Source: Oscillospiraceae bacterium (GTDB lineage: Bacteria > Bacillota > Clostridia > Oscillospirales > Oscillospiraceae). Taken from it: 64,000 nucleotides of DNA. Below are positions 1 to 64,000 of the stretch, piece after piece. Numbering within the stretch: the stretch's first letter is position 1; every line of letters begins with the position of its first letter. The position numbers and the translations under genes are program-made. The notes below the pieces were generated by a model. The model had not been told where the DNA came from. It saw only the letters and a program-made list of their open reading frames with translations, and made no database searches. The DNA lies in assembly GCA_017445385.1 (NCBI GenBank), contig JAFSUG010000030.1, forward strand, positions 1-64,000, read 5' to 3'.

Positions 1-12
1 CAAACAAATATC

Positions 13-206
13 GACTAAAAATTGCTTGCTCACGGGTGCATGCAGTTTTCACAGTGCGCGCTTTTTTCAATGCAAGGCAAGCGGCGCAGGAAATACTTTG
101 TGTATTTGCAAGCCGCATAACGAAGCAGTGGGAAAAGCGAGTCTGTGAAAACCGGTAGTGTGCAGCGTTTATCGCCTCATCAGTTTTGAGCCAGCAATTT
201 TTCGTC
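13..206. repeat. Large nested inverted-repeat element (MITE-like, or structured RNA)
   Basis: Near-matching ends of about 20 bp (13-32 and 187-206, two mismatches) enclose a series of nested complementary arms. AAAAATTGCT (17-26) pairs with AGCAATTTTT (193-202). GTTTTCACAG (45-54) pairs with CTGTGAAAAC (143-152). CGCTTTT (59-65) pairs with AAAAGCG (133-139), and GCGGC (81-85) with GCCGC (112-116). The apex is AAATAC-TTTGT-GTATTT (91-107). No ORF of note lies inside. It may be a non-autonomous transposable element or a long rod-shaped non-coding RNA. Confidence 0.55.
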
Positions 207-218
207 ATGACAAAGCAC

Positions 219-256
219 AAAGTTTGGGTAATCCTGACGGATTACCCCAACTTTTA
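219..256. terminator. Strong hairpin, terminator candidate
   Basis: A 16-bp stem with one mismatch (219-234 with 239-254) has a TGAC loop and a short T run on the + side. It lies about 87 bases beyond the stop of the ABC exporter operon and just after the palindromic element at 13-206. It could end transcription from either side, but the T runs are short. Confidence 0.5.
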
Positions 257-340
257 ATGCAGTAATGGCGGAAAAGGGCGGCTCAAAACCTATCGCATCT
301 TTAAGTGAGCACGCCCTTGCCTCAACGGTTTTTTCTGCTT

Positions 341-2248
341 TTATTCCAGCTCGAATGCGCCGGTGTAGAGCTGATAGTAGGTGCCCTTCAGATCGAGCAG
401 ATCGCTGTGCGTGCCGCGCTCAATGATCTTTCCGTGGTCAAGCACCATGATCGCGTTCGAATTGCGAACGGTGGAGAGCCGGTGCGCAATCACGAATACC
501 GTCCGTCCCTGCATCAGGTGATCCATGCCCTTCTGCACAAGCGCCTCCGTGCGCGTGTCGATGGAGGAGGTCGCCTCGTCCAGGATCATAACCGGGGGAT
601 CGGCAACCGCCGCGCGCGCAATCGAGAGCAGCTGCCGCTGTCCCTGACTCAGTCCCGCGCCGTCGCCGGAAAGCACGGTGTCGTAGCCCTCGGGCAGCAT
701 CTTGATAAAGTCGTGCGCGCCTGCCAGCTTCGCCGCCGCGATACATTCTTCTTCCGTCGCGTCCAGCTTGCCGTATCGGATGTTTTCCATAACCGTCCCC
801 GTAAAGAGGTTCACGTCCTGCAAAACGATGCCGAGCGAGTGGCGCAGATCGGCTTTCCGGATGCGGTTGATGTTGATATCGTCGTAGCGGATCTTGCCGT
901 CTTCAATATCGTAGAAGCGGTTAATGAGATTCGTGATCGTCGTCTTGCCTGCACCGGTCGCGCCAACGAAAGCGATCTTCTGCCCGGGCTTTGCATAAAG
1001 CGAAACGTCGTGCAAAATCTGCTTGCCCGCAACGTAGGAAAAGTCTACGTTGTAGAACCGAACGTCGCCGTTCAGCTTCACGTAGGAAACGCTGCCGTCC
1101 TCCTGCGGCACTCTCCATGCCCAGATGCCGGTGCGCGTTTCGCTCTCGGTGAGTGCGCCGTTTTCTTCCTTCGCGTTTACAAGCGTTACCGTGCCGTCGT
1201 CCGGCTCCGGCTGCTCATCGAGCAGCTTGAAGATCCGCGATGCGCCCGCGAGCGACATGATAATCGCGTTGAGCTGCATGGAGATCTGGCTGACCGGGCG
1301 CGAGAATTCGCGGCTTAAGCGCAAGAACGCAACGATTGCGCCGAGCGTCAGCAGGCTTCCGCCGGAGAAGATGGCAGCCGCACCGCCTACAACCGCGATC
1401 AGTACGTATTGCAGGTGCCCCATGTTGTTCATGATCGGGCCGAGCAGGTTTGCGTAGGTGTTCGCCTTGCCTGCGTTTTCGCAAAGCTCCTCGTTGTGGC
1501 GGTCAAATGCCTCTTTTGCCTTTTCCTCGTGGCAGAAAACCTTCACAACGCGCTGCCCCTGGATCATTTCCTCCACGTAGCCGTTCAGCGTGCCGATTGC
1601 CTGCTGCTGGGAAACGAAATACTTTGCCGAATTGCTGCCGATCTTGCCCATCACGTAGAGCATCACGATCATCGTCAAAACGGTAAACGCCGTCAAAACC
1701 CAGCTCAGTACGCACATCGCAACGAAAACGGAAGTTACCGTAATGATCGAAGAGAGCACGTTCGGAACGCTCTGCGAGATCATCTGCCGCAAGGTATCGG
1801 CGTCGTTCGTGTAGTGGCTCATCACTTCGCCGTAGGTGTGCGTGTCAAAGTAGCGGATCGGGAGCGACTGCATGTGCGTAAACATCTCGTCGCGGATCTG
1901 CCGCAAAACGCCCTGCGCAACACGCGCCATCAAAATGCCCTGCAGCAGCGCCGCAAGTACGGCGGCGGCGTAAACCGCGCCCATCTGCATAACGGTCTGA
2001 AGCAGTCCCGAAAGGTCTGCGTCCGGCGTTAAAAGCAGGGGGGTGATGTAGTCGTCAACGATGCTCTTCAAGAACGTCGTTCCGAGAACGGAAGCGATTG
2101 CATTGATCGCAATGCAGACCAAAACAATCAAAAATGAAAATTTGTAGCGGAATAAATACTTCAGCAGGCGGGTGACCGTGCGCTTGTCAAGCGACTTGAG
2201 ATTCACCTTGCCGGCATGCTCTCCGCTCATTCTTCCTCCGGGAGGCAT
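341..2248 (-). CDS. ABC exporter half-transporter, catalytically competent subunit
   Basis: 635-aa type IV ABC half-transporter: an N-terminal six-helix permease domain (about 30-320) and a C-terminal ATPase domain (about 395-635). The Walker A (GATGAGKT, 429-436), Walker B with catalytic Glu (ILDE, E558) and H-loop His (H589) are intact. The ABC signature reads LSQGQ (533-537) instead of LSGGQ. An extra segment of about 40 residues (350-390) precedes the ATPase core. The start ATG overlaps the upstream partner's stop by one base and has a good GGAGG. With the partner at 2248-3987 it should form a heterodimeric multidrug- or lipid-type exporter of the TM287/288 or YheH/YheI kind. The substrate cannot be read from the sequence. 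Confidence 0.93.
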   Translation of the reverse strand: MPPGGRMSGEHAGKVNLKSLDKRTVTRLLKYLFRYKFSFLIVLVCIAINAIASVLGTTFLKSIVDDYITPLLLTPDADLSGLLQTVMQMGAVYAAAVLAALLQGILMARVAQGVLRQIRDEMFTHMQSLPIRYFDTHTYGEVMSHYTNDADTLRQMISQSVPNVLSSIITVTSVFVAMCVLSWVLTAFTVLTMIVMLYVMGKIGSNSAKYFVSQQQAIGTLNGYVEEMIQGQRVVKVFCHEEKAKEAFDRHNEELCENAGKANTYANLLGPIMNNMGHLQYVLIAVVGGAAAIFSGGSLLTLGAIVAFLRLSREFSRPVSQISMQLNAIIMSLAGASRIFKLLDEQPEPDDGTVTLVNAKEENGALTESETRTGIWAWRVPQEDGSVSYVKLNGDVRFYNVDFSYVAGKQILHDVSLYAKPGQKIAFVGATGAGKTTITNLINRFYDIEDGKIRYDDININRIRKADLRHSLGIVLQDVNLFTGTVMENIRYGKLDATEEECIAAAKLAGAHDFIKMLPEGYDTVLSGDGAGLSQGQRQLLSIARAAVADPPVMILDEATSSIDTRTEALVQKGMDHLMQGRTVFVIAHRLSTVRNSNAIMVLDHGKIIERGTHSDLLDLKGTYYQLYTGAFELE

Positions 2249-3987
2249 CAGGCATCCTCCTTTCGGTTCTGGGATTCATAAACTTCTCTGTAGATCTTGT
2301 TCGTGCGCATCAGCTCTTCGTGCGTGCCGAAGCCGTCTACGCGCCCATCGTCAAGCACAAGAACGCGGTCGGCGTTTTCAACCGATGCAATCCGCTGCGT
2401 AATGATAAACTTCGTCGTGTCCGGGATCTCCTCGGCAAACGCCTTGCGGATCAGCGCGTCCGTTTTCATATCAACGGCGGACGTGGAATCGTCCAAAATC
2501 AGAATCTTCGGCTTTTTCAGCAGTGCGCGCGCAATGCAAAGGCGCTGCCGCTGACCGCCGGAAACGTTCGAGCCGCCTTGCTCGATGTGCGTATCGTAGC
2601 CGTTCGGGAACTCCCGGATAAAGCCGTCCGCCTGCGCGAGCTTGCATGCGTGGACCAGCTCTTCGTCCGTTGCGTTCTCGTTGCCCCAGCGGAGGTTTTC
2701 CTTGATCGAGCCGGAAAAGAGCACGTTCTTCTGCAAAACCATCGCAACGTTGTCGCGCAGCACCTGCAGATCATACTTTCGAACGTCTACGCCGCCAACC
2801 TTAACCGCGCCGTCCGTAACGTCGTAAAGCCGTGGAATCAGCTGCACAAGGCTCGATTTGCTCGAACCCGTACCGCCGATCACGCCGATCGTCTCACCGC
2901 TGCGGATGGAAAGGCAAACGTCGTCCAAAACGGGCTTTTCCGCCTTGCGCGCGTAGGAGAATGTCACGTGGTCGAATTCAACCGAGCCGTCCGCAACCTC
3001 AAGCACCGCGCCGCTTTCGGGGGAGGTGAGATCGCTCTGCTCATCGAGCACTTCGCAGATGCGCTCTGCCGAAGCGCGCGAGAGAATAATCATCATCAGC
3101 ACCATCGAGAACATCATCAGGCTCATCAGAATCTGCATCGTATATTGCAGCATCGCCTGGAGCTGGCCGGTCGTCATGGCGCTGCCGCCGGAGCGGATAA
3201 TCAGCCGTGCGCCGAGCCAGGAGATCAGTACCGTGCTGCCGAACGCGCAAAGCTGAATCAGCGGCCCGTTAAAGGAGATGATCGTCTCCGCCTTCTTGAA
3301 GTCCTTGTAAATCTTCTGCGAAACGCCGTTGAATTTCTCGATCTCGTGGTCTTCCCGCACAAACGATTTCACAACGCGGATACCGCGCAGATTCTCCTGC
3401 ACAACCTGGTTTAGCCGGTCATACAGCTTAAAAGCGCGGCGGAAAATCGGATGCACGAACCGCATAATCAGAAAAATACCGATGCCCAAAACCGGCACGG
3501 AAACGAGAAATACCGCCGCAAGCTCCGGATGAATGCGAAACGCCGCAATCATCGAGAAAACCAGCATAAACGGGCTTCTCACAGCCGTTCGAATAATCAT
3601 CATGTAGGCGTTTTGCAGATTGGAAACGTCCGTCGTCGTGCGCGTGATGATCGAGGCGGTCGAGAATTTGTCAATGTTGGAAAAGGAAAAATCCTGCACG
3701 TGATAGTAAATATCATGGCGCAGGTTTTTCGCAAAGCCTGCCGATGCAAGCGCCGCGTGCTTGCCGCTGAGCGCGCCGCAGGCAAGCGATATCAGGCAGC
3801 AAACAACCAGCCAGCCGCCGATCATCGCAATCCTGCCGAGATCGCCCTTGTCGATGCCTTCGTCAATCAGCATCGCCATCAGCATCGGGATCACAACCTC
3901 CAAAATGACCTCGATACTCACATAAATCGGCGCCAAAATAGAGCTTTTCTTGTATTCCCGAATGCTTTTTGAAAGCTTTTTAATCAA
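2248..3987 (-). CDS. ABC exporter half-transporter, degenerate ATPase subunit
   Basis: 579-aa ABC half-transporter with permease helices in about 15-305 and an ATPase domain from about 335. Its own catalytic residues are degenerate. Walker A is GGTGSSKS (371-378) with Ser376 where Gly is usual. The Walker B carboxylate is Asp500 instead of Glu, and the H-loop position is Gln531 instead of His. Its signature motif (VSGGQ, 475-479) is intact. It would therefore supply the good signature to the partner's good Walker site, giving one active and one degenerate ATP site as in known heterodimeric exporters. First gene of a two-gene operon with its own promoter at 4034-4062. Confidence 0.93.
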   Translation of the reverse strand: MIKKLSKSIREYKKSSILAPIYVSIEVILEVVIPMLMAMLIDEGIDKGDLGRIAMIGGWLVVCCLISLACGALSGKHAALASAGFAKNLRHDIYYHVQDFSFSNIDKFSTASIITRTTTDVSNLQNAYMMIIRTAVRSPFMLVFSMIAAFRIHPELAAVFLVSVPVLGIGIFLIMRFVHPIFRRAFKLYDRLNQVVQENLRGIRVVKSFVREDHEIEKFNGVSQKIYKDFKKAETIISFNGPLIQLCAFGSTVLISWLGARLIIRSGGSAMTTGQLQAMLQYTMQILMSLMMFSMVLMMIILSRASAERICEVLDEQSDLTSPESGAVLEVADGSVEFDHVTFSYARKAEKPVLDDVCLSIRSGETIGVIGGTGSSKSSLVQLIPRLYDVTDGAVKVGGVDVRKYDLQVLRDNVAMVLQKNVLFSGSIKENLRWGNENATDEELVHACKLAQADGFIREFPNGYDTHIEQGGSNVSGGQRQRLCIARALLKKPKILILDDSTSAVDMKTDALIRKAFAEEIPDTTKFIITQRIASVENADRVLVLDDGRVDGFGTHEELMRTNKIYREVYESQNRKEDA

Positions 3988-4028
3988 ATCGTGTCCTCCT
4001 TCCTGAGGGGCAGTCTCAAAAATAGCAT

Positions 4029-4062
4029 CCTATATTTTATAGGAAAACGGCAAAAAAGTCAA
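4029..4062 (-). promoter_or_regulatory. Promoter of the ABC exporter operon with palindrome on the -10
   Basis: On the minus strand, TTGACT (4057-4062), a 17-bp gap and TAAAAT (4034-4039). A perfect 15-bp palindrome, CCTATATTTTATAGG (4029-4043), covers the -10 box and could be a repressor site. No regulator gene is adjacent. Confidence 0.6.
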
Positions 4063-4130
4063 TGAAACGCGGACGCAAACCCGTAAATCCATGAGAAACA
4101 ACCAAATTGCACAAAAAACGGCAACAGGAG

Positions 4131-4159
4131 TTGCAAAGCAAAAGTGTCCGCGGTAGAAT
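4131..4159 (+). promoter_or_regulatory. Promoter of the GH5-like gene
   Basis: TTGCAA (4131-4136), 17-bp gap, TAGAAT (4154-4159). The start codon follows 30 bases later after AAGGTGA as ribosome-binding site. Confidence 0.55.
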
Positions 4160-4189
4160 AACAGTATCAATGCTATAAGGTGACCGAAA

Positions 4190-6205
4190 ATGTCCAGATA
4201 TATCAAAACACCTGCCTACCCGGATCGTATGCCGGTGGATATTTCGTTCGTCTTTGCGGATGAAAAGCCTGCCGGCAAGCATGGCTTCTGCAAGGCAAAC
4301 GGCGATGCCTTCAGCTTCGCGGATGGCACGCTTGCGCGTTTCTGGGGCGTCAACTTCAACGGCGGCGCAAACTTCCCGGAGCATGACTATGCCGAAAAAG
4401 TCGCGCGCAGACTTGCGCAGGCAGGCTGCAATCTCGTCCGGTTCCACCAGCTCGATGCCGAGTGGGATACGCCCAATATCTATTCGTATACGAAAGGACC
4501 GCGCGTCAAAACCTCGCGCGAGCTCGATCCGGTCTCGCTCGATCATCTGGATTATCTGATCTACTGCCTGAAAGAGCAGGGCATCTACGTTTATTTCGAT
4601 ATGATGACCTACCGCAGATTCAAATCGGGCGACGACGTGCCGTATGCAAACCTGCTGGGCGACAGCGCAAAGCCCTACAGCATCTTTGATCGCCGCATGA
4701 TCGAGCTGCAAAAGGAATTTGCCGATCAGATCTGGAACCGCGTCAATAAATATACCGGCCTTGCCTATAAAGACGATCCCGTTATCGCCATGGTCGAGAT
4801 CACGAACGAATGCGATCTGTTTCTGGAATTCCCGGCGGAAAAGGGCGACAACGTCCCGTATTATACCGAGGAATTCAAGCAGCTTTTCAAAGCGTGGGTC
4901 GAGAAAAAAGGCGTCGACTACGATTGGGAAACCTACAGCATGTATGATCCCTCCGAAACGATGGTCAATTTTAAGATCGAGCTTACGGAAAGCTACTATC
5001 AGGAGATGGCGGATCACCTCCGCGCAATCGGCGTAAAAGTGCCCATCACCGGCACGAACTGGACGCATAAGCATCCGGACAACGTCATCTCCCAGGAGCA
5101 TATGGACTTCCTGGACGACCATCATTATTTCTATGACTGGCGCTGGGGCGAAACGGAAAAATGCTGCGGCAACGCGCAGATCGTCGAGGCGAAAGCCCCG
5201 ATGAAGGGCCCGACCTATATGCGCGTGAATAACCGCCCGTATTTCATCTCCGAATGGGATATTCCGTGGCCGAACTGCTACCGCGCCGAAGGCCCGATCT
5301 ACTATGCGGCGATTGCCGCGCTGCAAAACTGGGGCGGTCTTGCCATCCATACCTACGCCTACGGCACCGACCTCGATAAAAACAGCATCCTCGGCAAGGA
5401 GATCTCCTCCGATACAATCGGCGGCATCGCCTACCGCGAGGGCGTTTTCACAACTTGGAACGATCCTGCGAAATTCGGTCTGTTCCAGCATAGCGCGCTG
5501 ATTTTCCGCCGCGGCGACGTTTCGCCGGCGAATACCAAGATCGGCATGAACGTCACAAATCGGCAGAAGCTCGCGCTGAAATTCGCCGGCACTGGCATTT
5601 TGGACGTGCACCGCGTCGCAACCATTCTTCCGGGCGAAGAGCCTGTCGGCTGCGAAGAATGCTATAACGATACGGACGCTACCCCCGTCTGGACGGATGA
5701 TCCCAACGTGCTGCAGTCCGATACGGGCGAGCTGCGCAAGAACATGAAAAAGAAGATCGCCTTCATCGATACGCCGCGCACGAAAGCCGTCTATGGCAAG
5801 CTCAACGCCGCAAAATTCTCCGCAGGCAGCGGCGATGCTATGGCAACCTCCGGCCTTGCCGTGCAGGGCAAAACGGACTTCGGCGTGATCGTCCTGTCGT
5901 CGCTCACGGATGATCCCACCGAAAAATCGGATAATATGCTTTTGTCCACAATCGGCCGCGCGCGTAATACCGATGCGCAGTTTGACGGCGATAAGATGAT
6001 CGAAACGGGCCGTGCGCCGATTCTCTCGGAAGTGATCCAGGCGAAGATCACCATTAAAACCGAGCGGACCGATCTTGCCGTCTGGGGCGTCAATGCCGAG
6101 GGCTACTACGTGGGCAAGCGTCCTGCCAAGTTTGAAGACGGCTGGATGACGTTTGAAGTCGGCAATGAATTCCCGGCAAGCTACTATCTCATCGTCGCGG
6201 AATAA
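4190..6205 (+). CDS. Cytosolic GH5-like glycoside hydrolase (specificity unknown)
   Basis: 671-aa protein without signal peptide or membrane segment, so it probably acts in the cytoplasm on imported oligosaccharides or glycosides. The N-terminal half reads as a clan-A (beta/alpha)8 hydrolase: FWGVNFNG near 51-58, LVRFHQLD near 82-89, the acid/base motif EITNE with E207, a His pair near 311, and the probable nucleophile Glu355 in FISEW. The C-terminal 230 residues look like beta-rich accessory domains. Close family naming (cellulase-like, mannosidase-like or galactosidase-like) cannot be settled by eye. Single gene with its own promoter and a strong terminator directly after it. Confidence 0.8.
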   Translation: MSRYIKTPAYPDRMPVDISFVFADEKPAGKHGFCKANGDAFSFADGTLARFWGVNFNGGANFPEHDYAEKVARRLAQAGCNLVRFHQLDAEWDTPNIYSYTKGPRVKTSRELDPVSLDHLDYLIYCLKEQGIYVYFDMMTYRRFKSGDDVPYANLLGDSAKPYSIFDRRMIELQKEFADQIWNRVNKYTGLAYKDDPVIAMVEITNECDLFLEFPAEKGDNVPYYTEEFKQLFKAWVEKKGVDYDWETYSMYDPSETMVNFKIELTESYYQEMADHLRAIGVKVPITGTNWTHKHPDNVISQEHMDFLDDHHYFYDWRWGETEKCCGNAQIVEAKAPMKGPTYMRVNNRPYFISEWDIPWPNCYRAEGPIYYAAIAALQNWGGLAIHTYAYGTDLDKNSILGKEISSDTIGGIAYREGVFTTWNDPAKFGLFQHSALIFRRGDVSPANTKIGMNVTNRQKLALKFAGTGILDVHRVATILPGEEPVGCEECYNDTDATPVWTDDPNVLQSDTGELRKNMKKKIAFIDTPRTKAVYGKLNAAKFSAGSGDAMATSGLAVQGKTDFGVIVLSSLTDDPTEKSDNMLLSTIGRARNTDAQFDGDKMIETGRAPILSEVIQAKITIKTERTDLAVWGVNAEGYYVGKRPAKFEDGWMTFEVGNEFPASYYLIVAE

Positions 6206-6217
6206 ATCCGGAGCGTA

Positions 6218-6247
6218 TAAAAAGGGCTGCATTGCAGCCCTTTTTTG
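6218..6247 (+). terminator. Intrinsic terminator of the GH5-like gene
   Basis: AAAGGGCTGCA and TGCAGCCCTTT form a near-perfect stem followed by six T, starting about 15 bases after the stop codon. Confidence 0.9.
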
Positions 6248-6265
6248 CGCCCACAACGCACCAAG

Positions 6266-6872
6266 AAATATCGCCCCCTGTGGGGGAGATGTCGGCGCAG
6301 CCGACAGAGGGGGGAACCAATTCAAACCCTACGCGGCAAGCGAGCGTTGCCGCGCCCAATGGCTCCCCTTGCGAGGGGAGCTGTCAGCGAAGCTGACTGA
6401 GGGGTAGAAAGGCAATGAACAATTGCAAATTGACAATAGAAAAAATGCACCGCTCCACAAAAATCGAATCTTCAGCTTTCCATTTTCCATTATCCATTGT
6501 CAATTGCACCGCACCCGTAGGGGCGATCATTGATCGCCCGAAAACGCACGGCACTACCGATTACCCCGTAGGGCGGCATGCCCTCATGCCGCCGAAACCG
6601 CAGTCCCCTTGAGACTCGCACCCCCAAAAGGCTCCCCTTGCGAGGGGAGCTGTCAGCGAAGCTGACTGAGGGGTAGAAAGGCAATGGACAATTCAAAATT
6701 GAAAATGGAAAATGTATCTACAACAATGCCGTTCCCTTGTAATAGAAAACGCATTTTCAACTTCCCATTATCCATTGTCAATTGCACCGCACCCGTAGGG
6801 GCGATCATTGATCGCCCGAAAACGCACGGCACTACCGATCACCCCGTAGGGCGGCATGCCCTCATGCCGCCG
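6266..6872. repeat. Repeat island 1: palindromic families A, B and C
   Basis: The 740-base gap before mrp holds no gene. It contains a family A element (6266-6316; two stems, CCCCC/GGGGG and TGTCGGC/GCCGACA), family B elements (6361-6417 and 6630-6686; stems CTCCCC/GGGGAG and GTCAGC/GCTGAC) and family C elements (6501-6594 and 6779-6872; stems GGGCGATCA/TGATCGCCC and CGGCATG/CATGCCG). AT-rich filler lies between them. Segments 6361-6594 and 6630-6872 are near copies of each other, so a B-filler-C unit has been duplicated in tandem. Confidence 0.85.
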
Positions 6873-6887
6873 CAACAAACCGCCGCA

Positions 6888-6916
6888 TTGACGATGCAAG
6901 CCGAATCTGCTATACT
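6888..6916 (+). promoter_or_regulatory. Promoter of mrp
   Basis: TTGACG (6888-6893), 17-bp gap, TATACT (6911-6916), starting 16 bases after the last repeat of the island. The gene has GGAGG at about 6932. Confidence 0.8.
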
Positions 6917-6946
6917 AAACAAAAACCAACCACGGAGGTCTTACCT

Positions 6947-7768
6947 ATGAGTGAATCGTGCAGCGGAAGCTGCGAAAGCTGCTCCGAAAACTGCTCTGAG
7001 CGCAAGGCGGAAAGTTTCCTTGCCGAGCAGAACCAATTTTCCAACGTGAAAAAAGTCATCGCCGTTATGAGCGGCAAAGGCGGCGTCGGCAAAAGCACCG
7101 TCACGTCGCTGCTTGCCGTAGCAACGGCAAAAAAAGGGTATCGCGTTGCGATCCTCGATGCCGATATTACCGGCCCGTCGATCCCGAAAGCGTTCGGTCT
7201 AAACGATACCGTGCAGGCGGATGACAACGGGCTTTACCCCGCGAAAACCGCCGGCGGCATCGAAGTCATGTCGGTCAACCTGCTTCTGCCGGATCGGGAA
7301 TCCCCCGTTATCTGGCGCGGCCCGATCATCGGCGGAACCGTCAAACAGTTCTGGACGGACGTTTGCTGGGGCGATGTGGATTATATGTTCGTGGATATGC
7401 CGCCCGGAACGGGCGATGTTCCGCTCACCGTCTTCCAGTCGCTGCCCGTCAGCGGCGCGGTCGTCGTTACATCGCCGCAGGACCTCGTCACGCTGATCGT
7501 GAAAAAAGCGGTCAATATGGCAAAAATGATGAACATCCCCGTCCTTGGCGCGATAGAGAACTACAGCTTCTTCCGCTGCCCCGATTGCGGCAAGGCGCAT
7601 CCGATCTTCGGCGAAAGCAAGATCGATGGCGTCGCGGCGGAGATGGGCATTCCCGTTCTTGCAAAACTCCCGATCGATCCTTCGGTCGCCGCCCTGTGCG
7701 ACAGCGGCAATATGGAGCAGGCGGATACCGCCGCGCTCGAAGATGCCGTCAAAGCAATCATCGGCTGA
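6947..7768 (+). CDS. mrp: Mrp/NBP35-type P-loop ATPase, Fe-S cluster carrier
   Basis: 273-aa Mrp/NBP35-family ATPase that holds and transfers Fe-S clusters to apoproteins. A Cys-rich N-terminus (SCSGSCESCSENC, residues 4-16) recalls the N-terminal ferredoxin-like motif of NBP35. The deviant Walker A GKGGVGKST lies near 45-53, and MPPGTGD and the C-terminal CPDC pair follow in the usual order. It stands alone with its own promoter and terminator, directly before an operon that needs many Fe-S clusters (the Hdr/Flx/Frd genes), which makes a maturation role there plausible. Confidence 0.92.
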   Translation: MSESCSGSCESCSENCSERKAESFLAEQNQFSNVKKVIAVMSGKGGVGKSTVTSLLAVATAKKGYRVAILDADITGPSIPKAFGLNDTVQADDNGLYPAKTAGGIEVMSVNLLLPDRESPVIWRGPIIGGTVKQFWTDVCWGDVDYMFVDMPPGTGDVPLTVFQSLPVSGAVVVTSPQDLVTLIVKKAVNMAKMMNIPVLGAIENYSFFRCPDCGKAHPIFGESKIDGVAAEMGIPVLAKLPIDPSVAALCDSGNMEQADTAALEDAVKAIIG

Positions 7769-7773
7769 ACAGC

Positions 7774-7812
7774 AAAAAGCGAAACGCAAATTTGCGCTTC
7801 GCTTTTTTGTTT
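7774..7812 (+). terminator. Intrinsic terminator of mrp
   Basis: A stem of about 15 bp with one mismatch (AAAAAGCGAA... pairing with ...TTCGCTTTTTT), followed by T-rich sequence, just after the mrp stop. Confidence 0.85.
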
Positions 7813-7992
7813 TTCTATGGCGGATTTTTCCATGCGCAAGCGTAAAATAAACGGGGCGGACTTCAATTCGGTATTATGTAAAATAACCAAAAAACAGCGG
7901 CGTTTTTGCCGCATTTTGCAAAAGAAGTAACAACTGGGAAAGATTTGCATGAAATGCTGATAAAACATGACAAATCTAACATTACTTTTTAC

Positions 7993-8021
7993 TTGACCTT
8001 ATTCCATGATTATGGTATAAA
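7993..8021 (+). promoter_or_regulatory. Promoter of the mdh-hdr-flx-frd operon
   Basis: TTGACC (7993-7998), 17-bp gap, TATAAA (8016-8021). The 340-base gap 7769-8108 otherwise holds the mrp terminator and an AT-rich stretch. From the inferred start near 8028 the leader (to 8108) is almost free of G and T apart from the ribosome-binding site. It consists of repeated AATAAAAAC-like units, so it should be unstructured and open for translation. Confidence 0.8.
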
Positions 8022-8108
8022 AACAATGAAAAAAAGGGAAAATATCAAGAAAAACCAAATAAAACCAATAAAAACAAATAAAAACAACATATAAGGGAAG
8101 GAAGAACC

Positions 8109-9068
8109 ATGGGAAACAAAATTACTGTTATCGGCGCAGGCAGCGTCGGCGCAGCCATTGCCAATGACATCATGGTGCAGGGTCTTGCCGGTGAGATCGT
8201 CTTGATCGACATCAACGAAACAAAAGCGTTCGGTGAAGCGCTGGATATTGTCCAGGGCGTGCCGTTTTGTTCGCCTGCGGTGGTCACTTCCGGCGACTAC
8301 AGCACGGCGGAAGGCTCCGATATCGTCGTAATCACCTCAGGCGTTCCGCGCAAACCGGGGCAGACGCGCCTGGAGCTTGCGCAAACGAACGTTGGCATCA
8401 TCTGCCAGATTGCGCCGCGAATCGTTAAATACGCGCCGAACGCGAAGTATATTATCGTTTCCAACCCTGTTGACGTTTTAACTTACGTTTTCCATAAAGT
8501 CTCCGGCATTCCGGAGCATCATATAATCGGCAGCGGCACTGTGCTCGATACGAACCGCCTGCAAACGGAGCTTGCGCGCCGTTTCCGCATCAGCCCGAAA
8601 AACGTCCATGCGCACGTCTACGGCGAGCATGGTGATAGCTCGTTTGTGCCGTGGTCGCTCGCAACGATTGCCAATAACCACATAACGGATTATCGCCTGA
8701 GCGATGATTCCCGTCTGATCGGCGAGATCCATTGGGATCCGGCAACGGACGAAGCGGAGGTTGAGCAGTTCGTCAAAACCTCGGGCGGTCAGGTCATCAA
8801 AGCAAAGGGCGCAACGTTCTTTGCCATTGCAATCGCCGTCTGCCACATCATCAAGTGTATTCAGTCCGGCCTTGGCACCGCGCTCACCGTTTCCACCATG
8901 ATGCATGGCGAATACGGCGTGTCGGATGTGTGCCTTTCCACGCTTTCTATAATCGGCAAGCATGGCAACCACGGCAAGATTATGAATCAGCTGCAGCCGG
9001 ATGAAATCGCAAAGCTGCAGCATAGCGCGGCGTGCCTGCGCGAAGTGATCGATAGCGTTACGTTTTAA
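8109..9068 (+). CDS. mdh: LDH/MDH-family dehydrogenase, probably malate dehydrogenase
   Basis: 319-aa NAD-dependent 2-hydroxyacid dehydrogenase of the L-lactate/malate family. The NAD-binding GAGSVGA is at 9-15, Asp147 and Arg150 in VLDTNR, and catalytic His174 in GEHGDSS. At the substrate-specificity loop it reads VPRKPGQTR. Arg81 stands where lactate dehydrogenases have Gln, and Arg at this position is the classic malate dehydrogenase choice. The rest of the sequence is LDH-like, so it is best called an LDH-like malate dehydrogenase. First gene of a ten-gene operon that ends with fumarate-reductase-type subunits, which fits oxaloacetate-to-malate reduction. L-lactate dehydrogenase remains the alternative. 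Confidence 0.8.
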   Translation: MGNKITVIGAGSVGAAIANDIMVQGLAGEIVLIDINETKAFGEALDIVQGVPFCSPAVVTSGDYSTAEGSDIVVITSGVPRKPGQTRLELAQTNVGIICQIAPRIVKYAPNAKYIIVSNPVDVLTYVFHKVSGIPEHHIIGSGTVLDTNRLQTELARRFRISPKNVHAHVYGEHGDSSFVPWSLATIANNHITDYRLSDDSRLIGEIHWDPATDEAEVEQFVKTSGGQVIKAKGATFFAIAIAVCHIIKCIQSGLGTALTVSTMMHGEYGVSDVCLSTLSIIGKHGNHGKIMNQLQPDEIAKLQHSAACLREVIDSVTF

Positions 9069-9094
9069 CCGTTCGCGGTAGGAGAGTGTTACAT

Positions 9095-9886
9095 ATGGTA
9101 GTGAATTATTTTCCCGGCTGCACGCTGAAAACCCATGCGAAGTATCTTGATCTTTGCGGGCGGAAGGCGGCGGAAAAGCTGGGCGTTGAGCTGCGCGAGC
9201 TGCCCGAGTGGCAGTGCTGCGGCGCGGTGTATCCCATGGCGCGCGATGAGATCGCAACGCGCCTGTCATCTGTCCGTGCGCTGATGAGCGCGCGCGATAA
9301 CGGCGGCGAGCTCGTCACGCTCTGCTCTGCGTGTCACCATGTTATCAAGCGTGTCAACGGCGATATGCAGCGCGATGAAAATATCCGCACGAAGGTCAAT
9401 AACTATCTCAAGCCGGAAACGCCGTATGCCGGCGAAACCACTGTGCTGCACTATTTGGAGCTTCTGCGCGATAAAATCGGCTGGGATGCCGTGCGCGAAA
9501 AGGTCGTAAAGCCGCTTGAGGGCAAAAAGATCGGCGCGTATTACGGCTGCCTGCTGCTCCGCCCGAGCGCGGAAATGCAGATGGATAATGCCGAAAATCC
9601 AACGATCATGGAGAATCTCCTCCGCGCGATCGGGGCGGAGCCGGTCATCTATTCCATGCGCAATGAATGCTGCGGCGGCTATGTGACTATGGAGGATTCG
9701 TCCTTTGCCGCATCGCGCGCAAAGGCAATCTGCGATAATGCCGCTGCCTGCGGCGCGGAGGCGCTGATCACGGCGTGTCCGCTCTGCTACTATAATCTCA
9801 AGCAGAACGGCTCTTTGCCGGTCTATGATTTCACGCAGCTTCTTGCCGAAGCGCTCGGCGTAGATATGGAGGGGCTCGAACAATGA
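9095..9886 (+). CDS. hdrB: HdrB-like heterodisulfide reductase subunit (two CCG domains)
   Basis: 263-aa protein with two Cys-rich CCG domains. The first is FPGC near the N-terminus, then QCCGAVY and CSACHH. The second is YGCLLLRP, then ECCGGY and CPLCYYN. In HdrB these domains hold the noncubane [4Fe-4S] pair that reduces a disulfide. The ATG at 9095, not a GTG nine bases upstream, fits the GGAGAG at 9081. It lies 26 bases after mdh and overlaps hdrC by ATGA. The disulfide partner is unknown; no DsrC or CoM/CoB gene is nearby, and a fumarate-reductase-type pair is in the same operon. Confidence 0.92.
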   Translation: MVVNYFPGCTLKTHAKYLDLCGRKAAEKLGVELRELPEWQCCGAVYPMARDEIATRLSSVRALMSARDNGGELVTLCSACHHVIKRVNGDMQRDENIRTKVNNYLKPETPYAGETTVLHYLELLRDKIGWDAVREKVVKPLEGKKIGAYYGCLLLRPSAEMQMDNAENPTIMENLLRAIGAEPVIYSMRNECCGGYVTMEDSSFAASRAKAICDNAAACGAEALITACPLCYYNLKQNGSLPVYDFTQLLAEALGVDMEGLEQ

Positions 9887-10269
9887 AACAGGAAAACCTC
9901 ATCGATGCCGTCCGTGACAGCTCCGGCGTCAACCCTCGAAAATGTATGAAATGCGGCAAATGTACGGCAACCTGCCCGGCATTTGAGGCAATGGAATATC
10001 ATCCGCATCAGTTTGTGGATATGGTCGAGCGCGGAAAGATTGAGCAGCTTATGCAGTCCAAGGGTATCTGGAACTGCCTCAGCTGCTTCGCGTGCGTTGA
10101 GCGCTGCCCGCGAAACGTCAAGCCTGCGCAGCTCATTGAAGCGGTGCGGCTTGCCGTGATCCGTCAGCAGGGTATGAACCATCTGAAGCCCGAGCAGATC
10201 CCCGAGCTTCTCAATCCGGACCTTCCGCAGCAGGCGATCACAAGCGCCTTTCGGAAATACAGAAAGTGA
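9883..10269 (+). CDS. hdrC: HdrC-like 4Fe-4S subunit
   Basis: 128-aa soluble protein with two classic [4Fe-4S] motifs, CMKCGKCTATCP (residues 21-32) and CLSCFACVERCP (about 65-76). This is the HdrC layout, which wires HdrA to HdrB. It has no membrane helix, unlike HdrE-linked systems. Translationally coupled to hdrB (ATGA overlap) and followed 11 bases later by hdrA. Together the three form a complete HdrABC core. Confidence 0.92.
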   Translation: MKQENLIDAVRDSSGVNPRKCMKCGKCTATCPAFEAMEYHPHQFVDMVERGKIEQLMQSKGIWNCLSCFACVERCPRNVKPAQLIEAVRLAVIRQQGMNHLKPEQIPELLNPDLPQQAITSAFRKYRK

Positions 10270-10280
10270 GGTGCGGGTAA

Positions 10281-12272
10281 ATGATGCATAGAATCGGCGT
10301 GTTCGTCTGTTGGTGCGGCAGCAATATCGCGGCAACGGTCGATGTCAAGCGCGTAGCCGAAGAGCTGGGCAAGCAGCCCGGCGTCGTCTTCGCAACGGAT
10401 TATCAGTATATGTGCTCGCAGTCCGGCCAGGAGCTGATCCAAAGCGCGATCAAAGAGCATGCGCTCACCGGCGTTGTTATCTGCTCGTGCTCTCCGCAGA
10501 TGCATGAAACAACCTTCCGCCGCACGGTTTCGAAGGCGGGGCTCAACCCCTATATGCTGGAAATCGCAAATATCCGCGAGCAGTGCTCGTGGATCCATAA
10601 GGATAAAGAAACCGGCACGGAGAAAGCCATCGTCCTCGGCAGAGCCGCCATCGCCAAGGTGCAGCTCAATGCGCCGCTCAAGGCAGGCGAAACGCCCGTC
10701 ACCAAGCGCGCGCTCGTCATCGGCGGCGGCATCGCCGGCATCCAGACTGCGCTCGATATTGCCGAAGCCGGCTACCCGGTCGATATCGTGGAATCCCAGC
10801 CCACAATCGGCGGCAAGATGGCGCAGCTCGATAAAACGTTCCCCACGCTCGATTGCGCCGCGTGTATCTTAACGCCGCGCATGGTCGATGCGAACCAGCA
10901 GGAGAATATCACGATCTACGCATATAGCGAGGTCGAAGCAGTCACAGGCTTTGTCGGCAACTTCCACGCGAAGATTCGCCGCAAAGCGCGCTATGTGGAT
11001 GAAACCAAATGTACCGGCTGCGGACTTTGCACCGAGAAATGTCCGCAGAAAAACGTCCCAAATGAATTTAACCTCGGCATGGATCATCGCCGTGCCGTCT
11101 ATATCCCGTTCGCGCAGGCAGTTCCCAAGATCGCAACGATCGATGCCAACTACTGCAAGATGCTGCAGGAAGGCAAATGCGGCGTCTGCTCCAAAATCTG
11201 CGCCGCCGGCGCAATCGATTATAAGCAGCAGGATACCTTTGTCGAGCAGGATTACGGCGCAATCGTCGTTGCAACGGGCTTCCGCCCGATCTCCATGGAG
11301 AAGTTCGATGAATACGCCTACAGCCAGAGTCCGGACGTTGTCACGTCGCTGGAATTTGAGCGCCTGATGAACGCCGCCGGTCCCACGAGCGGCACGCTCC
11401 TGCGCCCGTCGGATGGTACGCATCCGAAAACGCTCGTTTTCGTGCAGTGCGTCGGTTCGCGCTGCTCGGACGATGGCAGAGGCAAGCCCTACTGCTCCAA
11501 AATCTGCTGTATGTACACCGCGAAGCACGCAATGCTCTGCCGTGAAAAATACCCGGATACGGACGTTTACGTCTTCTATATCGACGTTCGCGCGCCCGGC
11601 AAAAACTTTGATGAGTTCTACCGCCGCGCAGCCGAGGAATACGGCGTGCATTACATAAAAGGCCAGGTCGGCAAGATCGTGCCGGAGGACGGCAAGCTCA
11701 AGGTGCAGGCGTCCGATCTGCTGGCAAACGAGCAGCTCCATATCGATGCGGATATGGTGATCCTCGCGGCTGCCATCGAGCCGAACCCCACGGCAAGGTC
11801 GCTGGCAACCATGCTCACAACGCCGATGGATACAAACGATTTCTTCACCGAGGCGCATCCCAAGCTTCGTCCGGTGGAAAGCGCAACGGCGGGCATCTTC
11901 CTCTCCGGTACCTGCCAGGGGCCGAAGGATATTCCCGAAACCGTTTCCCAGGCAAGCGCCTGCGCGGCAAAGGTCATGGGGCTGCTGCATAAAGACCGGC
12001 TCGTCGGCAACCCGTGCATCGCGCAGCCGGATGAGCTGATGTGCAACGGCTGCTCGTCCTGCGAAAAAGTCTGTCCCTACGGCGCAATTACCTATGCCGA
12101 TAAGGAGTTTCGCACGTTTGAGGGCATGAAAGTGCGCCGCGTTGCGCAGGTCAACCCGGCTGTCTGCCAGGGCTGCGGCGCGTGTACGGTCGCTTGCCCG
12201 TCCGGCGCAATGGATCTCAAGGGCTTCAGCAATCGGCAGATCATGGCGGAGGTGGATGCCATATGCAAGTAA
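10281..12272 (+). CDS. hdrA: HdrA-like FAD / Fe-S subunit (electron bifurcation core)
   Basis: 663 aa, the length of full HdrA. An N-terminal CWCG segment is followed by the FAD-binding GGGIAG (148-153), a ferredoxin motif CTGCGLCTEKC (244-254), a Cys-rich insert (about 292-307 and 390-410), and two C-terminal ferredoxin motifs (588-599 and 629-640). In characterised complexes HdrA's FAD splits electron pairs between a high-potential acceptor (through HdrB) and ferredoxin. Here the input would come from the flxD/flxA-type genes downstream. Two adjacent ATG codons (10281 and 10284) are possible starts. The 3' end overlaps the next gene by ten bases. Confidence 0.94.
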   Translation: MMHRIGVFVCWCGSNIAATVDVKRVAEELGKQPGVVFATDYQYMCSQSGQELIQSAIKEHALTGVVICSCSPQMHETTFRRTVSKAGLNPYMLEIANIREQCSWIHKDKETGTEKAIVLGRAAIAKVQLNAPLKAGETPVTKRALVIGGGIAGIQTALDIAEAGYPVDIVESQPTIGGKMAQLDKTFPTLDCAACILTPRMVDANQQENITIYAYSEVEAVTGFVGNFHAKIRRKARYVDETKCTGCGLCTEKCPQKNVPNEFNLGMDHRRAVYIPFAQAVPKIATIDANYCKMLQEGKCGVCSKICAAGAIDYKQQDTFVEQDYGAIVVATGFRPISMEKFDEYAYSQSPDVVTSLEFERLMNAAGPTSGTLLRPSDGTHPKTLVFVQCVGSRCSDDGRGKPYCSKICCMYTAKHAMLCREKYPDTDVYVFYIDVRAPGKNFDEFYRRAAEEYGVHYIKGQVGKIVPEDGKLKVQASDLLANEQLHIDADMVILAAAIEPNPTARSLATMLTTPMDTNDFFTEAHPKLRPVESATAGIFLSGTCQGPKDIPETVSQASACAAKVMGLLHKDRLVGNPCIAQPDELMCNGCSSCEKVCPYGAITYADKEFRTFEGMKVRRVAQVNPAVCQGCGACTVACPSGAMDLKGFSNRQIMAEVDAICK

Positions 12273-12700
12273 ACGGTGAATTTAAGCCTAAAATCGTGGC
12301 ATTCTGCTGCAACTGGTGTTCCTATGCCGGCGCGGATCTTGCCGGCAATAACCGCCTGAACTACCCGGCGGAGGTCAAGATCATCCGCATTCCGTGCTCC
12401 TGCCGCCTGAACCCGATGTTCATTCTTCGCGCGTTTCAGCGCGGAGCGGACGGCGTGATCCTCTGCGGCTGCCACCCCGGCGACTGCCACTATACAACCG
12501 GCAACTATTATGCCCGCCGCCGCATGACGCTGCTGTTCTCGATGCTCGATTACCTCGGCATCGAGCGTGAGCGCACGCGCGTGGAGTGGGTTTCCGCGGC
12601 GGAGGGCGCAAAGTTCGCCGCCACGATGAACGATTTCGTTCAAACGGTCACAAAACTCGGTGAAAACCGCAGATTGGAGGATTTGCGATGCAAGAAGTAA
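12263..12700 (+). CDS. flxD: MvhD/FlxD-like electron-transfer subunit
   Basis: 145-aa protein of the methyl-viologen-reducing hydrogenase delta (MvhD) family: FCCNWCSYAG near the N-terminus, then PCSCRLN and CGCHPGDCHY, the Cys set that binds a [2Fe-2S] cluster. This family hands electrons from a partner dehydrogenase to HdrA. The ATG at 12263 lies inside the 3' end of hdrA with GGAGG at about 12248. No hydrogenase genes are present. The following genes encode Fe-S and NAD(H)-binding subunits instead, which matches the FlxABCD arrangement. Confidence 0.9.
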   Translation: MQVNGEFKPKIVAFCCNWCSYAGADLAGNNRLNYPAEVKIIRIPCSCRLNPMFILRAFQRGADGVILCGCHPGDCHYTTGNYYARRRMTLLFSMLDYLGIERERTRVEWVSAAEGAKFAATMNDFVQTVTKLGENRRLEDLRCKK

Positions 12701-13665
12701 AGCAAAAAGCCATCGAATTGCTCCAAAGCGGCAAGGTTCAGCGCGTGCTGGGCTGGAAAACCGGCGAGTTTTTCTATGACCTTACGCCAGCAGTCTTCGA
12801 AACCGTCGAAGAGATCAAAAAAGATTTCGTCTTTTCGCCGTTCTGCGGTGCGAACCTCTCAAAATATCTTATCGCCGAAAGCCGCAAGGAAGGCAAAATT
12901 GCCGCGTTCCTGAAGCCGTGCGACAGCTATTCTTTTGTCCAGCTTCTCAAGGAGCACCGCATCGTGCGTGAAAACGTCCACGTCGTGGGCGTGCAGTGCA
13001 ATGGCATGTGCGATATCGAGGCGATCAAGGCGCAGGGCGTAAAGGGCGTTACCGCCGTCCGCCAGGAAGGCGAAACGCTCGTCTGCGAAACGCTCTACGG
13101 CGAAAAATCCGTGCCGTATGCCGCTGCGCTCTCCGAGCGCTGCAAAACCTGCAAGAGCAAAAAAATCGTCCTGTTCGATGAGCTGCTCGGCGAAAACGGC
13201 GAGGACGATCCCGATTGCGGCAGATTCGATCTCGTTTCCAAGCTCGAAGCCATGACGGCGGAAGAGCGGTTTGCCTTCTGGCAGCAGGAGCTTTCGCGCT
13301 GCATCCGCTGCAATGCCTGCCGCAACGTATGTCCTGCCTGCTCGTGCGAAAAGTGCGTCTTCGATAACGATACGCTCGGCACGGCGAACAAGGCGGCGGC
13401 AAACAGCTTTGAAGAGCAGAATTTCCATATTATCCGCGCGTTCCACGTTGCCGGCCGCTGCACGGACTGCGGTGAATGCAGCCGCGTCTGTCCGCAGCAT
13501 ATCCCGCTGCACCTGCTCAATCGGAAATTCATCAAGGATACGAATGAGCTTTACGGCGAATACCAGGCAGGCGCCGATCTTGAAACAAGACCGCCGCTTG
13601 TGGACTTCACGCAGGACGATTGCGAACCGTCCGTTGTCTATACGAGGGGAGGGAACGGCAAATGA
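12688..13665 (+). CDS. 4Fe-4S dicluster subunit, FlxC/FrhB-like
   Basis: 325-aa soluble Fe-S protein. The N-terminal 150 residues resemble the FrhB / FdhB-type domain (FSPFCGANLSKYL near 50-62). Next come CKTC, a dense Cys cluster CIRCNACRNVCPACSCEKC (about 208-226) and CTDCGECSRVCP (about 260-271). This fits one of the two ferredoxin-type subunits of FlxABCD complexes, carrying electrons between the NADH-oxidising flavin subunit and the MvhD-like subunit. It overlaps flxD by 13 bases and the next gene by ATGA. I cannot say firmly whether it corresponds to FlxB or FlxC. Confidence 0.82.
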   Translation: MQEVKQKAIELLQSGKVQRVLGWKTGEFFYDLTPAVFETVEEIKKDFVFSPFCGANLSKYLIAESRKEGKIAAFLKPCDSYSFVQLLKEHRIVRENVHVVGVQCNGMCDIEAIKAQGVKGVTAVRQEGETLVCETLYGEKSVPYAAALSERCKTCKSKKIVLFDELLGENGEDDPDCGRFDLVSKLEAMTAEERFAFWQQELSRCIRCNACRNVCPACSCEKCVFDNDTLGTANKAAANSFEEQNFHIIRAFHVAGRCTDCGECSRVCPQHIPLHLLNRKFIKDTNELYGEYQAGADLETRPPLVDFTQDDCEPSVVYTRGGNGK

Positions 13666-14672
13666 AAAAACTCCCGATCACCGAGCTTGACAGCTTCTTG
13701 AAGTCGCTGAATATGCCGGTCTACCTGCCGTCGGACGATCCCTCCGGGCAGGCGAAGTTTACGCGCTGGGCGGAGGGTGTGCAGCTCACGCAGCAGCTCA
13801 ATACCGTCCGCAGCGCAAAGGATCTATTCTTTCCGCAAATGGAAAACCTTGTGGATTTCAAGGTGCAAGATCAAAAAATCGAGATCATCGAACACCGCAA
13901 CGTTTCGGAGAATTTCGTCATCTTCGGCGTGCGCGCGTGCGACGCGGCGGCGTTTGAGATTCTTGACCGCGTCTTTCTCTCCGATCCTGTGGACGGCTAT
14001 TATAAAGAGCGGCGCGATCATGCGCTGATCGTCACAATGGCTTGCTCCGCGCCGGAGGAAACCTGCTTCTGCACTGCCTTCGGCATTGACGCTGCCGATC
14101 CCAAGGGTGATGTTACCGCATGGAAAACGGAGGATAGCTTCTTCTTCCGCGCCAATACGGGAAAAGGCGAAAAGCTGATCGCCGGGCTTGCCGATGGCGA
14201 TGAATCCGCTGTTCAGGCGCAGCAGGCGCAAACGCGCGAAATTCTCTCCAAGCTGCCGAACGGCAAGCTCGATCTCACGGGCTTTGACGGCGCGCACATG
14301 ATGGAAAAATTTAACGATTCGCGCTGGAAAGAGCTGAGCGAGGCTTGCCTCGGCTGCGGCACCTGCACGTTCGTCTGTCCCACCTGCCAGTGCTATGACG
14401 TGCGCGAGTTCAATACCGGCGATACGATCCAGCGCTTCCGCTGCTGGGATAGCTGCATGTATTCGGACTTCACCAAAATGTCCGCCGGTCAGCCGCGCCC
14501 CACGCAGCTTGAGCGGTTCCGCCAGCGCTTCATGCATAAGCTCGTCTACTTCCCGGATAATAACGACGGTGTTTACGGCTGCGTCGGCTGCGGCAGATGT
14601 CTGCAAAAATGCCCGATCCATATGAACATCGTTAAAGTTGCAAAAACAATCGGAGGTGAGGGAAATGGCTGA
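13662..14672 (+). CDS. 4Fe-4S dicluster subunit, FlxB / sulfite-reductase-A-like
   Basis: 336-aa soluble protein resembling the beta subunit of cytoplasmic hydrogenases and anaerobic sulfite reductase subunit A. The N-terminal 220 residues contain RACDAAAFEILD near 108-119. Two [4Fe-4S] motifs follow: CLGCGTCTFVCPTCQC (about 230-245) and CVGCGRCLQKCP (about 310-321). The ATG at 13662 overlaps the upstream stop, with GAGGGGAGGG before it. It pairs naturally with the following FAD/NAD subunit, as AsrA does with AsrB and FlxB with FlxA. Confidence 0.82.
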   Translation: MKKLPITELDSFLKSLNMPVYLPSDDPSGQAKFTRWAEGVQLTQQLNTVRSAKDLFFPQMENLVDFKVQDQKIEIIEHRNVSENFVIFGVRACDAAAFEILDRVFLSDPVDGYYKERRDHALIVTMACSAPEETCFCTAFGIDAADPKGDVTAWKTEDSFFFRANTGKGEKLIAGLADGDESAVQAQQAQTREILSKLPNGKLDLTGFDGAHMMEKFNDSRWKELSEACLGCGTCTFVCPTCQCYDVREFNTGDTIQRFRCWDSCMYSDFTKMSAGQPRPTQLERFRQRFMHKLVYFPDNNDGVYGCVGCGRCLQKCPIHMNIVKVAKTIGGEGNG

Positions 14673-15498
14673 ATACCGTGAACCGCTCATTCCGATGCTC
14701 GGCGTTGTCACCGCAATCCGCACCGATACGCCGGATGTCAAAACCTTCACCGTCACGGGGCTGGATGGTAAAAAACCGTTTGTGCATATTCCCGGCCAGT
14801 GCGCCATGCTCTCGATCCCCGGCGTCGGCGAAGCGCTCTTTTCCATAACCTCCTCGCCCACGAAAGAAGACGCGCTGGAGTTTTCTATCAAGAAATGCGG
14901 CTGCGTTACCGATTGGCTTCATGCCATGGAGCCCGGCCAGCAGATCACGATCCGCGGACCTTACGGCAGCGGCTTTCCTGTGGATACCGATTTCCGCGGC
15001 AAGGACCTCGTGTTCGTTGCCGGCGGCATCGGTCTTGCGCCGCTGCATTCCGTGATCAACTACGTCCGCGCGAACCGCGCGAACTACGGCAAGGTTGATA
15101 TCGTCTACGGCTCTCGCAGCATGCAGGACCTCGTCGATTTCGATGAAATTCTGAACGAGTGGTCGAAAGAGGAGGGCATCACCGTCCATCTTACGATCGA
15201 CCGTGAGCAGCCGGAGTGGAAGGGGCATGTCGGTTTCGTGCCGAACTATGTGAAAGAGCTCGGCTTCGATACGAGCCGCACGGTCGTTATGTGCGGTCCC
15301 CCGATCATGATCAAATTCACGCTTGCCGGCCTTATGGAGCTTGGATTTGATAAATCCAATATCTATACAACGCTGGAAATGAAGATGAAATGCGCGCTCG
15401 GCAAATGCGGACGCTGCAATATCGGAACCAAGTACATCTGCAAAGACGGTCCGGTCTTCCGGCTCGATCAGCTGGATGAACTGCCGGATGAATATTAA
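14665..15498 (+). CDS. flxA: FAD/NAD(H)-binding oxidoreductase subunit (FlxA/AsrB-like)
   Basis: 277-aa ferredoxin-NADP-reductase-fold subunit, the probable NADH entry point of the complex. It has an FAD-binding barrel (about 10-95), the NAD-binding half with FVAGGIGLAPLHS (about 113-125) and MCGPP (about 207), and a C-terminal [2Fe-2S] Cys set (CALGKCGRCNIG...C) as in PyrK and AsrB proteins. The start at 14665 follows GGAGGTGAG and overlaps the previous gene by eight bases. Together with the flxD-type gene it would feed NADH electrons to HdrA. Confidence 0.88.
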   Translation: MAEYREPLIPMLGVVTAIRTDTPDVKTFTVTGLDGKKPFVHIPGQCAMLSIPGVGEALFSITSSPTKEDALEFSIKKCGCVTDWLHAMEPGQQITIRGPYGSGFPVDTDFRGKDLVFVAGGIGLAPLHSVINYVRANRANYGKVDIVYGSRSMQDLVDFDEILNEWSKEEGITVHLTIDREQPEWKGHVGFVPNYVKELGFDTSRTVVMCGPPIMIKFTLAGLMELGFDKSNIYTTLEMKMKCALGKCGRCNIGTKYICKDGPVFRLDQLDELPDEY

Positions 15499-15509
15499 GG
15501 AGAGCGACC

Positions 15510-16184
15510 ATGGAGAAAATGGTAACGATCTATTTATACGGGAAAAAGTATGAAGTTCCCGAGTCGCTTACGATTATGGAAGCGATGGAATACGCTGGCT
15601 ATCAGCTCGTGCGCGGCTGCGGCTGCCGTAACGGCTTCTGCGGTGCATGCGCAACGATCTGCCGCGTGAAAGGGCAAACGGAGCTCAAAGCGTGCCTTGC
15701 CTGCTCCACCAAGGTGGAAGATCAGCTTTATATCGCAACGCTTCCGTTCTTTCCGCTCATTAAGCAGGTCTATGACGTTGAGAAAGTCCAGCCCACGCAG
15801 CAGATCATGATGCAGCTTTACCCGGAAATCTATTCCTGCGTCGGCTGCAACGCCTGCACGAAGGCGTGTACGCAGGGGCTGAACGTCATGCAGTACATCG
15901 CCTATGCCCAGCGCGGTGAATTTGAAAAATGCGCGGAAGAATCGTTTGACTGCGTCATGTGCGGCGTTTGCTCTTCGCGCTGTCCGGCGGAGATTTCGCA
16001 TCCGCAGGTTGCGATGCTCGCGCGCCGGCTCAACGGCAAATACTTGGCGCCGCATTGCGATCATCTCGATGCGCGCGTGAAAGAAATCGAAGAGGGCAAG
16101 ATTGAAGATATGATCCGTTCGCTGATGGATAAGCCGCTCGAAGAGATCAAAGAGCTCTATAACAACCGCGAAATCGAAAAGTAA
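15510..16184 (+). CDS. Fumarate-reductase-type Fe-S subunit (2Fe-2S + two 4Fe-4S motifs)
   Basis: 224-aa protein. The N-terminal plant-ferredoxin-like domain carries CGCRNGFCGAC and a fourth Cys near 62. The C-terminal domain has two four-Cys motifs, CVGCNACTKAC and CVMCGVCSSRCP, rather than the usual mix with a three-Cys [3Fe-4S] site. It has no membrane anchor and no C-terminal CCG domain, unlike methanogen TfrB, where an SdhB-like part is fused to an HdrB-like part. Here HdrB is a separate gene in the same operon. Role by inference: passes electrons from the Hdr/Flx modules to the flavoprotein that follows. Confidence 0.85.
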   Translation: MEKMVTIYLYGKKYEVPESLTIMEAMEYAGYQLVRGCGCRNGFCGACATICRVKGQTELKACLACSTKVEDQLYIATLPFFPLIKQVYDVEKVQPTQQIMMQLYPEIYSCVGCNACTKACTQGLNVMQYIAYAQRGEFEKCAEESFDCVMCGVCSSRCPAEISHPQVAMLARRLNGKYLAPHCDHLDARVKEIEEGKIEDMIRSLMDKPLEEIKELYNNREIEK

Positions 16185-16198
16185 GGAGGGGACGAGAG

Positions 16199-17815
16199 AT
16201 GTATCAAGATCAGGCAATGCGCGATTCGATCAAGCTTGTGGAAGCTGCGCGCGCTGAAAACGTGAAGCTCGATCCGCGCCGTATGACCGCGGATGAGAAA
16301 GAAAAGCTGCTCGCCACCTACCATCCCGATTATCGCCGGGAAGAGTTCCGCGTGCTGGAAGTCGGCGCGAATAAAGGCGATAAAGTCCCCACCGAGCTTG
16401 CGGCGCTCCTGCAGGGGCATTCCCGCCTGGAGGGCAAAACCCTCGATCTCACTTCGCCGGATTATGAGGCGGACGTGCTGATCATCGGCGGCGGCGGCGC
16501 AGGCTGCTCCGCGGCAATCGAAGCAAGCCGCGCAGGCGTGAAAACTCTGCTCGTCACAAAGCTCCGCGTTGGCGATGCCAATACCATGATGGCGGAAGGC
16601 GGCATTCAGGCTGCCGATAAGCCGAATGATTCGCCGGCGCAGCATTTCCTCGATGCTTACGGCGGCGGCCACTTCGCCGCGCAGAAGGAGCTGCTCTATC
16701 AGCTCGTCACCAAAGCGCCGGAAGCGATCAAGTGGCTTTCCGAGCTCGGTGTTGAATTTGATAAAGCGCCGGACGGCACCATGATCACAACCCATGGCGG
16801 CGACACCTCGCGCAAGCGTATGCACGCTGCGAAGGACTATTCCGGCGCGGAGATCATGCGCACGCTGCGCGATGAAGTCCTCAACCGCAAGGACATCACC
16901 GTTGTTGATTTCACCGCCGCAATCGAACTGCTCAAAGACGAGCAGGGACGCTGCGCCGGCGCAGTCCTCATGAACATGGAAACGAAGGAGCTGCTTATCG
17001 CGCGCGCCAAAACCGTCATCATCGCAACGGGCGGCGCAGGACGGCTGCATTATCAGGGCTTCCCCACGTCGAACCATTACGGCGCAACGGCGGACGGCTT
17101 GATCCTCGCTTACCGTGCCGGGGCAAGACTGCTCTACGCAGATACGCTCCAGTACCATCCTACGGGCGCGGCGTTCCCGGCGCAGATCTTCGGCGCGCTT
17201 GTCACCGAAAAGGTGCGTTCGCTCGGCGCAATGCTCATTAACGCCAAGGGCGAAGTGTTTATGAACCCGCTTGAAACGCGCGACGTTTCCGCAGCATCCA
17301 TCATTCGGGAATGCTCGGACCGCGGGAACGGTGTCAAAACGCCGACAGGCTATGCCGTTTGGCTCGATACCCCGATGATCGAAATGAAGCACGGCGCCGG
17401 CACGATCGAAAAGCGCATTCCGGCAATGCTTCGTATGTTCGGCAAATACGGCATCGACCTCCGCACCGAGCCGATCCTCGTATATCCCACGCTGCATTAT
17501 CAAAACGGCGGCATCCGCATCGGAAACGACGGGCAGTCGGATATTGAAAACCTGTTCGTTGCAGGCGAGGCGGTCGGCGGCATCCATGGGCGTAACCGCC
17601 TCATGGGCAACAGCCTGCTCGACGTTGTCGTCTTCGGGCGCAGCGCAGGCCAGAACGCCAGCGCAAAGGCGAAAACCGTCACGCTCGGCAAATCGCTCAA
17701 TATCGACCACGTCGCATCTTACGCGAAAGAGCTGAAAGACGCGAAAGCGGAAAGCGATGCGGTTTCTCCGCTGCTCCTGCCGAACTATGCGCGCAAAGGC
17801 ACACAAACGCTGTAA
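16199..17815 (+). CDS. Fumarate-reductase / succinate-dehydrogenase-type flavoprotein
   Basis: 538-aa soluble FAD protein of the FrdA/SdhA/NadB family, preceded by an extra 90-residue N-terminal region. The Rossmann motif is GGGGAG (97-102). Active-site elements are kept: HPTG (320-323), the TRD arginine Arg361 that matches the proton-donor Arg of fumarate reductases, His433 in LHYQNGG, and HGRNRL (463-468). At the position of the His that binds FAD covalently in membrane Frd/Sdh, this protein has Asn128 (ANTMMAEGG), so the flavin is probably non-covalent. No signal peptide and no frdC/frdD-like anchor genes. Last gene of the operon, before a strong terminator. L-aspartate oxidase is less likely given the partners. 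Confidence 0.87.
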   Translation: MYQDQAMRDSIKLVEAARAENVKLDPRRMTADEKEKLLATYHPDYRREEFRVLEVGANKGDKVPTELAALLQGHSRLEGKTLDLTSPDYEADVLIIGGGGAGCSAAIEASRAGVKTLLVTKLRVGDANTMMAEGGIQAADKPNDSPAQHFLDAYGGGHFAAQKELLYQLVTKAPEAIKWLSELGVEFDKAPDGTMITTHGGDTSRKRMHAAKDYSGAEIMRTLRDEVLNRKDITVVDFTAAIELLKDEQGRCAGAVLMNMETKELLIARAKTVIIATGGAGRLHYQGFPTSNHYGATADGLILAYRAGARLLYADTLQYHPTGAAFPAQIFGALVTEKVRSLGAMLINAKGEVFMNPLETRDVSAASIIRECSDRGNGVKTPTGYAVWLDTPMIEMKHGAGTIEKRIPAMLRMFGKYGIDLRTEPILVYPTLHYQNGGIRIGNDGQSDIENLFVAGEAVGGIHGRNRLMGNSLLDVVVFGRSAGQNASAKAKTVTLGKSLNIDHVASYAKELKDAKAESDAVSPLLLPNYARKGTQTL

Positions 17816-17824
17816 GATCAAAAC

Positions 17825-17870
17825 AAAACACGGCAACCGATTGGGTACCCAATCGGTTGCCGTGTTTTTT
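17825..17870 (+). terminator. Terminator of the mdh-hdr-flx-frd operon
   Basis: A perfect stem of about 20 bp centred on GGGTACCC, with arms AACACGGCAACCGATTGGG and its complement, followed by six T. Confidence 0.95.
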
Positions 17871-17925
17871 GTGCGGAAATCGCAAAAAATATCCCCTTTG
17901 ATCGCAAGAAATCGCCCCGCATGGA

Positions 17926-17954
17926 TTGACAAATGATATAGTACAATTTAAGAT
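17926..17954 (+). promoter_or_regulatory. Promoter of the glutamate mutase operon
   Basis: TTGACA (17926-17931), 17-bp gap, TAAGAT (17949-17954). The -10 box is weak, and other AT-rich hexamers nearby could serve. Confidence 0.55.
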
Positions 17955-17996
17955 ATAGATACATACCAAATTGCGATTTGTCAGGAGAAAATTGCT

Positions 17997-18413
17997 ATGG
18001 AGAAAAAAACAATCGTCATCGGCGTCATCGGTGCCGACGTGCATGCCGTCGGCAACAAAATTCTCTACCGTGCGTTCCTCGATGCCGGCTTTAACGTCGT
18101 CAATCTGGGCGTTATGGTCTCGCAGGAGGAGTTCATCGCGGCTGCCATCGAATCCAATGCCAGCGCGATCCTCGTTTCCTCCCTCTATGGTCAGGGCGAG
18201 CTGGACTGCCGCGGCCTGCGCGAGAAATGCGATGAAGCCGGTCTAAAGGATATCCTGCTCTACGTGGGCGGCAACGTCGTTATCGGCAAACAGGACTTTT
18301 CCGAGGTTGAGCAGCGCTTCAAGGAAATGGGATTCGACCGCGTCTTCGGCCCCGGCACGCTGCCGGAAGTCGATATTGCGGCGCTGCATGAAGACCTGCA
18401 CTTGGATGATTGA
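17997..18413 (+). CDS. glmS: Glutamate mutase (methylaspartate mutase) sigma / S subunit
   Basis: 138-aa B12-binding subunit of glutamate mutase, which rearranges L-glutamate to (2S,3S)-3-methylaspartate. The base-off/His-on signature DxHxxG is present (D14, H16, G19), followed by VSSLYGQG (about 60) and YVGGN (about 90), as in MutS/GlmS. Length is standard. Note that glmS here means the mutase subunit, not glucosamine-6-phosphate synthase. First gene of the operon glmS-mutL-glmE-mal-small Cys protein; no B12 riboswitch is visible in the short leader. Confidence 0.95.
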
Positions 18414-18415
18414 GC

Positions 18416-19876
18416 ATGAAACCTGTTTTACTCATTGACTTCGGCAGTACCAATACAAAAGTAACTGTCGTCGATCTCGAAAGCGAGCGTCTGCTCGGCA
18501 CGGCGGCTGCCTATACAACCGTCCAAACCGACGTCGGCGACGGCCTTGCCGAGGCGATCTCCAAATTGGAGGCGCAAACGGGTAAGCTCGATTACGTCGA
18601 GCGTTACGCCTGCTCGTCGGCTGCCGGCGGCTTAAAGATGGTCACAAGCGGGCTCGTCCCGGAGCTGACCGCTGAAGCAGCAAAAATGGCTTCGCTCGGC
18701 GCAGGCGCAAAGATCATCAAGGTTTATTCCTTCGAAATGACGGAAGATGACGCCGCCGAGATCGAAAATGCCAAGCCGGATATCGTTCTGCTCGTCGGCG
18801 GAACGGACGGCGGCAATACCGAATGCATTTTGCATAACGCGAAAACGCTTGCCGGCGTCAAGGGCGCGTTTCCGGTCGTGATTGCCGGCAACCGCAATGC
18901 CGCGCGTCAGTGCAGCGAGATCCTCTCGCCGACCCATCAAACCTTCATCTGCGAAAACGTCATGCCGAAATTCGGTCAGCTCAATATCGAGCCAACGCAA
19001 AAGCAGATTCGTGAGATTTTCCTCGATCGCATCGTCAGCGCAAAGGGCTTAACGAAAGCATCCGAGCTGATCTCCGGCATCCTGATGCCAACGCCCTCCG
19101 CCATGATGAAAGCCATGCGTCTGCTTGCCGAAGGCTGCGAAGGGGAAAGCGGCATCGGCGAGCTGCTCGCGGTGGACGTCGGCGGCGCAACAACCGACGT
19201 TTATACGATTGCCGAAGGCAAGCCCGGCAAGGCAAATACCGTCTATAAAGGTTTGCCGGAGCCGTACGTCAAGCGGACGGTCGAAGGCGACGTCGGTATG
19301 CGCTACAGCGTGCATGGCATCGTCGATGCCTGCGGCATCGCAAAGATCGCGGAGCTTTCCGGCATCGAAAAAAACCGCGCGCAGGAAATGGTCGATTACC
19401 TCGGATCGCATACCGATGCGCTTCCGCAGGACGAGCAGTGGGAGCGGCTCGATCACGCGCTTGCAAGCATGGCGATCGATACCGCCGTCACGCGCCACGT
19501 CGGAAAAATCGAAGAGGCGTATACGATGCTCGGCGTCACCTACGTCCAGTCCGGCAAGGATATGACGCGCTGCCGGCAGATCGTCGTAACGGGCGGCAGT
19601 TTGATCCACACCCGCGAAACCGACCGTATCGCTGCCCATGCGCTGTTTGATCCACAAAATCCCTCGTCGCTCAAGCCGCAGCGCGCAAGGATCCTCGTTG
19701 ATCGGAAATATATCCTTGCAGGCATGGGGCTGCTTTCCGAGTATTATCCCGAAATTGCCCTGCGCATCATGAAACGCGAGCTTTCGGATGAAGGCGAGCA
19801 GGTATCCGCCATGACGCAAACCGCGCCGCAGTTCACCCCGGATATGCCGTCCGGCTGCTGCGGAATGCCGGTTTGA
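18416..19876 (+). CDS. mutL: MutL/GlmL, glutamate mutase-associated ASKHA ATPase
   Basis: 486-aa protein of the MutL/GlmL family, always found between the S and E subunits of glutamate mutase and thought to protect or reactivate the B12 enzyme. ASKHA-type nucleotide motifs are visible: LIDFGSTNTKV near residue 5 and AVDVGGATTDVY near 250. A short Cys-rich tail (SGCCGMPV) ends the protein. I chose ATG 18416; a TTG at 18410 overlapping the glmS stop is the alternative, and no strong ribosome-binding site separates the two. Unrelated to DNA mismatch repair MutL. Confidence 0.92.
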   Translation: MKPVLLIDFGSTNTKVTVVDLESERLLGTAAAYTTVQTDVGDGLAEAISKLEAQTGKLDYVERYACSSAAGGLKMVTSGLVPELTAEAAKMASLGAGAKIIKVYSFEMTEDDAAEIENAKPDIVLLVGGTDGGNTECILHNAKTLAGVKGAFPVVIAGNRNAARQCSEILSPTHQTFICENVMPKFGQLNIEPTQKQIREIFLDRIVSAKGLTKASELISGILMPTPSAMMKAMRLLAEGCEGESGIGELLAVDVGGATTDVYTIAEGKPGKANTVYKGLPEPYVKRTVEGDVGMRYSVHGIVDACGIAKIAELSGIEKNRAQEMVDYLGSHTDALPQDEQWERLDHALASMAIDTAVTRHVGKIEEAYTMLGVTYVQSGKDMTRCRQIVVTGGSLIHTRETDRIAAHALFDPQNPSSLKPQRARILVDRKYILAGMGLLSEYYPEIALRIMKRELSDEGEQVSAMTQTAPQFTPDMPSGCCGMPV

Positions 19877-19894
19877 TATAAAGGAGAAACGATT

Positions 19895-21361
19895 ATGGAA
19901 ATTAAAAATAAGCGTTTATCGGAAGAAACGTTCGCGAAGCTTCGCGCGGAGGTCCTCGCCCAGTGGCCCACCGGCAAGGACGTTGACTTTGCCGAAGCAA
20001 TCGCGTATCAGAAGCAGATCCCGTCGCAGCGGCGATTCGGCGAAAAGCTGCTCAAGGCGAAAGCCGAGGGGCGCACGCTGATCCAGCCGCGTGCCGGCGT
20101 TCCCGTTGTGGAAGAGCATATCAAGCTCATGCAGTACCTTGAAAAGTACGGTCATGTCGATCTGCTGCCCACTACGATCGATAGCTACACGCGCCAGAAC
20201 CGCTATGAAGAGGGCGAAGTCGGCATCAAGGAATCCATCCGCCTCGGCCGTGCGCTGATGAACGGCTTCCCGGCTGTCAACCACGGCGTCGCAAAGTGCC
20301 GCATGGTCACCGAGTCCGTCAATACGCCCATTCAGGTGCGCCATGGCACGCCCGATGCGCGCCTGCTCACCGAGATCGCCTATGCCGGCGGTTTCACAAG
20401 CTACGAAGGCGGCGGCGTGTCGTATAATCTGCCGTATTGCAAAAACGTTCCCATGGAGCAAACCATCTGGGATTGGCAGTATGTTGACCGCCTCACCGGC
20501 TGGTATGAAGAAAACGGCGTTTCCATCAACCGCGAGCCCTATGGTCCGCTTACCGGCACGCTCGTTCCGCCCTGCATTTCCCATGCGGTCGCCATCATCG
20601 AAGCGCTGCTCGCAGCCGAGCAGGGCGTTAAGAATATCACCGTCGGCTACGGTCAGTGCGGCAACCTCGTCCAGGACGTGGCTGCAATCCGCACGCTCGA
20701 AGAGCTGACCGATGAATACCTGCAAAAATACGGCTATACGGACGTGCAGGTTACAACCGTTCTCCACGAGTGGATGGGCGGTTTCCCGGCGGATGAAGCG
20801 CAGGCATTCGGCGTCATTTCCTGGGGCGCGGCAACCGCCGCGCTCTCCAAGGCGACGAAGGTCATCGTCAAAAGTCCGCATGAAGCGGTCGGCATTCCCA
20901 CGATGGAAGCCAACGCCGAGGGCTGCCGCTGCACGAAGCAGGTCGTCAATATGCTTGCCGACCAGTCGTTCAAAGCCGATACTTTGGAGCAGGAAAAAGA
21001 AATCATCCGCCGCGAAACGCGCTGCATCGTTGATAAATGCTTCGAGCTTGGCGAAGGCGATATCGCCGTCGGCTGCTGCCGCGGCGTAGAAGCCGGCGTT
21101 CTGGATATCCCGTTCGCGCCGTGCTCGGCAAACGCAGGACTGATGCTCCCCGCGCGCGATAACGACGGCGCAATCCGCATCTTGGAGATGGGCAACCTGC
21201 CCATGCCGAAGGACCTCAAGGACTTCCATCGTGAAAAGATGGAGCAGCGCGGCAAGGTTGAAAACCGCAACCCGTCGTTCCAGATGGTCATCGACGATGT
21301 TTACGCCATCGGCAAGGGCCACCTCGTCGGCCGCCCGAAAACCGCAAAAACTTCCGGCTGA
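19895..21361 (+). CDS. glmE: Glutamate mutase (methylaspartate mutase) epsilon / E subunit
   Basis: 488-aa catalytic TIM-barrel subunit of glutamate mutase. Length and content match MutE/GlmE, including [11 protein letters not shown] (about 149-159), [10 protein letters not shown] and the glutamate-binding region near [16 protein letters not shown]. It binds coenzyme B12 between itself and GlmS. Good ribosome-binding site (AAAGGAG) 18 bases after mutL. Together with GlmS and the following ammonia-lyase it gives the first two steps of the methylaspartate route of glutamate fermentation. Confidence 0.95.
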
Positions 21362-21400
21362 AAAAGCCGTCAAACAGAACTAAATTAGGAGGCAATTTCC

Positions 21401-22660
21401 ATGAAAATCGTAGACGTTATCTGCTCCGCAGGCCGTACCGGCTTCTATTTCGATGATCAGCGCGCCATCAAGCAGGGCGCCGGTCACGACGGCGTTTTCT
21501 ACACCGGAAAACCCGTCACTGAGGGCTTCACCTCCATCCGTATGCCGGGCGAGTCCATCTCCGTGCAGATCCTGCTCGAGGACGGTCAGATCGCTTTCGG
21601 TGATTGCGCGGCCGTTCAGTATTCCGGCGCAGGCGGCAGAGATCCGCTCTTCCTTGCAAAGGACTTCATCCCCGTTATCGATCAGTACATCAAGCCGCAG
21701 CTCGTCGGCAAGGAAGCCGATAACTTCAAGGTGCTTGCGGAAATGATGGAAGCGATCCAGGTAAACGGCAAGCGGCTGCATACTGCCATCCGCTACGGCG
21801 TCAGCCAGGCGATCCTCGATGCCGTCGCAAAGGCAACGGGCCGTCTGATGTGCGAAGTCGTCGCCGATGAATACGGCTGCACCGTCTCCGATCATCCCAT
21901 CGACATTTTCACCCAGTCCGGCGATGACCGCTACGATAACTCCGATAAAATGATCATCAAGGGCGCGCAGGTCCTGCCGCACGCACTGATTAACAACGTT
22001 GAAACGAAGCTTGGTCCTAAGGGCGAAAAGCTGGAACAGTACGTTGCGTGGCTGCGCGACCGTATCCTCAATAACCGCCAGGATCCGAACTACAGCCCCA
22101 TCTTCCATATCGACGTTTACGGCACGATCGGCGCCGCCTTCGGCAATAACAACTATAAGGCAATGGCGGATTACCTCGCAAAGCTCGAGGAGATTGCAAA
22201 GCCGTTCCATCTGCGCATCGAAGGCCCGATGGACTGCGATACCGACCGCGAAACCCAGATGATTGCCCTTAAAGGACTCACCGAAGAGCTCGACCGCCGC
22301 GGCATCAACGTGGAGCTTGTTGCGGATGAATGGTGCAATACGCTTGACGACGTGAAGTACTTCACCGATAACCACGCCGGCCACATGGTGCAGATCAAAA
22401 CGCCCGATCTCGGCGGCATCAATAATACGATCGAAGCCGTTCTTTACTGCAAGGCGCACGGCATGGGCGCATACCAGGGCGGCACCTGCAACGAAACCGA
22501 CCGCAGCGCGCAGGTTTGCGTGCAGTGCGCAATGGCAACGCAGCCGGCGCAGATCCTCGCAAAGCCGGGCATGGGCGTGGACGAAGGCTATATGATCGTC
22601 TATAACGAAATGAACCGCATTCTTGCCCTCCGCAAGGCGAAGAAGAACCTGAAAAAGTAA
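21401..22660 (+). CDS. mal: 3-Methylaspartate ammonia-lyase
   Basis: 419-aa enolase-superfamily enzyme that removes ammonia from 3-methylaspartate to give mesaconate. Key residues of the family are in place: His194 in VLPHAL, Mg ligands Asp238 (HIDVYG), Glu274 (RIEGP) and Asp309 (VADEW), and the catalytic Lys333 in QIKTPDLGG. Length agrees with the Clostridium enzyme. The 3' end overlaps the next small gene (TAATG). Confidence 0.96.
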   Translation: MKIVDVICSAGRTGFYFDDQRAIKQGAGHDGVFYTGKPVTEGFTSIRMPGESISVQILLEDGQIAFGDCAAVQYSGAGGRDPLFLAKDFIPVIDQYIKPQLVGKEADNFKVLAEMMEAIQVNGKRLHTAIRYGVSQAILDAVAKATGRLMCEVVADEYGCTVSDHPIDIFTQSGDDRYDNSDKMIIKGAQVLPHALINNVETKLGPKGEKLEQYVAWLRDRILNNRQDPNYSPIFHIDVYGTIGAAFGNNNYKAMADYLAKLEEIAKPFHLRIEGPMDCDTDRETQMIALKGLTEELDRRGINVELVADEWCNTLDDVKYFTDNHAGHMVQIKTPDLGGINNTIEAVLYCKAHGMGAYQGGTCNETDRSAQVCVQCAMATQPAQILAKPGMGVDEGYMIVYNEMNRILALRKAKKNLKK

Positions 22661-22929
22661 TGAATAACAGCTATTGCTTCTTCAATAATAAAGACTGCCA
22701 GTTTTTCCCTTGCCATGAAACGAACGATCCGGACAGCTTCAATTGCCTGTTCTGCTATTGTCCGCTCTATGCGCTGGGCGATAAATGCGGCGGCAACTTC
22801 CGGTACCTGGCAGGGGAGTGCAAGGATTGCTCGAACTGCACCGTACCCCACCGTCCGGAAAACTACGCCTACATCGTCAGTAAATACGAAGAACTGATGG
22901 AGCTGGCAAAACAAAATCATAAAGAATGA
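22660..22929 (+). CDS. Cysteine-rich small domain protein
   Basis: 89-aa protein with eleven Cys in its first 65 residues (for example CxxFPC, NCLFCYCPLY, ECKDCSNC). The pattern matches the family called cysteine-rich small domain (Pfam Cys_rich_small, from memory). Probably a metal- or Fe-S-binding accessory protein; function unknown. It is translationally coupled to mal as the last gene of the glutamate mutase operon, which suggests a link to B12 or Fe-S handling in that pathway rather than chance. Confidence 0.75.
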   Translation: MNNSYCFFNNKDCQFFPCHETNDPDSFNCLFCYCPLYALGDKCGGNFRYLAGECKDCSNCTVPHRPENYAYIVSKYEELMELAKQNHKE

Positions 22930-22932
22930 TTG

Positions 22933-22970
22933 CAAGGGATGGATCGCATGCGATCCGTCCCTTGTTTTGT
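22933..22970 (+). terminator. Terminator of the glutamate mutase operon
   Basis: CAAGGGATGGATCGCATG pairs with its near-complement (one G-T pair) and is followed by TTTT, directly after the Cys-rich gene. Confidence 0.9.
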
Positions 22971-22980
22971 GATACCCTTT

Positions 22981-23070
22981 TTGTTATAGTGTTTATAGAA
23001 TCGTATAAAAAGAGCGCCGCGTAAAAAGAATGACAAGGGGCGGATTGTATAACAATTCTGCCCTTTTTTG
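22981..23070 (+). ncRNA. Candidate small RNA transcription unit
   Basis: A promoter-like pair, TTGTTA (22981-22986), 17-bp gap, TATAAA (23004-23009), is followed about 25 bases later by a bulged hairpin (about 23035-23065) ending in six T. The transcript would be about 55 nt, with no good reading frame. The rest of the 370-base gap (23071-23228) shows only AT-rich sequence. It could instead be a remnant promoter and terminator. Confidence 0.35.
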
Positions 23071-23228
23071 CAAGTCACCCCACTTCCAAAATGCAAGATT
23101 TTAGTCATTTTGATACCAAACAGCGCCTAAAATGAAATATCTAAGAATTAGATTTGCAAAACTGGTATTTTATACGAAAATACGGTAAATTTTTATCTAA
23201 AAAGTTTGCAAGTTTTCTCGCATTATTC

Positions 23229-23256
23229 TTGACACACTCTGCCGAGTTGGTATAAT
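23229..23256 (+). promoter_or_regulatory. Full-consensus promoter of the hydratase-citrate lyase operon
   Basis: TTGACA (23229-23234), 16-bp gap, TATAAT (23251-23256). Both boxes are perfect, so expression is likely strong unless a repressor acts. Confidence 0.88.
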
Positions 23257-23300
23257 TACGGTATGAAAACGGCGCGATGCCGAATCAACAGGAGGGAACT

Positions 23301-25535
23301 ATGATTCAGTTAACGAACCACGGCGTCTATCTTGTAGACGGAAAGCCGGTGGCAGCCGGCAAGGAAGAAGCTGAGCAGGCGAAAAAGAAAACGCTTGCAT
23401 GGCGGATTTTGCAGGCGCATAACGTCTCCGGCGATGAGAAGAATCTGAAAATCAAATTTGATGCCATGCTCTCGCATGACATCACTTACGTCGGCATTAT
23501 CCAGCAGGCGAGAGCGTCGGGCATGAAGGAATTCCCGATCCCTTATGCGCTCACCAACTGCCACAACAGCCTCTGCGCCGTCGGTGGCACGATCAACGAA
23601 GATGATCACGTTTTCGGTCTTTCCGCCGCGAAAAAATACGGCGGCATCTTCGTCCCGGCAAACCAGTCCGTTATCCATAGCTATGCGCGCGAAGAGATGG
23701 CAGGCTGCGGCAAAATGATCCTCGGCTCTGACTCGCATACGCGCTATGGCGCGCTCGGCACTATGGCGGTCGGCGAAGGCGGACCGGAGCTTGCGAAGCA
23801 GCTTCTGAAAAACACGTGGGACAGCAAAATGCCGGAAGTCGTCCTCGTCTATCTCACCGGCGCGCCGCGTAAGGGCATCGGTCCGCACGACGTTGCGCTT
23901 GCGCTTGTCAAGGCAACGTTCGAAAGCGGCTTTGTCAATAATAAAGTCATGGAGTTCGTCGGCCCGGGCATCAAGAACCTGCCCATGGACTTCCGCAACG
24001 GCATCGACGTCATGACGACTGAAACCACCTGCCTTTCCTCCATCTGGGAAACGGACGAAACCACCGAAGCGTTCTATAAAACCCACGGCAGAGCAGGTGA
24101 GTACAAGAAACTCCAGCCGGAAAACGGCGCATATTATGATGCGCTGATCGAGATCGACCTCGGTAAGATCGAAAGCATGATTGCGCTGCCGTTCCATCCG
24201 AGCAACGCCTATACAATCCATGAATTCAACGAACGCGCGGAAGAGCTTCTGAAAAAGGTTGAGGAGGAAGCCGCGGCAAAGTTCAAGAAAGCCAATCCGC
24301 ACCTCACGCAGAAGATTCACGATGGCGGCGTCTGGGCGGACCAGGGCGAGATCGCCGGCTGCTCCGGCGGCCTGTTTGATAACATCGATGAAGCCGCCGC
24401 GATCCTCAAAGGCAAAAGCATCGGCTGCGGCGAATTCGGGCTCAACGTGTATCCCACGTCCGTGCCGGTCTCTCTGGAGCTTACCAAAATCGGCGCAACG
24501 GCGGAGCTGCTTGCAGCCGGCGCAATCATTAAGCCGAGCTTCTGCGGTCCGTGCTTCGGCGCAGGCGACGTTCCTGCCAATAATGGACTTTCCCTCCGTC
24601 ACGCAACGCGCAACTTCCCGAACCGCGAAGGCTCCAAGCCCGGCGAGGGGCAGTTCTCCGGCGTTTGCTTGATGGACGCGCGCTCCATTGCCGCAACGGC
24701 GGCAAACGGCGGCAAAATCACCGCCGCAACCGATATCGATTACGATTTCACGCCGCACGAATACCATTTCGATAAAACCGTCTATGATCGCCGGCTTTAC
24801 TATGGCTTCGGCAAAGCCGATCCCAGCGTAGAGCTCGTCATGGGCCCGAACATCACCGATTGGCCCAAAATGTACGCGCTTACGGAAAACCTGCTCGTTG
24901 AGCTTGCGGCGGTTATCCATGATCCCGTCACAACCACCGATGAGCTGATTCCCTCCGGCGAAACCTCCAGCTATCGTTCCAATCCGCTGCGCCTGAGCGA
25001 ATTTGCGCTTTCGCGCCGCTGCCCGGATTATGTGCCCAAGGCAAAGGCGGTCGCAGCCGAAGAAGCCAAGCGGCGCGAGGGCGGCTCTGAGAAAGTCGAA
25101 GCCATCCTCTCCAAGGTCGGCGATGGTAAAGCGCTCGCGGCAAAAACGCAGTTCGGCTCGTGCGTCTTCGCCCATAAACCCGGCGACGGCTCCGCCCGTG
25201 AGCAGGCAGCGTCCTGCCAAAAGGTGCTCGGCGGCTTTGCGAATATCTGCTATGAGTACGCAACGAAGCGTTACCGCTCCAACTGCATCAACTGGGGCAT
25301 CCTGCCCTTCACGATCGACCAAGGCACGAAGTTTGAATATACCGAGGGCGACTGCGTCTTCGTTCCCGACGTTCGCGCGAAGGTGCAGGCAGGGGATACC
25401 GATTTCCCGGCAAAGGTCATCCGCAAGGACGGCTCGGTGGAAGATCTCATGCTCCATATCGGCGGCCTGACCGAAGATGAAAAGCAGATCATCCTTGATG
25501 GCTGCCTCATGAACTACTACGCCAACCGCCAGTAA
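23301..25535 (+). CDS. Aconitase-family hydratase (YbhJ-like)
   Basis: 744-aa member of the aconitase superfamily, similar in length and layout to E. coli YbhJ. DSHTRYG lies near 146. A Cys in TTETTC (about 243) and the pair CGPC (about 414-417) give the three ligands for a [4Fe-4S] cluster. A swivel domain follows. ATG 23301 has GGAGGG eight bases before. By position, before isocitrate dehydrogenase and citDEF, it could interconvert citrate and isocitrate. Because the mesaconate-forming genes end just upstream, it could instead hydrate mesaconate to citramalate. The sequence alone does not decide. Confidence 0.85.
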   Translation: MIQLTNHGVYLVDGKPVAAGKEEAEQAKKKTLAWRILQAHNVSGDEKNLKIKFDAMLSHDITYVGIIQQARASGMKEFPIPYALTNCHNSLCAVGGTINEDDHVFGLSAAKKYGGIFVPANQSVIHSYAREEMAGCGKMILGSDSHTRYGALGTMAVGEGGPELAKQLLKNTWDSKMPEVVLVYLTGAPRKGIGPHDVALALVKATFESGFVNNKVMEFVGPGIKNLPMDFRNGIDVMTTETTCLSSIWETDETTEAFYKTHGRAGEYKKLQPENGAYYDALIEIDLGKIESMIALPFHPSNAYTIHEFNERAEELLKKVEEEAAAKFKKANPHLTQKIHDGGVWADQGEIAGCSGGLFDNIDEAAAILKGKSIGCGEFGLNVYPTSVPVSLELTKIGATAELLAAGAIIKPSFCGPCFGAGDVPANNGLSLRHATRNFPNREGSKPGEGQFSGVCLMDARSIAATAANGGKITAATDIDYDFTPHEYHFDKTVYDRRLYYGFGKADPSVELVMGPNITDWPKMYALTENLLVELAAVIHDPVTTTDELIPSGETSSYRSNPLRLSEFALSRRCPDYVPKAKAVAAEEAKRREGGSEKVEAILSKVGDGKALAAKTQFGSCVFAHKPGDGSAREQAASCQKVLGGFANICYEYATKRYRSNCINWGILPFTIDQGTKFEYTEGDCVFVPDVRAKVQAGDTDFPAKVIRKDGSVEDLMLHIGGLTEDEKQIILDGCLMNYYANRQ

Positions 25536-25563
25536 CCAATCTATAAAAACAGGAGGAACTACC

Positions 25564-26778
25564 ATGGCTAAAATTCAGATGAAAACGCCGCTCGTCGAGA
25601 TGGACGGCGATGAAATGACTCGCATTCTCTGGCAGATGATCAAAGATAAGCTGATCCTGCCGTTCGTGGATCTCAAAACCGAGTATTACGATCTCGGTCT
25701 GCTCCATCGCAACGAAACGAAGGACCAGGTTACGGTCGATGCCGCAAACGCAACGAAGAAATACGGCGTAGCCGTCAAGTGCGCAACCATCACGCCCAAC
25801 CAGCAGCGTATGGAAGAGTATCCGCAGCTCACCGAGATGTGGAAAAGCCCGAACGGCACGATCCGTTCTATCCTTGATGGGACGGTCTTCCGCGCGCCGA
25901 TCACGATTGATGCCATCAAGCCGGTCGTGAAGAACTGGAAAAAGCCGATCACGATTGCCCGTCATGCGTATGGCGACGTGTATAAAAGCGTCGATATGCG
26001 CACCGAGCAGCCCGGCGTTTGCACCATGACCTTCAAGGGCGAAAACGGCGAGGAAAAAACGCTTACCGTCCAGAAGACCGACGGTCCCACCGTCTGGCAG
26101 GGACAGCATAATAAGGATAAATCCATCCGTTCGTTCGCAAAATCCTGCTTCCAGTACGCAATCGATACAAAGCAGGACCTCTGGTTCTCCACAAAAGATA
26201 CGATCGCCAAGGTTTACGATGGCGAATTCAAAAAGATCTTTGAGGAAGAGTTCGAAAACTATAAAGCAAAATTTGAGGAGCTCGGCATTACATATTTCTA
26301 TACGCTCATCGATGATGCTGTCGCGCGCGTGATCCGCAGCGAGGGCGGCTATATCTGGGCTTGCAAAAACTACGATGGCGACGTGATGAGCGATATGGTC
26401 TCCACGGCGTTCGGTTCGCTCGCCATGATGACCTCCGTCCTTGTCGCGCCGGACGGCACGACGGAGTACGAAGCGGCGCACGGCACCGTCACCAAGCATT
26501 ACTATCGCCATCTCAAGGGCGAAAAGACCTCTACCAACTCCATGGCAACCATCTTCGCGTGGTCGGGCGCGCTGAAAAAGCGCGGCGAGCGCGATCAGCT
26601 TCCCGAGCTGATCGCGTTTGGCGAAAAGCTGGAGCAGGCGTGCTATGATACGCTGAACGATGGCATCATGACGAAAGACCTCGTCGGTCTTGTCGAGCCG
26701 GGCTTCAAGGCAACCGCCACCGATTCCGAGGGCTTCCTCGATGCAATCGCAGAGCGTCTTGCAAAGAAACTGGCGTAA
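25564..26778 (+). CDS. icd: NADP-dependent isocitrate dehydrogenase
   Basis: 404-aa dimeric NADP-type isocitrate dehydrogenase of the eukaryote-like subfamily. It has MDGDEMTR near 14-21, the substrate loop SPNGTIRS (about 98-105), IDDAVARVI (about 250) with the metal-binding Asp residues, and the NADP-site motif HGTVTKHYYR. The reaction is isocitrate + NADP to 2-oxoglutarate + CO2, reversible. In this operon it links the hydratase to 2-oxoglutarate/glutamate, either making glutamate precursor or running backwards by reductive carboxylation. Confidence 0.94.
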   Translation: MAKIQMKTPLVEMDGDEMTRILWQMIKDKLILPFVDLKTEYYDLGLLHRNETKDQVTVDAANATKKYGVAVKCATITPNQQRMEEYPQLTEMWKSPNGTIRSILDGTVFRAPITIDAIKPVVKNWKKPITIARHAYGDVYKSVDMRTEQPGVCTMTFKGENGEEKTLTVQKTDGPTVWQGQHNKDKSIRSFAKSCFQYAIDTKQDLWFSTKDTIAKVYDGEFKKIFEEEFENYKAKFEELGITYFYTLIDDAVARVIRSEGGYIWACKNYDGDVMSDMVSTAFGSLAMMTSVLVAPDGTTEYEAAHGTVTKHYYRHLKGEKTSTNSMATIFAWSGALKKRGERDQLPELIAFGEKLEQACYDTLNDGIMTKDLVGLVEPGFKATATDSEGFLDAIAERLAKKLA

Positions 26779-26790
26779 GGAGCGGCTGTT

Positions 26791-27087
26791 ATGAAACTGA
26801 AAGTACCGTCTACAGCCGGCACCATGGAGTCTAACGACGTTCTGGTTTCAATCAAGCCGGCAAAATCCGGCGGCATCCAAATTGCGCTGCAATCGAACGT
26901 TATGCAGCAGTACGGCCGCCGCATCCGCGAAGTCATCACCGAAACGCTCGAAGAGCTCGGCGTTGAAAACGCCGAGGTCGAAGCCACCGATAAAGGCGCG
27001 CTCGATTGCACGATCCGCGCCCGCGTCGCGGCAGCGGCATACCGCGCCGCCGAATCGAGCGACTATCATTGGGAGGCGAAGAAATGA
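26791..27087 (+). CDS. citD: Citrate (or citramalate) lyase acyl carrier subunit, gamma
   Basis: 98-aa acyl carrier protein of the citrate lyase type. Ser14 in MESNDVLV is the attachment site of the phosphoribosyl-dephospho-CoA prosthetic group. Overlaps citE by ATGA. Whether the complex cleaves citrate or (S)-citramalate cannot be told from this subunit, since the two lyases are homologous. Confidence 0.93.
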   Translation: MKLKVPSTAGTMESNDVLVSIKPAKSGGIQIALQSNVMQQYGRRIREVITETLEELGVENAEVEATDKGALDCTIRARVAAAAYRAAESSDYHWEAKK

Positions 27088-27986
27088 AGCGTTATACAAA
27101 AGACCGTCTTCGCCGCAGTATGATGTTCGTGCCGGGCAATAACCCCGGCATGATCCGCGACGTGCATATCTATCCGGCGGATTCGATCATGTTCGATCTG
27201 GAAGATTCCGTTGCCTATACCGAAAAGGATACGGCGCGTCTGCTCGTCTATAACGCGCTGAAAACGCTGAATTTCGGCAATAAGGAGATCGTCGTCCGCA
27301 TCAACGATCTTTCCTCCGGACTCGGCGTAATGGATTTGGAGGCAATCGTGCCTGCCGGCGTCCACGTTGTCCGCCTGCCCAAAACCGATAGCGCGCAGGA
27401 CGTGATCGATTGCGAAAAGGAGATCGCACGCATCGAGCGCAAGCACGGCATCGAAGTCGGCTCTACCGGCATGATGGCGGCAATCGAATCGGCAAACGGC
27501 GTGCTCAACGCAAGAGAGATCGCCCACGCGTCCGACCGTCTGATCGGCATCGCCCTCGGCGCGGAGGACTACGTTACCGACCTCAAAACCACCCGTGCCG
27601 ACGGCATCGAGCTGCTGTTTGCAAGAAGCATGATCCTCAATGCCGCGCGCTCGGCAGGCATCGCCGCGCTCGATACCGTCTATTCGGACGTGAATAATGA
27701 AGAGGGCTTCATCGCGGAAGCAACGCTGATCAAAAAGCTCGGCTTTGATGGCAAATCCGTCATCAATCCGCGCCAGATTGCGCCGCTGCATAAAGTGTTT
27801 ATGCCCAGCGAGAAGGATCTCAATAAAGCGTATGCCATCATGGAAGCCATCGAAGACGCGAAAAAGCGCGGCAGCGGCGTCGCAAGTCTCAAAGGCAAGA
27901 TGATCGATAAGCCGGTCGTCCTGCGCGCGCAGCGTCTGATCGCGCTCCATGAAGCCGGCCTGCGCATGGATGACGGGGAGGATTGA
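27084..27986 (+). CDS. citE: Citrate (or citramalate) lyase beta subunit
   Basis: 300-aa HpcH/HpaI-fold lyase subunit that cleaves the acyl-carrier-bound substrate to acetyl-ACP and a 2-oxoacid. Family landmarks: RRSMMFVPGN near 10, FDLEDSV near 39, VVRIND near 67, and ESANGVLNA near 137. ATG 27084 with GGGAGG upstream overlaps the citD stop. Followed after three bases by citF. Confidence 0.94.
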   Translation: MKRYTKDRLRRSMMFVPGNNPGMIRDVHIYPADSIMFDLEDSVAYTEKDTARLLVYNALKTLNFGNKEIVVRINDLSSGLGVMDLEAIVPAGVHVVRLPKTDSAQDVIDCEKEIARIERKHGIEVGSTGMMAAIESANGVLNAREIAHASDRLIGIALGAEDYVTDLKTTRADGIELLFARSMILNAARSAGIAALDTVYSDVNNEEGFIAEATLIKKLGFDGKSVINPRQIAPLHKVFMPSEKDLNKAYAIMEAIEDAKKRGSGVASLKGKMIDKPVVLRAQRLIALHEAGLRMDDGED

Positions 27987-27989
27987 GCC

Positions 27990-29510
27990 ATGGATCTGAA
28001 AAAAATTCCGCATATCGAAGAGATCGGCAACCGCGGCGTCTGCTCCGGGAAAGTCACGAAAACGTCCGCAACCTTCGATGAGCGCACCAAGGGCGAAAAT
28101 AAGATCGTTAAGGATCTGAAAACGGCGATCCTCGCCTCCGGCCTCAAGGACGGCATGACCGTTTCCTTCCACCATCATTTCCGCAATGGCGACCACGTTC
28201 TCAATTTCGTCATGGATACGCTTGCGGAGATGGGTTTCAAAAACCTCACCGTCGCCGCAAGCTCGCTTGCCGGCGTCCATGCGCCGCTGATTCAGCATAT
28301 CAAAAACGGCGTGGTTACGCATATCGAAACGTCCGGACTCCGCGGAGAGCTTGCGGAGGAAATCTCGCGCGGTCTGATGGAGTTCCCCATCGTCTTCCGC
28401 AGCCACGGCGGCAGAGCAGCCGCCATCGAGAGCGGACTTCTGCATATCGACGTAGCGTTCCTCGGCGCGCCCTCCTGCGATCCCTACGGCAACGCCAACG
28501 GCTACAGCCGCGAGGATGACGACGGCATCGCCTGCGGCTCGCTCGGTTACGCGAGAACGGACGCGAAATACGCCGACCACGTTATCGTACTGACGAACCA
28601 TATCGTCCCGTATCCGAACGCGCCGTTCGCAATCCCCGAAAGCAGCGTGGATTACGTTGTCGAAGTCGAAGACATCGGCGATCCCGCCGGCATTATGTCG
28701 GGCGCAACGCGTTATACGAAAAACCCGAAGGAGCTGAAGATCGCGGAAACGGCAGCAAACGTCGTTGAGGCGGCAGGGTATCTCTATAACGGCTTCACCA
28801 TGCAGATGGGCTCCGGCGGCGCGTCGCTTGCCGTGGCGCGCTTCCTGCGCCAGAAGATGATTGATCAGGGCATCCACGCGCGCTTCGCGCTCGGCGGCAT
28901 CACAAGCCAGATCTGCGCCATGCACGAGGAGGGGCTTATTGATAAAATCCTCGACGTGCAGAGCTTCGATCTCGATGCCGCGCTGTCGCTGAAAAAGAAC
29001 CATCTCCATCAGCAGATCGACGCGGTCTATTACGCAAGCTATCTGCATAACAGCGCCGTCAATAAGCTGGACTTCGTCATTCTCTCCGCGCTGGAGATCG
29101 ATACGGACTTCAACGTCAACGTGCTTACAGGCTCGGACGGCGTGATCCGCGGCGCAATCGGCGGCCATCCCGATACGGCGGAAGGCGCATCGCTCTCTGT
29201 GATCGTCGCGCCGCTCTGCCGCGGCAGAATCCCGTGCGTTGTCGATCACGTGCAAACCGTCATCACGCCCGGCGCGGCGGTGGACGTGCTCGTTACCGAT
29301 CAGGGCGTTGCCGTCAACCCCAACCGTCCGGAGATCGCGGAAAAACTGAAAGCGGCAGGCATCCGCGTCACAACCATCGAAAAGCTGCGTGATCGCGCTT
29401 ATGCCGAAGTCGGCATGCCGGATCCCATCCACTATACGGATAAGATCGTCGGCGTGGCAATGTACCGCGATAATACCGTCATCGACGTGATTCGCCAAAT
29501 CGAAGAATGA
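27990..29510 (+). CDS. citF: Citrate (or citramalate) lyase alpha subunit (acyltransferase)
   Basis: 506-aa CitF-type CoA-transferase-fold subunit. It swaps the acetyl group on the carrier for citrate (or citramalate). Typical segments include SFHHHFRNGD near 50, the Gly-rich MQMGSGGASLA near 271, and GGHPDTAEGAS near 390. Standard length. Overlaps citX by ATGA. All three lyase subunits are intact. Confidence 0.95.
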   Translation: MDLKKIPHIEEIGNRGVCSGKVTKTSATFDERTKGENKIVKDLKTAILASGLKDGMTVSFHHHFRNGDHVLNFVMDTLAEMGFKNLTVAASSLAGVHAPLIQHIKNGVVTHIETSGLRGELAEEISRGLMEFPIVFRSHGGRAAAIESGLLHIDVAFLGAPSCDPYGNANGYSREDDDGIACGSLGYARTDAKYADHVIVLTNHIVPYPNAPFAIPESSVDYVVEVEDIGDPAGIMSGATRYTKNPKELKIAETAANVVEAAGYLYNGFTMQMGSGGASLAVARFLRQKMIDQGIHARFALGGITSQICAMHEEGLIDKILDVQSFDLDAALSLKKNHLHQQIDAVYYASYLHNSAVNKLDFVILSALEIDTDFNVNVLTGSDGVIRGAIGGHPDTAEGASLSVIVAPLCRGRIPCVVDHVQTVITPGAAVDVLVTDQGVAVNPNRPEIAEKLKAAGIRVTTIEKLRDRAYAEVGMPDPIHYTDKIVGVAMYRDNTVIDVIRQIEE

Positions 29511-29986
29511 GCGTTACGTTAGAGCAGGTTTTGGCGGCGCGTGAAAACCGCGCCGCCACCCAGCGCCGTCTGCTGGGAAAGTACGGTAAGCCGCTCGTTT
29601 GCCTTACGATGAATATCCCCGGCGAAGAGAAAACCGCGCCGGAGATTGCCCACGCGTTCGATCACGGCTGCAATGCGCTGCGCGAATCGCTGCCGATTGT
29701 CTATGAGGAGATCCTCCGCGCGGAAACGGGATATGAAGCGTTCTTCGTCTGCGATTGTGCGGCTGAGAGCGCGAAAAAAACCGCCATGCAGATCGAGGAA
29801 GCAACGCCTGCCGGTCGGCTTTTCGATATCGACGTGCTGAATGAAGCAGGGGAGAAGCTCTCCCGTCCGGAGATGCGCAAATGTATCATCTGCGGCGGTC
29901 CGGTGTCCGTCTGCTCGCGCAGCCGCGCGCACGGCCTGCCTGCATTGGAGGCAAAGGTCAAAGAACTGCTGCTGGAATTTCAATAA
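29507..29986 (+). CDS. citX: CitX-like holo-citrate-lyase synthase
   Basis: 159-aa nucleotidyltransferase-like protein that attaches the prosthetic group to CitD. The motif GRLFDIDV (about 103-110) and the C-terminal RKCIICGGP...CSRSRAHG segment are hallmarks of CitX. The other genes needed for an active lyase, citG (makes the prosthetic group) and citC (acetylates it), are not in this window. They may lie elsewhere in the genome. Confidence 0.9.
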   Translation: MSVTLEQVLAARENRAATQRRLLGKYGKPLVCLTMNIPGEEKTAPEIAHAFDHGCNALRESLPIVYEEILRAETGYEAFFVCDCAAESAKKTAMQIEEATPAGRLFDIDVLNEAGEKLSRPEMRKCIICGGPVSVCSRSRAHGLPALEAKVKELLLEFQ

Positions 29987-30030
29987 AAAAGATGGAGTCC
30001 TTGCGATCAAGGACTCCATCTTTTTTGTTT
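29985..30030. terminator. Bidirectional terminator between citX and the ABC ATPase gene
   Basis: A perfect 19-bp stem (AAAAAAGATGGAGTCCTTG and complement, loop CGAT) with A and T runs on both sides serves both convergent genes. Confidence 0.95.
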
Positions 30031-30033
30031 TTT

Positions 30034-31215
30034 TTAGAACAGGTTCAGACCCGTATCCTTGCTGAAAATGTGCATCAGCTTCGGCTCGAAGGTGAAGTGG
30101 ATCGGGGTGTCGCCGTCTGCGAACTGCTCCGCGTCAACGTCGGTCGTGGGAACAACGATAATCACGTCCTTGCCGGAAACGTTCGCATGCAGGTGCAGCT
30201 CGCTGCCCATCATTTCGCAAACGTCAACCGTTCCGGCAACGCCTTCGTCTGCCAGGCTGATATGAACCGGACGAACGCCGAGGATCACGTCCTGTTCGGG
30301 CGCGTTCTGTGCCTTCAGAGCTTCCTGGCGAGCCGGATCAAGCGCTACGGTGTGGCCTGCAACGCTGATGGCGTATTCGCCGTTTTCCTTCACGAGCTTT
30401 GCATCTTCGAAGAAGTTCATCTGCGGCGTGCCGATGAAGCCTGCAACAAAGAGGTTCGCCGGATGGCCGAAAACTTCCTGCGGCGTGCCGACCTGCTGAA
30501 TGAAGCCGTCGCGCATGATAACGATACGATCGCCGAGCGTCATAGCCTCGGTCTGGTCGTGGGTAACGTAGATGAAGGTGGTGTTGATCTTCTTGCGCAG
30601 CTTGATGATCTCCGCGCGCATTTGGTTACGGAGCTTCGCGTCGAGGTTCGACAGCGGCTCGTCCATCAGGAAGACTGCGGGGTCACGCACGATCGCGCGG
30701 CCGATCGCAACACGCTGGCGCTGACCGCCGGAAAGAGCCTTCGGCTTACGGTCGAGGTACTCGGTGATGTCGAGGATCTCGGCAGCCTCGCGGACCTTGC
30801 GGTCGATCTCGTCCTTGGGAACTTTCTTCAGCTTCAGAGAGAAAGCCATGTTGTCATAAACGGTCATGTGGGGATACAGCGCGTAGTTCTGGAAAACCAT
30901 CGCAATATCGCGGTCCTTCGGGGGGATGTCGTTGCAGAGCTTATCGCCGATCCAAAGCTCGCCGTCGGTAATTTCTTCCAGGCCGGCAACCATGCGCAGC
31001 GTTGTGGACTTACCGCAGCCGGACGGGCCGACGAGAACGATAAATTCCTTGTCTGCGATCTCCAGCGTAAACTGCTGAACGGCAACAACGCCCTCTTCAG
31101 TGATCTGAAGATTTGCCCGGCGGTTGGGGTTCTCAGCATGCTTTTTTGCGCGCTTCTTTTCGTCGCCGCTGAAGGGATAGACCTTCTTGATGTTTTTGAG
31201 CAGTACTTTCGACAT
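30034..31215 (-). CDS. MsmK/UgpC-type ABC transporter ATPase
   Basis: 393-aa ATPase of the carbohydrate-uptake (CUT1) type, usually shared by several sugar importers. It has Walker A GPSGCGKST, signature LSGGQRQR, Walker B VFLMDEP, and a C-terminal TOBE regulatory domain. As in many clostridial members, a basic insert of about 30 residues sits between strand 1 and the core. I start at the ATG 31215 because it matches the family N-terminus. There is no good ribosome-binding site right before it; a GGAGG lies about 26 bases upstream and could serve a TTG at 31248. No permease or binding-protein genes are adjacent. Confidence 0.93.
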   Translation of the reverse strand: MSKVLLKNIKKVYPFSGDEKKRAKKHAENPNRRANLQITEEGVVAVQQFTLEIADKEFIVLVGPSGCGKSTTLRMVAGLEEITDGELWIGDKLCNDIPPKDRDIAMVFQNYALYPHMTVYDNMAFSLKLKKVPKDEIDRKVREAAEILDITEYLDRKPKALSGGQRQRVAIGRAIVRDPAVFLMDEPLSNLDAKLRNQMRAEIIKLRKKINTTFIYVTHDQTEAMTLGDRIVIMRDGFIQQVGTPQEVFGHPANLFVAGFIGTPQMNFFEDAKLVKENGEYAISVAGHTVALDPARQEALKAQNAPEQDVILGVRPVHISLADEGVAGTVDVCEMMGSELHLHANVSGKDVIIVVPTTDVDAEQFADGDTPIHFTFEPKLMHIFSKDTGLNLF

Positions 31216-31423
31216 AACTGTTTGACTTTGATGCAGCTGCCTCCGCAATGCTGCACCTCGCGGCAGCTTCTCTGCTGCCGACTACGGCATGTCTCCACAA
31301 TGCCGCACCGCAAGTCCGCGGATGGTTCCTCCTTTTTGTTCGCCGCTGCAAGCTATTTTGTGGAGTAGACAAACAGCGACAAGATTCCTTATCAAGTTTA
31401 TCATAAAATCAAACGTTTCTCAA
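31216..31423 (-). promoter_or_regulatory. Promoter and long structured leader of the MsmK gene
   Basis: On the minus strand, TTGAGA (31418-31423), 17-bp gap, TAAACT (31395-31400). About 170 bases of leader follow. It contains AAAAGGAGG without a start codon behind it, a perfect hairpin CGGCAGC-agagaa-GCTGCCG, and a TGCAGC...GCTGCA pair just before the coding start. No known riboswitch class was recognised. Confidence 0.55.
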
Positions 31424-31557
31424 GAAAAACCTATGCGCCATTGTGTTGGCAGATGCGCCAAAATTCCGGCGCGGAATCTGTTGAAAAAGACGAATGCAAT
31501 TTTGACGGCAATGGGTTAAAATCAATGCAGAAAATAAAAGCAAAGGAGAAATTTGCG

Positions 31558-32553
31558 ATGATTATAAAAGAACCGTTCGGCAAAATGCCCGATGGCAGAG
31601 CGGTCGAGGCGTATACGCTGAAAAATAAAAACGGCATGGCGGTCAAGGTCCTTTCGCTCGGCGCAACGCTCGTTTCGATTGACGTTCCGGATAAAGCCGG
31701 CAACATGCGCGACGTGATCCTCGGCTACGATACCGTAGAGGGTTTCCTCGAAGGCGGCAACCACCTCGGCGGAACGATCGGCAGAGTTGCAAACCGCATC
31801 GAAAAAGGCCGTTTCACGCTCGATGGCAAGCAGTATCAGGTCACCGTCAACGATGGCGAAAACAGCCTCCACGGCGGCAGCGGCATCGATTTCAAGCTCT
31901 GGGAAGTAAAGGAAGACGGCGCGGACGCGCTTCTAATGACCTACCTCTCGCCGGATGGCGAGGACGGTTACCCCGGCAATATGACCATTCAGCTCCGCCT
32001 TTCGCTCGATGACGATAACGCGCTGAAATTCGAATATGCCGCAACGGCGGATCAGCCGACGCTCTGCAACCTCACCAACCATGCGTATTTCAATCTGAAC
32101 GGCCTAAGGCGCGACGTTCTGGACCATGAGATGTGGCTCAATTCCGATACCTATACCGTCACAACCGACGCGCTGATCCCGATCGAGGACGTACCCGTTG
32201 AAGGCACGGAATACGACTTCCGCAAGCCGAGAAAGCTCAAAAAAGCGATGTACGATACAAACTTCTTCCTGCTCGGCGGCGAGGGCGCGCAGGCAACGGT
32301 CTACGATCCCGAAAGCGGCATCTTCATGGAGCTGTTCACCGATGCGCCTGCGCTGCAGATCTATAACTCCGTCATGCTTCCGGAGCAGGCGGATAAGGGC
32401 GGCAAACGCCATGGCGTTGGCGACGGTCTCTGCCTCGAAACGCAGCTTCCTCCGAACGCGCCGAACCGCGAAAGCTGCAAAAAGTATCCGTTCATCCTCC
32501 GCCCGGGCGAAACGTGGAAGAGCTGGACGATTTACCGCTTCTCCGTCAAATGA
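31558..32553 (+). CDS. galM: Aldose 1-epimerase (galactose mutarotase)
   Basis: 331-aa GalM-family enzyme that interconverts alpha and beta anomers of aldoses in the cytoplasm. It has LGATLVSI and the GGTIGRVANRI segment (about 78-88), catalytic His in LTNHAYFNL, and the Glu of CLETQ near the C-terminus. ATG 31558 follows AAAGGAG; longer upstream starts lack a ribosome-binding site. It is translationally coupled to a Nudix gene (ATGA overlap). No clear promoter was found in the 300-base gap shared with the MsmK leader. Confidence 0.93.
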   Translation: MIIKEPFGKMPDGRAVEAYTLKNKNGMAVKVLSLGATLVSIDVPDKAGNMRDVILGYDTVEGFLEGGNHLGGTIGRVANRIEKGRFTLDGKQYQVTVNDGENSLHGGSGIDFKLWEVKEDGADALLMTYLSPDGEDGYPGNMTIQLRLSLDDDNALKFEYAATADQPTLCNLTNHAYFNLNGLRRDVLDHEMWLNSDTYTVTTDALIPIEDVPVEGTEYDFRKPRKLKKAMYDTNFFLLGGEGAQATVYDPESGIFMELFTDAPALQIYNSVMLPEQADKGGKRHGVGDGLCLETQLPPNAPNRESCKKYPFILRPGETWKSWTIYRFSVK

Positions 32554-33023
32554 AGAATACAACGCTCTGCTATATCGAGCGCGATGGCGCCTACCTGATG
32601 CTCCACCGCACGAAAAAGCAAAACGATCTGAACGAGGGCAAGTGGATCGGCGTCGGCGGCAAATTCGAAGCGAACGAGAGTCCGGAGGAATGCCTCTTGC
32701 GCGAGGTGCGCGAGGAAACGGGACTGACGCTGACCGATTACCGCCTGCGCGGTATCGTCACGTTCGTCTCTGAGCGCTGGGAAACGGAGTATATGTTCCT
32801 CTATACTGCATCCGGCTTCACCGGAACGCTTACCGACTGCGATGAGGGCGTGCTCAAATGGGTTCCGATCGGGGAAGTGGAAAACCTGCCGCTCTGGGAG
32901 GGCGACCGCATTTTCCTGAGGCTGCTTGCGCAGAACGCGCCGCAGTTTTCACTCAAGCTCTGCTACGATGCGCAGGATCGGCTGATCTCCGCACAGTTAA
33001 ACGGCAAATCCTGCGGCGTGTAA
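32550..33023 (+). CDS. Nudix hydrolase (8-oxo-dGTP diphosphatase-like)
   Basis: 157-aa MutT-type Nudix protein. The full Nudix box is visible from GGKFEANESPEECLL to REVREETGL (about 36-59), with the catalytic REVREE. Most close relatives are annotated as 8-oxo-dGTP diphosphatases that clean the nucleotide pool, but the substrate is not certain. The start overlaps the galM stop, and a DUF2974 gene follows 10 bases later, so the three are probably one transcript. Confidence 0.88.
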   Translation: MKNTTLCYIERDGAYLMLHRTKKQNDLNEGKWIGVGGKFEANESPEECLLREVREETGLTLTDYRLRGIVTFVSERWETEYMFLYTASGFTGTLTDCDEGVLKWVPIGEVENLPLWEGDRIFLRLLAQNAPQFSLKLCYDAQDRLISAQLNGKSCGV

Positions 33024-33033
33024 GGAGCAAAAA

Positions 33034-34140
33034 ATGGCGAATCTGTTTGATTATCTCGCATGGCGCGGCGACATTCCATTTGCCTGCGATCCGTTCTGCG
33101 AGGTCGATAACCTGATTCTTTCAGAACTCATCTATACGAAATTTGAGTCATTTCCCGAAAACGGAGAGATGACGATTCAAGAAGCCAATTCTGCGTTTTT
33201 CAAATGCCATACACAGCGCGAACTGCTTGAGAGCAGCACCTATACGGCAAAAGCCGCGCTGATGATGGAAGAGATGGAAAGCGGCGCGCGGTTTCGCAAT
33301 ACGCGCCTGCTGCGCTATTTCCACGCGCTCGACCGGGAGCAGGACGCCCAAATAGCGGCGGTTGCTTATCTTCTGGAAGACGGCACTGCATACGTTGCGT
33401 TTCGCGGAACGGATAGTACGCTGGTCGGTTGGAAAGAGGACTTCAATCTCAGCTACCTCTCGGAAACGGAAGGACAGCGGCGCGCGGTCGCATATCTCAA
33501 TGAGATCGGTGCGTTGTTCCATGGAAAGCTCCGCGTCGGCGGTCACTCCAAGGGCGGCAACTTCGCCGTTTATGCCGCATCGCGGTGCGAACCGGAACTG
33601 CAAAACCGTATCATAGCGGTCTATAATAATGATGGTCCGGGCTTCCGTCAGGAGGTCCTCCGCTCGGAGGGATATCGCAAGATCCTGCCGAAAATTGTCC
33701 GCATTGTGCCCGATACTTCAATCATCGGAATGCTCCTCGGCAGCGAGACTGAGCCGATCGTCGTTCAAAGCAACGCATCCGGATTTGCGCAGCACGACGG
33801 ATTTTCATGGCAATTAGAGCGAAACCGCTTTCTGCGCGCGGAGCTGACCGAACTTGCGCAGTGGATCAGCAGTGCAACCGGCAGTTGGCTCGAACAGATG
33901 GATGATGCGGCGCGCAAATCGCTCACGGATACTGTGTTTTCGCTGTTTGAAGCAACCGGACAGGACACGTTCCACGCCATGAGCGAACAAAAATGGAAAA
34001 CTGCGGAGTCCGTTATTGCATCGCTAACAGAACTGCCAAAGGAAAAACGGCAGGAGCTGCTGCATCTTGCGGCATTGTTTTTGCAAAGCGGCGGGCAATC
34101 GGCCGCGTCCTATTTACCAAACCGAAAACGTGAGGAATAA
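33034..34140 (+). CDS. DUF2974 (Mbeg1-like) alpha/beta-hydrolase
   Basis: 368-aa protein of the DUF2974 family, common in Firmicutes. It shows a lipase-type fold: AYVAFRGTDSTLVGWKED (about 111-128) and the nucleophile elbow GHSKGG (about 168-173) with the Ser. No signal peptide. The natural substrate of the family is unknown to me. Last gene of the galM transcript, before a bidirectional terminator. Confidence 0.85.
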   Translation: MANLFDYLAWRGDIPFACDPFCEVDNLILSELIYTKFESFPENGEMTIQEANSAFFKCHTQRELLESSTYTAKAALMMEEMESGARFRNTRLLRYFHALDREQDAQIAAVAYLLEDGTAYVAFRGTDSTLVGWKEDFNLSYLSETEGQRRAVAYLNEIGALFHGKLRVGGHSKGGNFAVYAASRCEPELQNRIIAVYNNDGPGFRQEVLRSEGYRKILPKIVRIVPDTSIIGMLLGSETEPIVVQSNASGFAQHDGFSWQLERNRFLRAELTELAQWISSATGSWLEQMDDAARKSLTDTVFSLFEATGQDTFHAMSEQKWKTAESVIASLTELPKEKRQELLHLAALFLQSGGQSAASYLPNRKREE

Positions 34141-34186
34141 AACAAAAAACGCTCTGCGATGCTTTGCATCGCAGAGCGTTTTTTGT
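34141..34186. terminator. Bidirectional terminator
   Basis: AAAAAACGCTCTGCGATGC and its complement around a short loop, with A and T runs on both sides, separates the convergent DUF2974 and cytidylate-kinase-like genes. Confidence 0.93.
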
Positions 34187-34195
34187 GATTGCAGT

Positions 34196-34804
34196 TTAAC
34201 CGCCTTGATAGATTTCCGTGAGCATCTTTGCGGCGTGTTCAATGCCGATTCGGCTCGTGCAAAGGCAGAGATCGTAGTTGTGCGGATCGCTCCAAGTGCG
34301 GCCGGTGTAGTGCTTGTAGTAAACCTTTCTGCGGTTGTCGCGCTCTTTAAGCCACTTCGGAACGGCGTGCTCCGGCTTCTTGTAAACCTCCGCCATGTGC
34401 TTCGTGCGGAAGTCCATATCCGCGTGGACGAAAACGTTCAAAACGTCGTCGCGGTCGCGCAGGATGTAATCTGCGCAGCGGCCTACAATGATGCACGGAC
34501 CCTTTTCCGCAAGCTCGCGGATATAGTTCGCCTGGTATGCGTAAAGCTGATCGGCTGCGGACATCAGATTCACCGAACCCTCCAGTCGGGAGCTGACGGC
34601 GATCGAAAAGAGGAAGCTGTTCGTTACGGATGCGTATTCGCCGACTTCTTCAATGAAATCGTGCGAAAAGCCGCAGGATTCCGCCATCGCGTCAACCACT
34701 TCCTTGTCGTAAAGCGGAATGCCGAGCTGCTTCGATGCAAGCTCGCCGACCGTTCTGCCGCCGCTGCCGTATTCTCTGCTGATCGTGATGATTCGATATG
34801 CCAT
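34196..34804 (-). CDS. Cytidylate-kinase-like family protein
   Basis: 202-aa P-loop protein of the cytidylate-kinase-like family. The N-terminus reads ITISREYGSGGRTVGELA, a phosphate-binding loop with Ser/Gly in place of the usual GKS; LYDKEVV and IIVGRCADYIL follow. These proteins are widespread in Clostridia and differ from true Cmk, which is normally about 220 aa with a different loop. Substrate unknown. Single gene with its own promoter. Confidence 0.85.
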   Translation of the reverse strand: MAYRIITISREYGSGGRTVGELASKQLGIPLYDKEVVDAMAESCGFSHDFIEEVGEYASVTNSFLFSIAVSSRLEGSVNLMSAADQLYAYQANYIRELAEKGPCIIVGRCADYILRDRDDVLNVFVHADMDFRTKHMAEVYKKPEHAVPKWLKERDNRRKVYYKHYTGRTWSDPHNYDLCLCTSRIGIEHAAKMLTEIYQGG

Positions 34805-34837
34805 AGGTCACGCCTCCTCAAGTATTCTTCTGCGATC

Positions 34838-34866
34838 ATTATAGCAAATCCGCGCTGAAAATGCAA
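34838..34866 (-). promoter_or_regulatory. Promoter of the cytidylate-kinase-like gene
   Basis: On the minus strand, TTGCAT (34861-34866), 17-bp gap, TATAAT (34838-34843). Confidence 0.75.
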
Positions 34867-34872
34867 ACAACA

Positions 34873-34910
34873 GAAAAGAGCAGCCTCGCAATGAGGCTGC
34901 TCTTTTTAGA
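34873..34910 (-). terminator. Terminator of the first SLH gene
   Basis: AAAGAGCAGCCTC and GAGGCTGCTCTTT form a perfect stem just beyond the stop at 34917. Confidence 0.85.
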
Positions 34911-34916
34911 TGAGAA

Positions 34917-36329
34917 TTACGAATAAATCGCGTAGACAACGCCGGTGCCGTCAGTTACTGCATGGACAGTGTCGCCCAGGCTGCCGCCGGCTGCGATGTA
35001 GTCAGCGGGATACGGGGAAACGTCCTGGTACTTTGCCAGCGTATCGTACATGGCCTTGTAGGTCTTGCCGCCGATCTTGATCGTGTTGTCTTCGCTCTGC
35101 AGTTCGCCGGTCACGAGGACGGGCTTAAATGCTTCCACGATGGACTTGACTTCTCTCCACTTGCTGCCGTTGGTGTGGCAAATTGCGTAGGTGCCGATGT
35201 CAGCGGTGGTGAACTCGTTGCATTCGCAGGAGAACTCGTTGCCATCATAGGTAACGGTCACGCTGCCCGGAGTCAGGACTTCGCCGTCGTTGGAGATAAC
35301 GGGATCGGTAACGTCAACGATTTCAAATGCGCGGTTGCCGATGATAACGTGGGTGTAGATCTCGGTCGTTGCGTCGTAGTACCATTCGGTCGTAACACCG
35401 TTGCCGGTGCACATAAAGCCAACGTTGCTGCCGGCTGCGGGGAAGGTGCCGAAGGTGTTGGGATCGAAGGAGCAGCCGTTACGCCAGCCCTTGATGTGGT
35501 CAAGGTCAAAGGTCTTGTTGCCAAGATCGGTGTAGAGCTTGCCGCAGGTGAAACCGCCGTTGTAAACAAGGAACGGGGAAGCGGTAACGGTCATCTCGGT
35601 GCCGTCCCAGCAGAGATCGCTCTCTTCGCAGGTGTAGAGAACCAGCGGGCGCTTCCATTCGTAGTTCTTCGCATTGCCTGCGGAAGCGCGGGTCACGGAG
35701 AACGCATCATAAGCAACGGTGCTGTAGGGATCGGTGTCTTCGCCATAGAACAGCGCGTTCAAAGCCAGATGGCAAGCATCCTGTCTGTTCATGTCCTTGG
35801 AGGTAACAGAAACGCCCTTGTTGAGCTCATTTTCCTTCAGTGCCTTGTTGACGTTCTTGTCCCAGGTAGCGCCGGTGAATTCGCCGGTGATGCCTGCAAC
35901 GCCGAGAACCATCTTGCCGAATGCAAAGCCGGTCAGCTTGCCGTCGGGATTGAACTTACCGCCGCCAACGCCGGAAACGATGCCCTGCTCGGCGCAGTAG
36001 TTCACGAACTTGCATGCCCAGTGGCTGGTGGGAACGTCGGTGAACTGGGAAGAAGCAGCAGAGAGCGCTTCAGCCTTCTGAACGCCGAGCTTCATGCAGG
36101 CAATGATCTTCGCAGCCTGTGCGCGCGTCAGCGTGCCGTTGGGAACGAAGGTCGTGGGGGTCATGCCCTTGATGATCTGCATACCGTTCAGAACGGCAAC
36201 AGCTTCTCTGTTCATCAGGTCGATGTCGCCTGCATCGTCGAAGACCTCGTCGAGCTCTGCGGCGCCGGCAACGCAAACCATGGAAAGAACCATGACTGCA
36301 ACCAGAAGCAGTGTAAGAAGTTTTTTCAT
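34917..36329 (-). CDS. SLH-domain surface protein 1
   Basis: 470-aa secreted protein: signal peptide (MKKLLTLLLVAVMVLSMVCVAGA, in pieces), then S-layer-homology repeats over about 30-160, with the motifs LTRAQAAKI, FTDVPTSHWACKFVNY and GIVSGVGGGKFNPDGKLTG. SLH domains anchor proteins to cell-wall polymers. The C-terminal 240 residues have no domain I recognise. It is a clear paralogue of the protein at 36529-37920 (same SLH order and shared blocks such as NRQDACHLALN / ARQDACHLALN). Own promoter, AGGAGG ribosome-binding site and terminator. Confidence 0.9.
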   Translation of the reverse strand: MKKLLTLLLVAVMVLSMVCVAGAAELDEVFDDAGDIDLMNREAVAVLNGMQIIKGMTPTTFVPNGTLTRAQAAKIIACMKLGVQKAEALSAASSQFTDVPTSHWACKFVNYCAEQGIVSGVGGGKFNPDGKLTGFAFGKMVLGVAGITGEFTGATWDKNVNKALKENELNKGVSVTSKDMNRQDACHLALNALFYGEDTDPYSTVAYDAFSVTRASAGNAKNYEWKRPLVLYTCEESDLCWDGTEMTVTASPFLVYNGGFTCGKLYTDLGNKTFDLDHIKGWRNGCSFDPNTFGTFPAAGSNVGFMCTGNGVTTEWYYDATTEIYTHVIIGNRAFEIVDVTDPVISNDGEVLTPGSVTVTYDGNEFSCECNEFTTADIGTYAICHTNGSKWREVKSIVEAFKPVLVTGELQSEDNTIKIGGKTYKAMYDTLAKYQDVSPYPADYIAAGGSLGDTVHAVTDGTGVVYAIYS

Positions 36330-36380
36330 TTTGGTGCCTCCTAAAGATATAAAAAATACGTCTTCTTTTAAGACAACTTC

Positions 36381-36409
36381 ATTATATCTTAAAAATAAAT
36401 CACTGTAAA
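36381..36409 (-). promoter_or_regulatory. Promoter of SLH gene 1
   Basis: On the minus strand, TTTACA (36404-36409), 17-bp gap, TATAAT (36381-36386). A small hairpin, GTCTT-ctttt-AAGAC, follows in the leader. Confidence 0.75.
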
Positions 36410-36483
36410 GAAGGGAAGTCGGCGCCCATCAAATTTCGTCAAAAAGGACAAAACAAGAAAAATGATTTTATTAAAAACACATA

Positions 36484-36513
36484 AAAGCGGCACTGCCAAG
36501 CAGTGCCGCTTTG
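36484..36513 (-). terminator. Terminator of SLH gene 2
   Basis: AAAGCGGCACTGC and GCAGTGCCGCTTT form a perfect 13-bp stem with a three-base loop just after the stop at 36529. Confidence 0.8.
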
Positions 36514-36528
36514 GAAATTGATGGAAAA

Positions 36529-37920
36529 TCAGTGCCAAATATCGTAAACGATGTTGTGGCTGTCAACAAGGATCGAAACCTCGTCGCCGATCTGACCGCC
36601 GTTTGCAAGATACGTTTCGCCGGTTGTGGTTGCCAGCTTCGGCAGAATGCCGTAATACTTGCCGCCAACGGTAACGCTCTTGGCTTCGGCTGCTGTGAGC
36701 TTGCCCTTCACAACCGTGCCGCGCGCAATCTCGTTAACGGTCTTAAAGTCTTCGCGGATGGTGGTGCTTACGCCCTTGGTCAGAACGCGCTGGCCAACGT
36801 CAGCTTCGGAGAAATCGCTGCTCTGGCAAACGCAGCCGTTGGAGAGGGAAACCTCGCCCGGCTCAATCACGTTGCCGCTGGAATCCTTCACTGCCGGCGT
36901 CACAGCGGTGATGATCGCGCTGCGGAAGCCGAGAACGATAAAGGTGTAAGCGTCGTTGATTGCGTCGTAGTAAACTTCAAGGCTCGTGCCGTTCTGCAGG
37001 TTGTCCTGGTCAAACGGATCGGAAGAACCCTTTGCGATTGTATTGGGGATCGTAATGGCCTGAGCGCCGTTGCGGTAAAGGGTGATCTGCTCGTTTGCAA
37101 CCTCGCGCTCGCAGCAGGCAGTGAAGAGCTTGCCGCCGGAAACGGAGCCGTTTGCGCTGTAGAAGAACGGGGAAGCGGTAACGGTCATGTCCGTGCCTTC
37201 CCAGTAAGCGCCGTCATTTTCGGTGGAGTAGATCACCTGCGGACGGTAGTACTGGGTCTTCGGGCCCTTCATGTGGTCGCGGATCAGCTTAAAGGTCTTG
37301 TAAGCCAGCGTGCTGTAGGGATCGTTCTCTTCGCCGTAGAAAAGCGTGTTCAGCGCCAGATGGCAAGCGTCCTGGCGGGCGAGGTCGTTTGCGGAAACGG
37401 TAACGCCCATGGAGATGCGCTCGCTCTTGAGCAGCTTATTGACGTTTGCTTCCCAGGAAGCGCCTACGAGACCTTCTTCGTCAGCATTGAAGTTCGCGCC
37501 GGAAACGAGCAGCATTTTGCCGAAGGCATAGCCGGTCAGCTTGCCGTTGGGGTTGAACTTGCCGTTACCAACGCCGGAAACGATGCCCTGCTGCGCGCAG
37601 TAGTTTACGTACTTGCAGGACCAGTGGCTGGTGGGAACGTCGGAGAAGGATGCGGAAGCTGCGGGCAGCGCCTCAGCGGCGGTTTCGCCGAGCAGCATGT
37701 AAGTGATGATCTTTGCTGCCTGTGCGCGGGTCAGCGTGTCGTTGGGCGCGAATTTGCCGTTGCCCATGCCGCCGATGATCTTCAGACCGCTCAGAACTTC
37801 AACGGCCTCGGTGTTTGTCATACGGATCTGGCCTGCGTCCGAGAACGTCACGGCGCCGGCAACGCAAACCAGGGAAAGCACCATGGCTGCGCACAGAACC
37901 AAAGCGAGCAATTTCTTCAT
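36529..37920 (-). CDS. SLH-domain surface protein 2
   Basis: 463-aa secreted protein with a signal peptide and S-layer-homology repeats: LTRAQAAKIITYML, FSDVPTSHWSCKYVNY and GIVSGVGNGKFNPNGKLTG. The rest of the protein is of unknown fold, parallel to SLH protein 1 next door. ATG 37920 follows TAAGGAGGTTCCC; the frame continues 12 codons upstream without a better start. Separate promoters and terminators for the two paralogues suggest independent control after tandem duplication. Confidence 0.9.
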   Translation of the reverse strand: MKKLLALVLCAAMVLSLVCVAGAVTFSDAGQIRMTNTEAVEVLSGLKIIGGMGNGKFAPNDTLTRAQAAKIITYMLLGETAAEALPAASASFSDVPTSHWSCKYVNYCAQQGIVSGVGNGKFNPNGKLTGYAFGKMLLVSGANFNADEEGLVGASWEANVNKLLKSERISMGVTVSANDLARQDACHLALNTLFYGEENDPYSTLAYKTFKLIRDHMKGPKTQYYRPQVIYSTENDGAYWEGTDMTVTASPFFYSANGSVSGGKLFTACCEREVANEQITLYRNGAQAITIPNTIAKGSSDPFDQDNLQNGTSLEVYYDAINDAYTFIVLGFRSAIITAVTPAVKDSSGNVIEPGEVSLSNGCVCQSSDFSEADVGQRVLTKGVSTTIREDFKTVNEIARGTVVKGKLTAAEAKSVTVGGKYYGILPKLATTTGETYLANGGQIGDEVSILVDSHNIVYDIWH

Positions 37921-37985
37921 AATGGGAACCTCCTTAATTGTGCAGAACACGTTCATGCGGCAGATACCGCTGCGATTCTATTTTG

Positions 37986-38014
37986 AGTATAATTTATTTG
38001 ATGAAAAAAGTAAA
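37986..38014 (-). promoter_or_regulatory. Promoter of SLH gene 2
   Basis: On the minus strand, TTTACT (38009-38014), 17-bp gap, TATACT (37986-37991). Confidence 0.7.
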
Positions 38015-38070
38015 GGGCATACAAATTAGAAAGTGCTAATTTTTTTGTAAAATACGCCAAAGATCGGAAA

Positions 38071-38106
38071 GACCGGCATCCCATTTTTGGAATGCCGGTC
38101 AAAAAA
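38071..38106 (-). terminator. Hairpin after the TIM-YjbQ operon
   Basis: GACCGGCAT and ATGCCGGTC pair around a T-rich loop, just past the yjbQ stop. The T run on the minus-strand side is short, so termination may be partial. Confidence 0.6.
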
Positions 38107-38114
38107 CGATTCGA

Positions 38115-38735
38115 TTATCTCTTTTTCCACTCGTCGAACTGTTCCATATATGCCTTTTCTTCGGGCGAGAACTTGCGCAGCGTGTTGATCACTTCGCCGC
38201 CGTTATACTTGCGGCTGCCAACGTCTTCGCTCGTGCCCATAACGGTCACGTTCAGCTGGCGGTGACGCGCGCGGACGTGGTCCCAGTCGATGAAGTAGAC
38301 GTGGGCGAATTCGCCGCCGTCAAGCTTGCCGTCTTTGATGGTCATCGTTTCGCTGCGGCCGAAGAAAACGCTGCGCAGATGGCCGTCGGTATTCATGGAT
38401 GTGTAGTTGCCCGGTTCGTCAACGTAGCGGCCGAACTGCGCGTGGATGGGGCCGGGGTGACGGTACTGATGCTCTTCCGCGAAGTCGGGGATCAGCTTGC
38501 GCATGATGTCGAGCAGATCGTGCTGCAGATACTCCAGATCGAAGGTGTCGAAATCGTGGGAGCATTCCTGAACCATAACGGAGCAGGTGGTGTGGTGCGA
38601 AGCGATGCAGCAGGTGCCGTTCTTCACGCCGGATTCTTCAACGATCTTTACGATGTCGGTCGTAACGTCGTGGAAGGTGGGGATCCAGCCGCGGGACTGG
38701 AGCTCAAGCTCTTTCTGAACAACTTTGAATTCCAT
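38115..38735 (-). CDS. YjbQ (UPF0047) family protein
   Basis: 206-aa member of the YjbQ/UPF0047 family. It has the conserved HHTTCSVMVQE (about 47-57) and the His-rich HPGPIHAQFGRY segment. E. coli YjbQ has weak thiamine-phosphate synthase activity, but the true role is unsettled. This copy is longer than the usual 130-140 aa, because of extra residues in the middle and a C-terminal tail. It lies 28 bases after the triosephosphate-isomerase-like gene and probably shares its transcript. Confidence 0.85.
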   Translation of the reverse strand: MEFKVVQKELELQSRGWIPTFHDVTTDIVKIVEESGVKNGTCCIASHHTTCSVMVQECSHDFDTFDLEYLQHDLLDIMRKLIPDFAEEHQYRHPGPIHAQFGRYVDEPGNYTSMNTDGHLRSVFFGRSETMTIKDGKLDGGEFAHVYFIDWDHVRARHRQLNVTVMGTSEDVGSRKYNGGEVINTLRKFSPEEKAYMEQFDEWKKR

Positions 38736-38763
38736 GGGTTTTCCTCCTGTATGTAATATAAAA

Positions 38764-39474
38764 TTATTTGTGTCTTGCGTCCCATGCGTCGCGGACGGCG
38801 CGGATCATGTCGTCCACCATGCGGTTGCGCGCTTCGCGCGTGGGCAGCCCAACGATGCCGCTGGAAGAGCCGGTTGCGTCAGCGCCGGCAAAGATGTTGC
38901 GGTAAACGTCGTCGTAGCATTTGATGCCTGCGCCCTGCAGAACCATGATCTCGGGATTCACGTCCTTCACGCAGCGCGTGGAGGCCTCAACGTATTCTTT
39001 GTCGCTTGCCTTGCCTGTGCCGATCAGCTCGGTCGGCTCGGCAACGATAATGTTCGGGTTCAGATGCGCGATTGCGGAAGCCTCCGCAATGGAGTCCGCG
39101 CAAACGATCGTCGTCAGTCCGACTTCGTCGGCGCGCGCGATGGCTGCCTTGAGGTCGGCAATGGAGATCTGCTTTTCGCAGTGGTTCAGCATAACGCCCT
39201 CCGCGCCGGCGGCTTTGAGCGATTCGGGCAGAACGTCCGCAAGACCGCGTCCGGGGCGGAGCGAATCCATGTGCGGCGCGAAAACGTGCAGATGCTTTGT
39301 GTTTTCGGCAACGCGGCGCAGCTCAACGAGCGGCGTCGTGAAAATAATATCCACGTGATACTTTTCGCTCGCGGCGTCGGCAGCCTTTGCCAGATCGAGA
39401 ATGTCATCGCCGTAGAGATAGGATTTCGGGCCGATCTCAAAAAACGGCGCTTTGATGGTACAACCGGAATACAT
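38764..39474 (-). CDS. Triosephosphate isomerase, archaeal-like short type
   Basis: 236-aa TIM-barrel protein of the triosephosphate isomerase family, in its archaeal-like shorter form. It has NHCEKQ with the catalytic His (about 98), AEPTELIGTG with the catalytic Glu, and an N-terminal Lys in IKAPFFEIGPKSY. Bacterial housekeeping TpiA is about 250 aa with different loops, so this is likely a second, specialised isomerase. The neighbours (YjbQ, and a divergent SIS sugar-phosphate isomerase) suggest a sugar-phosphate side pathway. The substrate may not be dihydroxyacetone phosphate. Confidence 0.82.
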   Translation of the reverse strand: MYSGCTIKAPFFEIGPKSYLYGDDILDLAKAADAASEKYHVDIIFTTPLVELRRVAENTKHLHVFAPHMDSLRPGRGLADVLPESLKAAGAEGVMLNHCEKQISIADLKAAIARADEVGLTTIVCADSIAEASAIAHLNPNIIVAEPTELIGTGKASDKEYVEASTRCVKDVNPEIMVLQGAGIKCYDDVYRNIFAGADATGSSSGIVGLPTREARNRMVDDMIRAVRDAWDARHK

Positions 39475-39504
39475 CGTATCGCCTCCTGCTTAGATTGCGC
39501 ATCT

Positions 39505-39533
39505 ATTATAGACAATTCGGCAGGAAATGTCAA
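39505..39533 (-). promoter_or_regulatory. Full-consensus promoter of the TIM-YjbQ operon
   Basis: On the minus strand, TTGACA (39528-39533), 17-bp gap, TATAAT (39505-39510). It is back to back with the SIS gene promoter. Confidence 0.88.
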
Positions 39534-39550
39534 ACACAGGAAGACAAACA

Positions 39551-39579
39551 TTGCGTATTTTTGCGAAAGATGCTATAAT
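39551..39579 (+). promoter_or_regulatory. Promoter of the SIS gene
   Basis: TTGCGT (39551-39556), 17-bp gap, TATAAT (39574-39579), 18 bases from the divergent TIM promoter, so one regulator could control both. Confidence 0.78.
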
Positions 39580-39608
39580 AGCAAAAAACGCAAAAAGGAG
39601 ACGTTGTC

Positions 39609-40205
39609 ATGAAACCGGAATCGCTCCGTCAGGCGAAAGAGGCCTATCAAATCGAAATGGAATGTATCCGCGAGGAGCTGGAATACTTTGATGACGCAGA
39701 GTTTTCCAAAGCGGTGGAAGCGCTTGCAAAGGCGCCGCGCATCGGCGCGGCAGGCTGCGGCCATTCGGGCATCATCTGCCAGCACTTCGCGCATCTGATG
39801 TGCTGCATCGAGCGCCCTGCGCGCTTTATCTCGCCGGCGGAAGCCGTCCACGGCGCAACGGGCTTTTTGCAGAAGGGCGACGTTATGGTCTTCGCCTCGC
39901 GCGGCGGCAAAACGAAAGAGCTGCTGCCCATCATGGATATCTGCAAAGCGAAAGGTGTTACCGTCATTACCGTTACGGAGAATTTGCAGTCGCCGCTTGC
40001 GCAGCAGGCGGACATCGTGCTCAAGCAGCACGTCAACCGCGAAACCGATAAATATAACGCCCAGGGCACAACCTCCACAACCGCCCTCTGCGTGATCTTC
40101 CATGCGCTGCAAGCCGCGCTGATCGAAGAAACCGGCTATCAGAACGAGCAGTTCGCGCTGATCCATCCGGGCGGCGCGGTCGGCGAGCGTCTGAACCATA
40201 AATAA
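39609..40205 (+). CDS. SIS-domain sugar-phosphate isomerase (KpsF/GutQ-like)
   Basis: 198-aa single SIS domain protein: GAAGCGHSGIICQHFAH (about 46-62), HGATGFLQKGD and the phosphate-binding SRGGKTKE (about 101-108), then TTSTTALC. This resembles the SIS half of arabinose-5-phosphate isomerases and 6-phospho-3-hexuloisomerases, without CBS domains. The exact sugar phosphate is unknown. It is divergent from the TIM-YjbQ pair. A strong terminator follows. Confidence 0.85.
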   Translation: MKPESLRQAKEAYQIEMECIREELEYFDDAEFSKAVEALAKAPRIGAAGCGHSGIICQHFAHLMCCIERPARFISPAEAVHGATGFLQKGDVMVFASRGGKTKELLPIMDICKAKGVTVITVTENLQSPLAQQADIVLKQHVNRETDKYNAQGTTSTTALCVIFHALQAALIEETGYQNEQFALIHPGGAVGERLNHK

Positions 40206-40207
40206 AC

Positions 40208-40249
40208 AGTAAAAAACCGGCAGTTCGGTAGAACTGCCGGTTTTTTTAT
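40208..40249. terminator. Bidirectional terminator between the SIS gene and the feo operon
   Basis: AAAAAACCGGCAGTTC and GAACTGCCGGTTTTTTT form a perfect stem with a GGTA loop and runs on both sides. Confidence 0.95.
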
Positions 40250-40500
40250 TTTCCGAACAGGGAAAAGCGTTTTTTCTCCTGCGTTTTGGTCTCCAGCGAG
40301 ATCAGCTTGTAGCCGATCTCGCCGAGCACCTGTCGGAGGTCATCCTCCGCAATCGCCGCTTCCGCAACGATCACGGCTTGCCCCTTTTTGTGGGAGGATT
40401 TTACCTGCTTTACCGGGAAATGCGCGCGGATCGCATCGTTTACGTGCGCTTCGCACATTCCGCAAGCCATGCCATCAATGGCAGCCGTCATCTCAATCAT
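40246..40500 (-). CDS. Heavy-metal-associated (HMA) domain protein
   Basis: 84-aa CopZ-like protein with one HMA fold. The motif GMACGMCEAHV (residues 9-19) holds the CxxC metal pair. A basic tail follows the fold. It is the last gene of the feo operon, and its start overlaps the stop of the small Cys-rich membrane peptide (ATGA). The usual ligand of this family is Cu(I) or another soft metal; in a ferrous iron operon a trafficking or redox-sensing role is possible. Confidence 0.88.
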   Translation of the reverse strand: MIEMTAAIDGMACGMCEAHVNDAIRAHFPVKQVKSSHKKGQAVIVAEAAIAEDDLRQVLGEIGYKLISLETKTQEKKRFSLFGK

Positions 40501-40670
40501 TGCTGCACCTCACCGCCGTGGCAATGCCCGTGCATCGCGCATTTGCCGCAATTTCCGCCGCAGGCGGACTTGCCGTTTTTCTTGTCGCGAACGAGTACGG
40601 CAATCGCGCCGCAAACGATCAGCGCAAGTACCATGCAAACGATCGCGGTTGCAAGCGTATTGGATAGCAT
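40497..40670 (-). CDS. FeoB-associated Cys-rich membrane protein
   Basis: 57-aa peptide: one N-terminal membrane helix (about 5-25) followed by RDKKNGKSACGGNCGKCAMHGHCHGG, in pieces, a Cys/His-rich tail facing the cytoplasm by the positive-inside rule. It matches the small FeoB-associated Cys-rich proteins found after feoB in many Firmicutes. Good ribosome-binding site (AAGGGAAGGA). It may bind Fe(II) near the FeoB exit. Confidence 0.88.
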   Translation of the reverse strand: MLSNTLATAIVCMVLALIVCGAIAVLVRDKKNGKSACGGNCGKCAMHGHCHGGEVQQ

Positions 40671-40695
40671 TTTGAATCCTTCCCTTCAGAAGCAA

Positions 40696-43191
40696 TTAAA
40701 CTTTTGCGTTCAGTGTCTTTGCTTCAGAGTATTTCTTAATGAACAGCATGTAGATCATCGCGCAGAGGATCGCAAGCGCGGCGATCACGCCGATCACGTT
40801 GCCGTTTCCGGCAAAGAGGTTGCCGAACTGGTTGATCATCAGCGCAACCGCATAGGCAAAGCCGCACTGATAGGCGATTGCGAACCAGGTCCACTTCGCG
40901 CTGTTCATCTCGCGGCGGATTGCGCCGATCGCGGCGAAGCAGGGGGCGCAGAGCAGGTTGAACGCAAGGAACGCATAGCCTGCAACGGGGCTGAACGCCT
41001 GCGCCAGCGACTGGTAAACGGGCAGATCGCCTGCGCCGTAGAGAATGCCCATCGTGCCGACGATGTTCTCTTTCGCAACAAGACCGGTCACGGAAGCAAC
41101 GGTTGCCTGCCAGGTACCGAAGCCGAGCGGCGCGAAGATCCATGCAACCGCCTTGCCGACCGCTGCGAGAATCGAGCGGTCCAGCTCATCTTCCGCCAGC
41201 ATCCGGAAGCCGTCTTCCGCCCAGCCGAAGAAGGAGAGGAACCAAACAACAATCGAGGACAGCAGAATGATCGTGCCTGCCTTCTTGATAAATGCCCAGC
41301 CGCGCTCCCACATCGAGCGGAGCACGTTGCCGAGCGTCGGCCAGTGATATGCCGGCAGCTCCATAACGAACGGAGCGGGTTCACCGGCAAACATCTTCGT
41401 CTTTTTCAGCATCACGCCGGAAGCAATGATCGCCGCCATGCCTACGAAGTAAGCGGAGGTCGCAACCCAAGCCGAGCCGCCGAAGATCGCGCCTGCAATC
41501 ATCGAAATAAACGGCACTTTTGCGCCGCAGGGGATAAAGGTCGTTGTTATGATCGTCATGCGCCGATCGCGTTCGTTTTCAATCGTTCTCGAAGCCATAA
41601 TGCCCGGAACACCGCAGCCGGTGCCGATCAGAATCGGAATGAAGGATTTGCCGGAAAGGCCGAACCGGCGGAACACACGGTCAAGCACGAACGCGATACG
41701 CGCCATGTAGCCGCAAGCCTCCAGGAACGCCAGCAGCAGGAACAGAACGAGCATCTGCGGAACGAAGCCAAGCACCGCGCCAACGCCTGCAACGATACCG
41801 TCCAGGATCAGTCCGCGTACCCAGCCGTCCTCGGAAACACCCAGACCGTCGAGCGCGTAGCCAACCAGAACGGGAACGCCGTTGCACCATACGCCGTAGT
41901 TTGCCGGATCGGGCTCGTCAAAGCCGTTTTCCTCGAAATACGCAACCGCGTCGGTGTAGGTCATCGCGCAGGTCGTCTCCTCGTCGGCATCTTCGGGGAT
42001 CGCGTCATAGTAGACTGTGATCTCGTCTTCTGCCAGCGTTTCCTCGTCCTGAACGATCGCCGTAGCGGAAGCCTCATCCGTCTCAAAAGCCTTCGCTTCT
42101 TCGATCAGCGCGTCGCCGTCGAATTCTTCGTCTTCCGTGTCGATGGTGAAGCCGTATGCGTCAAGCGCGGTTGCCGCGTCGGTGTATTCGCCGGCAGCCT
42201 CTTCATATTCTGCCGCGCCGATGCCGAACAAATGCCAGCCGTCGCCGAACAGACCGTCGTTTGCCCAGTCGGTCGCCGCCGTGCCGACGGTTACCATCGA
42301 AATGTAGTAAACAAGGAACATCACGATTGCAAAGATCGGAAGACCGAGCCAGCGGTTCGTAACGATCTTGTCAATCTTGTCCGAGGTCGTCAGCTTGCCG
42401 GCGGATTTTTTCTTGTAGCAAGCCTTGATGACCGTCGCAATGTAAACGTAACGCTCGCCCGTGATGATGCTTTCCGCATCGTCGTCGAGCTCTTTTTCCG
42501 CGCTTTGAATGTCCTGCTCAATGTGCGCCATCGTCGTGCTGTCAATCTTGAGCTGCGAAAGCACCTTGTCGTCGCGCTCAAAGATCTTGATCGCGTACCA
42601 GCGCTGCTGCTCTTCGGGCAGTCCGTGAACAACGGCTTCCTCAATGTGGGCAAGCGCGTGCTCAACCGGACCGGAGAAGGTGTGCTGCGGAACGGTCTTG
42701 CCGTTGCGCGCGGCTTCGATCGTCGCTTCCGCCGCTTCGCTTACGCCTTCGCCCTTCAAAGCCGAAATCTCAACCACCTTGCAGCCGAGCTGCTGGGAAA
42801 GCGCGTCAATGTTGATCTTGTCGCCGTTTTTGCGAACAACGTCCATCATGTTGATCGCAACAACAACCGGAATGCCAAGCTCCGTGAGCTGCGTGGTCAG
42901 ATAGAGGTTGCGCTCTAAGTTCGTGCCGTCAATGATGTTGAGAATCGCGTCCGGGCGCTCGCCGATCAGATAGTTTCTCGCAACAACTTCCTCCGGCGTG
43001 TAAGGGGAGAGGGAGTAGATGCCCGGCAGGTCGGTCACAACGACGCCGTCATGCTTTTTCAGCTTGCCTTCCTTTTTCTCCACAGTAACGCCCGGCCAGT
43101 TGCCAACGAACTGGTTGGATCCGGTCAGCGCGTTGAACAGCGTTGTTTTGCCGCTGTTCGGGTTGCCCGCAAGGGCAATTTTCAAATCCAT
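40696..43191 (-). CDS. feoB: Ferrous iron transporter FeoB
   Basis: 831-aa Fe(II) uptake protein. The N-terminal G domain has GNPNSGKT (9-16), DLPG (54-57) and NMMD (114-117), followed by a helical GDI domain (to about 265) and the membrane core from about 283 with the two Gate regions. Between the first and second membrane segments (about 323-442) it carries an unusually long acidic insert rich in Glu, Asp and Ala that should face the outside. ATG 43191 follows CAGGAGGAG; the frame stays open upstream but without a ribosome-binding site. Confidence 0.95.
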   Translation of the reverse strand: MDLKIALAGNPNSGKTTLFNALTGSNQFVGNWPGVTVEKKEGKLKKHDGVVVTDLPGIYSLSPYTPEEVVARNYLIGERPDAILNIIDGTNLERNLYLTTQLTELGIPVVVAINMMDVVRKNGDKINIDALSQQLGCKVVEISALKGEGVSEAAEATIEAARNGKTVPQHTFSGPVEHALAHIEEAVVHGLPEEQQRWYAIKIFERDDKVLSQLKIDSTTMAHIEQDIQSAEKELDDDAESIITGERYVYIATVIKACYKKKSAGKLTTSDKIDKIVTNRWLGLPIFAIVMFLVYYISMVTVGTAATDWANDGLFGDGWHLFGIGAAEYEEAAGEYTDAATALDAYGFTIDTEDEEFDGDALIEEAKAFETDEASATAIVQDEETLAEDEITVYYDAIPEDADEETTCAMTYTDAVAYFEENGFDEPDPANYGVWCNGVPVLVGYALDGLGVSEDGWVRGLILDGIVAGVGAVLGFVPQMLVLFLLLAFLEACGYMARIAFVLDRVFRRFGLSGKSFIPILIGTGCGVPGIMASRTIENERDRRMTIITTTFIPCGAKVPFISMIAGAIFGGSAWVATSAYFVGMAAIIASGVMLKKTKMFAGEPAPFVMELPAYHWPTLGNVLRSMWERGWAFIKKAGTIILLSSIVVWFLSFFGWAEDGFRMLAEDELDRSILAAVGKAVAWIFAPLGFGTWQATVASVTGLVAKENIVGTMGILYGAGDLPVYQSLAQAFSPVAGYAFLAFNLLCAPCFAAIGAIRREMNSAKWTWFAIAYQCGFAYAVALMINQFGNLFAGNGNVIGVIAALAILCAMIYMLFIKKYSEAKTLNAKV

Positions 43192-43219
43192 ATCGTTCTC
43201 CTCCTGTAAATTCCTGTAA

Positions 43220-43233
43220 TTAGCATCGGCTAA
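43220..43233. promoter_or_regulatory. Palindrome before feoB, putative metal-regulator site
   Basis: TTAGCATCGGCTAA has perfect TTAGC/GCTAA arms. It resembles the two palindromes at the operon promoter, and lies in the 85-base gap between feoA2 and feoB. Confidence 0.45.
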
Positions 43234-43276
43234 CAAATTGCTTGAAAGAATCGGGGCGTCTGCCCCGTGGGTTCTT

Positions 43277-43498
43277 TTACTGTACTTCCACCATTTCCGC
43301 GTCCGCTTTGCGGATGGAAAGCTCATAGCCGCGCACGGTAATCTCAATCGGATCGCCCAGCGGCGCAACCTTGCGAACGTAAATGCTTACGCCCTTGGTC
43401 AGCCCCATGTCCATAATGCGGCGTTTGATCGCGCCTTCGCCGTGCAGCTTCACGATCGTAACGGTTTCGCCGATCTTTGCGTCTTTCAGTGTTTTCAT
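43277..43498 (-). CDS. feoA: FeoA domain protein 2
   Basis: 73-aa SH3-like FeoA protein: LKDAKIGETVTI, the RRIMDMGLTKG segment (about 26-36) and an EITVRGYELSIR strand. FeoA helps FeoB-dependent Fe(II) uptake, probably by binding it. Second of two feoA copies, 12 bases after the first, with AAGGAGAG as ribosome-binding site. Confidence 0.92.
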   Translation of the reverse strand: MKTLKDAKIGETVTIVKLHGEGAIKRRIMDMGLTKGVSIYVRKVAPLGDPIEITVRGYELSIRKADAEMVEVQ

Positions 43499-43510
43499 CG
43501 CTTTCTCTCC

Positions 43511-43723
43511 TTACACCATGATTTTGCGCGCCATCGCCTCATCGATCGCAACGCGCGATTCCTTAACGCGCACGATCAGATTTTCGCCGAGCCTGCTCAC
43601 AATGCAAACAGTCCCGCCCACAACGAAGCCGAGATCTTCCAAATGCTTTTTGGCTTCTGGGCTTCCGCCGATTCGCCGGATGATGGCTTCTTCTCCGGGT
43701 TCGGCAAAATTCAGCGGCATCAT
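43511..43723 (-). CDS. feoA: FeoA domain protein 1
   Basis: 70-aa FeoA protein, divergent from its neighbour: KKHLEDLGFVVGGTV corresponds to the conserved MxxxGFxxG segment, and VRVKESRVAIDEAMARKI to the last strand and helix. First gene of the operon feoA-feoA-feoB-Cys peptide-HMA. Two adjacent ATG codons (43723, 43720) are possible starts. Confidence 0.9.
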   Translation of the reverse strand: MMPLNFAEPGEEAIIRRIGGSPEAKKHLEDLGFVVGGTVCIVSRLGENLIVRVKESRVAIDEAMARKIMV

Positions 43724-43756
43724 AATCTATCGCTCCCTCCGAGACTACTGCGCATA

Positions 43757-43806
43757 TAGTTATCATATGCTAACAACAGTATAGTTACCTTGCGCTAACT
43801 TGTCAA
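43757..43806 (-). promoter_or_regulatory. feo operon promoter with two palindromic operators
   Basis: On the minus strand, TTGACA (43801-43806), 17-bp gap, TATACT (43778-43783). One palindrome with AGTTA/TAACT ends fills the gap exactly (43783-43800). A second (GTTA-TCATATGC-TAAC core, 43757-43774) sits at the transcription start. The arms GTTAG/CTAAC resemble DtxR/IdeR-type iron-repressor sites more than Fur boxes. Confidence 0.7.
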
Positions 43807-43887
43807 GCGCTTTGCGCAAAAAAAGTCAAATAAAATCGCGTTGCACCTGCCTTATCTTTATGCACATATTGCATAAAAAATGCCGCA

Positions 43888-44340
43888 CCGCAAATATCGC
43901 CCCCTGCGGGGGAGATGTCGGCGCAGCCGACAGAGGGGGAAATCAATTGACAGTTGCCAATGGAAAATGAAAAATGAACCTTACCCGAAAGCCGATCCCG
44001 TGCAATAGCAAACGAATTTTCCATTCTCCACTATCAATATGCACCGAACCGCCAACCACGCCGTAGGGCGGCATGCCCTCATGCCGCCGAAAAAAGCTTC
44101 CCATTGAGGGGAAGCTGTCGCCAAAGGCGACTGATGAGGTGGAAAGCAATTGAGAATTGAAATTGCGCCGCAAATATCGCCCCCTGCGGGGGAGATGTCG
44201 GCGCAGCCGACAGAGGGGGGAAATCAATTGACAGTTGCCAATGGAAAATGAAAAATGAACCTTACCCGAAAGCCGATCCCATGCCGCCGAAAAAAACAAA
44301 TTTTCCATTCTCCATTATCAATATACAATGCACCCCAAAA
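43888..44340. repeat. Repeat island 2: families A, B and C
   Basis: The 665-base gap between feo and rplA holds no gene. It has family A elements at 43892-43942 and 44172-44223, a half C element at 44061-44089 and a variant B at 44095-44150. Segments 43888-44002 and 44168-44283 are near copies, including the filler that reads ACCTTACCCGAAAGCCGATC. The same filler recurs at about 53436. Confidence 0.85.
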
Positions 44341-44345
44341 CACAA

Positions 44346-44382
44346 AAAAGCTTCCGCAGAACAGATCTGCGGAAGCTTTTTG
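44346..44382 (-). terminator. Terminator of the rplK-rplA transcript
   Basis: AAAAAGCTTCCGCAG and CTGCGGAAGCTTTTT form a perfect stem seven bases past the rplA stop. Confidence 0.93.
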
Positions 44383-44388
44383 GAAAAC

Positions 44389-45078
44389 TCAATACTTGTT
44401 GGTGTTCACCTTGATGCCGGGGCCCATCGTGGAAGCCACGGTGCAGCTGCGGAGGTACTGACCTTTCGCTGCTGCGGGCTTTGCCTTCACAACTGCGCCG
44501 AGCAGAGCGTCGAAGTTCTCCTGGAGCTTTTCAGCGCCGAAGGAAGCCTTGCCGATCGGGCAGTGGATGATGTTGGTCTTGTCGAGACGGTACTCGATCT
44601 TACCGGCTTTGATTTCGGTAACGGCGGCGGTCACGTTCGGGGTGACGGTGCCGGCCTTGGGGGAGGGCATTAAGCCCTTCGGGCCGAGGACTTTACCGAG
44701 ACGGCCGACAACACCCATCATGTCGGGCGTTGCAACAACAACGTCAAAGTCGAACCAGTTTTCCTTGGTGATCTTCTCAACCAGCTCCATGCCGCCGGCG
44801 TAATCTGCGCCTGCTGCGAGAGCTTCATCGAGCTTTGCGTCCTTCGCAAAAACGAGGACTTTGCGGGTCTTGCCGGTGCCGTTCGGAAGAACGATCGCAC
44901 CGCGGACCTGCTGGTCGGCGTGACGGGAGTCGACACCCAGACGGATGTGCGCTTCGATGGTCTCGTCGAACTTAGCGGTAGCGGACTTGACGACCAGCGC
45001 CATAGCCTCTGCAACTTCATACTGCGTGCTGTGATCAATCAGCTTCGCATTATCTTGATATTTTTTACCTCTGAACAA
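44389..45078 (-). CDS. rplA: 50S ribosomal protein L1
   Basis: 229-aa L1 with the usual landmarks: [12 protein letters not shown] near the N-terminus, [25 protein letters not shown], and [13 protein letters not shown]. It binds 23S rRNA at the L1 stalk and can repress its own operon. The start appears to be TTG at 45078, eight bases after GGAGG; no ATG lies in the right place. Last gene of rpmG-secE-nusG-rplK-rplA. The next genes of the usual cluster (rplJ, rplL, rpoB) do not follow, since a repeat island and the feo operon come instead. Confidence 0.97.
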
Positions 45079-45163
45079 TGTAATATCCTCCTTAGTGGTA
45101 TTCGGAATAATCCTCCCACATATTTGTGAGGAACCGGCAGTTTATCCGGCGTCCCTCGGTTAG

Positions 45164-45589
45164 TTAGTCAACAACAGTGATGCCCATCGAGCGGCAGGTG
45201 CCTGCTACCTGGCGCATAGCGGCCTCGATGGTAGCGGCGGTCAGGTCGGGCATTTTGCGCTCGGCGATTTCGCGAACCTGCGCGGAAGTGATGGTAGCGA
45301 CCTTGTTCTTGTTGGGTTCGCCGGAACCCTTCTCAATGCCGATGGCCTTGAGGATCAGGGTCGGGGTCGGGGGCGTCTTGGTAACGAACGAGAAGCTGCG
45401 GTCAGCGTAAACCGTGATAACAACGGGGATCTTGAAGCCGACCTGATCCTTCGTGCGCTCGTTGAATTCCTTGATAAACTGGGCGATGTTCACGCCGTGC
45501 TGGCCGAGAGCCGGACCGACGGGAGGCGAAGCAGTCGCCTTAGCCGCGGGAATTTGAAGTTTGATATAACCTGTAACTTTCTGTGCCAT
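45164..45589 (-). CDS. rplK: 50S ribosomal protein L11
   Basis: 141-aa L11: [31 protein letters not shown] in pieces at the N-terminus (the [10 protein letters not shown] motif is diagnostic) and GTCRSMGI at the end. It forms the base of the GTPase stalk and is needed for the stringent response. ATG 45589 follows CTTAGGAGGTGC. It lies 85 bases before rplA. Confidence 0.97.
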
Positions 45590-45643
45590 GAAAAGCACCT
45601 CCTAAGAAAATGTGGTAATTCGGCGGAGTAAAACTCCTCCCAC

Positions 45644-46177
45644 TTACGCTTCGATCAGTTCCACCTGATCAAGCTCAAGCTCGGCGGGCGTTTCGCGTCC
45701 GAACATGGAAACGATAACGCGGACCTTGTTTTTCTCCAGATCGATCATTTCAACAACGCCGCTGAAGGAAGTCAGCGGACCGTCGGTGATCTTCACATGG
45801 TCGCCAACGGCATAATCCACAACGATCTCGTGTTTTTCCATGCCGAGCTTCTGGATCTCCTCGTCGGTGAGGGGCGTTGCCTTCGTGTTGGAATCCACGA
45901 AACCGACAAAGCCGATCACGCCGCGGATGTTACGGACGATGTACCAGGACTCGTCCGTCATAACCATTTTTACGAGAACGTAGCTGGGGAAGACCTTTCT
46001 CTCATAGACCTTGGGACCGTTGTCGGTCATTTCGGTCACGGTTTCCATCGGGATGGAAACGGCGAGGATCACGTCTTCGAGATGGCGGTTCTCAATGGTC
46101 TTTTCGATCGTGGCTTTTACGGTGTTCTCATACCCGGAATAGGTCTGAACAACGTACCAGTTCGCAGTTTCTGCCAT
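45644..46177 (-). CDS. nusG: Transcription factor NusG
   Basis: 177-aa NusG: NGN domain starting WYVVQTYSGYE, FPSYVLVKM and VIGFVG segments, then a KOW domain (GDHVKITDGPLTSFSGVVEMID, in pieces). It controls RNA polymerase pausing and links it to Rho or the ribosome. Starts four bases after secE. Confidence 0.97.
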   Translation of the reverse strand: MAETANWYVVQTYSGYENTVKATIEKTIENRHLEDVILAVSIPMETVTEMTDNGPKVYERKVFPSYVLVKMVMTDESWYIVRNIRGVIGFVGFVDSNTKATPLTDEEIQKLGMEKHEIVVDYAVGDHVKITDGPLTSFSGVVEMIDLEKNKVRVIVSMFGRETPAELELDQVELIEA

Positions 46178-46181
46178 GGCG

Positions 46182-46415
46182 TTAACCCTTCAGCAGATTC
46201 ACCAGCGCAACGATACCCTGATAGAGGTAGCCGGCGCCCTGGTCAAACAACCAGATCACAACACCGATGATCACCGAGCAAACGATGACGATAAGCGTGT
46301 TTTTCAGAACCTGCTTTTTGCTGGGCCAAACGACCTTTTTCAGCTCGCTCCGCATTTCGCGGAACCAGCGGGCAATGCGCGTGAAAATAGATTCTTTTTT
46401 CTTTGCGTCTGCCAT
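46182..46415 (-). CDS. secE: Preprotein translocase subunit SecE
   Basis: 77-aa single-helix SecE. An amphipathic stretch RIARWFREMRSELKKVVWPSKKQ (in pieces) leads into one membrane helix (about 35-60). The VVWPSKKQ motif is diagnostic. Essential part of the SecYEG channel. Between rpmG and nusG, the standard order. Confidence 0.96.
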   Translation of the reverse strand: MADAKKKESIFTRIARWFREMRSELKKVVWPSKKQVLKNTLIVIVCSVIIGVVIWLFDQGAGYLYQGIVALVNLLKG

Positions 46416-46445
46416 TCAACTCACCCTTTCTTGCAGTGTTGCTGC

Positions 46446-46595
46446 TTACTTCGTCTCGTTATGAACCGTGTGCTTCCGGCAGAACCGGCAGTACTTCTTC
46501 ATTTCCAGACGGTCGGGATCGTTTTTCTTGTTTTTGATGGTATCGTAGTTTCTCTGTTTGCATTCGCTGCAACGCAATGTGATCTTGACTCGCAT
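46446..46595 (-). CDS. rpmG: 50S ribosomal protein L33
   Basis: 49-aa L33 with both CxxC pairs (CSECK and CRFCRK), so it is the zinc-binding form. ATG 46595 follows AAGGAGGTGCC. First gene of the rpmG-secE-nusG-rplK-rplA transcript. Confidence 0.96.
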
Positions 46596-46732
46596 ATTCG
46601 GCACCTCCTTAAATATTGCCTCCCTGTATCCCTGCGGCTCATAAAAATTTAGCATTGGCGCGGAAACTACTTCGCGCGATCGCAAGGTGAAAATGGGCAC
46701 AAAAAAGAAACCCCAATTTCACAGGTAGAGCC

Positions 46733-46762
46733 ATTCTATCACAAAGCAAGTCCATTCGTCAA
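46733..46762 (-). promoter_or_regulatory. Promoter of rpmG-secE-nusG-rplK-rplA
   Basis: On the minus strand, TTGACG (46757-46762), 18-bp gap, TAGAAT (46733-46738). It gives a leader of about 130 bases. Confidence 0.6.
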
Positions 46763-46779
46763 CACTTTTTTCTATTATT

Positions 46780-46807
46780 TTGCAATTCACCGGAACTATG
46801 CTATAAT
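46780..46807 (+). promoter_or_regulatory. Orphan promoter pointing into repeat island 3
   Basis: TTGCAA (46780-46785), 16-bp gap, perfect TATAAT (46802-46807). A GAAGAGATG stretch follows, but the reading frames run straight into a family A repeat at 46859, so no intact gene is served. Confidence 0.5.
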
Positions 46808-46858
46808 AACGCCAAAGAAGAGATGATCGTGAAAAATGAAGTGGTTTGCCATGCACCC

Positions 46859-47373
46859 GAAATATCGCCCCCCCTGCGGAGGAGATGTCGGCGCAGCCGA
46901 CAGAGGGGGGAGAAAGCAATTGAGAAATGAAAATCCTCCCCAATATCGCCCCCTGCGGGGGAGATGTCGGCGCAGCCGACAGAGGGGGGAAAACCAATTG
47001 TCCATTGCACCGTCCGTAGGGGCGATCATTGATCGCCCGAAATGCACCGCACTATCAACCACGCCGTAGGGCATCATGCCCTTATGCCGCCGAAAAAAAC
47101 AACGTTCCATTATCAATTATCCATTGCACCGCCCGTAGGGGCGATCATTGATCGCCCGAAATGCACCGCACCATCAACCACGCCGTAGGGCGGCATGCCC
47201 CCATGCCGCCGAAAACGCATTCCCCTTGAGAATCGCACCCCCAAAAGGCGCCCCTTGAGAGGGGAGCTGTCGGCGCAGCCGACTGAGGGGTAGACAATAA
47301 TTGAGAATTGAAATTGCGCCCCAAATATCGCCCACTGCGGGGGAGCTGTCGGCGCAGCCGACAGAGGGGGGAA
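46859..47373. repeat. Repeat island 3: families A, B and C
   Basis: The 820-base gap 46596-47415 holds two promoters and this island. It contains A elements at 46859-46911, 46941-46991 and 47323-47373, C elements at 46995-47092 and 47121-47211, and a B element at 47247-47293. The B copy has A's inner stem, and the last A copy has B-like GAGCTGTC, so mixed forms exist. No protein-coding gene is visible. Confidence 0.85.
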
Positions 47374-47415
47374 CGCAAAAAAAGAAACCCGTTGGATTAC
47401 ATCGTCCAATGGGTT

Positions 47416-47634
47416 TTATAATGCCTGGTCGTTCTCGCTCGGAACGTATCGTAATATATCAGCAACGTCGCATCGTAAAATACGGCATAGATCGTTAATT
47501 GTCGTTGTGCTGATTGGCTTATTTTTGCGCAGGCGGTCAATCGTGGAGCTGGAAATGCGATACCGGCTGATCAGTGTATACGTCGTTTCGCCGGATGCGC
47601 GCAGCGTTCCCCAAAACGGCTCATAAGAAATCAT
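47416..47634 (-). CDS. Small XRE/Cro-type HTH regulator
   Basis: 72-aa single-domain helix-turn-helix protein: TLISRYRISSSTIDRLRKNKPISTTTINDLCRILRC in pieces gives the two DNA-binding helices and the third contact helix of the Cro/XRE fold, plus the typical DVADILRYVP end. It is divergent from the C39-like/dockerin gene. A 22-bp palindrome sits inside that gene's promoter, about 62 bases upstream of this start, and is the likely binding site. Confidence 0.88.
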   Translation of the reverse strand: MISYEPFWGTLRASGETTYTLISRYRISSSTIDRLRKNKPISTTTINDLCRILRCDVADILRYVPSENDQAL

Positions 47635-47690
47635 ATTCGTCAGCCCCCTGTCATTCTACTATAAACAGATCATAAACAGAGGATTTCCAC

Positions 47691-47719
47691 TTGACTATAG
47701 TCGTTAAACCGACTATAAT
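47691..47719 (+). promoter_or_regulatory. Promoter with embedded operator palindrome
   Basis: TTGACT (47691-47696), 17-bp gap, TATAAT (47714-47719). A 22-bp palindrome with arms TATAGTCG and CGACTATA (47696-47717) spans the gap and both box edges. Two direct copies of ATAAACAGA (47661-47669, 47672-47680) lie nearby. Likely target of the divergent XRE protein. Confidence 0.78.
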
Positions 47720-47769
47720 TTCATTTTAGCAGGAAAACAATAAAAAAACCATCAAACAGGAGGTAACCT

Positions 47770-50262
47770 ATGAAAAAACGAATTCTATCCATCGCCCTCT
47801 GCATATGCATGGCAATCTCGCTTTTCGCCGGATTGACGGTAACAGCGGAAGCAGCAAATTGGAGTTCTGATTGGAAATACTGGTCTCAAGGCGCTTCTGA
47901 CGATTCTCTTATGCGCAACTACGGATGCTGGGTTGTTGCACAAGCTCGTTTGCTTAAAAAAGCTGGTATTGAAACATCTTCTTCTTTTACGCCTGATGTC
48001 TATAAAGACTGGGAATATAGCAATGGTTACTTGGATTCAGGGTTTTATCAAACAAATGGTACTTATGCACCGATCGCATATGCAAAGCAAAAAGGAAATA
48101 ACGGATTAAGCTATGTTGGAACACTATCAGCAACCACATCAAATATTATTGCAAATGCAAACGCCGGGCATCTAATGATACTTAAAGTTAATATAGGCAA
48201 CGGAAAACATTATATATTTGTAGACAATGAATCTACAATTAGCAGTAATAAAGTTTACATCTATGAATCTTGGACTGACTATTCAGAAGTTGGGTCAAAG
48301 CCTGCCGATTGGACAAACTCGTATACATGGGTCGAAATTTATGTATATTCATATACATCCCACACCCATAGCTACAGCAGCAGCGTAACAACGCAGCCCG
48401 GCTGCACCACAACCGGCGTTCGCACTTACACCTGCTCCTGCGGTGCAAGCTATACGGAAACGATTGCCGCAACGGGTCACAAATGGGACAGCGGAGAGAT
48501 CGTGCAAAACGCCGGCTGTACCGACGAAGGAGTGAAGAAATTCACTTGCACTAATTGCGGCACAACAAGAACAGAAGCGATTAGTCCGATTGGTCACGAT
48601 CCCGTCACTGACTCTGCGGTGTCTGCAACATGCACGGAAGACGGATTAACTGAGGGTTCGCATTGCGCGAATTGTAATGCGATTTTAACCGCACAGCAGA
48701 TCGTTCCGGCGTTGGGTCATAACAACAAGGTGCAGGCAGTCAATCGAGATTGCGATCATGTATCGGTCGATTATGTTTGTACGCGCTGCGGTCAAACAAG
48801 CAATGAAACGCGTGACGATTATGTTCTGTCCGAGTGGAGCGAGGATTATCCTGAGAATGTGGATGAAAGCGCAATTGAATCAAAAACGCAGTATTCTTAT
48901 CGCGATAAGAATACAGAATATCAAGATGGCAATTCATCGCTCACTGGTTGGATGTATACCGGACAGTCAGAATCAATATACGGCAGCTGGAGTAATGCAG
49001 GTTGGACAAAAGACAGACCAACTGAATCAGACACATTACGCATTACGGATACGAAAACGGTGACTGACCAAGCAGCGCACGGCTATATCCTTTATTACTA
49101 CTATTATCCCGGCACATCGGCCAAATTTAGATATAAAGATTATGGCGGAAGTTCCGGCCGCTTCCAATTAGAGGTTGCTTCAATAAGTGATGTGACACCC
49201 AGCACAGAAGGCCCATGGTATGATGATGGAACAACATACAAGGGGTATTGGAATGGCACCGGGGTGGTATGGTTTCTTGATATTAATAATAGCGCACAAT
49301 ACCCTCAAAATGCTGTTACACATACCGAATGGTATTATCAGACACGCACAGAAACAACTAGGTATTATTTCGAAAAATGGTCCAATTATTCTGATTGGTC
49401 AGATATAGCATGTGAAGTAGCTGAAGGCAGGGAAATTCAAACACGAACTGTCTACCGTTACAGAATAACCCCTATCGGACACAACCTGACCCATGTTCCG
49501 GCGGTTGCTCCGAAAACTGTATCCGCCGGCAATGTTGAATATTGGCGCTGCTCCGCTTGCAACGGCTATTTCCTCGATGCGGACGCTACAACGGAAACTA
49601 CAGCGGAAAATGTAATTCTTCCGAAGCTTGATGATCCCACACCCATCAATCCCGACGCAACGCTCACGATCACGGGCGGCAAGGCGCGCGCAGGGCAGAC
49701 CGTCACGGTCGCGCTGCAGCTTTCCGAAAACCCCGGCATTGCCGGTATGCGCCTGAACGTTTCGTATGACAGCGCACTGACGCTCGAAAAAGCGGAAACG
49801 GGCGATACGCTGACCACCCTCGCGTTCACGAAACCCGGTAATCTCTCCGCAAATCCTGTTGCGCTCTTCTGGGACGGCATGGATGATGATACAACCTGCG
49901 GCGAAACCGGCACGATCCTCGTTCTGACCTTCCGCGTTGCGGAGGGAACGGAAGCCGGCGAATACCCGGTAACGGTTACGTATGTAAGCGACGAGGTTTA
50001 CAACGCCGCATTTGAAGACGTCACGCTCGCCGTGCAAAACGGCACAGTGACCGTCATCGACTACGTTACGGGCGATGCAAACGGAGACATGCTCGTGAAC
50101 GGCAAGGACGTTACAGTTCTCCGCCAGTACCTTGCCGGCGGCTACAACGTAACGATCGACGAGCATGCAGCCGACGCCAATCACGACGGCAAGGCAAACG
50201 GCAAAGACGTTACGATGCTTCGCCAGTACCTTGCCGGCGGATATGGCATAGTCCTCGACTGA
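47770..50262 (+). CDS. Secreted C39-like peptidase domain + Cys/His modules + cohesin + dockerin
   Basis: 830 aa. Signal peptide (1-29). Papain-like C39-type domain (about 30-200) with Cys53 in NYGCWVVAQARLL and a His in GNGKHYIFVDN. Three Cys/His modules follow (about 200-330; pattern CxxxGxxxYTCSCG...GH). The next stretch (about 330-560) is Tyr/Trp-rich and unrecognised. Then come a cohesin-like beta domain (about 635-760) and a C-terminal type I dockerin (about 770-830) with two Ca-binding repeats, GDANGDMLVNGKDVTVLRQYL and ADANHDGKANGKDVTMLRQYL (in pieces). The DNA up to about 49640 is visibly more AT-rich than the cohesin-dockerin part, so the gene looks chimeric. The cargo or partner is unknown. 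Confidence 0.85.
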   Translation: MKKRILSIALCICMAISLFAGLTVTAEAANWSSDWKYWSQGASDDSLMRNYGCWVVAQARLLKKAGIETSSSFTPDVYKDWEYSNGYLDSGFYQTNGTYAPIAYAKQKGNNGLSYVGTLSATTSNIIANANAGHLMILKVNIGNGKHYIFVDNESTISSNKVYIYESWTDYSEVGSKPADWTNSYTWVEIYVYSYTSHTHSYSSSVTTQPGCTTTGVRTYTCSCGASYTETIAATGHKWDSGEIVQNAGCTDEGVKKFTCTNCGTTRTEAISPIGHDPVTDSAVSATCTEDGLTEGSHCANCNAILTAQQIVPALGHNNKVQAVNRDCDHVSVDYVCTRCGQTSNETRDDYVLSEWSEDYPENVDESAIESKTQYSYRDKNTEYQDGNSSLTGWMYTGQSESIYGSWSNAGWTKDRPTESDTLRITDTKTVTDQAAHGYILYYYYYPGTSAKFRYKDYGGSSGRFQLEVASISDVTPSTEGPWYDDGTTYKGYWNGTGVVWFLDINNSAQYPQNAVTHTEWYYQTRTETTRYYFEKWSNYSDWSDIACEVAEGREIQTRTVYRYRITPIGHNLTHVPAVAPKTVSAGNVEYWRCSACNGYFLDADATTETTAENVILPKLDDPTPINPDATLTITGGKARAGQTVTVALQLSENPGIAGMRLNVSYDSALTLEKAETGDTLTTLAFTKPGNLSANPVALFWDGMDDDTTCGETGTILVLTFRVAEGTEAGEYPVTVTYVSDEVYNAAFEDVTLAVQNGTVTVIDYVTGDANGDMLVNGKDVTVLRQYLAGGYNVTIDEHAADANHDGKANGKDVTMLRQYLAGGYGIVLD

Positions 50263-50264
50263 TT

Positions 50265-50293
50265 ATAAAGGGGCGGCAAACCGCCCCTTTATT
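50265..50293 (+). terminator. Terminator of the dockerin gene
   Basis: AAAGGGGCGG-caaa-CCGCCCCTTT, a perfect 10-bp stem, five bases after the stop. Confidence 0.85.
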
Positions 50294-50306
50294 TCATAAA
50301 AACTGC

Positions 50307-50335
50307 TTGAATCTTTCAAAACTTTCCTATATAAT
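50307..50335 (+). promoter_or_regulatory. Promoter of the two-cohesin gene
   Basis: TTGAAT (50307-50312), 17-bp gap, TATAAT (50330-50335). There is no palindrome like the one at 47696. Confidence 0.75.
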
Positions 50336-50375
50336 AAAATCGTGAAACCATATAAGCAACACAGGAGGATTGACC

Positions 50376-53060
50376 ATGACAAAACGTATCCTTTCTCTCT
50401 TGCTGTGCCTGTCCATGCTGCTGGCGCTTTCCGTCGGCGCATTTGCGGCAAACGCACCGCAGCTTACCGTCGCAGGCGAAACGGCGGAAGCGGGGGAGCA
50501 GGCGACTGTATCGCTGAATCTTTCGGGCAATACCGGTATTGCCGGCATGCGCCTCTCTGTCGCATACGACAGCGCATTGACGCTTGATAGCATTGCTGGG
50601 GGCGAAGCACTGGCGAGCCTGGAGCTCACGCAGCCGGGCAAGTTGACGGCAAACCCGATCAATCTGTTTTGGGACGGTCTGGAATCCGATACCTCGAACG
50701 GCACAGTCGCGGTGCTGACCTTCACGATCAGCGAAACGGCGCAGCCGGGCGATTATCCCGTTACCGTTTCCTATGTGGCGGGCGAAGTCTATGACGGCAG
50801 CCTCAACGACGTTGCGCTGGATGTTGTAAACGGCAGCGTTACCGTTCCTGCGCCGCACGTGCATAGCTATACAGCCTCCGTCACAACTGCGGCGACTTGC
50901 GAAACCGCCGGCGTCATGACCTATACCTGCTCCTGCGGCGACAGCTATACCGAGCCGATCGCAGCGCTCGGCCATGATTGGGACGAAGGCGTCGTCACCA
51001 AGCAGCCGACGAAGACCGAGCAGGGCGAAATGACCTATACCTGCAAACGCGACGCAACGCACACGAAAACCGAGCCGATCGCAACGCTTCCGCTTGAGCC
51101 GGCGCTGACCGTTACGGGCGGCACGGCGAAGCCGGGCGAAGACGTTACGGTTACGCTTTCGCTTGAGGAGAACCCCGGCATTCTCGGCGCGCGCTTCTCC
51201 GTTGCTTACGACAGCGCGCTTACGCTGAAGAGCGTCGCAACGGGTAGCGCCTTTGCAACGCTGAACTTCACCCAGCCGGGCGATCTGACGGCAAACCCCG
51301 TCAACCTCCTCTGGGACGGACAGGACGCGGATACCACCAACGGCGCAATCGCGGTGCTGACCTTCACCGTCAGCGAAACTGCGGAAGCGGGTGCCTATCC
51401 CGTAACCGTTACCTACCTTGCCGACGACGTGTTCGGCGCGAACTACGCAAACGTCGCGGTTGCGATCACGGACGGCGAAGTCACGGTTGAAAAGCCGGTG
51501 GAGATCAAGAACGGCTTGTACTTTGAAAACGGCGCTTACTACTACTACGTAGACGGCAAGCTTGCCCGACCGGGTCTGATCCTGCTGGACGGCTACTATT
51601 ACTACATCAAGTCCGACTGCACTGCAGTTACCAATATTACGCGAACCGTTGATGAAAACCATACGAACGGCTTGCTGCCGCCGGGCGAGTATACATTCGG
51701 CGAAGACGGCAAGATGATCGTCGTTCTGAAAAACGGCGTCTTCTATGAAGACGGCGCGTATTACTACTATTACGAAGATGAGCGCACGGCAGCCGGCCTC
51801 GTCGAGGTGGACGGCGACTACTACTTCATCCAGGAAGACTGCACCGCGATCCTCAATACGACTGTTGCGATCACTTCCGCAAACAGCAATGGACTTCTGC
51901 CTGCCGGCAGCTACACCTTCGGTGAAGACGGCAAAATGGTCACCGTGAAGAACGGCATCTTCCTTGAAAACGGTACGCTTTACTACTACGTGAACAACGC
52001 GAGAAAGCATGCCGGCCTGATCAAGATCGGCGATGACTACTATTACGCCAAGACCGGCGGCGTTATTGATACGAATACAACCCGTAATATCGATATCAAC
52101 CATACCAACGGCCTTCTGCCTGTCGGCTCCTACCAAATCGGCGCGGACGGCAAGCTCATCGTTATCAAGAACGGCATCTTCTATGAAAACGGCACGTATT
52201 ACTATTATCAGAACGATGCGAAGAAGCATGCCGGCCTGTTCCTGTATTACGATGGCTATTACTACTACGCAAAGACGGGCGGCGTCCTCGTCACCAACGA
52301 AACGCGCTACGTTGACGCGCAGCATAGCAACGGCTATCCCTATGGCAACTACACCTTCGGTGCGGACGGCAAAGCAGCCGTCAAGCACGGCATCGAGGCG
52401 GAAGACGGCGGCTATTACTACTATGTAAACGGCAAGCGCGTCCATGCCGGTCTGATCAAGCTCGGCGACTATTATTACTATGTCAGAACGGGCGGCGAGG
52501 TCGTAACCTCGATCAAGCGCGTTGTTGATGACCGCCATAGCAACGGCTACCAGGCAGGTACCTACATCTTCGATGCGCAGGGCAGAGCGCCTGAAAAGAA
52601 CGGCATCATCTATGAAAACGGCGCGTATTACTACTATGTCCATGGCGCGATGCTCCATGCCGGCCTCGTATCGGTCGATGGTGATTACTATTACATTAAG
52701 TCCGATTGCTCCGCCGCAACGAATACAACGCGCTACGTCGACGTCAACCATAACAACGGCTTGCTGCCTGCCGGCAACTATACCTTCGGACCGGACGGCA
52801 AGATGCAGCCGCCGAAAAATGGCGTCTACTTTGAAGACGGCGTGTATTACTACTATGTAAATAACGCGAAAACGCATCCCGGCCTTGTCGTGTTTGAGGG
52901 ACACTATTATTACTTCAAATCCGATAATACCGCGGTCGTGTCCACTACGCGCTCGATCGACGAACGCCACGCAAACGGCTTGCTGCCCGCAGGAACGTAT
53001 ACGTTCAACGAGTATGCGCAAATCGTCGATACAAACGGCGACCCGCTGGTTGCTGAATAA
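50376..53060 (+). CDS. Secreted two-cohesin protein with seven Tyr-rich repeats
   Basis: 894 aa. Signal peptide (1-24), cohesin-like domain 1 (about 28-155), a Cys/His module (about 160-225; TYTCSCGDSYTEPIAALGH, in pieces), cohesin-like domain 2 (about 240-370), then seven tandem repeats of about 73 residues (378-893). Each repeat follows the pattern KNGxxxENGxYYYY, then xHAGL, then DxYYYxKT/SD, then TRxVDxxHxNGLLPAGxYTFGxDGK. The repeats resemble wall- or glucan-binding tandem modules in rhythm but match no family I can name. ATG 50376 follows CAGGAGG. The cohesins are close to the one in the upstream dockerin protein, so the two may assemble outside the cell. Confidence 0.85.
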   Translation: MTKRILSLLLCLSMLLALSVGAFAANAPQLTVAGETAEAGEQATVSLNLSGNTGIAGMRLSVAYDSALTLDSIAGGEALASLELTQPGKLTANPINLFWDGLESDTSNGTVAVLTFTISETAQPGDYPVTVSYVAGEVYDGSLNDVALDVVNGSVTVPAPHVHSYTASVTTAATCETAGVMTYTCSCGDSYTEPIAALGHDWDEGVVTKQPTKTEQGEMTYTCKRDATHTKTEPIATLPLEPALTVTGGTAKPGEDVTVTLSLEENPGILGARFSVAYDSALTLKSVATGSAFATLNFTQPGDLTANPVNLLWDGQDADTTNGAIAVLTFTVSETAEAGAYPVTVTYLADDVFGANYANVAVAITDGEVTVEKPVEIKNGLYFENGAYYYYVDGKLARPGLILLDGYYYYIKSDCTAVTNITRTVDENHTNGLLPPGEYTFGEDGKMIVVLKNGVFYEDGAYYYYYEDERTAAGLVEVDGDYYFIQEDCTAILNTTVAITSANSNGLLPAGSYTFGEDGKMVTVKNGIFLENGTLYYYVNNARKHAGLIKIGDDYYYAKTGGVIDTNTTRNIDINHTNGLLPVGSYQIGADGKLIVIKNGIFYENGTYYYYQNDAKKHAGLFLYYDGYYYYAKTGGVLVTNETRYVDAQHSNGYPYGNYTFGADGKAAVKHGIEAEDGGYYYYVNGKRVHAGLIKLGDYYYYVRTGGEVVTSIKRVVDDRHSNGYQAGTYIFDAQGRAPEKNGIIYENGAYYYYVHGAMLHAGLVSVDGDYYYIKSDCSAATNTTRYVDVNHNNGLLPAGNYTFGPDGKMQPPKNGVYFEDGVYYYYVNNAKTHPGLVVFEGHYYYFKSDNTAVVSTTRSIDERHANGLLPAGTYTFNEYAQIVDTNGDPLVAE

Positions 53061-53063
53061 TTC

Positions 53064-53104
53064 AAAAAAAGATCCGTTGAGCATCGCTCAACGGATCTTT
53101 TTTT
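53064..53104 (+). terminator. Terminator of the two-cohesin gene
   Basis: AAAAAAAGATCCGTTGAGC-atc and its perfect complement ending in seven T; the T run merges with the first unit of the tandem array. Confidence 0.95.
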
Positions 53105-53400
53105 GCCCTGCATCACATATATCGCCCCCTACGGGGAGATGTCGGCTTTTGCCCTGCATCGCATATATCGCCCCCTGCGGGGGAGATGTCGGCTTTTGCC
53201 CTGCATCACATATATCGTCCCCTGCGGGGGAGATGTCGGCTTTTGCCCTGCATCGCATATATCGCCCCCTGCGGGAGAGATGTCGGCTTTTGCCCTGCAT
53301 CACATATATCGCCCCCTGCGGGGGAGATGTCGGCTTTTGCCCTGCATCACATATATCGCCCCCTGCGGGGGAGATGTCGGCGCAGCCGACAGAGGGGGGA
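53101..53400. repeat. Tandem array of six 47-bp units
   Basis: Units start at 53101 (46 bp, one base short), 53147, 53194, 53241, 53288 and 53335. Each is TTTTGCCCTGCATCACAT followed by the first half of a family A element (to GATGTCGGC). Only the last unit continues into the full A element, to 53400. Units differ by single bases (CATCACAT or CATCGCAT). It looks like slippage amplification of one truncated A element. Confidence 0.93.
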
Positions 53401-53966
53401 ACCAATTAAAAATTGACAATGGAAAATGAAAAATGAACCTTACCCAAAAGCCGATCCCATGCAATAGAAACAATTTTCCATTATCAATTTCACCAACCAC
53501 GCCGTAGGGCGGCATGCCCTCATGCCGCCGAATAGACAACAATTGAAAATTGACAGTTGAAAATGAAAAGTATGTAACTTCAAACACACCACAAAAATCA
53601 AATTTTCCATTTTCCATTCTCAATTGTCCATTGCACCGCCCGTAGGGGCGATCATCGATCGCCCGAATTGCGCCGCACCACCGATCGCGCCGTAGGGCAT
53701 CATGCCCTCATGCCGCCGAAAACGCATTCCCCTTGAGAATCGCACCCCCGAAATATCGCCCCCTGCGGGGGAGATGTCGGCGCAGCCGACAGAGGGGGGA
53801 AAACCAATTAAAAATTGAAAATGAAAACAATGAAAGACAATTCCCAAAGGAAAACGAATTCTCATTCTCAATTGTCCATTGCACCGCCCGTAGGGGCGAT
53901 CATCGATCGCCCGAATCGTGCCGCACCACCGATCGCGCCGTAGGGCATCATGCCCTCATGCCGCCG
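53401..53966. repeat. Repeat island 4: families A and C with filler
   Basis: The 975-base convergent gap between the two-cohesin gene and glnN has no gene. After the tandem array come filler with the ACCTTACCC...GCCGATCCC motif (about 53436-53460), a half C element (53501-53530), full C elements (53629-53718, 53877-53966) and an A element (53751-53801). Confidence 0.85.
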
Positions 53967-53973
53967 AAAAAAC

Positions 53974-54020
53974 AAAAAAAGCGGATGTCCTTGGGCGCCC
54001 TTGGACATCCGCTTTTTTCT
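53974..54020 (-). terminator. Terminator of glnN
   Basis: AAAAAAAGCGGATGTCC and GGACATCCGCTTTTTT pair around an inner GGGCGCCC palindrome. T runs on both sides mean it can also stop transcription coming out of the repeats. Confidence 0.93.
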
Positions 54021-54035
54021 ATCAATCCTGTAAAA

Positions 54036-56135
54036 TCAAACCGAGAACAGCAGATCGTAATACGTCGGATACGGCCAGAAGTCAGAGGAAACGATCGTCT
54101 CCAGCCGGTCGATCACCTCGCGTACTTCGTCCATGCGCGTGCGGATCTCGTTGCGGCAGTAGCGCATCCGTTCTTCCGTTGATGCATCCGGATTCATCGT
54201 TGCAAGCGCCGTCTTAAGCTGCGTTGTGCGGTCGAGGAGCTGCTCGTTCAGAATGCTGACCGTACCGGCAAGGCTCTCTTCCACCCTGCAGCTTACGCCC
54301 GGCAGCGCAGCTTTCTTTTCCCGAATCGTTGAGCAGAGCGCCGCGCAGTAATGCGAAGCCGCGTTGAGGATCTCATGCTGCACCATGTCAACCAGCGTGT
54401 TTGCTTCAATCCGCAGAATTTTGCAGTAGCTTTCCATGTGGATCTCGTGGCGCGCAAACAGCTCGTTGCGCGTAAATACGCCGTGGCGCAGGAAGAGATC
54501 GATGTTCTCTTCGTTTATAAACGAGGGCAGCGCTTCGGTGCAGTCGCGGAGATTGAGCAAACCGCGCTTTTCCGCTTCCTTGACCCAGCCGTCATCGTAG
54601 CCGTTGCCGCTGAACAGAATCCTGCGGTGCTTGATCACGGCGCTTTGAATGAGATCGTGCAGTGCGCTGTTGAAATCGTCGGCCTTTTCCAGAACGTCCG
54701 CATATTGCTGCAGCGATTCCGCCATGATCGTGTTCAGAACAACGTTCGGCCCTGCGATCGACTGGCTCGCGCCGAGCGTGCGCAGCTCAAACTTGTTGCC
54801 TGTAAACGCAACAGGGGAGGTGCGGTTGCGGTCGGTGTTGTCCTGCGGGATTGCCGGCAGAACGTCAATGCCGATGCGCAGCGTCTTCTTGCCGCGTTCT
54901 GCGTAGTCCGTGCCTTCCGCAATCGCGTTCAGAATTCCCTCCAGCTCCTCGCCGAGGAAGATCGAAACGATTGCCGGAGGCGCTTCCTGCGCGCCGAGGC
55001 GGTGATCGTTGCCGGCTGTCGCCGTCGTGGAGCGGAGCAGACCTTGATAGTTGTCAACCGCCTGAATGAACGCTGTTAAAAACAGCAAAAAACGCGCGTT
55101 CTTGCTCGGCGTTTTTCCGGGACTGAACAGGTTTTCGCCGCCATCCGTCGCAAGCGACCAGTTGTTGTGCTTGCCGCTGCCGTTCACGCCTGCAAACGGC
55201 TTTTCGTGCAGAATGCAAATCAGGTTGTGCCTGTCCGCAACCTTTTTCATGATCTCCATCGTCAGCTGGTTGTGGTCGCAGGCGGTGTTCACGTCGCGGT
55301 AAACCGGCGCCATTTCATGCTGCGAGGGCGCAACCTCGTTGTGCTTCGTCTTGGAGGGAATGCCTACCTTCCAAAGCTCATTGTCGAGGTCCTTCATGTA
55401 GGCCGCAACGCGCGGACGGATTGCGCCGTAATAGTGGTCGTCCAGCTCCTGACCCTTCGGCGGATTTGCGCCGAACAGCGTTCTGCCGCAGAGCTTCAAA
55501 TCCTCGCGCTTGTTGAAGAGCTCCTTATCTAAAAGGAAGTATTCCTGTTCCGGACCAACCTGCGGAATCACGCGCTGCGTTTCCGTGTCGCCGAACAGCC
55601 GCAAAATGCGCACAGCCTCGCGGCTGACCGCCGCGATCGAGCGCAGCAGCGGCGTTTTCTTATCCAGCGCATCGCCGGAATAAGAGCAGAAAACGGTCGG
55701 GATGCAGAGCGTGCCGTCCTTCAAAAACGCAAAGGAGGTCGGGTCCCAAGCCGTGTAGCCGCGCGCCTCAAAGGTTGCGCGCAGACCGCCGGAGGGGAAA
55801 GACGATGCGTCCGATTCGCCGCTTACAAGCTGCTTGCCGGAAAATTCAACGATCGCGCGTCCGCCGTCTGCCGGCATTAGGAAGCTGTCGTGCTTTTCGG
55901 CGGTGATGCCGGTCATCGGCTGGAACCAATGCGTGTAGTGCGTCGCGCCGTTCTCCAGCGCCCAGGTTTTCATGCCCTCGGCAATGCCGTCCGCAACGGC
56001 AAGGGAAAGGGGCTTTCCGTCGCGCAAACACGCCTTCCAGGCAGCGAGATGCTCCGCCGAGACATACTGGCGCATAGCTTCCTCGTGGAAAACCAGTGCG
56101 CCGAACGATTCAGAAAAAGGATGCCGTTCGCTCAT
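54036..56135 (-). CDS. glnN: Glutamine synthetase type III
   Basis: 699-aa GSIII (GlnN), the large hexamer-type form common in gut anaerobes; makes glutamine from glutamate, ammonia and ATP. Landmarks: THWFQPMTG near 64-72, GPEQEYFLLD (metal and glutamate ligands), NGSGKHNNWS, AQEAPPAIVSIFLGEELE and NRTSPVAFTGNKFELR. No regulatory gene is adjacent. It would draw on the same glutamate and ammonia pools as the glutamate mutase operon elsewhere in the window. Confidence 0.97.
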   Translation of the reverse strand: MSERHPFSESFGALVFHEEAMRQYVSAEHLAAWKACLRDGKPLSLAVADGIAEGMKTWALENGATHYTHWFQPMTGITAEKHDSFLMPADGGRAIVEFSGKQLVSGESDASSFPSGGLRATFEARGYTAWDPTSFAFLKDGTLCIPTVFCSYSGDALDKKTPLLRSIAAVSREAVRILRLFGDTETQRVIPQVGPEQEYFLLDKELFNKREDLKLCGRTLFGANPPKGQELDDHYYGAIRPRVAAYMKDLDNELWKVGIPSKTKHNEVAPSQHEMAPVYRDVNTACDHNQLTMEIMKKVADRHNLICILHEKPFAGVNGSGKHNNWSLATDGGENLFSPGKTPSKNARFLLFLTAFIQAVDNYQGLLRSTTATAGNDHRLGAQEAPPAIVSIFLGEELEGILNAIAEGTDYAERGKKTLRIGIDVLPAIPQDNTDRNRTSPVAFTGNKFELRTLGASQSIAGPNVVLNTIMAESLQQYADVLEKADDFNSALHDLIQSAVIKHRRILFSGNGYDDGWVKEAEKRGLLNLRDCTEALPSFINEENIDLFLRHGVFTRNELFARHEIHMESYCKILRIEANTLVDMVQHEILNAASHYCAALCSTIREKKAALPGVSCRVEESLAGTVSILNEQLLDRTTQLKTALATMNPDASTEERMRYCRNEIRTRMDEVREVIDRLETIVSSDFWPYPTYYDLLFSV

Positions 56136-56165
56136 AGAGCAACCTCCTGCATAAAGATTTTATCC

Positions 56166-56194
56166 ATTATAGCAAATCTGCCTGCGTTTTGCAA
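56166..56194 (-). promoter_or_regulatory. Promoter of glnN
   Basis: On the minus strand, TTGCAA (56189-56194), 17-bp gap, TATAAT (56166-56171). The leader is only about 25 bases. Confidence 0.78.
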
Positions 56195-56280
56195 GCGCGT
56201 ATGCGCAGCCTTATGAATTTAGGGCAGGGAGGAACCAACCATCTGTTTTCCGATTCATAAAGCTGCGCAAACGCTGCAGA

Positions 56281-56309
56281 TTGACAATTCCTCCGGCGGG
56301 ATATAAAAT
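56281..56309 (+). promoter_or_regulatory. Promoter of the zinc uptake operon
   Basis: TTGACA (56281-56286), 17-bp gap, TAAAAT (56304-56309). No convincing Zur box was found by eye. Confidence 0.65.
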
Positions 56310-56357
56310 AATTGATACACGCAGCCTTTGCGTGATTCAGAAAAGGAGGAAGCAGCG

Positions 56358-56669
56358 ATGCGCAGTTCACATACAGCGAAAGCGAGAAGAATTGCTGCCG
56401 GCATCATGGGGCTCATGATGCTGCTCATCGTGCTGTTTTCTGCTTTCTATATTGCCGCTGAAGCAGACCATGACTGCGCAGGAGAGCACTGCTCTGTCTG
56501 CGCCTGCATACAGCAGTGCAAAAATGTGCTTCGCGGAATCGGCGGCTGCGCAGCGCCGCAGCTTTCTTTCATTGCGCCGGCTCTCTTTGCGTTCCTTTTT
56601 GCTGCCGTATTTGCAGCTGAGATCACGCAGAAAACGCTTGTCGCTGAAAGAATCAGACTGAATAATTAA
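56358..56669 (+). CDS. Small membrane protein with Cys/His cluster, zinc operon
   Basis: 103-aa protein with two membrane helices (about 13-34 and 68-90). The outer loop between them carries EADHDCAGEHCSVCACIQQC, in pieces, a His/Cys cluster suited to zinc or another soft metal. The frame opens 10 codons earlier, but ATG 56358 has AAGGAGGA in place. It is the first gene before znuA-znuC-znuB, so it may sense or deliver the metal. I do not recognise a named family. A hairpin separates it from znuA and may lower downstream expression. Confidence 0.75.
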   Translation: MRSSHTAKARRIAAGIMGLMMLLIVLFSAFYIAAEADHDCAGEHCSVCACIQQCKNVLRGIGGCAAPQLSFIAPALFAFLFAAVFAAEITQKTLVAERIRLNN

Positions 56670-56680
56670 AAAAACCTCCA

Positions 56681-56729
56681 ACAAGGGTGAACTATGCCTG
56701 TTTGGGCATTTGCCAGCCCTTGTATTTTT
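56681..56729 (+). promoter_or_regulatory. Two-tier hairpin before znuA (attenuator-like)
   Basis: ACAAGGG (56681-56687) pairs with CCCTTGT (56717-56723). Inside, ATGCC (56694-56698) pairs with GGCAT (56705-56709). TATTTTT follows. It could be a leaky terminator, a processing site or a metal-responsive element between the first gene and znuA. Confidence 0.45.
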
Positions 56730-56763
56730 GCGCCCAAAAACAGAAATACACGGAGGTTTACCA

Positions 56764-57768
56764 GTGAAAAAGTTTATCATTCTTATGATTATCGTTTGCC
56801 TTGCAGCCGGCTGCCTGTCCGCGTGCAGCGCCGGCAGCATCCGGCCTGATCCGGAAACCGACAAAATACAGATCGTCACAACCATTTTCCCGGAGTATGA
56901 CTGGGTTCTAAATATCCTCGGCGAGAACCCGGCAAATGCGGATGTAACGATGCTGCTTGATACCGGCGTTGATCTGCACAGCTTCCAGCCCACGGCGGAG
57001 GACATCCTGAAAATTTCAAGCTGTGATTTGTTTCTCTATGTCGGCGGAGAATCCGATGAATGGGTTGATGATGCGCTGCAGGAAGCAGCAAACAAAGATA
57101 TGCTCGTTATCAGCCTGCTGGATGTTCTCGGCGATGCCGCCAAGGAGGAAGAACTGGTCGAGGGTATGCAGGAAGAGGAACATGACCACGAGCATGAAGG
57201 CGAAGATCACGACCACGAGGAGGAAGAGGAAGAGTACGATGAGCACGTATGGCTCTCTCTGAGAAACGCCGCTGCGCTTGTAGAGCGCATTTCGCAGGCG
57301 ATTGAGAAGCTCGATCCGGAAAATGCCGATTTCTATAAAAAGAATACAGCGGCGTATGCAGAGCAGCTGAATGCCCTTGATGCTGCATACCGCGCCGCCG
57401 TAACGAGCGCTTCGTTTGATACGCTCCTCTTTGGCGACCGTTTCCCCTTCCGTTACCTTGCGGATGATTACGGCCTGTCTTATTATGCGGCATTCGTGGG
57501 CTGCTCGGCGGAAACTGAGGCAAGCTTTGAAACCATTTCTTTCCTTTCTCAGAAAGTGGATGAGCTTTCTCTTCCGGCAGTTATGACCATCGAAGGAACA
57601 GACCGGCGAATCGCCGAGACGATCGTTCAAAACACGCAGACGAAGGATCAAAAGATCCTTACGCTGGATTCCATGCAGGCAACAACGGCGCAGGATGCTG
57701 AAAGCGGTACAACGTATCTTTCCGTTATGGAAAAGAACCTGTCCGTTTTGAAAGACGCTCTAAAGTAG
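56764..57768 (+). CDS. znuA: Zinc ABC transporter substrate-binding lipoprotein (ZnuA-like)
   Basis: 334-aa cluster A-I metal-binding lipoprotein. The signal peptide ends in LSAC, the lipobox. A His at DLHSFQPT and another at DEHVWLS are typical metal ligands, and a His/Glu/Asp-rich loop (EEEHDHEHEGEDHDHEEE, about 139-156) strongly suggests zinc. The start is GTG 56764, eight bases after GGAGG; an upstream ATG lacks a ribosome-binding site and a signal-like N-terminus. Mn is the less likely alternative. Confidence 0.92.
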   Translation: MKKFIILMIIVCLAAGCLSACSAGSIRPDPETDKIQIVTTIFPEYDWVLNILGENPANADVTMLLDTGVDLHSFQPTAEDILKISSCDLFLYVGGESDEWVDDALQEAANKDMLVISLLDVLGDAAKEEELVEGMQEEEHDHEHEGEDHDHEEEEEEYDEHVWLSLRNAAALVERISQAIEKLDPENADFYKKNTAAYAEQLNALDAAYRAAVTSASFDTLLFGDRFPFRYLADDYGLSYYAAFVGCSAETEASFETISFLSQKVDELSLPAVMTIEGTDRRIAETIVQNTQTKDQKILTLDSMQATTAQDAESGTTYLSVMEKNLSVLKDALK

Positions 57769-57778
57769 GAGGGCAGCT

Positions 57779-58495
57779 ATGGCTTATATCACCGTTCGGG
57801 ATCTGTCGCTGGGATATGATGGCCATGCCATTGCGGATGGCTTGAATTTTGCGGTGCACGCCGGGGATTATCTCTGCATTGTCGGCGAAAACGGGTCCGG
57901 TAAAACCACGCTTATGAAAACACTGCTCCATCTGCAAGCGCCGCTCGGCGGTCAGATCCTGATCGGTGACGGTCTAAAGAAAAACGAAATCGGCTATCTG
58001 CCGCAGCAGACGGTCGTTCAAAGAGATTTTCCGGCGTCCGTGAGAGAGATCGTTCTCTCGGGGTGTCAAGGCTGCTGCGGGCTCAGACCGTTTTATAATA
58101 AAGAAGAAAAGCGTATGGCGGAAGAGAATATGCAGCGCATGGGCATATCGGAGCTTGCAAACCGCTGCTATCGGGAGCTTTCCGGCGGCCAGCAGCAGCG
58201 CGTTCTGCTGGCAAGAGCATTGTGCGCCACAAGAAAGGTGCTTTTATTGGATGAGCCGGTTTCCGGGCTTGATCCAAAGGTGACGGCGGAAATGTACAGT
58301 CTGATTGAAAGTCTGAATCAAGAAGGGACTACAATCCTTATGATCAGCCATGATATTGCTGCTGCTGTTCGCTATGCAAGCCATATTCTCCATATCGGAG
58401 CGCAAATCTTTTATGGTACAAGGGATCAATATCTGCAAAGCGACGCCGGGAAGTATTTTCTGATGCAGCAGAAAGGCGGTGCGGAAGATGCTTGA
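57779..58495 (+). CDS. znuC: Zinc ABC transporter ATPase (ZnuC-like)
   Basis: 238-aa metal-type ABC ATPase: Walker A GENGSGKTT (about 38-46), Q-loop in GYLPQQ, signature LSGGQQQRV, Walker B VLLLDEP and the H-loop His in ISHD. It powers uptake with the ZnuA-like and ZnuB-like neighbours. Ten bases after znuA; its end overlaps znuB by eight bases. Confidence 0.94.
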   Translation: MAYITVRDLSLGYDGHAIADGLNFAVHAGDYLCIVGENGSGKTTLMKTLLHLQAPLGGQILIGDGLKKNEIGYLPQQTVVQRDFPASVREIVLSGCQGCCGLRPFYNKEEKRMAEENMQRMGISELANRCYRELSGGQQQRVLLARALCATRKVLLLDEPVSGLDPKVTAEMYSLIESLNQEGTTILMISHDIAAAVRYASHILHIGAQIFYGTRDQYLQSDAGKYFLMQQKGGAEDA

Positions 58496-59333
58496 AAAGC
58501 TCATGCTATACCTGCAATATCCATTTGTCCGGTATGCGCTGATCGTCGGCGTGCTGATTGCGCTCTGCTCCTCGCTGCTCGGCGTTACGCTTGTTTTGAA
58601 GCGGTATTCCTTCATTGGCGATGGGCTTTCCCACGTTGCCTTCGGCGCAATGGCAATTGCCGCGGTTTTGAATCTTACAAACGATATGCTGCTGGTTCTG
58701 CCGATTACGGTGCTCAGCGCGGTGCTGCTGCTCAGAACCGGGCGGAATGCAAAAATCAAAGGCGATGCGGCAATCGCAATGATTTCTGTCGGTGCGCTTG
58801 CGTTCGGTTATCTCATTATGAACATCTTTTCAACGTCTTCGAACCTCTCCGGAGATGTTTGCAGCACGCTCTTTGGCTCAACCTCCATCCTGACTTTGAA
58901 CGAGAAAGAGGTATGGCTGTGCGCCGTGCTGTCGGTTTTGGTGGTTGTGATCTTCATTCTGTTTTATAATAAGATCTTTGCGGTGACCTTCGATGAGGAC
59001 TTCTCTGCGGCCACAGGCACAAATGCAAACGCCTATAATCTGCTGATTGCAATTGTGATTGCTGTCATTATCGTGCTGGCGATGAACCTTGTGGGGTCGC
59101 TTTTGATCTCCGCGCTGGTTATCTTTCCGGCGCTGTCTGCCATGCGGCTGTTCAAGAGCTTTAAGCGCGTAACAATATGCTCTGCGGTGCTGTCGGTTGT
59201 CTGCGCGTTTTCGGGCATTGTTCTTTCCGTGCTGGCAGGAACGCCGGTCGGATCTACAATCGTCGGCGTGGATGTTGCCGCATTTGCGATCTGCTGTGCG
59301 GCAGGTGCGATAAAAGGAGGCGTGAAAGCATGA
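58488..59333 (+). CDS. znuB: Zinc ABC transporter permease (ZnuB-like)
   Basis: 281-aa ABC-3 family permease with eight or nine membrane helices. Typical segments are GVTLVLKRYSFIGDGLSHVAFG, in pieces, near the N-terminus and GSLLISALVIFPALSA near 206-221. ATG 58488 overlaps the znuC stop; a GTG nine bases earlier is the alternative. The stop overlaps the next gene (ATGA). Confidence 0.93.
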   Translation: MLEKLMLYLQYPFVRYALIVGVLIALCSSLLGVTLVLKRYSFIGDGLSHVAFGAMAIAAVLNLTNDMLLVLPITVLSAVLLLRTGRNAKIKGDAAIAMISVGALAFGYLIMNIFSTSSNLSGDVCSTLFGSTSILTLNEKEVWLCAVLSVLVVVIFILFYNKIFAVTFDEDFSAATGTNANAYNLLIAIVIAVIIVLAMNLVGSLLISALVIFPALSAMRLFKSFKRVTICSAVLSVVCAFSGIVLSVLAGTPVGSTIVGVDVAAFAICCAAGAIKGGVKA

Positions 59334-59902
59334 AAAAGTGGATCAGCGGCGTCCTTTGTCTTTGTCTGATTCTTTCCGTAACGGGCTGCGGAAACAGCAG
59401 CTCCGGCGGAAAGGCAGGAAGCAATCAGCCTGTCGGCGTAAATGATGTGCTGGAACAACGTATGGCTGAAGCTGACGGCAGCGCGCAAAGTCAGCAAGCT
59501 GCAGCGCCGCAGCAAACGCAATCGCCGCAGCCGGATACCGAGGCAATTCCGGCAAACGGAGTTGACGTGGATCTGACGGCGCTTTCCGGAACAATGGTTT
59601 ATTCCGAAGTCTATAACATGATAACGGCTCCGGAGGACTATCTCGGAAAGACCGTAAAAATGGACGGCCGCTTTGCGTACTACCGCGATGAAGCAACAGG
59701 CAAGGAATACTTTGCCTGCATCATTCAGGACGCAACTGCCTGCTGTGCGCAGGGGATAGAATTCGTTCTTGCAGGCGACTGCGTTTACCCGGATGACTAT
59801 CCGGCGCTCGATGCGGAAATCTGCGTTGCCGGCGTTTTTGATACCTATGCGGAAGGTGACAGCACTTACTGCACGTTAAGAAATGCGGCGTTCGTCGAAT
59901 AA
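59330..59902 (+). CDS. Lipoprotein of the zinc operon, unknown function
   Basis: 190-aa lipoprotein: signal peptide with lipobox VTGC (Cys20), a Ser/Gln/Pro-rich linker (about 22-75), then a compact domain (about 85-190) with YLGKTVKMDGRFAYY, DATACCAQGIEFVL and ICVAGVFDTY. The domain looks like a small beta-barrel (OB-like) and has a Cys pair and further Cys that could bind metal. Translationally coupled to znuB, so it is probably part of zinc handling at the cell surface. No family name is certain. Confidence 0.78.
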   Translation: MKKWISGVLCLCLILSVTGCGNSSSGGKAGSNQPVGVNDVLEQRMAEADGSAQSQQAAAPQQTQSPQPDTEAIPANGVDVDLTALSGTMVYSEVYNMITAPEDYLGKTVKMDGRFAYYRDEATGKEYFACIIQDATACCAQGIEFVLAGDCVYPDDYPALDAEICVAGVFDTYAEGDSTYCTLRNAAFVE

Positions 59903-59923
59903 AACCGTTTCCGTTAATAAATG

Positions 59924-59955
59924 AAAGGGCAGTCCGCGCAAAACGGACTGCCTAT
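59924..59955. terminator. Terminator between the zinc operon and the DUF975 gene
   Basis: AGGGCAGTCCG and CGGACTGCCT form a perfect stem shared by the two convergent transcripts; the T runs are imperfect. Confidence 0.75.
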
Positions 59956-59984
59956 TATCTTATAAATGGAAAAAGCTGCTGCAA

Positions 59985-60767
59985 TCAGTGCGGCGTTTCG
60001 GCTGGCGCATCGGATTGCCGGGCGGAAAGCGCATGATCATAGAAACAGGCGTATGCGGTCTGCACGGTCGGCAGCTCATGCCATTCGGCAAGGATCAGCA
60101 AAACCGTGCTCAGGCAAAACGTCCCGATCTGCAGCGTCAGCCCCTCCAGCGGATAGCCGAGAAATTCCGCCACCCTTACGCCGAACTCTAAAACAAAAAT
60201 GATGAGATAGTGCTTCCAGAAGGAGAGATCCAAATGGAGCAGCGCTTTTTTTCTGCCATCCATCAATTCAGCGGATTTGCGCAGCGCATCAAGCGGTGAA
60301 AGCGCCGGATCGTCCAGCATCAGCTTTTCCGCCATGCGGTAGCGGTAGAACGCGATCACGCCCGGCACAATCAAAAGCATCGTCCAAACCGCGATGAAAA
60401 AAGCCTTCAGCAGCAAAAGCGCGGTAAACCGCTCAAACTGGCGCAGCCCGTCCGCTAAAACAGGGAAGGAAAGCGTTTGCTTTCTGCCCGTGCGGAGTGC
60501 GCCGCTCTGGTGACCGACTTCCCATGCGCTTTTGAAAAGCCGCAGCAGCAGGGAAAGCGCGCCCGACCAAATAAAAAATTCAATATGCAGCTCCCGAATG
60601 ATGATCAGCCGATCCTCAAACAGCATCGTTGCAAGCTCAACCGCGGCGGTCGCGGCGTAGAGAATGAGCAAGTATTGGATTGTCAGGCGCGAAAACGCGC
60701 CGCCTTTCAGCGCGGCTTTCGCTTCGTGGTGCAGCTCTTTACTTCCAATCACCGGATCATCTCCCAT
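59985..60767 (-). CDS. DUF975 family membrane protein
   Basis: 260-aa integral membrane protein with about five or six helices. The pattern (LLLRLFKSAWEVGHQ, LLIVPGVIAFYRYRMAEKLMLDDP, SAELMDGRKKALLHLDLSFW) matches the DUF975 family, whose function is unknown. I start at ATG 60767. It has no ribosome-binding site and lies only seven bases after a -10 box, so the mRNA may be leaderless. Divergent from an XRE-TPR regulator with interlocked promoters. Confidence 0.82.
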   Translation of the reverse strand: MGDDPVIGSKELHHEAKAALKGGAFSRLTIQYLLILYAATAAVELATMLFEDRLIIIRELHIEFFIWSGALSLLLRLFKSAWEVGHQSGALRTGRKQTLSFPVLADGLRQFERFTALLLLKAFFIAVWTMLLIVPGVIAFYRYRMAEKLMLDDPALSPLDALRKSAELMDGRKKALLHLDLSFWKHYLIIFVLEFGVRVAEFLGYPLEGLTLQIGTFCLSTVLLILAEWHELPTVQTAYACFYDHALSARQSDAPAETPH

Positions 60768-60774
60768 CGCGTTT

Positions 60775-60835
60775 ATTTTATTGCAGCAGCGCGGAAAAAG
60801 CAATGCTTGCTTTTTTCGACCGTTCCTGCTACAAT
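60775..60835. promoter_or_regulatory. Interlocked divergent promoters on a perfect palindrome
   Basis: Palindrome AAAAAGCAA-tgc-TTGCTTTTT (60795-60815). Minus-strand promoter: TTGCTT (60798-60803), 17-bp gap, TAAAAT (60775-60780). Plus-strand promoter: TTGCTT (60807-60812), 17-bp gap, TACAAT (60830-60835). Each -35 box lies in one arm, so one bound protein would block both. Confidence 0.75.
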
Positions 60836-60873
60836 GCAGGTAAATATTTTTTACCCCGAAAGGCGGCATCGAA

Positions 60874-61731
60874 ATGACGCTCGGCGAAAAGCTGCGCTCC
60901 GCGCGCCAAAATCGCGGACTGACGCAAAAGCAGGTCGCAGGCGACCGGATCACGCGCAATATGCTCTCGCAGATCGAAAACGACCTTGCAACCCCGTCCG
61001 TGAAAACGCTCAAATACCTTGCCGAAACGCTCGGCGTCAGCGAAAGCTGGCTCATGACGGACAGCGCCTCCGGCGCGGAGCTTTCCGAAGCGCGCGAAAA
61101 AATCCGCGCCGGAAAGTATGCGCAGGCGTATGACCTTGCAAGCGCGCTGCCCGGCGAGAGTGATGAAAAATCCCTCCTGCTCTGTATGGCAAGCTTGCTG
61201 CTTGCAAAGCAGTCGCTTGCCGAAAATGAGTTGGAGCAAACCGAAAAATGGGCAAACTTAGCGGTCAAGCATAATAGCGAAACGCTCTACCGAAGCAAGG
61301 AAGCGGAATGCGAGGCGTATTGGCTGCGCGCCCGCGCCGCGCTCTACGGCGGCAAGCCGACGGAGGACTCGCTGCAGCATTATAAGGATTCGTATCAGGC
61401 GGTCGGCGGTGAAGCAAAGTACCATCTGCTCCGTGTGCGCTATTATTTGGAAAACCAGCAAACGAAAAATGCCGAGCGTGAGCTTTGGATGGTAACGCTG
61501 CTGCCCGATGAACACCGCGCGGCATATCTGATTCTGCGCGGCTGGATCGCCGTTCAGAATATGAAGTACCGCGACGCCATTTCCTACCTGCGGCAAATCG
61601 ATATCGAGGAGCTGCCTACGATCTCGCAGCGCAGAAAAACCTATGAGCTGCTCGAGATCGCCTACCGCGAAACGGAGGATATGAAATCCGCCTATGAGGC
61701 GGCGGTCAAGCTCCGCAGCCTCTCAAAATGA
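60874..61731 (+). CDS. XRE-family regulator with TPR-like C-terminus
   Basis: 285-aa regulator. The N-terminal Cro/XRE helix-turn-helix (about 3-60: LGEKLRSARQNRGLTQKQVA, RNMLSQIENDLATPS) is followed by about 220 residues of helical repeats with TPR-like spacing (for example AKYHLLRVRYYLENQQTKNAERELW, in pieces). Such proteins often sense a peptide or small signal. The palindrome in its own promoter, shared with the DUF975 gene, is a natural autoregulatory site. A perfect terminator follows. Confidence 0.88.
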   Translation: MTLGEKLRSARQNRGLTQKQVAGDRITRNMLSQIENDLATPSVKTLKYLAETLGVSESWLMTDSASGAELSEAREKIRAGKYAQAYDLASALPGESDEKSLLLCMASLLLAKQSLAENELEQTEKWANLAVKHNSETLYRSKEAECEAYWLRARAALYGGKPTEDSLQHYKDSYQAVGGEAKYHLLRVRYYLENQQTKNAERELWMVTLLPDEHRAAYLILRGWIAVQNMKYRDAISYLRQIDIEELPTISQRRKTYELLEIAYRETEDMKSAYEAAVKLRSLSK

Positions 61732-61735
61732 AAGC

Positions 61736-61773
61736 AAAAACGTGCAACAAACGAAATTTGTTGCACGTTTTTG
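61736..61773. terminator. Bidirectional terminator after the XRE-TPR gene
   Basis: AAAAACGTGCAACAAA-cgaaa-TTTGTTGCACGTTTTT is a perfect 16-bp stem; it also lies downstream of rpe on the other strand. Confidence 0.95.
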
Positions 61774-61832
61774 GTTCCTTATCGCAAAAGTTGCACGCGT
61801 TTTTGCAGCTTAAACAATGACGATCTTGCGAT

Positions 61833-62489
61833 TTATGCGTAGCTTTTCAGCGTGCGGACGAACGCGGCTTTGTCCTCTGCTTTGAAATATGCGCTGCCGG
61901 CAACAAGCACGTTCGCGCCGTTTTCCACGCATGTTTTCGCCGTTTCAATGCCAACGCCGCCGTCAACCTCCAGCTCGCAGTTCGGGTTGGACTGATCCAG
62001 ATATTCGCGGATCTTCTTCAGTTTCGGCATCATATCGCCCATGAAGGATTGACCGCCGAAGCCGGGCTCAACCGTCATAACGAGGATCAGGTCCACCATG
62101 CCGATAAAGGGGAGAACCGCCTCTGCCGGCGTCTTCGGCTTCACGCAGATCGCGGGCTTTACGCCCTTTGCGCGGATCATCTCCAGCGCGCGCTTCGTGT
62201 TTTCCTCCGTGTCCGCCTCAACGTGCACGGTCAGAATATCCGCGCCGGCGTCGCAGAAGCGCTCCACGTAGCGGATGGGGCGGTCGATCATAAGATGCAC
62301 GTCCAAAACGAGATCGCTACATTTTCTCGCCGCGCTGACCATCGGGAAGCCCATGGAAAGGTTGGGGACGAACAGACCGTCCATAATGTCAACGTGGATA
62401 TATTCTGCGCCGGTATCCTTGAGCATCTGCAGATCGCGCTGCATATTGCCGAAGTCGGCGGAGAGAATGGAAGGGGAAACTTTTATCAT
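61833..62489 (-). CDS. rpe: Ribulose-phosphate 3-epimerase
   Basis: 218-aa TIM-barrel epimerase of the pentose phosphate pathway: SPSILSADFGNM (about 5-16), HVDIMDG (32-38) with the metal ligands, LDVHLMI (about 62-68), VEPGFGGQSF and VDGGV near 172. ATG 62489 follows CCGGAGG. It is alone here, without the rsgA and thiN neighbours common in Firmicutes, and has a long structured leader behind a full-consensus promoter. Confidence 0.95.
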   Translation of the reverse strand: MIKVSPSILSADFGNMQRDLQMLKDTGAEYIHVDIMDGLFVPNLSMGFPMVSAARKCSDLVLDVHLMIDRPIRYVERFCDAGADILTVHVEADTEENTKRALEMIRAKGVKPAICVKPKTPAEAVLPFIGMVDLILVMTVEPGFGGQSFMGDMMPKLKKIREYLDQSNPNCELEVDGGVGIETAKTCVENGANVLVAGSAYFKAEDKAAFVRTLKSYA

Positions 62490-62645
62490 TTGGAAAACCT
62501 CCGGTATTGCTGCACCAAAGCGCTTGGCGCAGCATAGAATGAAGAACGATCGCGCAGGGCAGCTTCCGCTTCCCACAGCGGCGCGATCCCGGCGGAGCCG
62601 CTTGCGGCTCCGCTTCATTATAAGACGATTTTGCGCCGCTGTCAA
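62490..62645 (-). promoter_or_regulatory. Full-consensus promoter and structured leader of rpe
   Basis: On the minus strand, TTGACA (62640-62645), 17-bp gap, TATAAT (62617-62622). The leader of about 120 bases folds into three parts. GCGGAGCCG/CGGCTCCGC spans 62592-62613. An 8-bp stem GATCGCGC (62548-62555) with GCGCGATC (62581-62588) encloses a smaller one. TGCTGC-ccaa/ttgg-GCAGCA (62508-62534) sits next to the ribosome-binding site. No known riboswitch class was recognised. Confidence 0.7.
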
Positions 62646-62650
62646 TCGGC

Positions 62651-62679
62651 TTGCAATCCGCCTTTCTTGATGATACAAT
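62651..62679 (+). promoter_or_regulatory. Promoter of the TPM-like gene
   Basis: TTGCAA (62651-62656), 17-bp gap, TACAAT (62674-62679), immediately divergent from the rpe promoter. Confidence 0.72.
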
Positions 62680-62709
62680 GGCTCTACATAAACGAATGGA
62701 GCCGGATTT

Positions 62710-63351
62710 ATGAACATGCTTCGCGCTTACTGGCACTGGGTGGTTTCCGCGCTGCTGATCGCCGCGGCGATCGCGCTCGGCGCTGTGCTTACAATCAATA
62801 TTGTGGATACGTCCTTCTACCGCTCGCGCGTTTCGGACGGCGCGGGCGTGCTTTCCGGGCAGGCGAAAGATGCAATCTTTTCAGGGAACAAATCGCTTGA
62901 CCGAGCAAGGGGCTGCATCATCGGCGTTGTGACGGCTGAGGCAGAAGGCGCAATTGCGGACTATGCCGAAAAAACCTTTACGGACGATCATTTTGGGCAG
63001 AATGATCTGCTTTTAACGCTGTATCCGGCGGAGCGGCAGTGGTATTTATCGTATGGCGACCGTTTTGCCCTCTACAGCTCAAACGAGCTTTTGCAGATCG
63101 TTTCCGCCGCTGCGGAGGGCGGACTTTTTGACGCGCCGGATGAAAACCTCCCCGAGCTGCACGAAACGCTCTCAACGTGGGCGATGGCGCATTTGCCGGA
63201 GAGCGGCGCGGAATTATCGCGCGAAAAGCCGATGTCCGGCGCGTCGTTCTTACTGGTGCTTTTATCGTTTATTGCGTCGCTCGCGGCTGCCGCCGCGATT
63301 ATCCGCTTTGCGGTAATTCCTCTGAAATTGAGAAAAAAACCAAACGGCTGA
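62710..63351 (+). CDS. TPM-domain-like membrane protein
   Basis: 213-aa protein. An N-terminal membrane helix (about 10-32) is followed by an outer domain (about 35-165) with VSDGAGVLSGQAKDAI, GCIIGVVTAE and LLLTLYPAERQWYLSYGDRF, in the order seen in TPM (YgcG-like) domains. A second helix (about 178-200) and a short basic tail end it. TPM proteins have been linked to membrane protein repair and phosphatase-like folds, but the role here is unknown. Confidence 0.75.
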   Translation: MNMLRAYWHWVVSALLIAAAIALGAVLTINIVDTSFYRSRVSDGAGVLSGQAKDAIFSGNKSLDRARGCIIGVVTAEAEGAIADYAEKTFTDDHFGQNDLLLTLYPAERQWYLSYGDRFALYSSNELLQIVSAAAEGGLFDAPDENLPELHETLSTWAMAHLPESGAELSREKPMSGASFLLVLLSFIASLAAAAAIIRFAVIPLKLRKKPNG

Positions 63352-63426
63352 TACGCGATGCGATAGCGCGCGGCAAAAAGCTGTGATAGAATCATTTCAG
63401 AATAAACAGAAGGAAGCTTGATAACA

Positions 63427-64000
63427 ATGGAACAAACACAGCAGCGATCTGGCTATAAATGGGTCATTATGGCGATCTGCTTTTTGATGGTGTTTACGGC
63501 GCTCGGCTTTTGCAGCAGCAATAAAGACCTGTTTCTAAAGCCGATCACACAGGCGCTCAACCTTGACCGCGCAGGCTTTTCGCTCAGCGATAGCTGCCGC
63601 TATATCACAACGGCAATCGTGAACCTCTTTTTCAGCGCGCTCGTTGTAAAGTGGGGCGCGAAGCGCATGGCGTCTTTCGGCTTCGGCGCGCTGATGATCT
63701 TCTGCCTGATCTATTCCTTCGCGGAAAAGTATTGGCAGTTCTATATCGGCGGCGCCTTCCTCGGTCTCGGCCTTGCGTGGTGCACCACAACGGTTGTCGG
63801 CTACGTTGTGAACCAATGGTTCACAGAAAACCGCGGCACGATCATGGGCGTGATTCTTGCGGCAAACGGCCTCGGCGCGGCAGTCTTTGCGCCGATCGTC
63901 CGCCCGATCATCACAGCCGAACCCTTCGGCTACCGCACGGCTTACCGCCTCGGCGCGGTGATCCTGCTTGCGGTGCTGGTTCTGATTCTGATTTTCTTCC
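63427..64000 (+). CDS. MFS transporter, 3' end cut by the window
   Basis: The first 191 codons of a major facilitator protein, running off the window end. Five or six membrane helices are visible. The motif between helices 2 and 3 (VVKWGAKRMASFGF) is the MFS loop 2-3 signature region, and WFTENRGTIMGVILAANGLG resembles the OxlT/monocarboxylate-transporter-like subfamily. ATG 63427 has AGAAGGAAG upstream. The substrate may be an organic acid by this likeness, but this is only a guess. Confidence 0.85.
   Translation, partial: MEQTQQRSGYKWVIMAICFLMVFTALGFCSSNKDLFLKPITQALNLDRAGFSLSDSCRYITTAIVNLFFSALVVKWGAKRMASFGFGALMIFCLIYSFAEKYWQFYIGGAFLGLGLAWCTTTVVGYVVNQWFTENRGTIMGVILAANGLGAAVFAPIVRPIITAEPFGYRTAYRLGAVILLAVLVLILIFF

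Follow-up and report, generated by a model that had tools for sequence, protein, structure and literature searches.

Two adjacent genes for cohesin proteins

The window, that is, the whole stretch of 64,000 nucleotides analysed from contig JAFSUG010000030.1 of an Oscillospiraceae bacterium (GCA_017445385.1), holds two adjacent genes whose products carry cohesins. Cohesin and dockerin form a plug-and-socket scaffold familiar from cellulose-digesting complexes, and their pairing is commonly taken as a sign of polysaccharide digestion; a study by Peer et al. in 2009 is said to have dealt with non-cellulosomal cohesins. The two genes, termed here after their products protein 1 and protein 2, and the domains that they encode are as follows:

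47770 to 50262, forward strand: gene of protein 1 (830 aa), which opens with a signal-peptide-like stretch, as judged by eye
47857 to 48369, forward strand: C39-like cysteine peptidase domain of protein 1, assigned via relatives and not by a direct Pfam match
48370 to 48804, forward strand: Cys-rich repeats of protein 1, four motifs (CxCG or CxxCG), from sequence inspection
49660 to 50052, forward strand: cohesin of protein 1, from Pfam and a structure model
50071 to 50232, forward strand: type I dockerin of protein 1 with a symmetric GK/GK recognition pair, from Pfam and loop inspection
50376 to 53060, forward strand: gene of protein 2 (894 aa), start best placed at the ATG at 50376
50460 to 50846, forward strand: first cohesin of protein 2, from Pfam
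51102 to 51488, forward strand: second cohesin of protein 2, from Pfam
51504 to 53057, forward strand: seven choline-binding-like repeats of protein 2, 71-75 aa each

Along protein 1, the predicted signal peptide is followed by the C39-like domain, the Cys-rich repeats, which matched none of Pfam's families above cut-off, a Trp/Ser-rich region of the WSxWS type, the cohesin (residues 631-761; Pfam Cohesin, E 8.2e-8) and the dockerin (residues 768-821; Pfam Dockerin_1, E 5.2e-11). Both of the latter domains score above Pfam's curated cut-offs. The dockerin is of type I (PF00404) and contains two calcium-loop repeats, i.e., two F-hand loops with the helices that follow them. Protein 1 has the layout of a monovalent adaptor scaffoldin, its single chain bearing one cohesin and one dockerin; this content had been claimed in the original prediction and was borne out by Pfam and by the fold model. 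Protein 2 consists, in order, of a signal-peptide-like stretch (by eye), a cohesin, a Cys-rich spacer, a second cohesin and the seven repeats. The second part of the prediction, two cohesins and seven repeats, agrees with two stretches of Pfam Cohesin (E 6e-20) and with repeat starts at residues 377, 452, 525, 597, 670, 741 and 814, spaced 71-75 aa apart. Repeats of this type also occur in another protein of the same genome (1575 aa, contig 29), together with NAGPA and Choline_bind_3; their presence beside Choline_bind_3 supports a probable function of the repeats in wall or glycan binding. Since protein 2 carries no dockerin, it cannot extend chains, and from its domain content it more likely serves as a two-site platform.

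The cohesin of protein 1 shares 56% and 54% identity with the two of protein 2, in keeping with the earlier description of these domains as clearly related. An AlphaFold2 model of the cohesin-dockerin part of protein 1 (pLDDT 85, pTM 0.73) has the nine-strand jelly-roll fold of cohesins (PF00963) in this cohesin, the one modelled. The best structural match among those listed was 2xdh, a non-cellulosomal archaeal cohesin (Z 17.6), and comparison with type I cohesins of C. thermocellum gave Z 17.5; all matches listed in both structure comparisons were cohesin-containing entries. The fold had been set beforehand as a test, which protein 1 passed, and the objection that these are not cohesin folds fails on account of such matches. 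For protein 2, weak, below-cut-off Pfam matches to other beta domains could be taken to mean that the beta domains are mere Ig-like spacers and the dockerin a stray calcium-binding pair. However, the curated cut-offs are passed, the model reaches the above Z score against solved cohesins and the cohesin-dockerin joint recurs in relatives, and we consider this explanation very improbable.

The C39-like domain and its relatives

Sequence searches of Pfam, NCBIfam and the PDB gave no usable match for the C39-like domain of protein 1, and its single-sequence fold (pLDDT 35) yielded nothing usable; the viral contigs and phage records searched contained no copy of it. A protein search in 150 genomes of the family found the domain in the own genome, i.e., the one from which the window comes, and in two others. 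With a profile built from the rows of these three genomes, relatives were found in 28 of 394 genomes of the order, a count that includes the own genome. Six of the 13 rows of an alignment of members match Peptidase_C39_2 (PF13529), the best with 7.6e-13, and the window domain itself does not. Profile matches in the PDB, to the C39 domain of ComA (E 0.054) and to the putative C39-like peptidase 3erv (E 0.12), were too weak to count as identification. The C39-like label given in the original prediction can be kept as one of distant homology, by way of relatives that match PF13529, but not as a direct family match.

The putative catalytic residues of the domain are Gln40, Cys53, His147 and Glu166, to be compared with Gln, Cys, His and Asp, which we take to be the C39 catalytic set. 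Glu166 sits where most relatives have Asp; the closest relative of the domain (L119, 47% identical) has Asn there. These substitutions favor a view in which the domain either is a pseudo-enzyme or has peptidoglycan as its substrate, with the array used for adhesion or for turnover of the wall. LRR_5 domains and choline-binding-like repeats likewise suggest adhesion, and a CHAP domain is found with a cohesin-dockerin unit elsewhere in the family. On the other hand, protein 1 keeps Gln, Cys and His, and the other cargo of the own genome includes a Peptidase_C1 protein, and such a function appears rather unlikely to us.

Of the 15 long C39-like proteins found in the order, 13 carry a dockerin or at least its visible beginning; two of these dockerins were recognized by eye only (G254, G554), one is a weak match (G456, E 0.013) and six lie at the cut end of a locus and are hence partly visible. 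The long proteins of G078 and G302 lack a dockerin, and none was present on the short C39-like proteins of the relatives examined. In another genus, the C39-like protein of G156 (L067) ends with cohesin-dockerin-cohesin. To judge from these proteins, the combination of a C39-like domain with a dockerin is common across the order, which points to a class of C39-like enzymes that travels with dockerins.

Cohesins and dockerins across the genome and its relatives

The own genome (1.51 Mb in 32 contigs, 95% complete) encodes four cohesins above cut-off, the three in the window and one on contig 18. A search for further dockerins, suggested together with the original prediction, brought their number to seven. 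The contig 18 cohesin is fused to S-layer homology (SLH) repeats (L024:7968-9032; SLH E 6.7e-24), a design also present in G002 and G003. PF04230 (pyruvyl transferase) occurs once in the own genome; it was discarded as proof of SLH anchoring because 8 of 14 controls contain the family as well.

Cargo was recognized for four of the seven dockerins, namely, the C39-like domain, Peptidase_C1 with Lectin_like, and LRR_5 twice. Two further proteins consist of a dockerin only (114 and 116 aa), and most dockerins lie on chains without a cohesin. No glycoside hydrolase was seen when the seven dockerin frames, including one truncated at a contig end, were scanned. With regard to cellulosomes, the own genome was found to have no dockerin-borne cellulases or plant-wall glycoside hydrolases and no multi-cohesin scaffoldin with a cellulose-binding module, the maximum being two cohesins with no CBM in Pfam; a surface-anchoring cohesin is present in the form of the cohesin-SLH protein. 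Nor were CAZymes seen on the dockerin frames, as would be expected of a mucinolysome. GH9 was absent from all five genomes of the genus, with the positive control detected. GH48 was also found in none of the five, but its positive control was silent too, and this absence was therefore discarded as evidence. The earlier proposal of a non-cellulosomal surface assembly accords with the S-layer-anchored cohesin and with the absence of GH9 throughout these five genomes.

Two of the earlier claims hold in part. The absence of carbohydrate enzymes applies to the dockerin proteins seen in the own genome, but not to the sister species G001, in which dockerins are found on one GH95 enzyme and three CE2/GDSL esterases. 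Similarly, the cysteine-protease cargo is supported as a cysteine-hydrolase type (C39-like, Peptidase_C1), whereas a pure protease reading is opposed by the carbohydrate enzymes of G001. The latter raise the question of whether the system is a reduced glycan-degrading one with mucinolysome- or cellulosome-like ancestry, of which a small genome kept the scaffold and a few non-CAZyme cargos. A protein in the family that joins GH3 to cohesin and dockerin fits this scenario, as does the mucinolysome of Limousia, another gut lineage (described in the available part of PMC12997984). Against it, seven dockerins and four cohesins have been kept, the C39-dockerin pairing extends through the order, and the papain-type cargo has the same architecture in G001, where the protein with Peptidase_C1, Lectin_like and Dockerin also occurs (L091). 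We regard such a reduction as doubtful.

The machinery as such is widespread, with cohesins in 58 of 200 family genomes (by a less sensitive search that recovers three of the four own cohesins) and dockerins in 31 of 60 relatives. Within the genus, four of five genomes have cohesins; none was found in G004, which is 79% complete. Of the 44 cohesin frames examined, 24 have a dockerin in the same protein, and the dockerin follows the cohesin within 25 residues in 21, within 7 in 19 and at 2 in 12. These frames come from selected loci (strong cohesin matches, loci of the genus and some others retrieved on account of their dockerins) and include near-copies (G156 and G216; L045 and L046, the latter two from one genome). 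Frames that lay wholly within a longer copy were removed, and L043, L044, L047-L049, L052 and L054 were outside the first frame set. In the genus, 8 of 15 cohesin frames also have a dockerin, directly joined in 7 cases. The partner domain of a joined unit is transglutaminase-like in G003, and elsewhere in the family carboxypeptidase M14, CHAP, GH3 and a Shr-like domain were found. A Clostridia genome from rabbit gut, according to the isolate name, encodes proteins with cohesin-dockerin-cohesin.

Specificity, assembly and gene control

The specificity of known type I dockerins depends in part on the two residues that precede the final aspartate of the loop. In the own genome, these residues read GK in 10 of the 14 loops, the second being K in every one of them (xK), and the GK/GK pair of protein 1 is that of most other dockerins, cargo included. 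The commonest code in G001 is MR or MK (23 of 34 parsed loops), and in G003 it is AK (8 of 12 loops). One adaptor dockerin of G001 (TK/TK in L032) and two of G003 (TR/VK in L038 and NN/NN in L039) deviate from the common code, and the adaptors there may consequently form separate classes. A tree of cohesins places those of the window, three in all, in one clade with two adaptor cohesins of G003 (100/98). Four anchor-type cohesins form another (95/93), namely, the own SLH, the G003 SLH, a G003 lipoprotein-like and a G001 membrane-type cohesin, the last two types being assigned by eye. As the clades are separate and the anchor clade spans three species, the split between adaptor and anchor cohesins probably predates that between these species.

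On balance, we lean slightly toward a wall-anchored, non-cellulosomal cohesin-dockerin display of cysteine hydrolases in which protein 1 is both enzyme and adaptor. The domains, the cohesin fold, the anchor, the genome inventory and the recurrence in relatives were observed and support this reading. Protein 1 would be a catalytic monovalent adaptor, a presumably secreted C39-like cysteine hydrolase with a closely joined C-terminal cohesin-dockerin unit, by which it could plug into one cohesin and present a new one to another dockerin. The SLH cohesin would tie the array to the cell by holding a dockerin protein at the surface, and protein 2 would provide a two-cohesin platform held to wall or glycan by its seven choline-binding-like repeats. 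The other dockerin proteins (papain-family with lectin-like, leucine-rich and the two dockerin-only proteins) may fill further sockets. A likely task would be proteolysis or binding of proteins or peptides on the cell surface of a gut bacterium.

In an alternative, ordered and non-polymerizing arrangement, the protein 1 dockerin would fit the SLH cohesin only, the cohesins of proteins 1 and 2 would take cargo only, and chains would be limited to one step. The two separate clades of adaptor- and anchor-type cohesins, common to several species, argue for this arrangement, as does the ScaC adaptor of R. flavefaciens, whose cohesin and dockerin differ in partner according to the parts available of PMC3573020 and PMC5301203. 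However, protein 1 shares its recognition pair with the cargo dockerins of the own genome, and no adaptor-specific dockerin class is therefore visible there. We consider ordered assembly a genuine possibility, if short of an even chance. Chain growth, conversely, would hinge on the protein 1 dockerin binding its own cohesin in trans. Such self-assembly is plausible, because GK/GK is found on most own dockerins and because potential self-aggregation was proposed by the authors for Amy4 of R. bromii (in the accessible text of PMC5814915).

A more far-reaching version is a polymer of cohesin-dockerin proteins that extends itself and is devoted to proteases. Its catalytic adaptors, whose joint has hardly any linker and could not close on itself, would form chains from the S-layer-anchored cohesin, one dockerin code would serve adaptors and cargo, secreted dockerin-only proteins would cap the chains, and cysteine hydrolases of the C39-like kind would recur across the order as a cargo class not reported so far. 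For the joint, we infer that its shortness may sterically block intramolecular docking. Taken together, these propositions seem unlikely to hold all at once. The cysteine-hydrolase display that we favor has observations counting against it: the lack of a direct C39 family match, Glu in place of Asp, the adaptor codes of G001 and G003, the carbohydrate cargo of G001 and the cohesin-free G004 at 79% completeness. In addition, the specificity of a cohesin does not necessarily follow from its sequence type, as stated in PMC3413522.

Several known systems resemble parts of this array, as far as the sections available of the cited papers describe them. Paenibacillus guangzhouensis, whose cohesin system is unlike conventional cellulosomes, has many monovalent dockerin-cohesin adaptors, often with an N-terminal enzyme, and SLH-anchored cohesins (PMC11557425). 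It uses glycoside hydrolases as enzymes, and almost all of its dockerins lie on cohesin proteins, whereas here the cargo is of the protease and LRR type, most dockerins lack a cohesin on the chain and the genome is 1.5 Mb. Amy4 of Ruminococcus bromii also combines enzyme, cohesin and dockerin on one chain, but it is an amylase in a system with sortase-anchored scaffoldins and measured binding (PMC5814915). In R. flavefaciens, adaptors with a single cohesin and a single dockerin occur along with papain-like, transglutaminase and LRR dockerin cargo; it differs in having a full cellulosome, and its solved peptidase is NlpC/P60 with X-dockerin rather than C39-like with a cohesin (PMC4081043, PMC3573020, PMC2930009, PMC5301203). 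The ScaO-like protein of Acetivibrio mesophilus carries a C-terminal Coh1-Doc1 unit and a peptidase-like domain on one chain, but the peptidase is S8-type and the organism a cellulosome producer (PMC11557425). Limousia is a gut bacterium with a non-cellulose cohesin-dockerin complex and some dockerin-borne peptidases; there, mucin-degrading CAZymes dominate, the scaffoldins lack enzyme domains and the anchor is sortase-type (PMC12997984). In Clostridium perfringens, single cohesins on enzymes pair in a non-cellulosomal, pairwise manner, although these enzymes are glycoside hydrolases and the available description mentions no SLH anchor (PMC12997984).

Enzyme-bearing adaptors with SLH anchors, peptidase and LRR cargo, and a non-cellulosic gut array have accordingly been described before. 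Within the literature searched, which left most subscription journals outside, no description of C39-type enzymes travelling with dockerins was found. As far as this search reaches, the new elements are the C39-type cysteine-hydrolase cargo, the nearly constant tight cohesin-dockerin joint, and a small-genome system with no dockerin-borne glycosidases among those seen. The inventory is that of a small-genome bacterium using cohesin and dockerin mainly for cysteine-hydrolase and LRR cargo, with protein 1 as a putatively catalytic subunit that may double as scaffold. With four cohesins and seven dockerins, the system is compact enough for self-extension to be tested completely by pairwise binding.

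The following features bear on the control of the two genes:

47416 to 47634, reverse strand: gene of a 72-aa Cro/C1-type HTH protein (HTH_26), divergent, a candidate regulator
47691 to 47719, forward strand: promoter-like TTGACT-17-TATAAT before protein 1 (consensus match)
47696 to 47717, no strand: palindrome TATAGTCG-N6-CGACTATA, overlapping the -10 of protein 1, the only perfect copy in the genome
50267 to 50290, forward strand: hairpin AAAGGGGCGG-CAAA-CCGCCCCTTT between the genes, GC-rich and terminator-like, seen by eye and missing from the scanner's list
50307 to 50335, forward strand: promoter-like TTGAAT-17-TATAAT before protein 2 (consensus match)

Promoter-like sites are weak as evidence, since 10 were found in the region against 7.8 expected. 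An operon of proteins 1 and 2 was considered; as a separate promoter-like site precedes either gene and the hairpin intervenes, the pair probably does not form one. An operator shared with other genes was rejected, the palindrome having no second mismatch-free copy in the genome. Weaker matches are meaningless, because the reversed control pattern equally gives them (8 forward and 8 reverse at up to three mismatches). The divergent HTH_26 protein and the unique palindrome suggest that protein 1 is probably under local control.

Cohesin and dockerin proteins at other loci

Several architectures that combine the two domains were found among the examined loci (L numbers), and two secreted proteins, 116 and 114 aa long, consist of hardly more than a dockerin and could possibly act as chain caps or competitors:
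L045:3328-7449 and L046, a cohesin-dockerin-cohesin arrangement plus Cys-rich repeats, in proteins of rabbit-gut Clostridia
L068:2166-8906 (contig C37 of G156, a genome of another genus), three neighbouring cohesin genes
L027:12052-12402 and L028:8748-9092, the dockerin-only proteins

The L045 protein also contains fn3 domains, and its N-terminal stretch was judged by eye to be cysteine amidase-like. The L068 genes encode a dockerin-M14 carboxypeptidase-cohesin-dockerin protein, a cohesin-cohesin-dockerin protein and a protein with a single cohesin.

Shared repeat modules

Cys-rich CxCG/CxxCG repeats recur in many of these cohesin and dockerin surface proteins (48370-48804 in protein 1; 50856-51095 in protein 2; L026, L029, L045 and L145). 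A Pfam search with those of proteins 1 and 2 returned no family above its cut-off; they are possibly small metal-binding or disulfide modules. Protein 2 also has YYYY repeats in common with a 1575-aa surface protein of the window's own genome, G000 (L112:1137-5864, contig C29), which contains a NAGPA domain as well as choline-binding repeats.

Tandem repeats flanking the gene pair

53101-53381, 47-bp unit, six copies, immediately 3' of protein 2
46995-47215, 119-bp unit, 1.9 copies
L025:10027-11709 and L029:6827-10381, leucine-rich repeat (LRR)-dockerin proteins of G000 with a segment like the translated 47-bp unit

Translated, the 47-bp unit reads IAPCGGDV...ADRGGN, resembling the segment directly behind the signal peptide in the two LRR-dockerin proteins; it looks as if this intergenic repeat had entered their coding sequences in frame. 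The 119-bp unit sits in a repeat-rich stretch that separates protein 1 from the nusG/rplK region (gene names assigned by eye).
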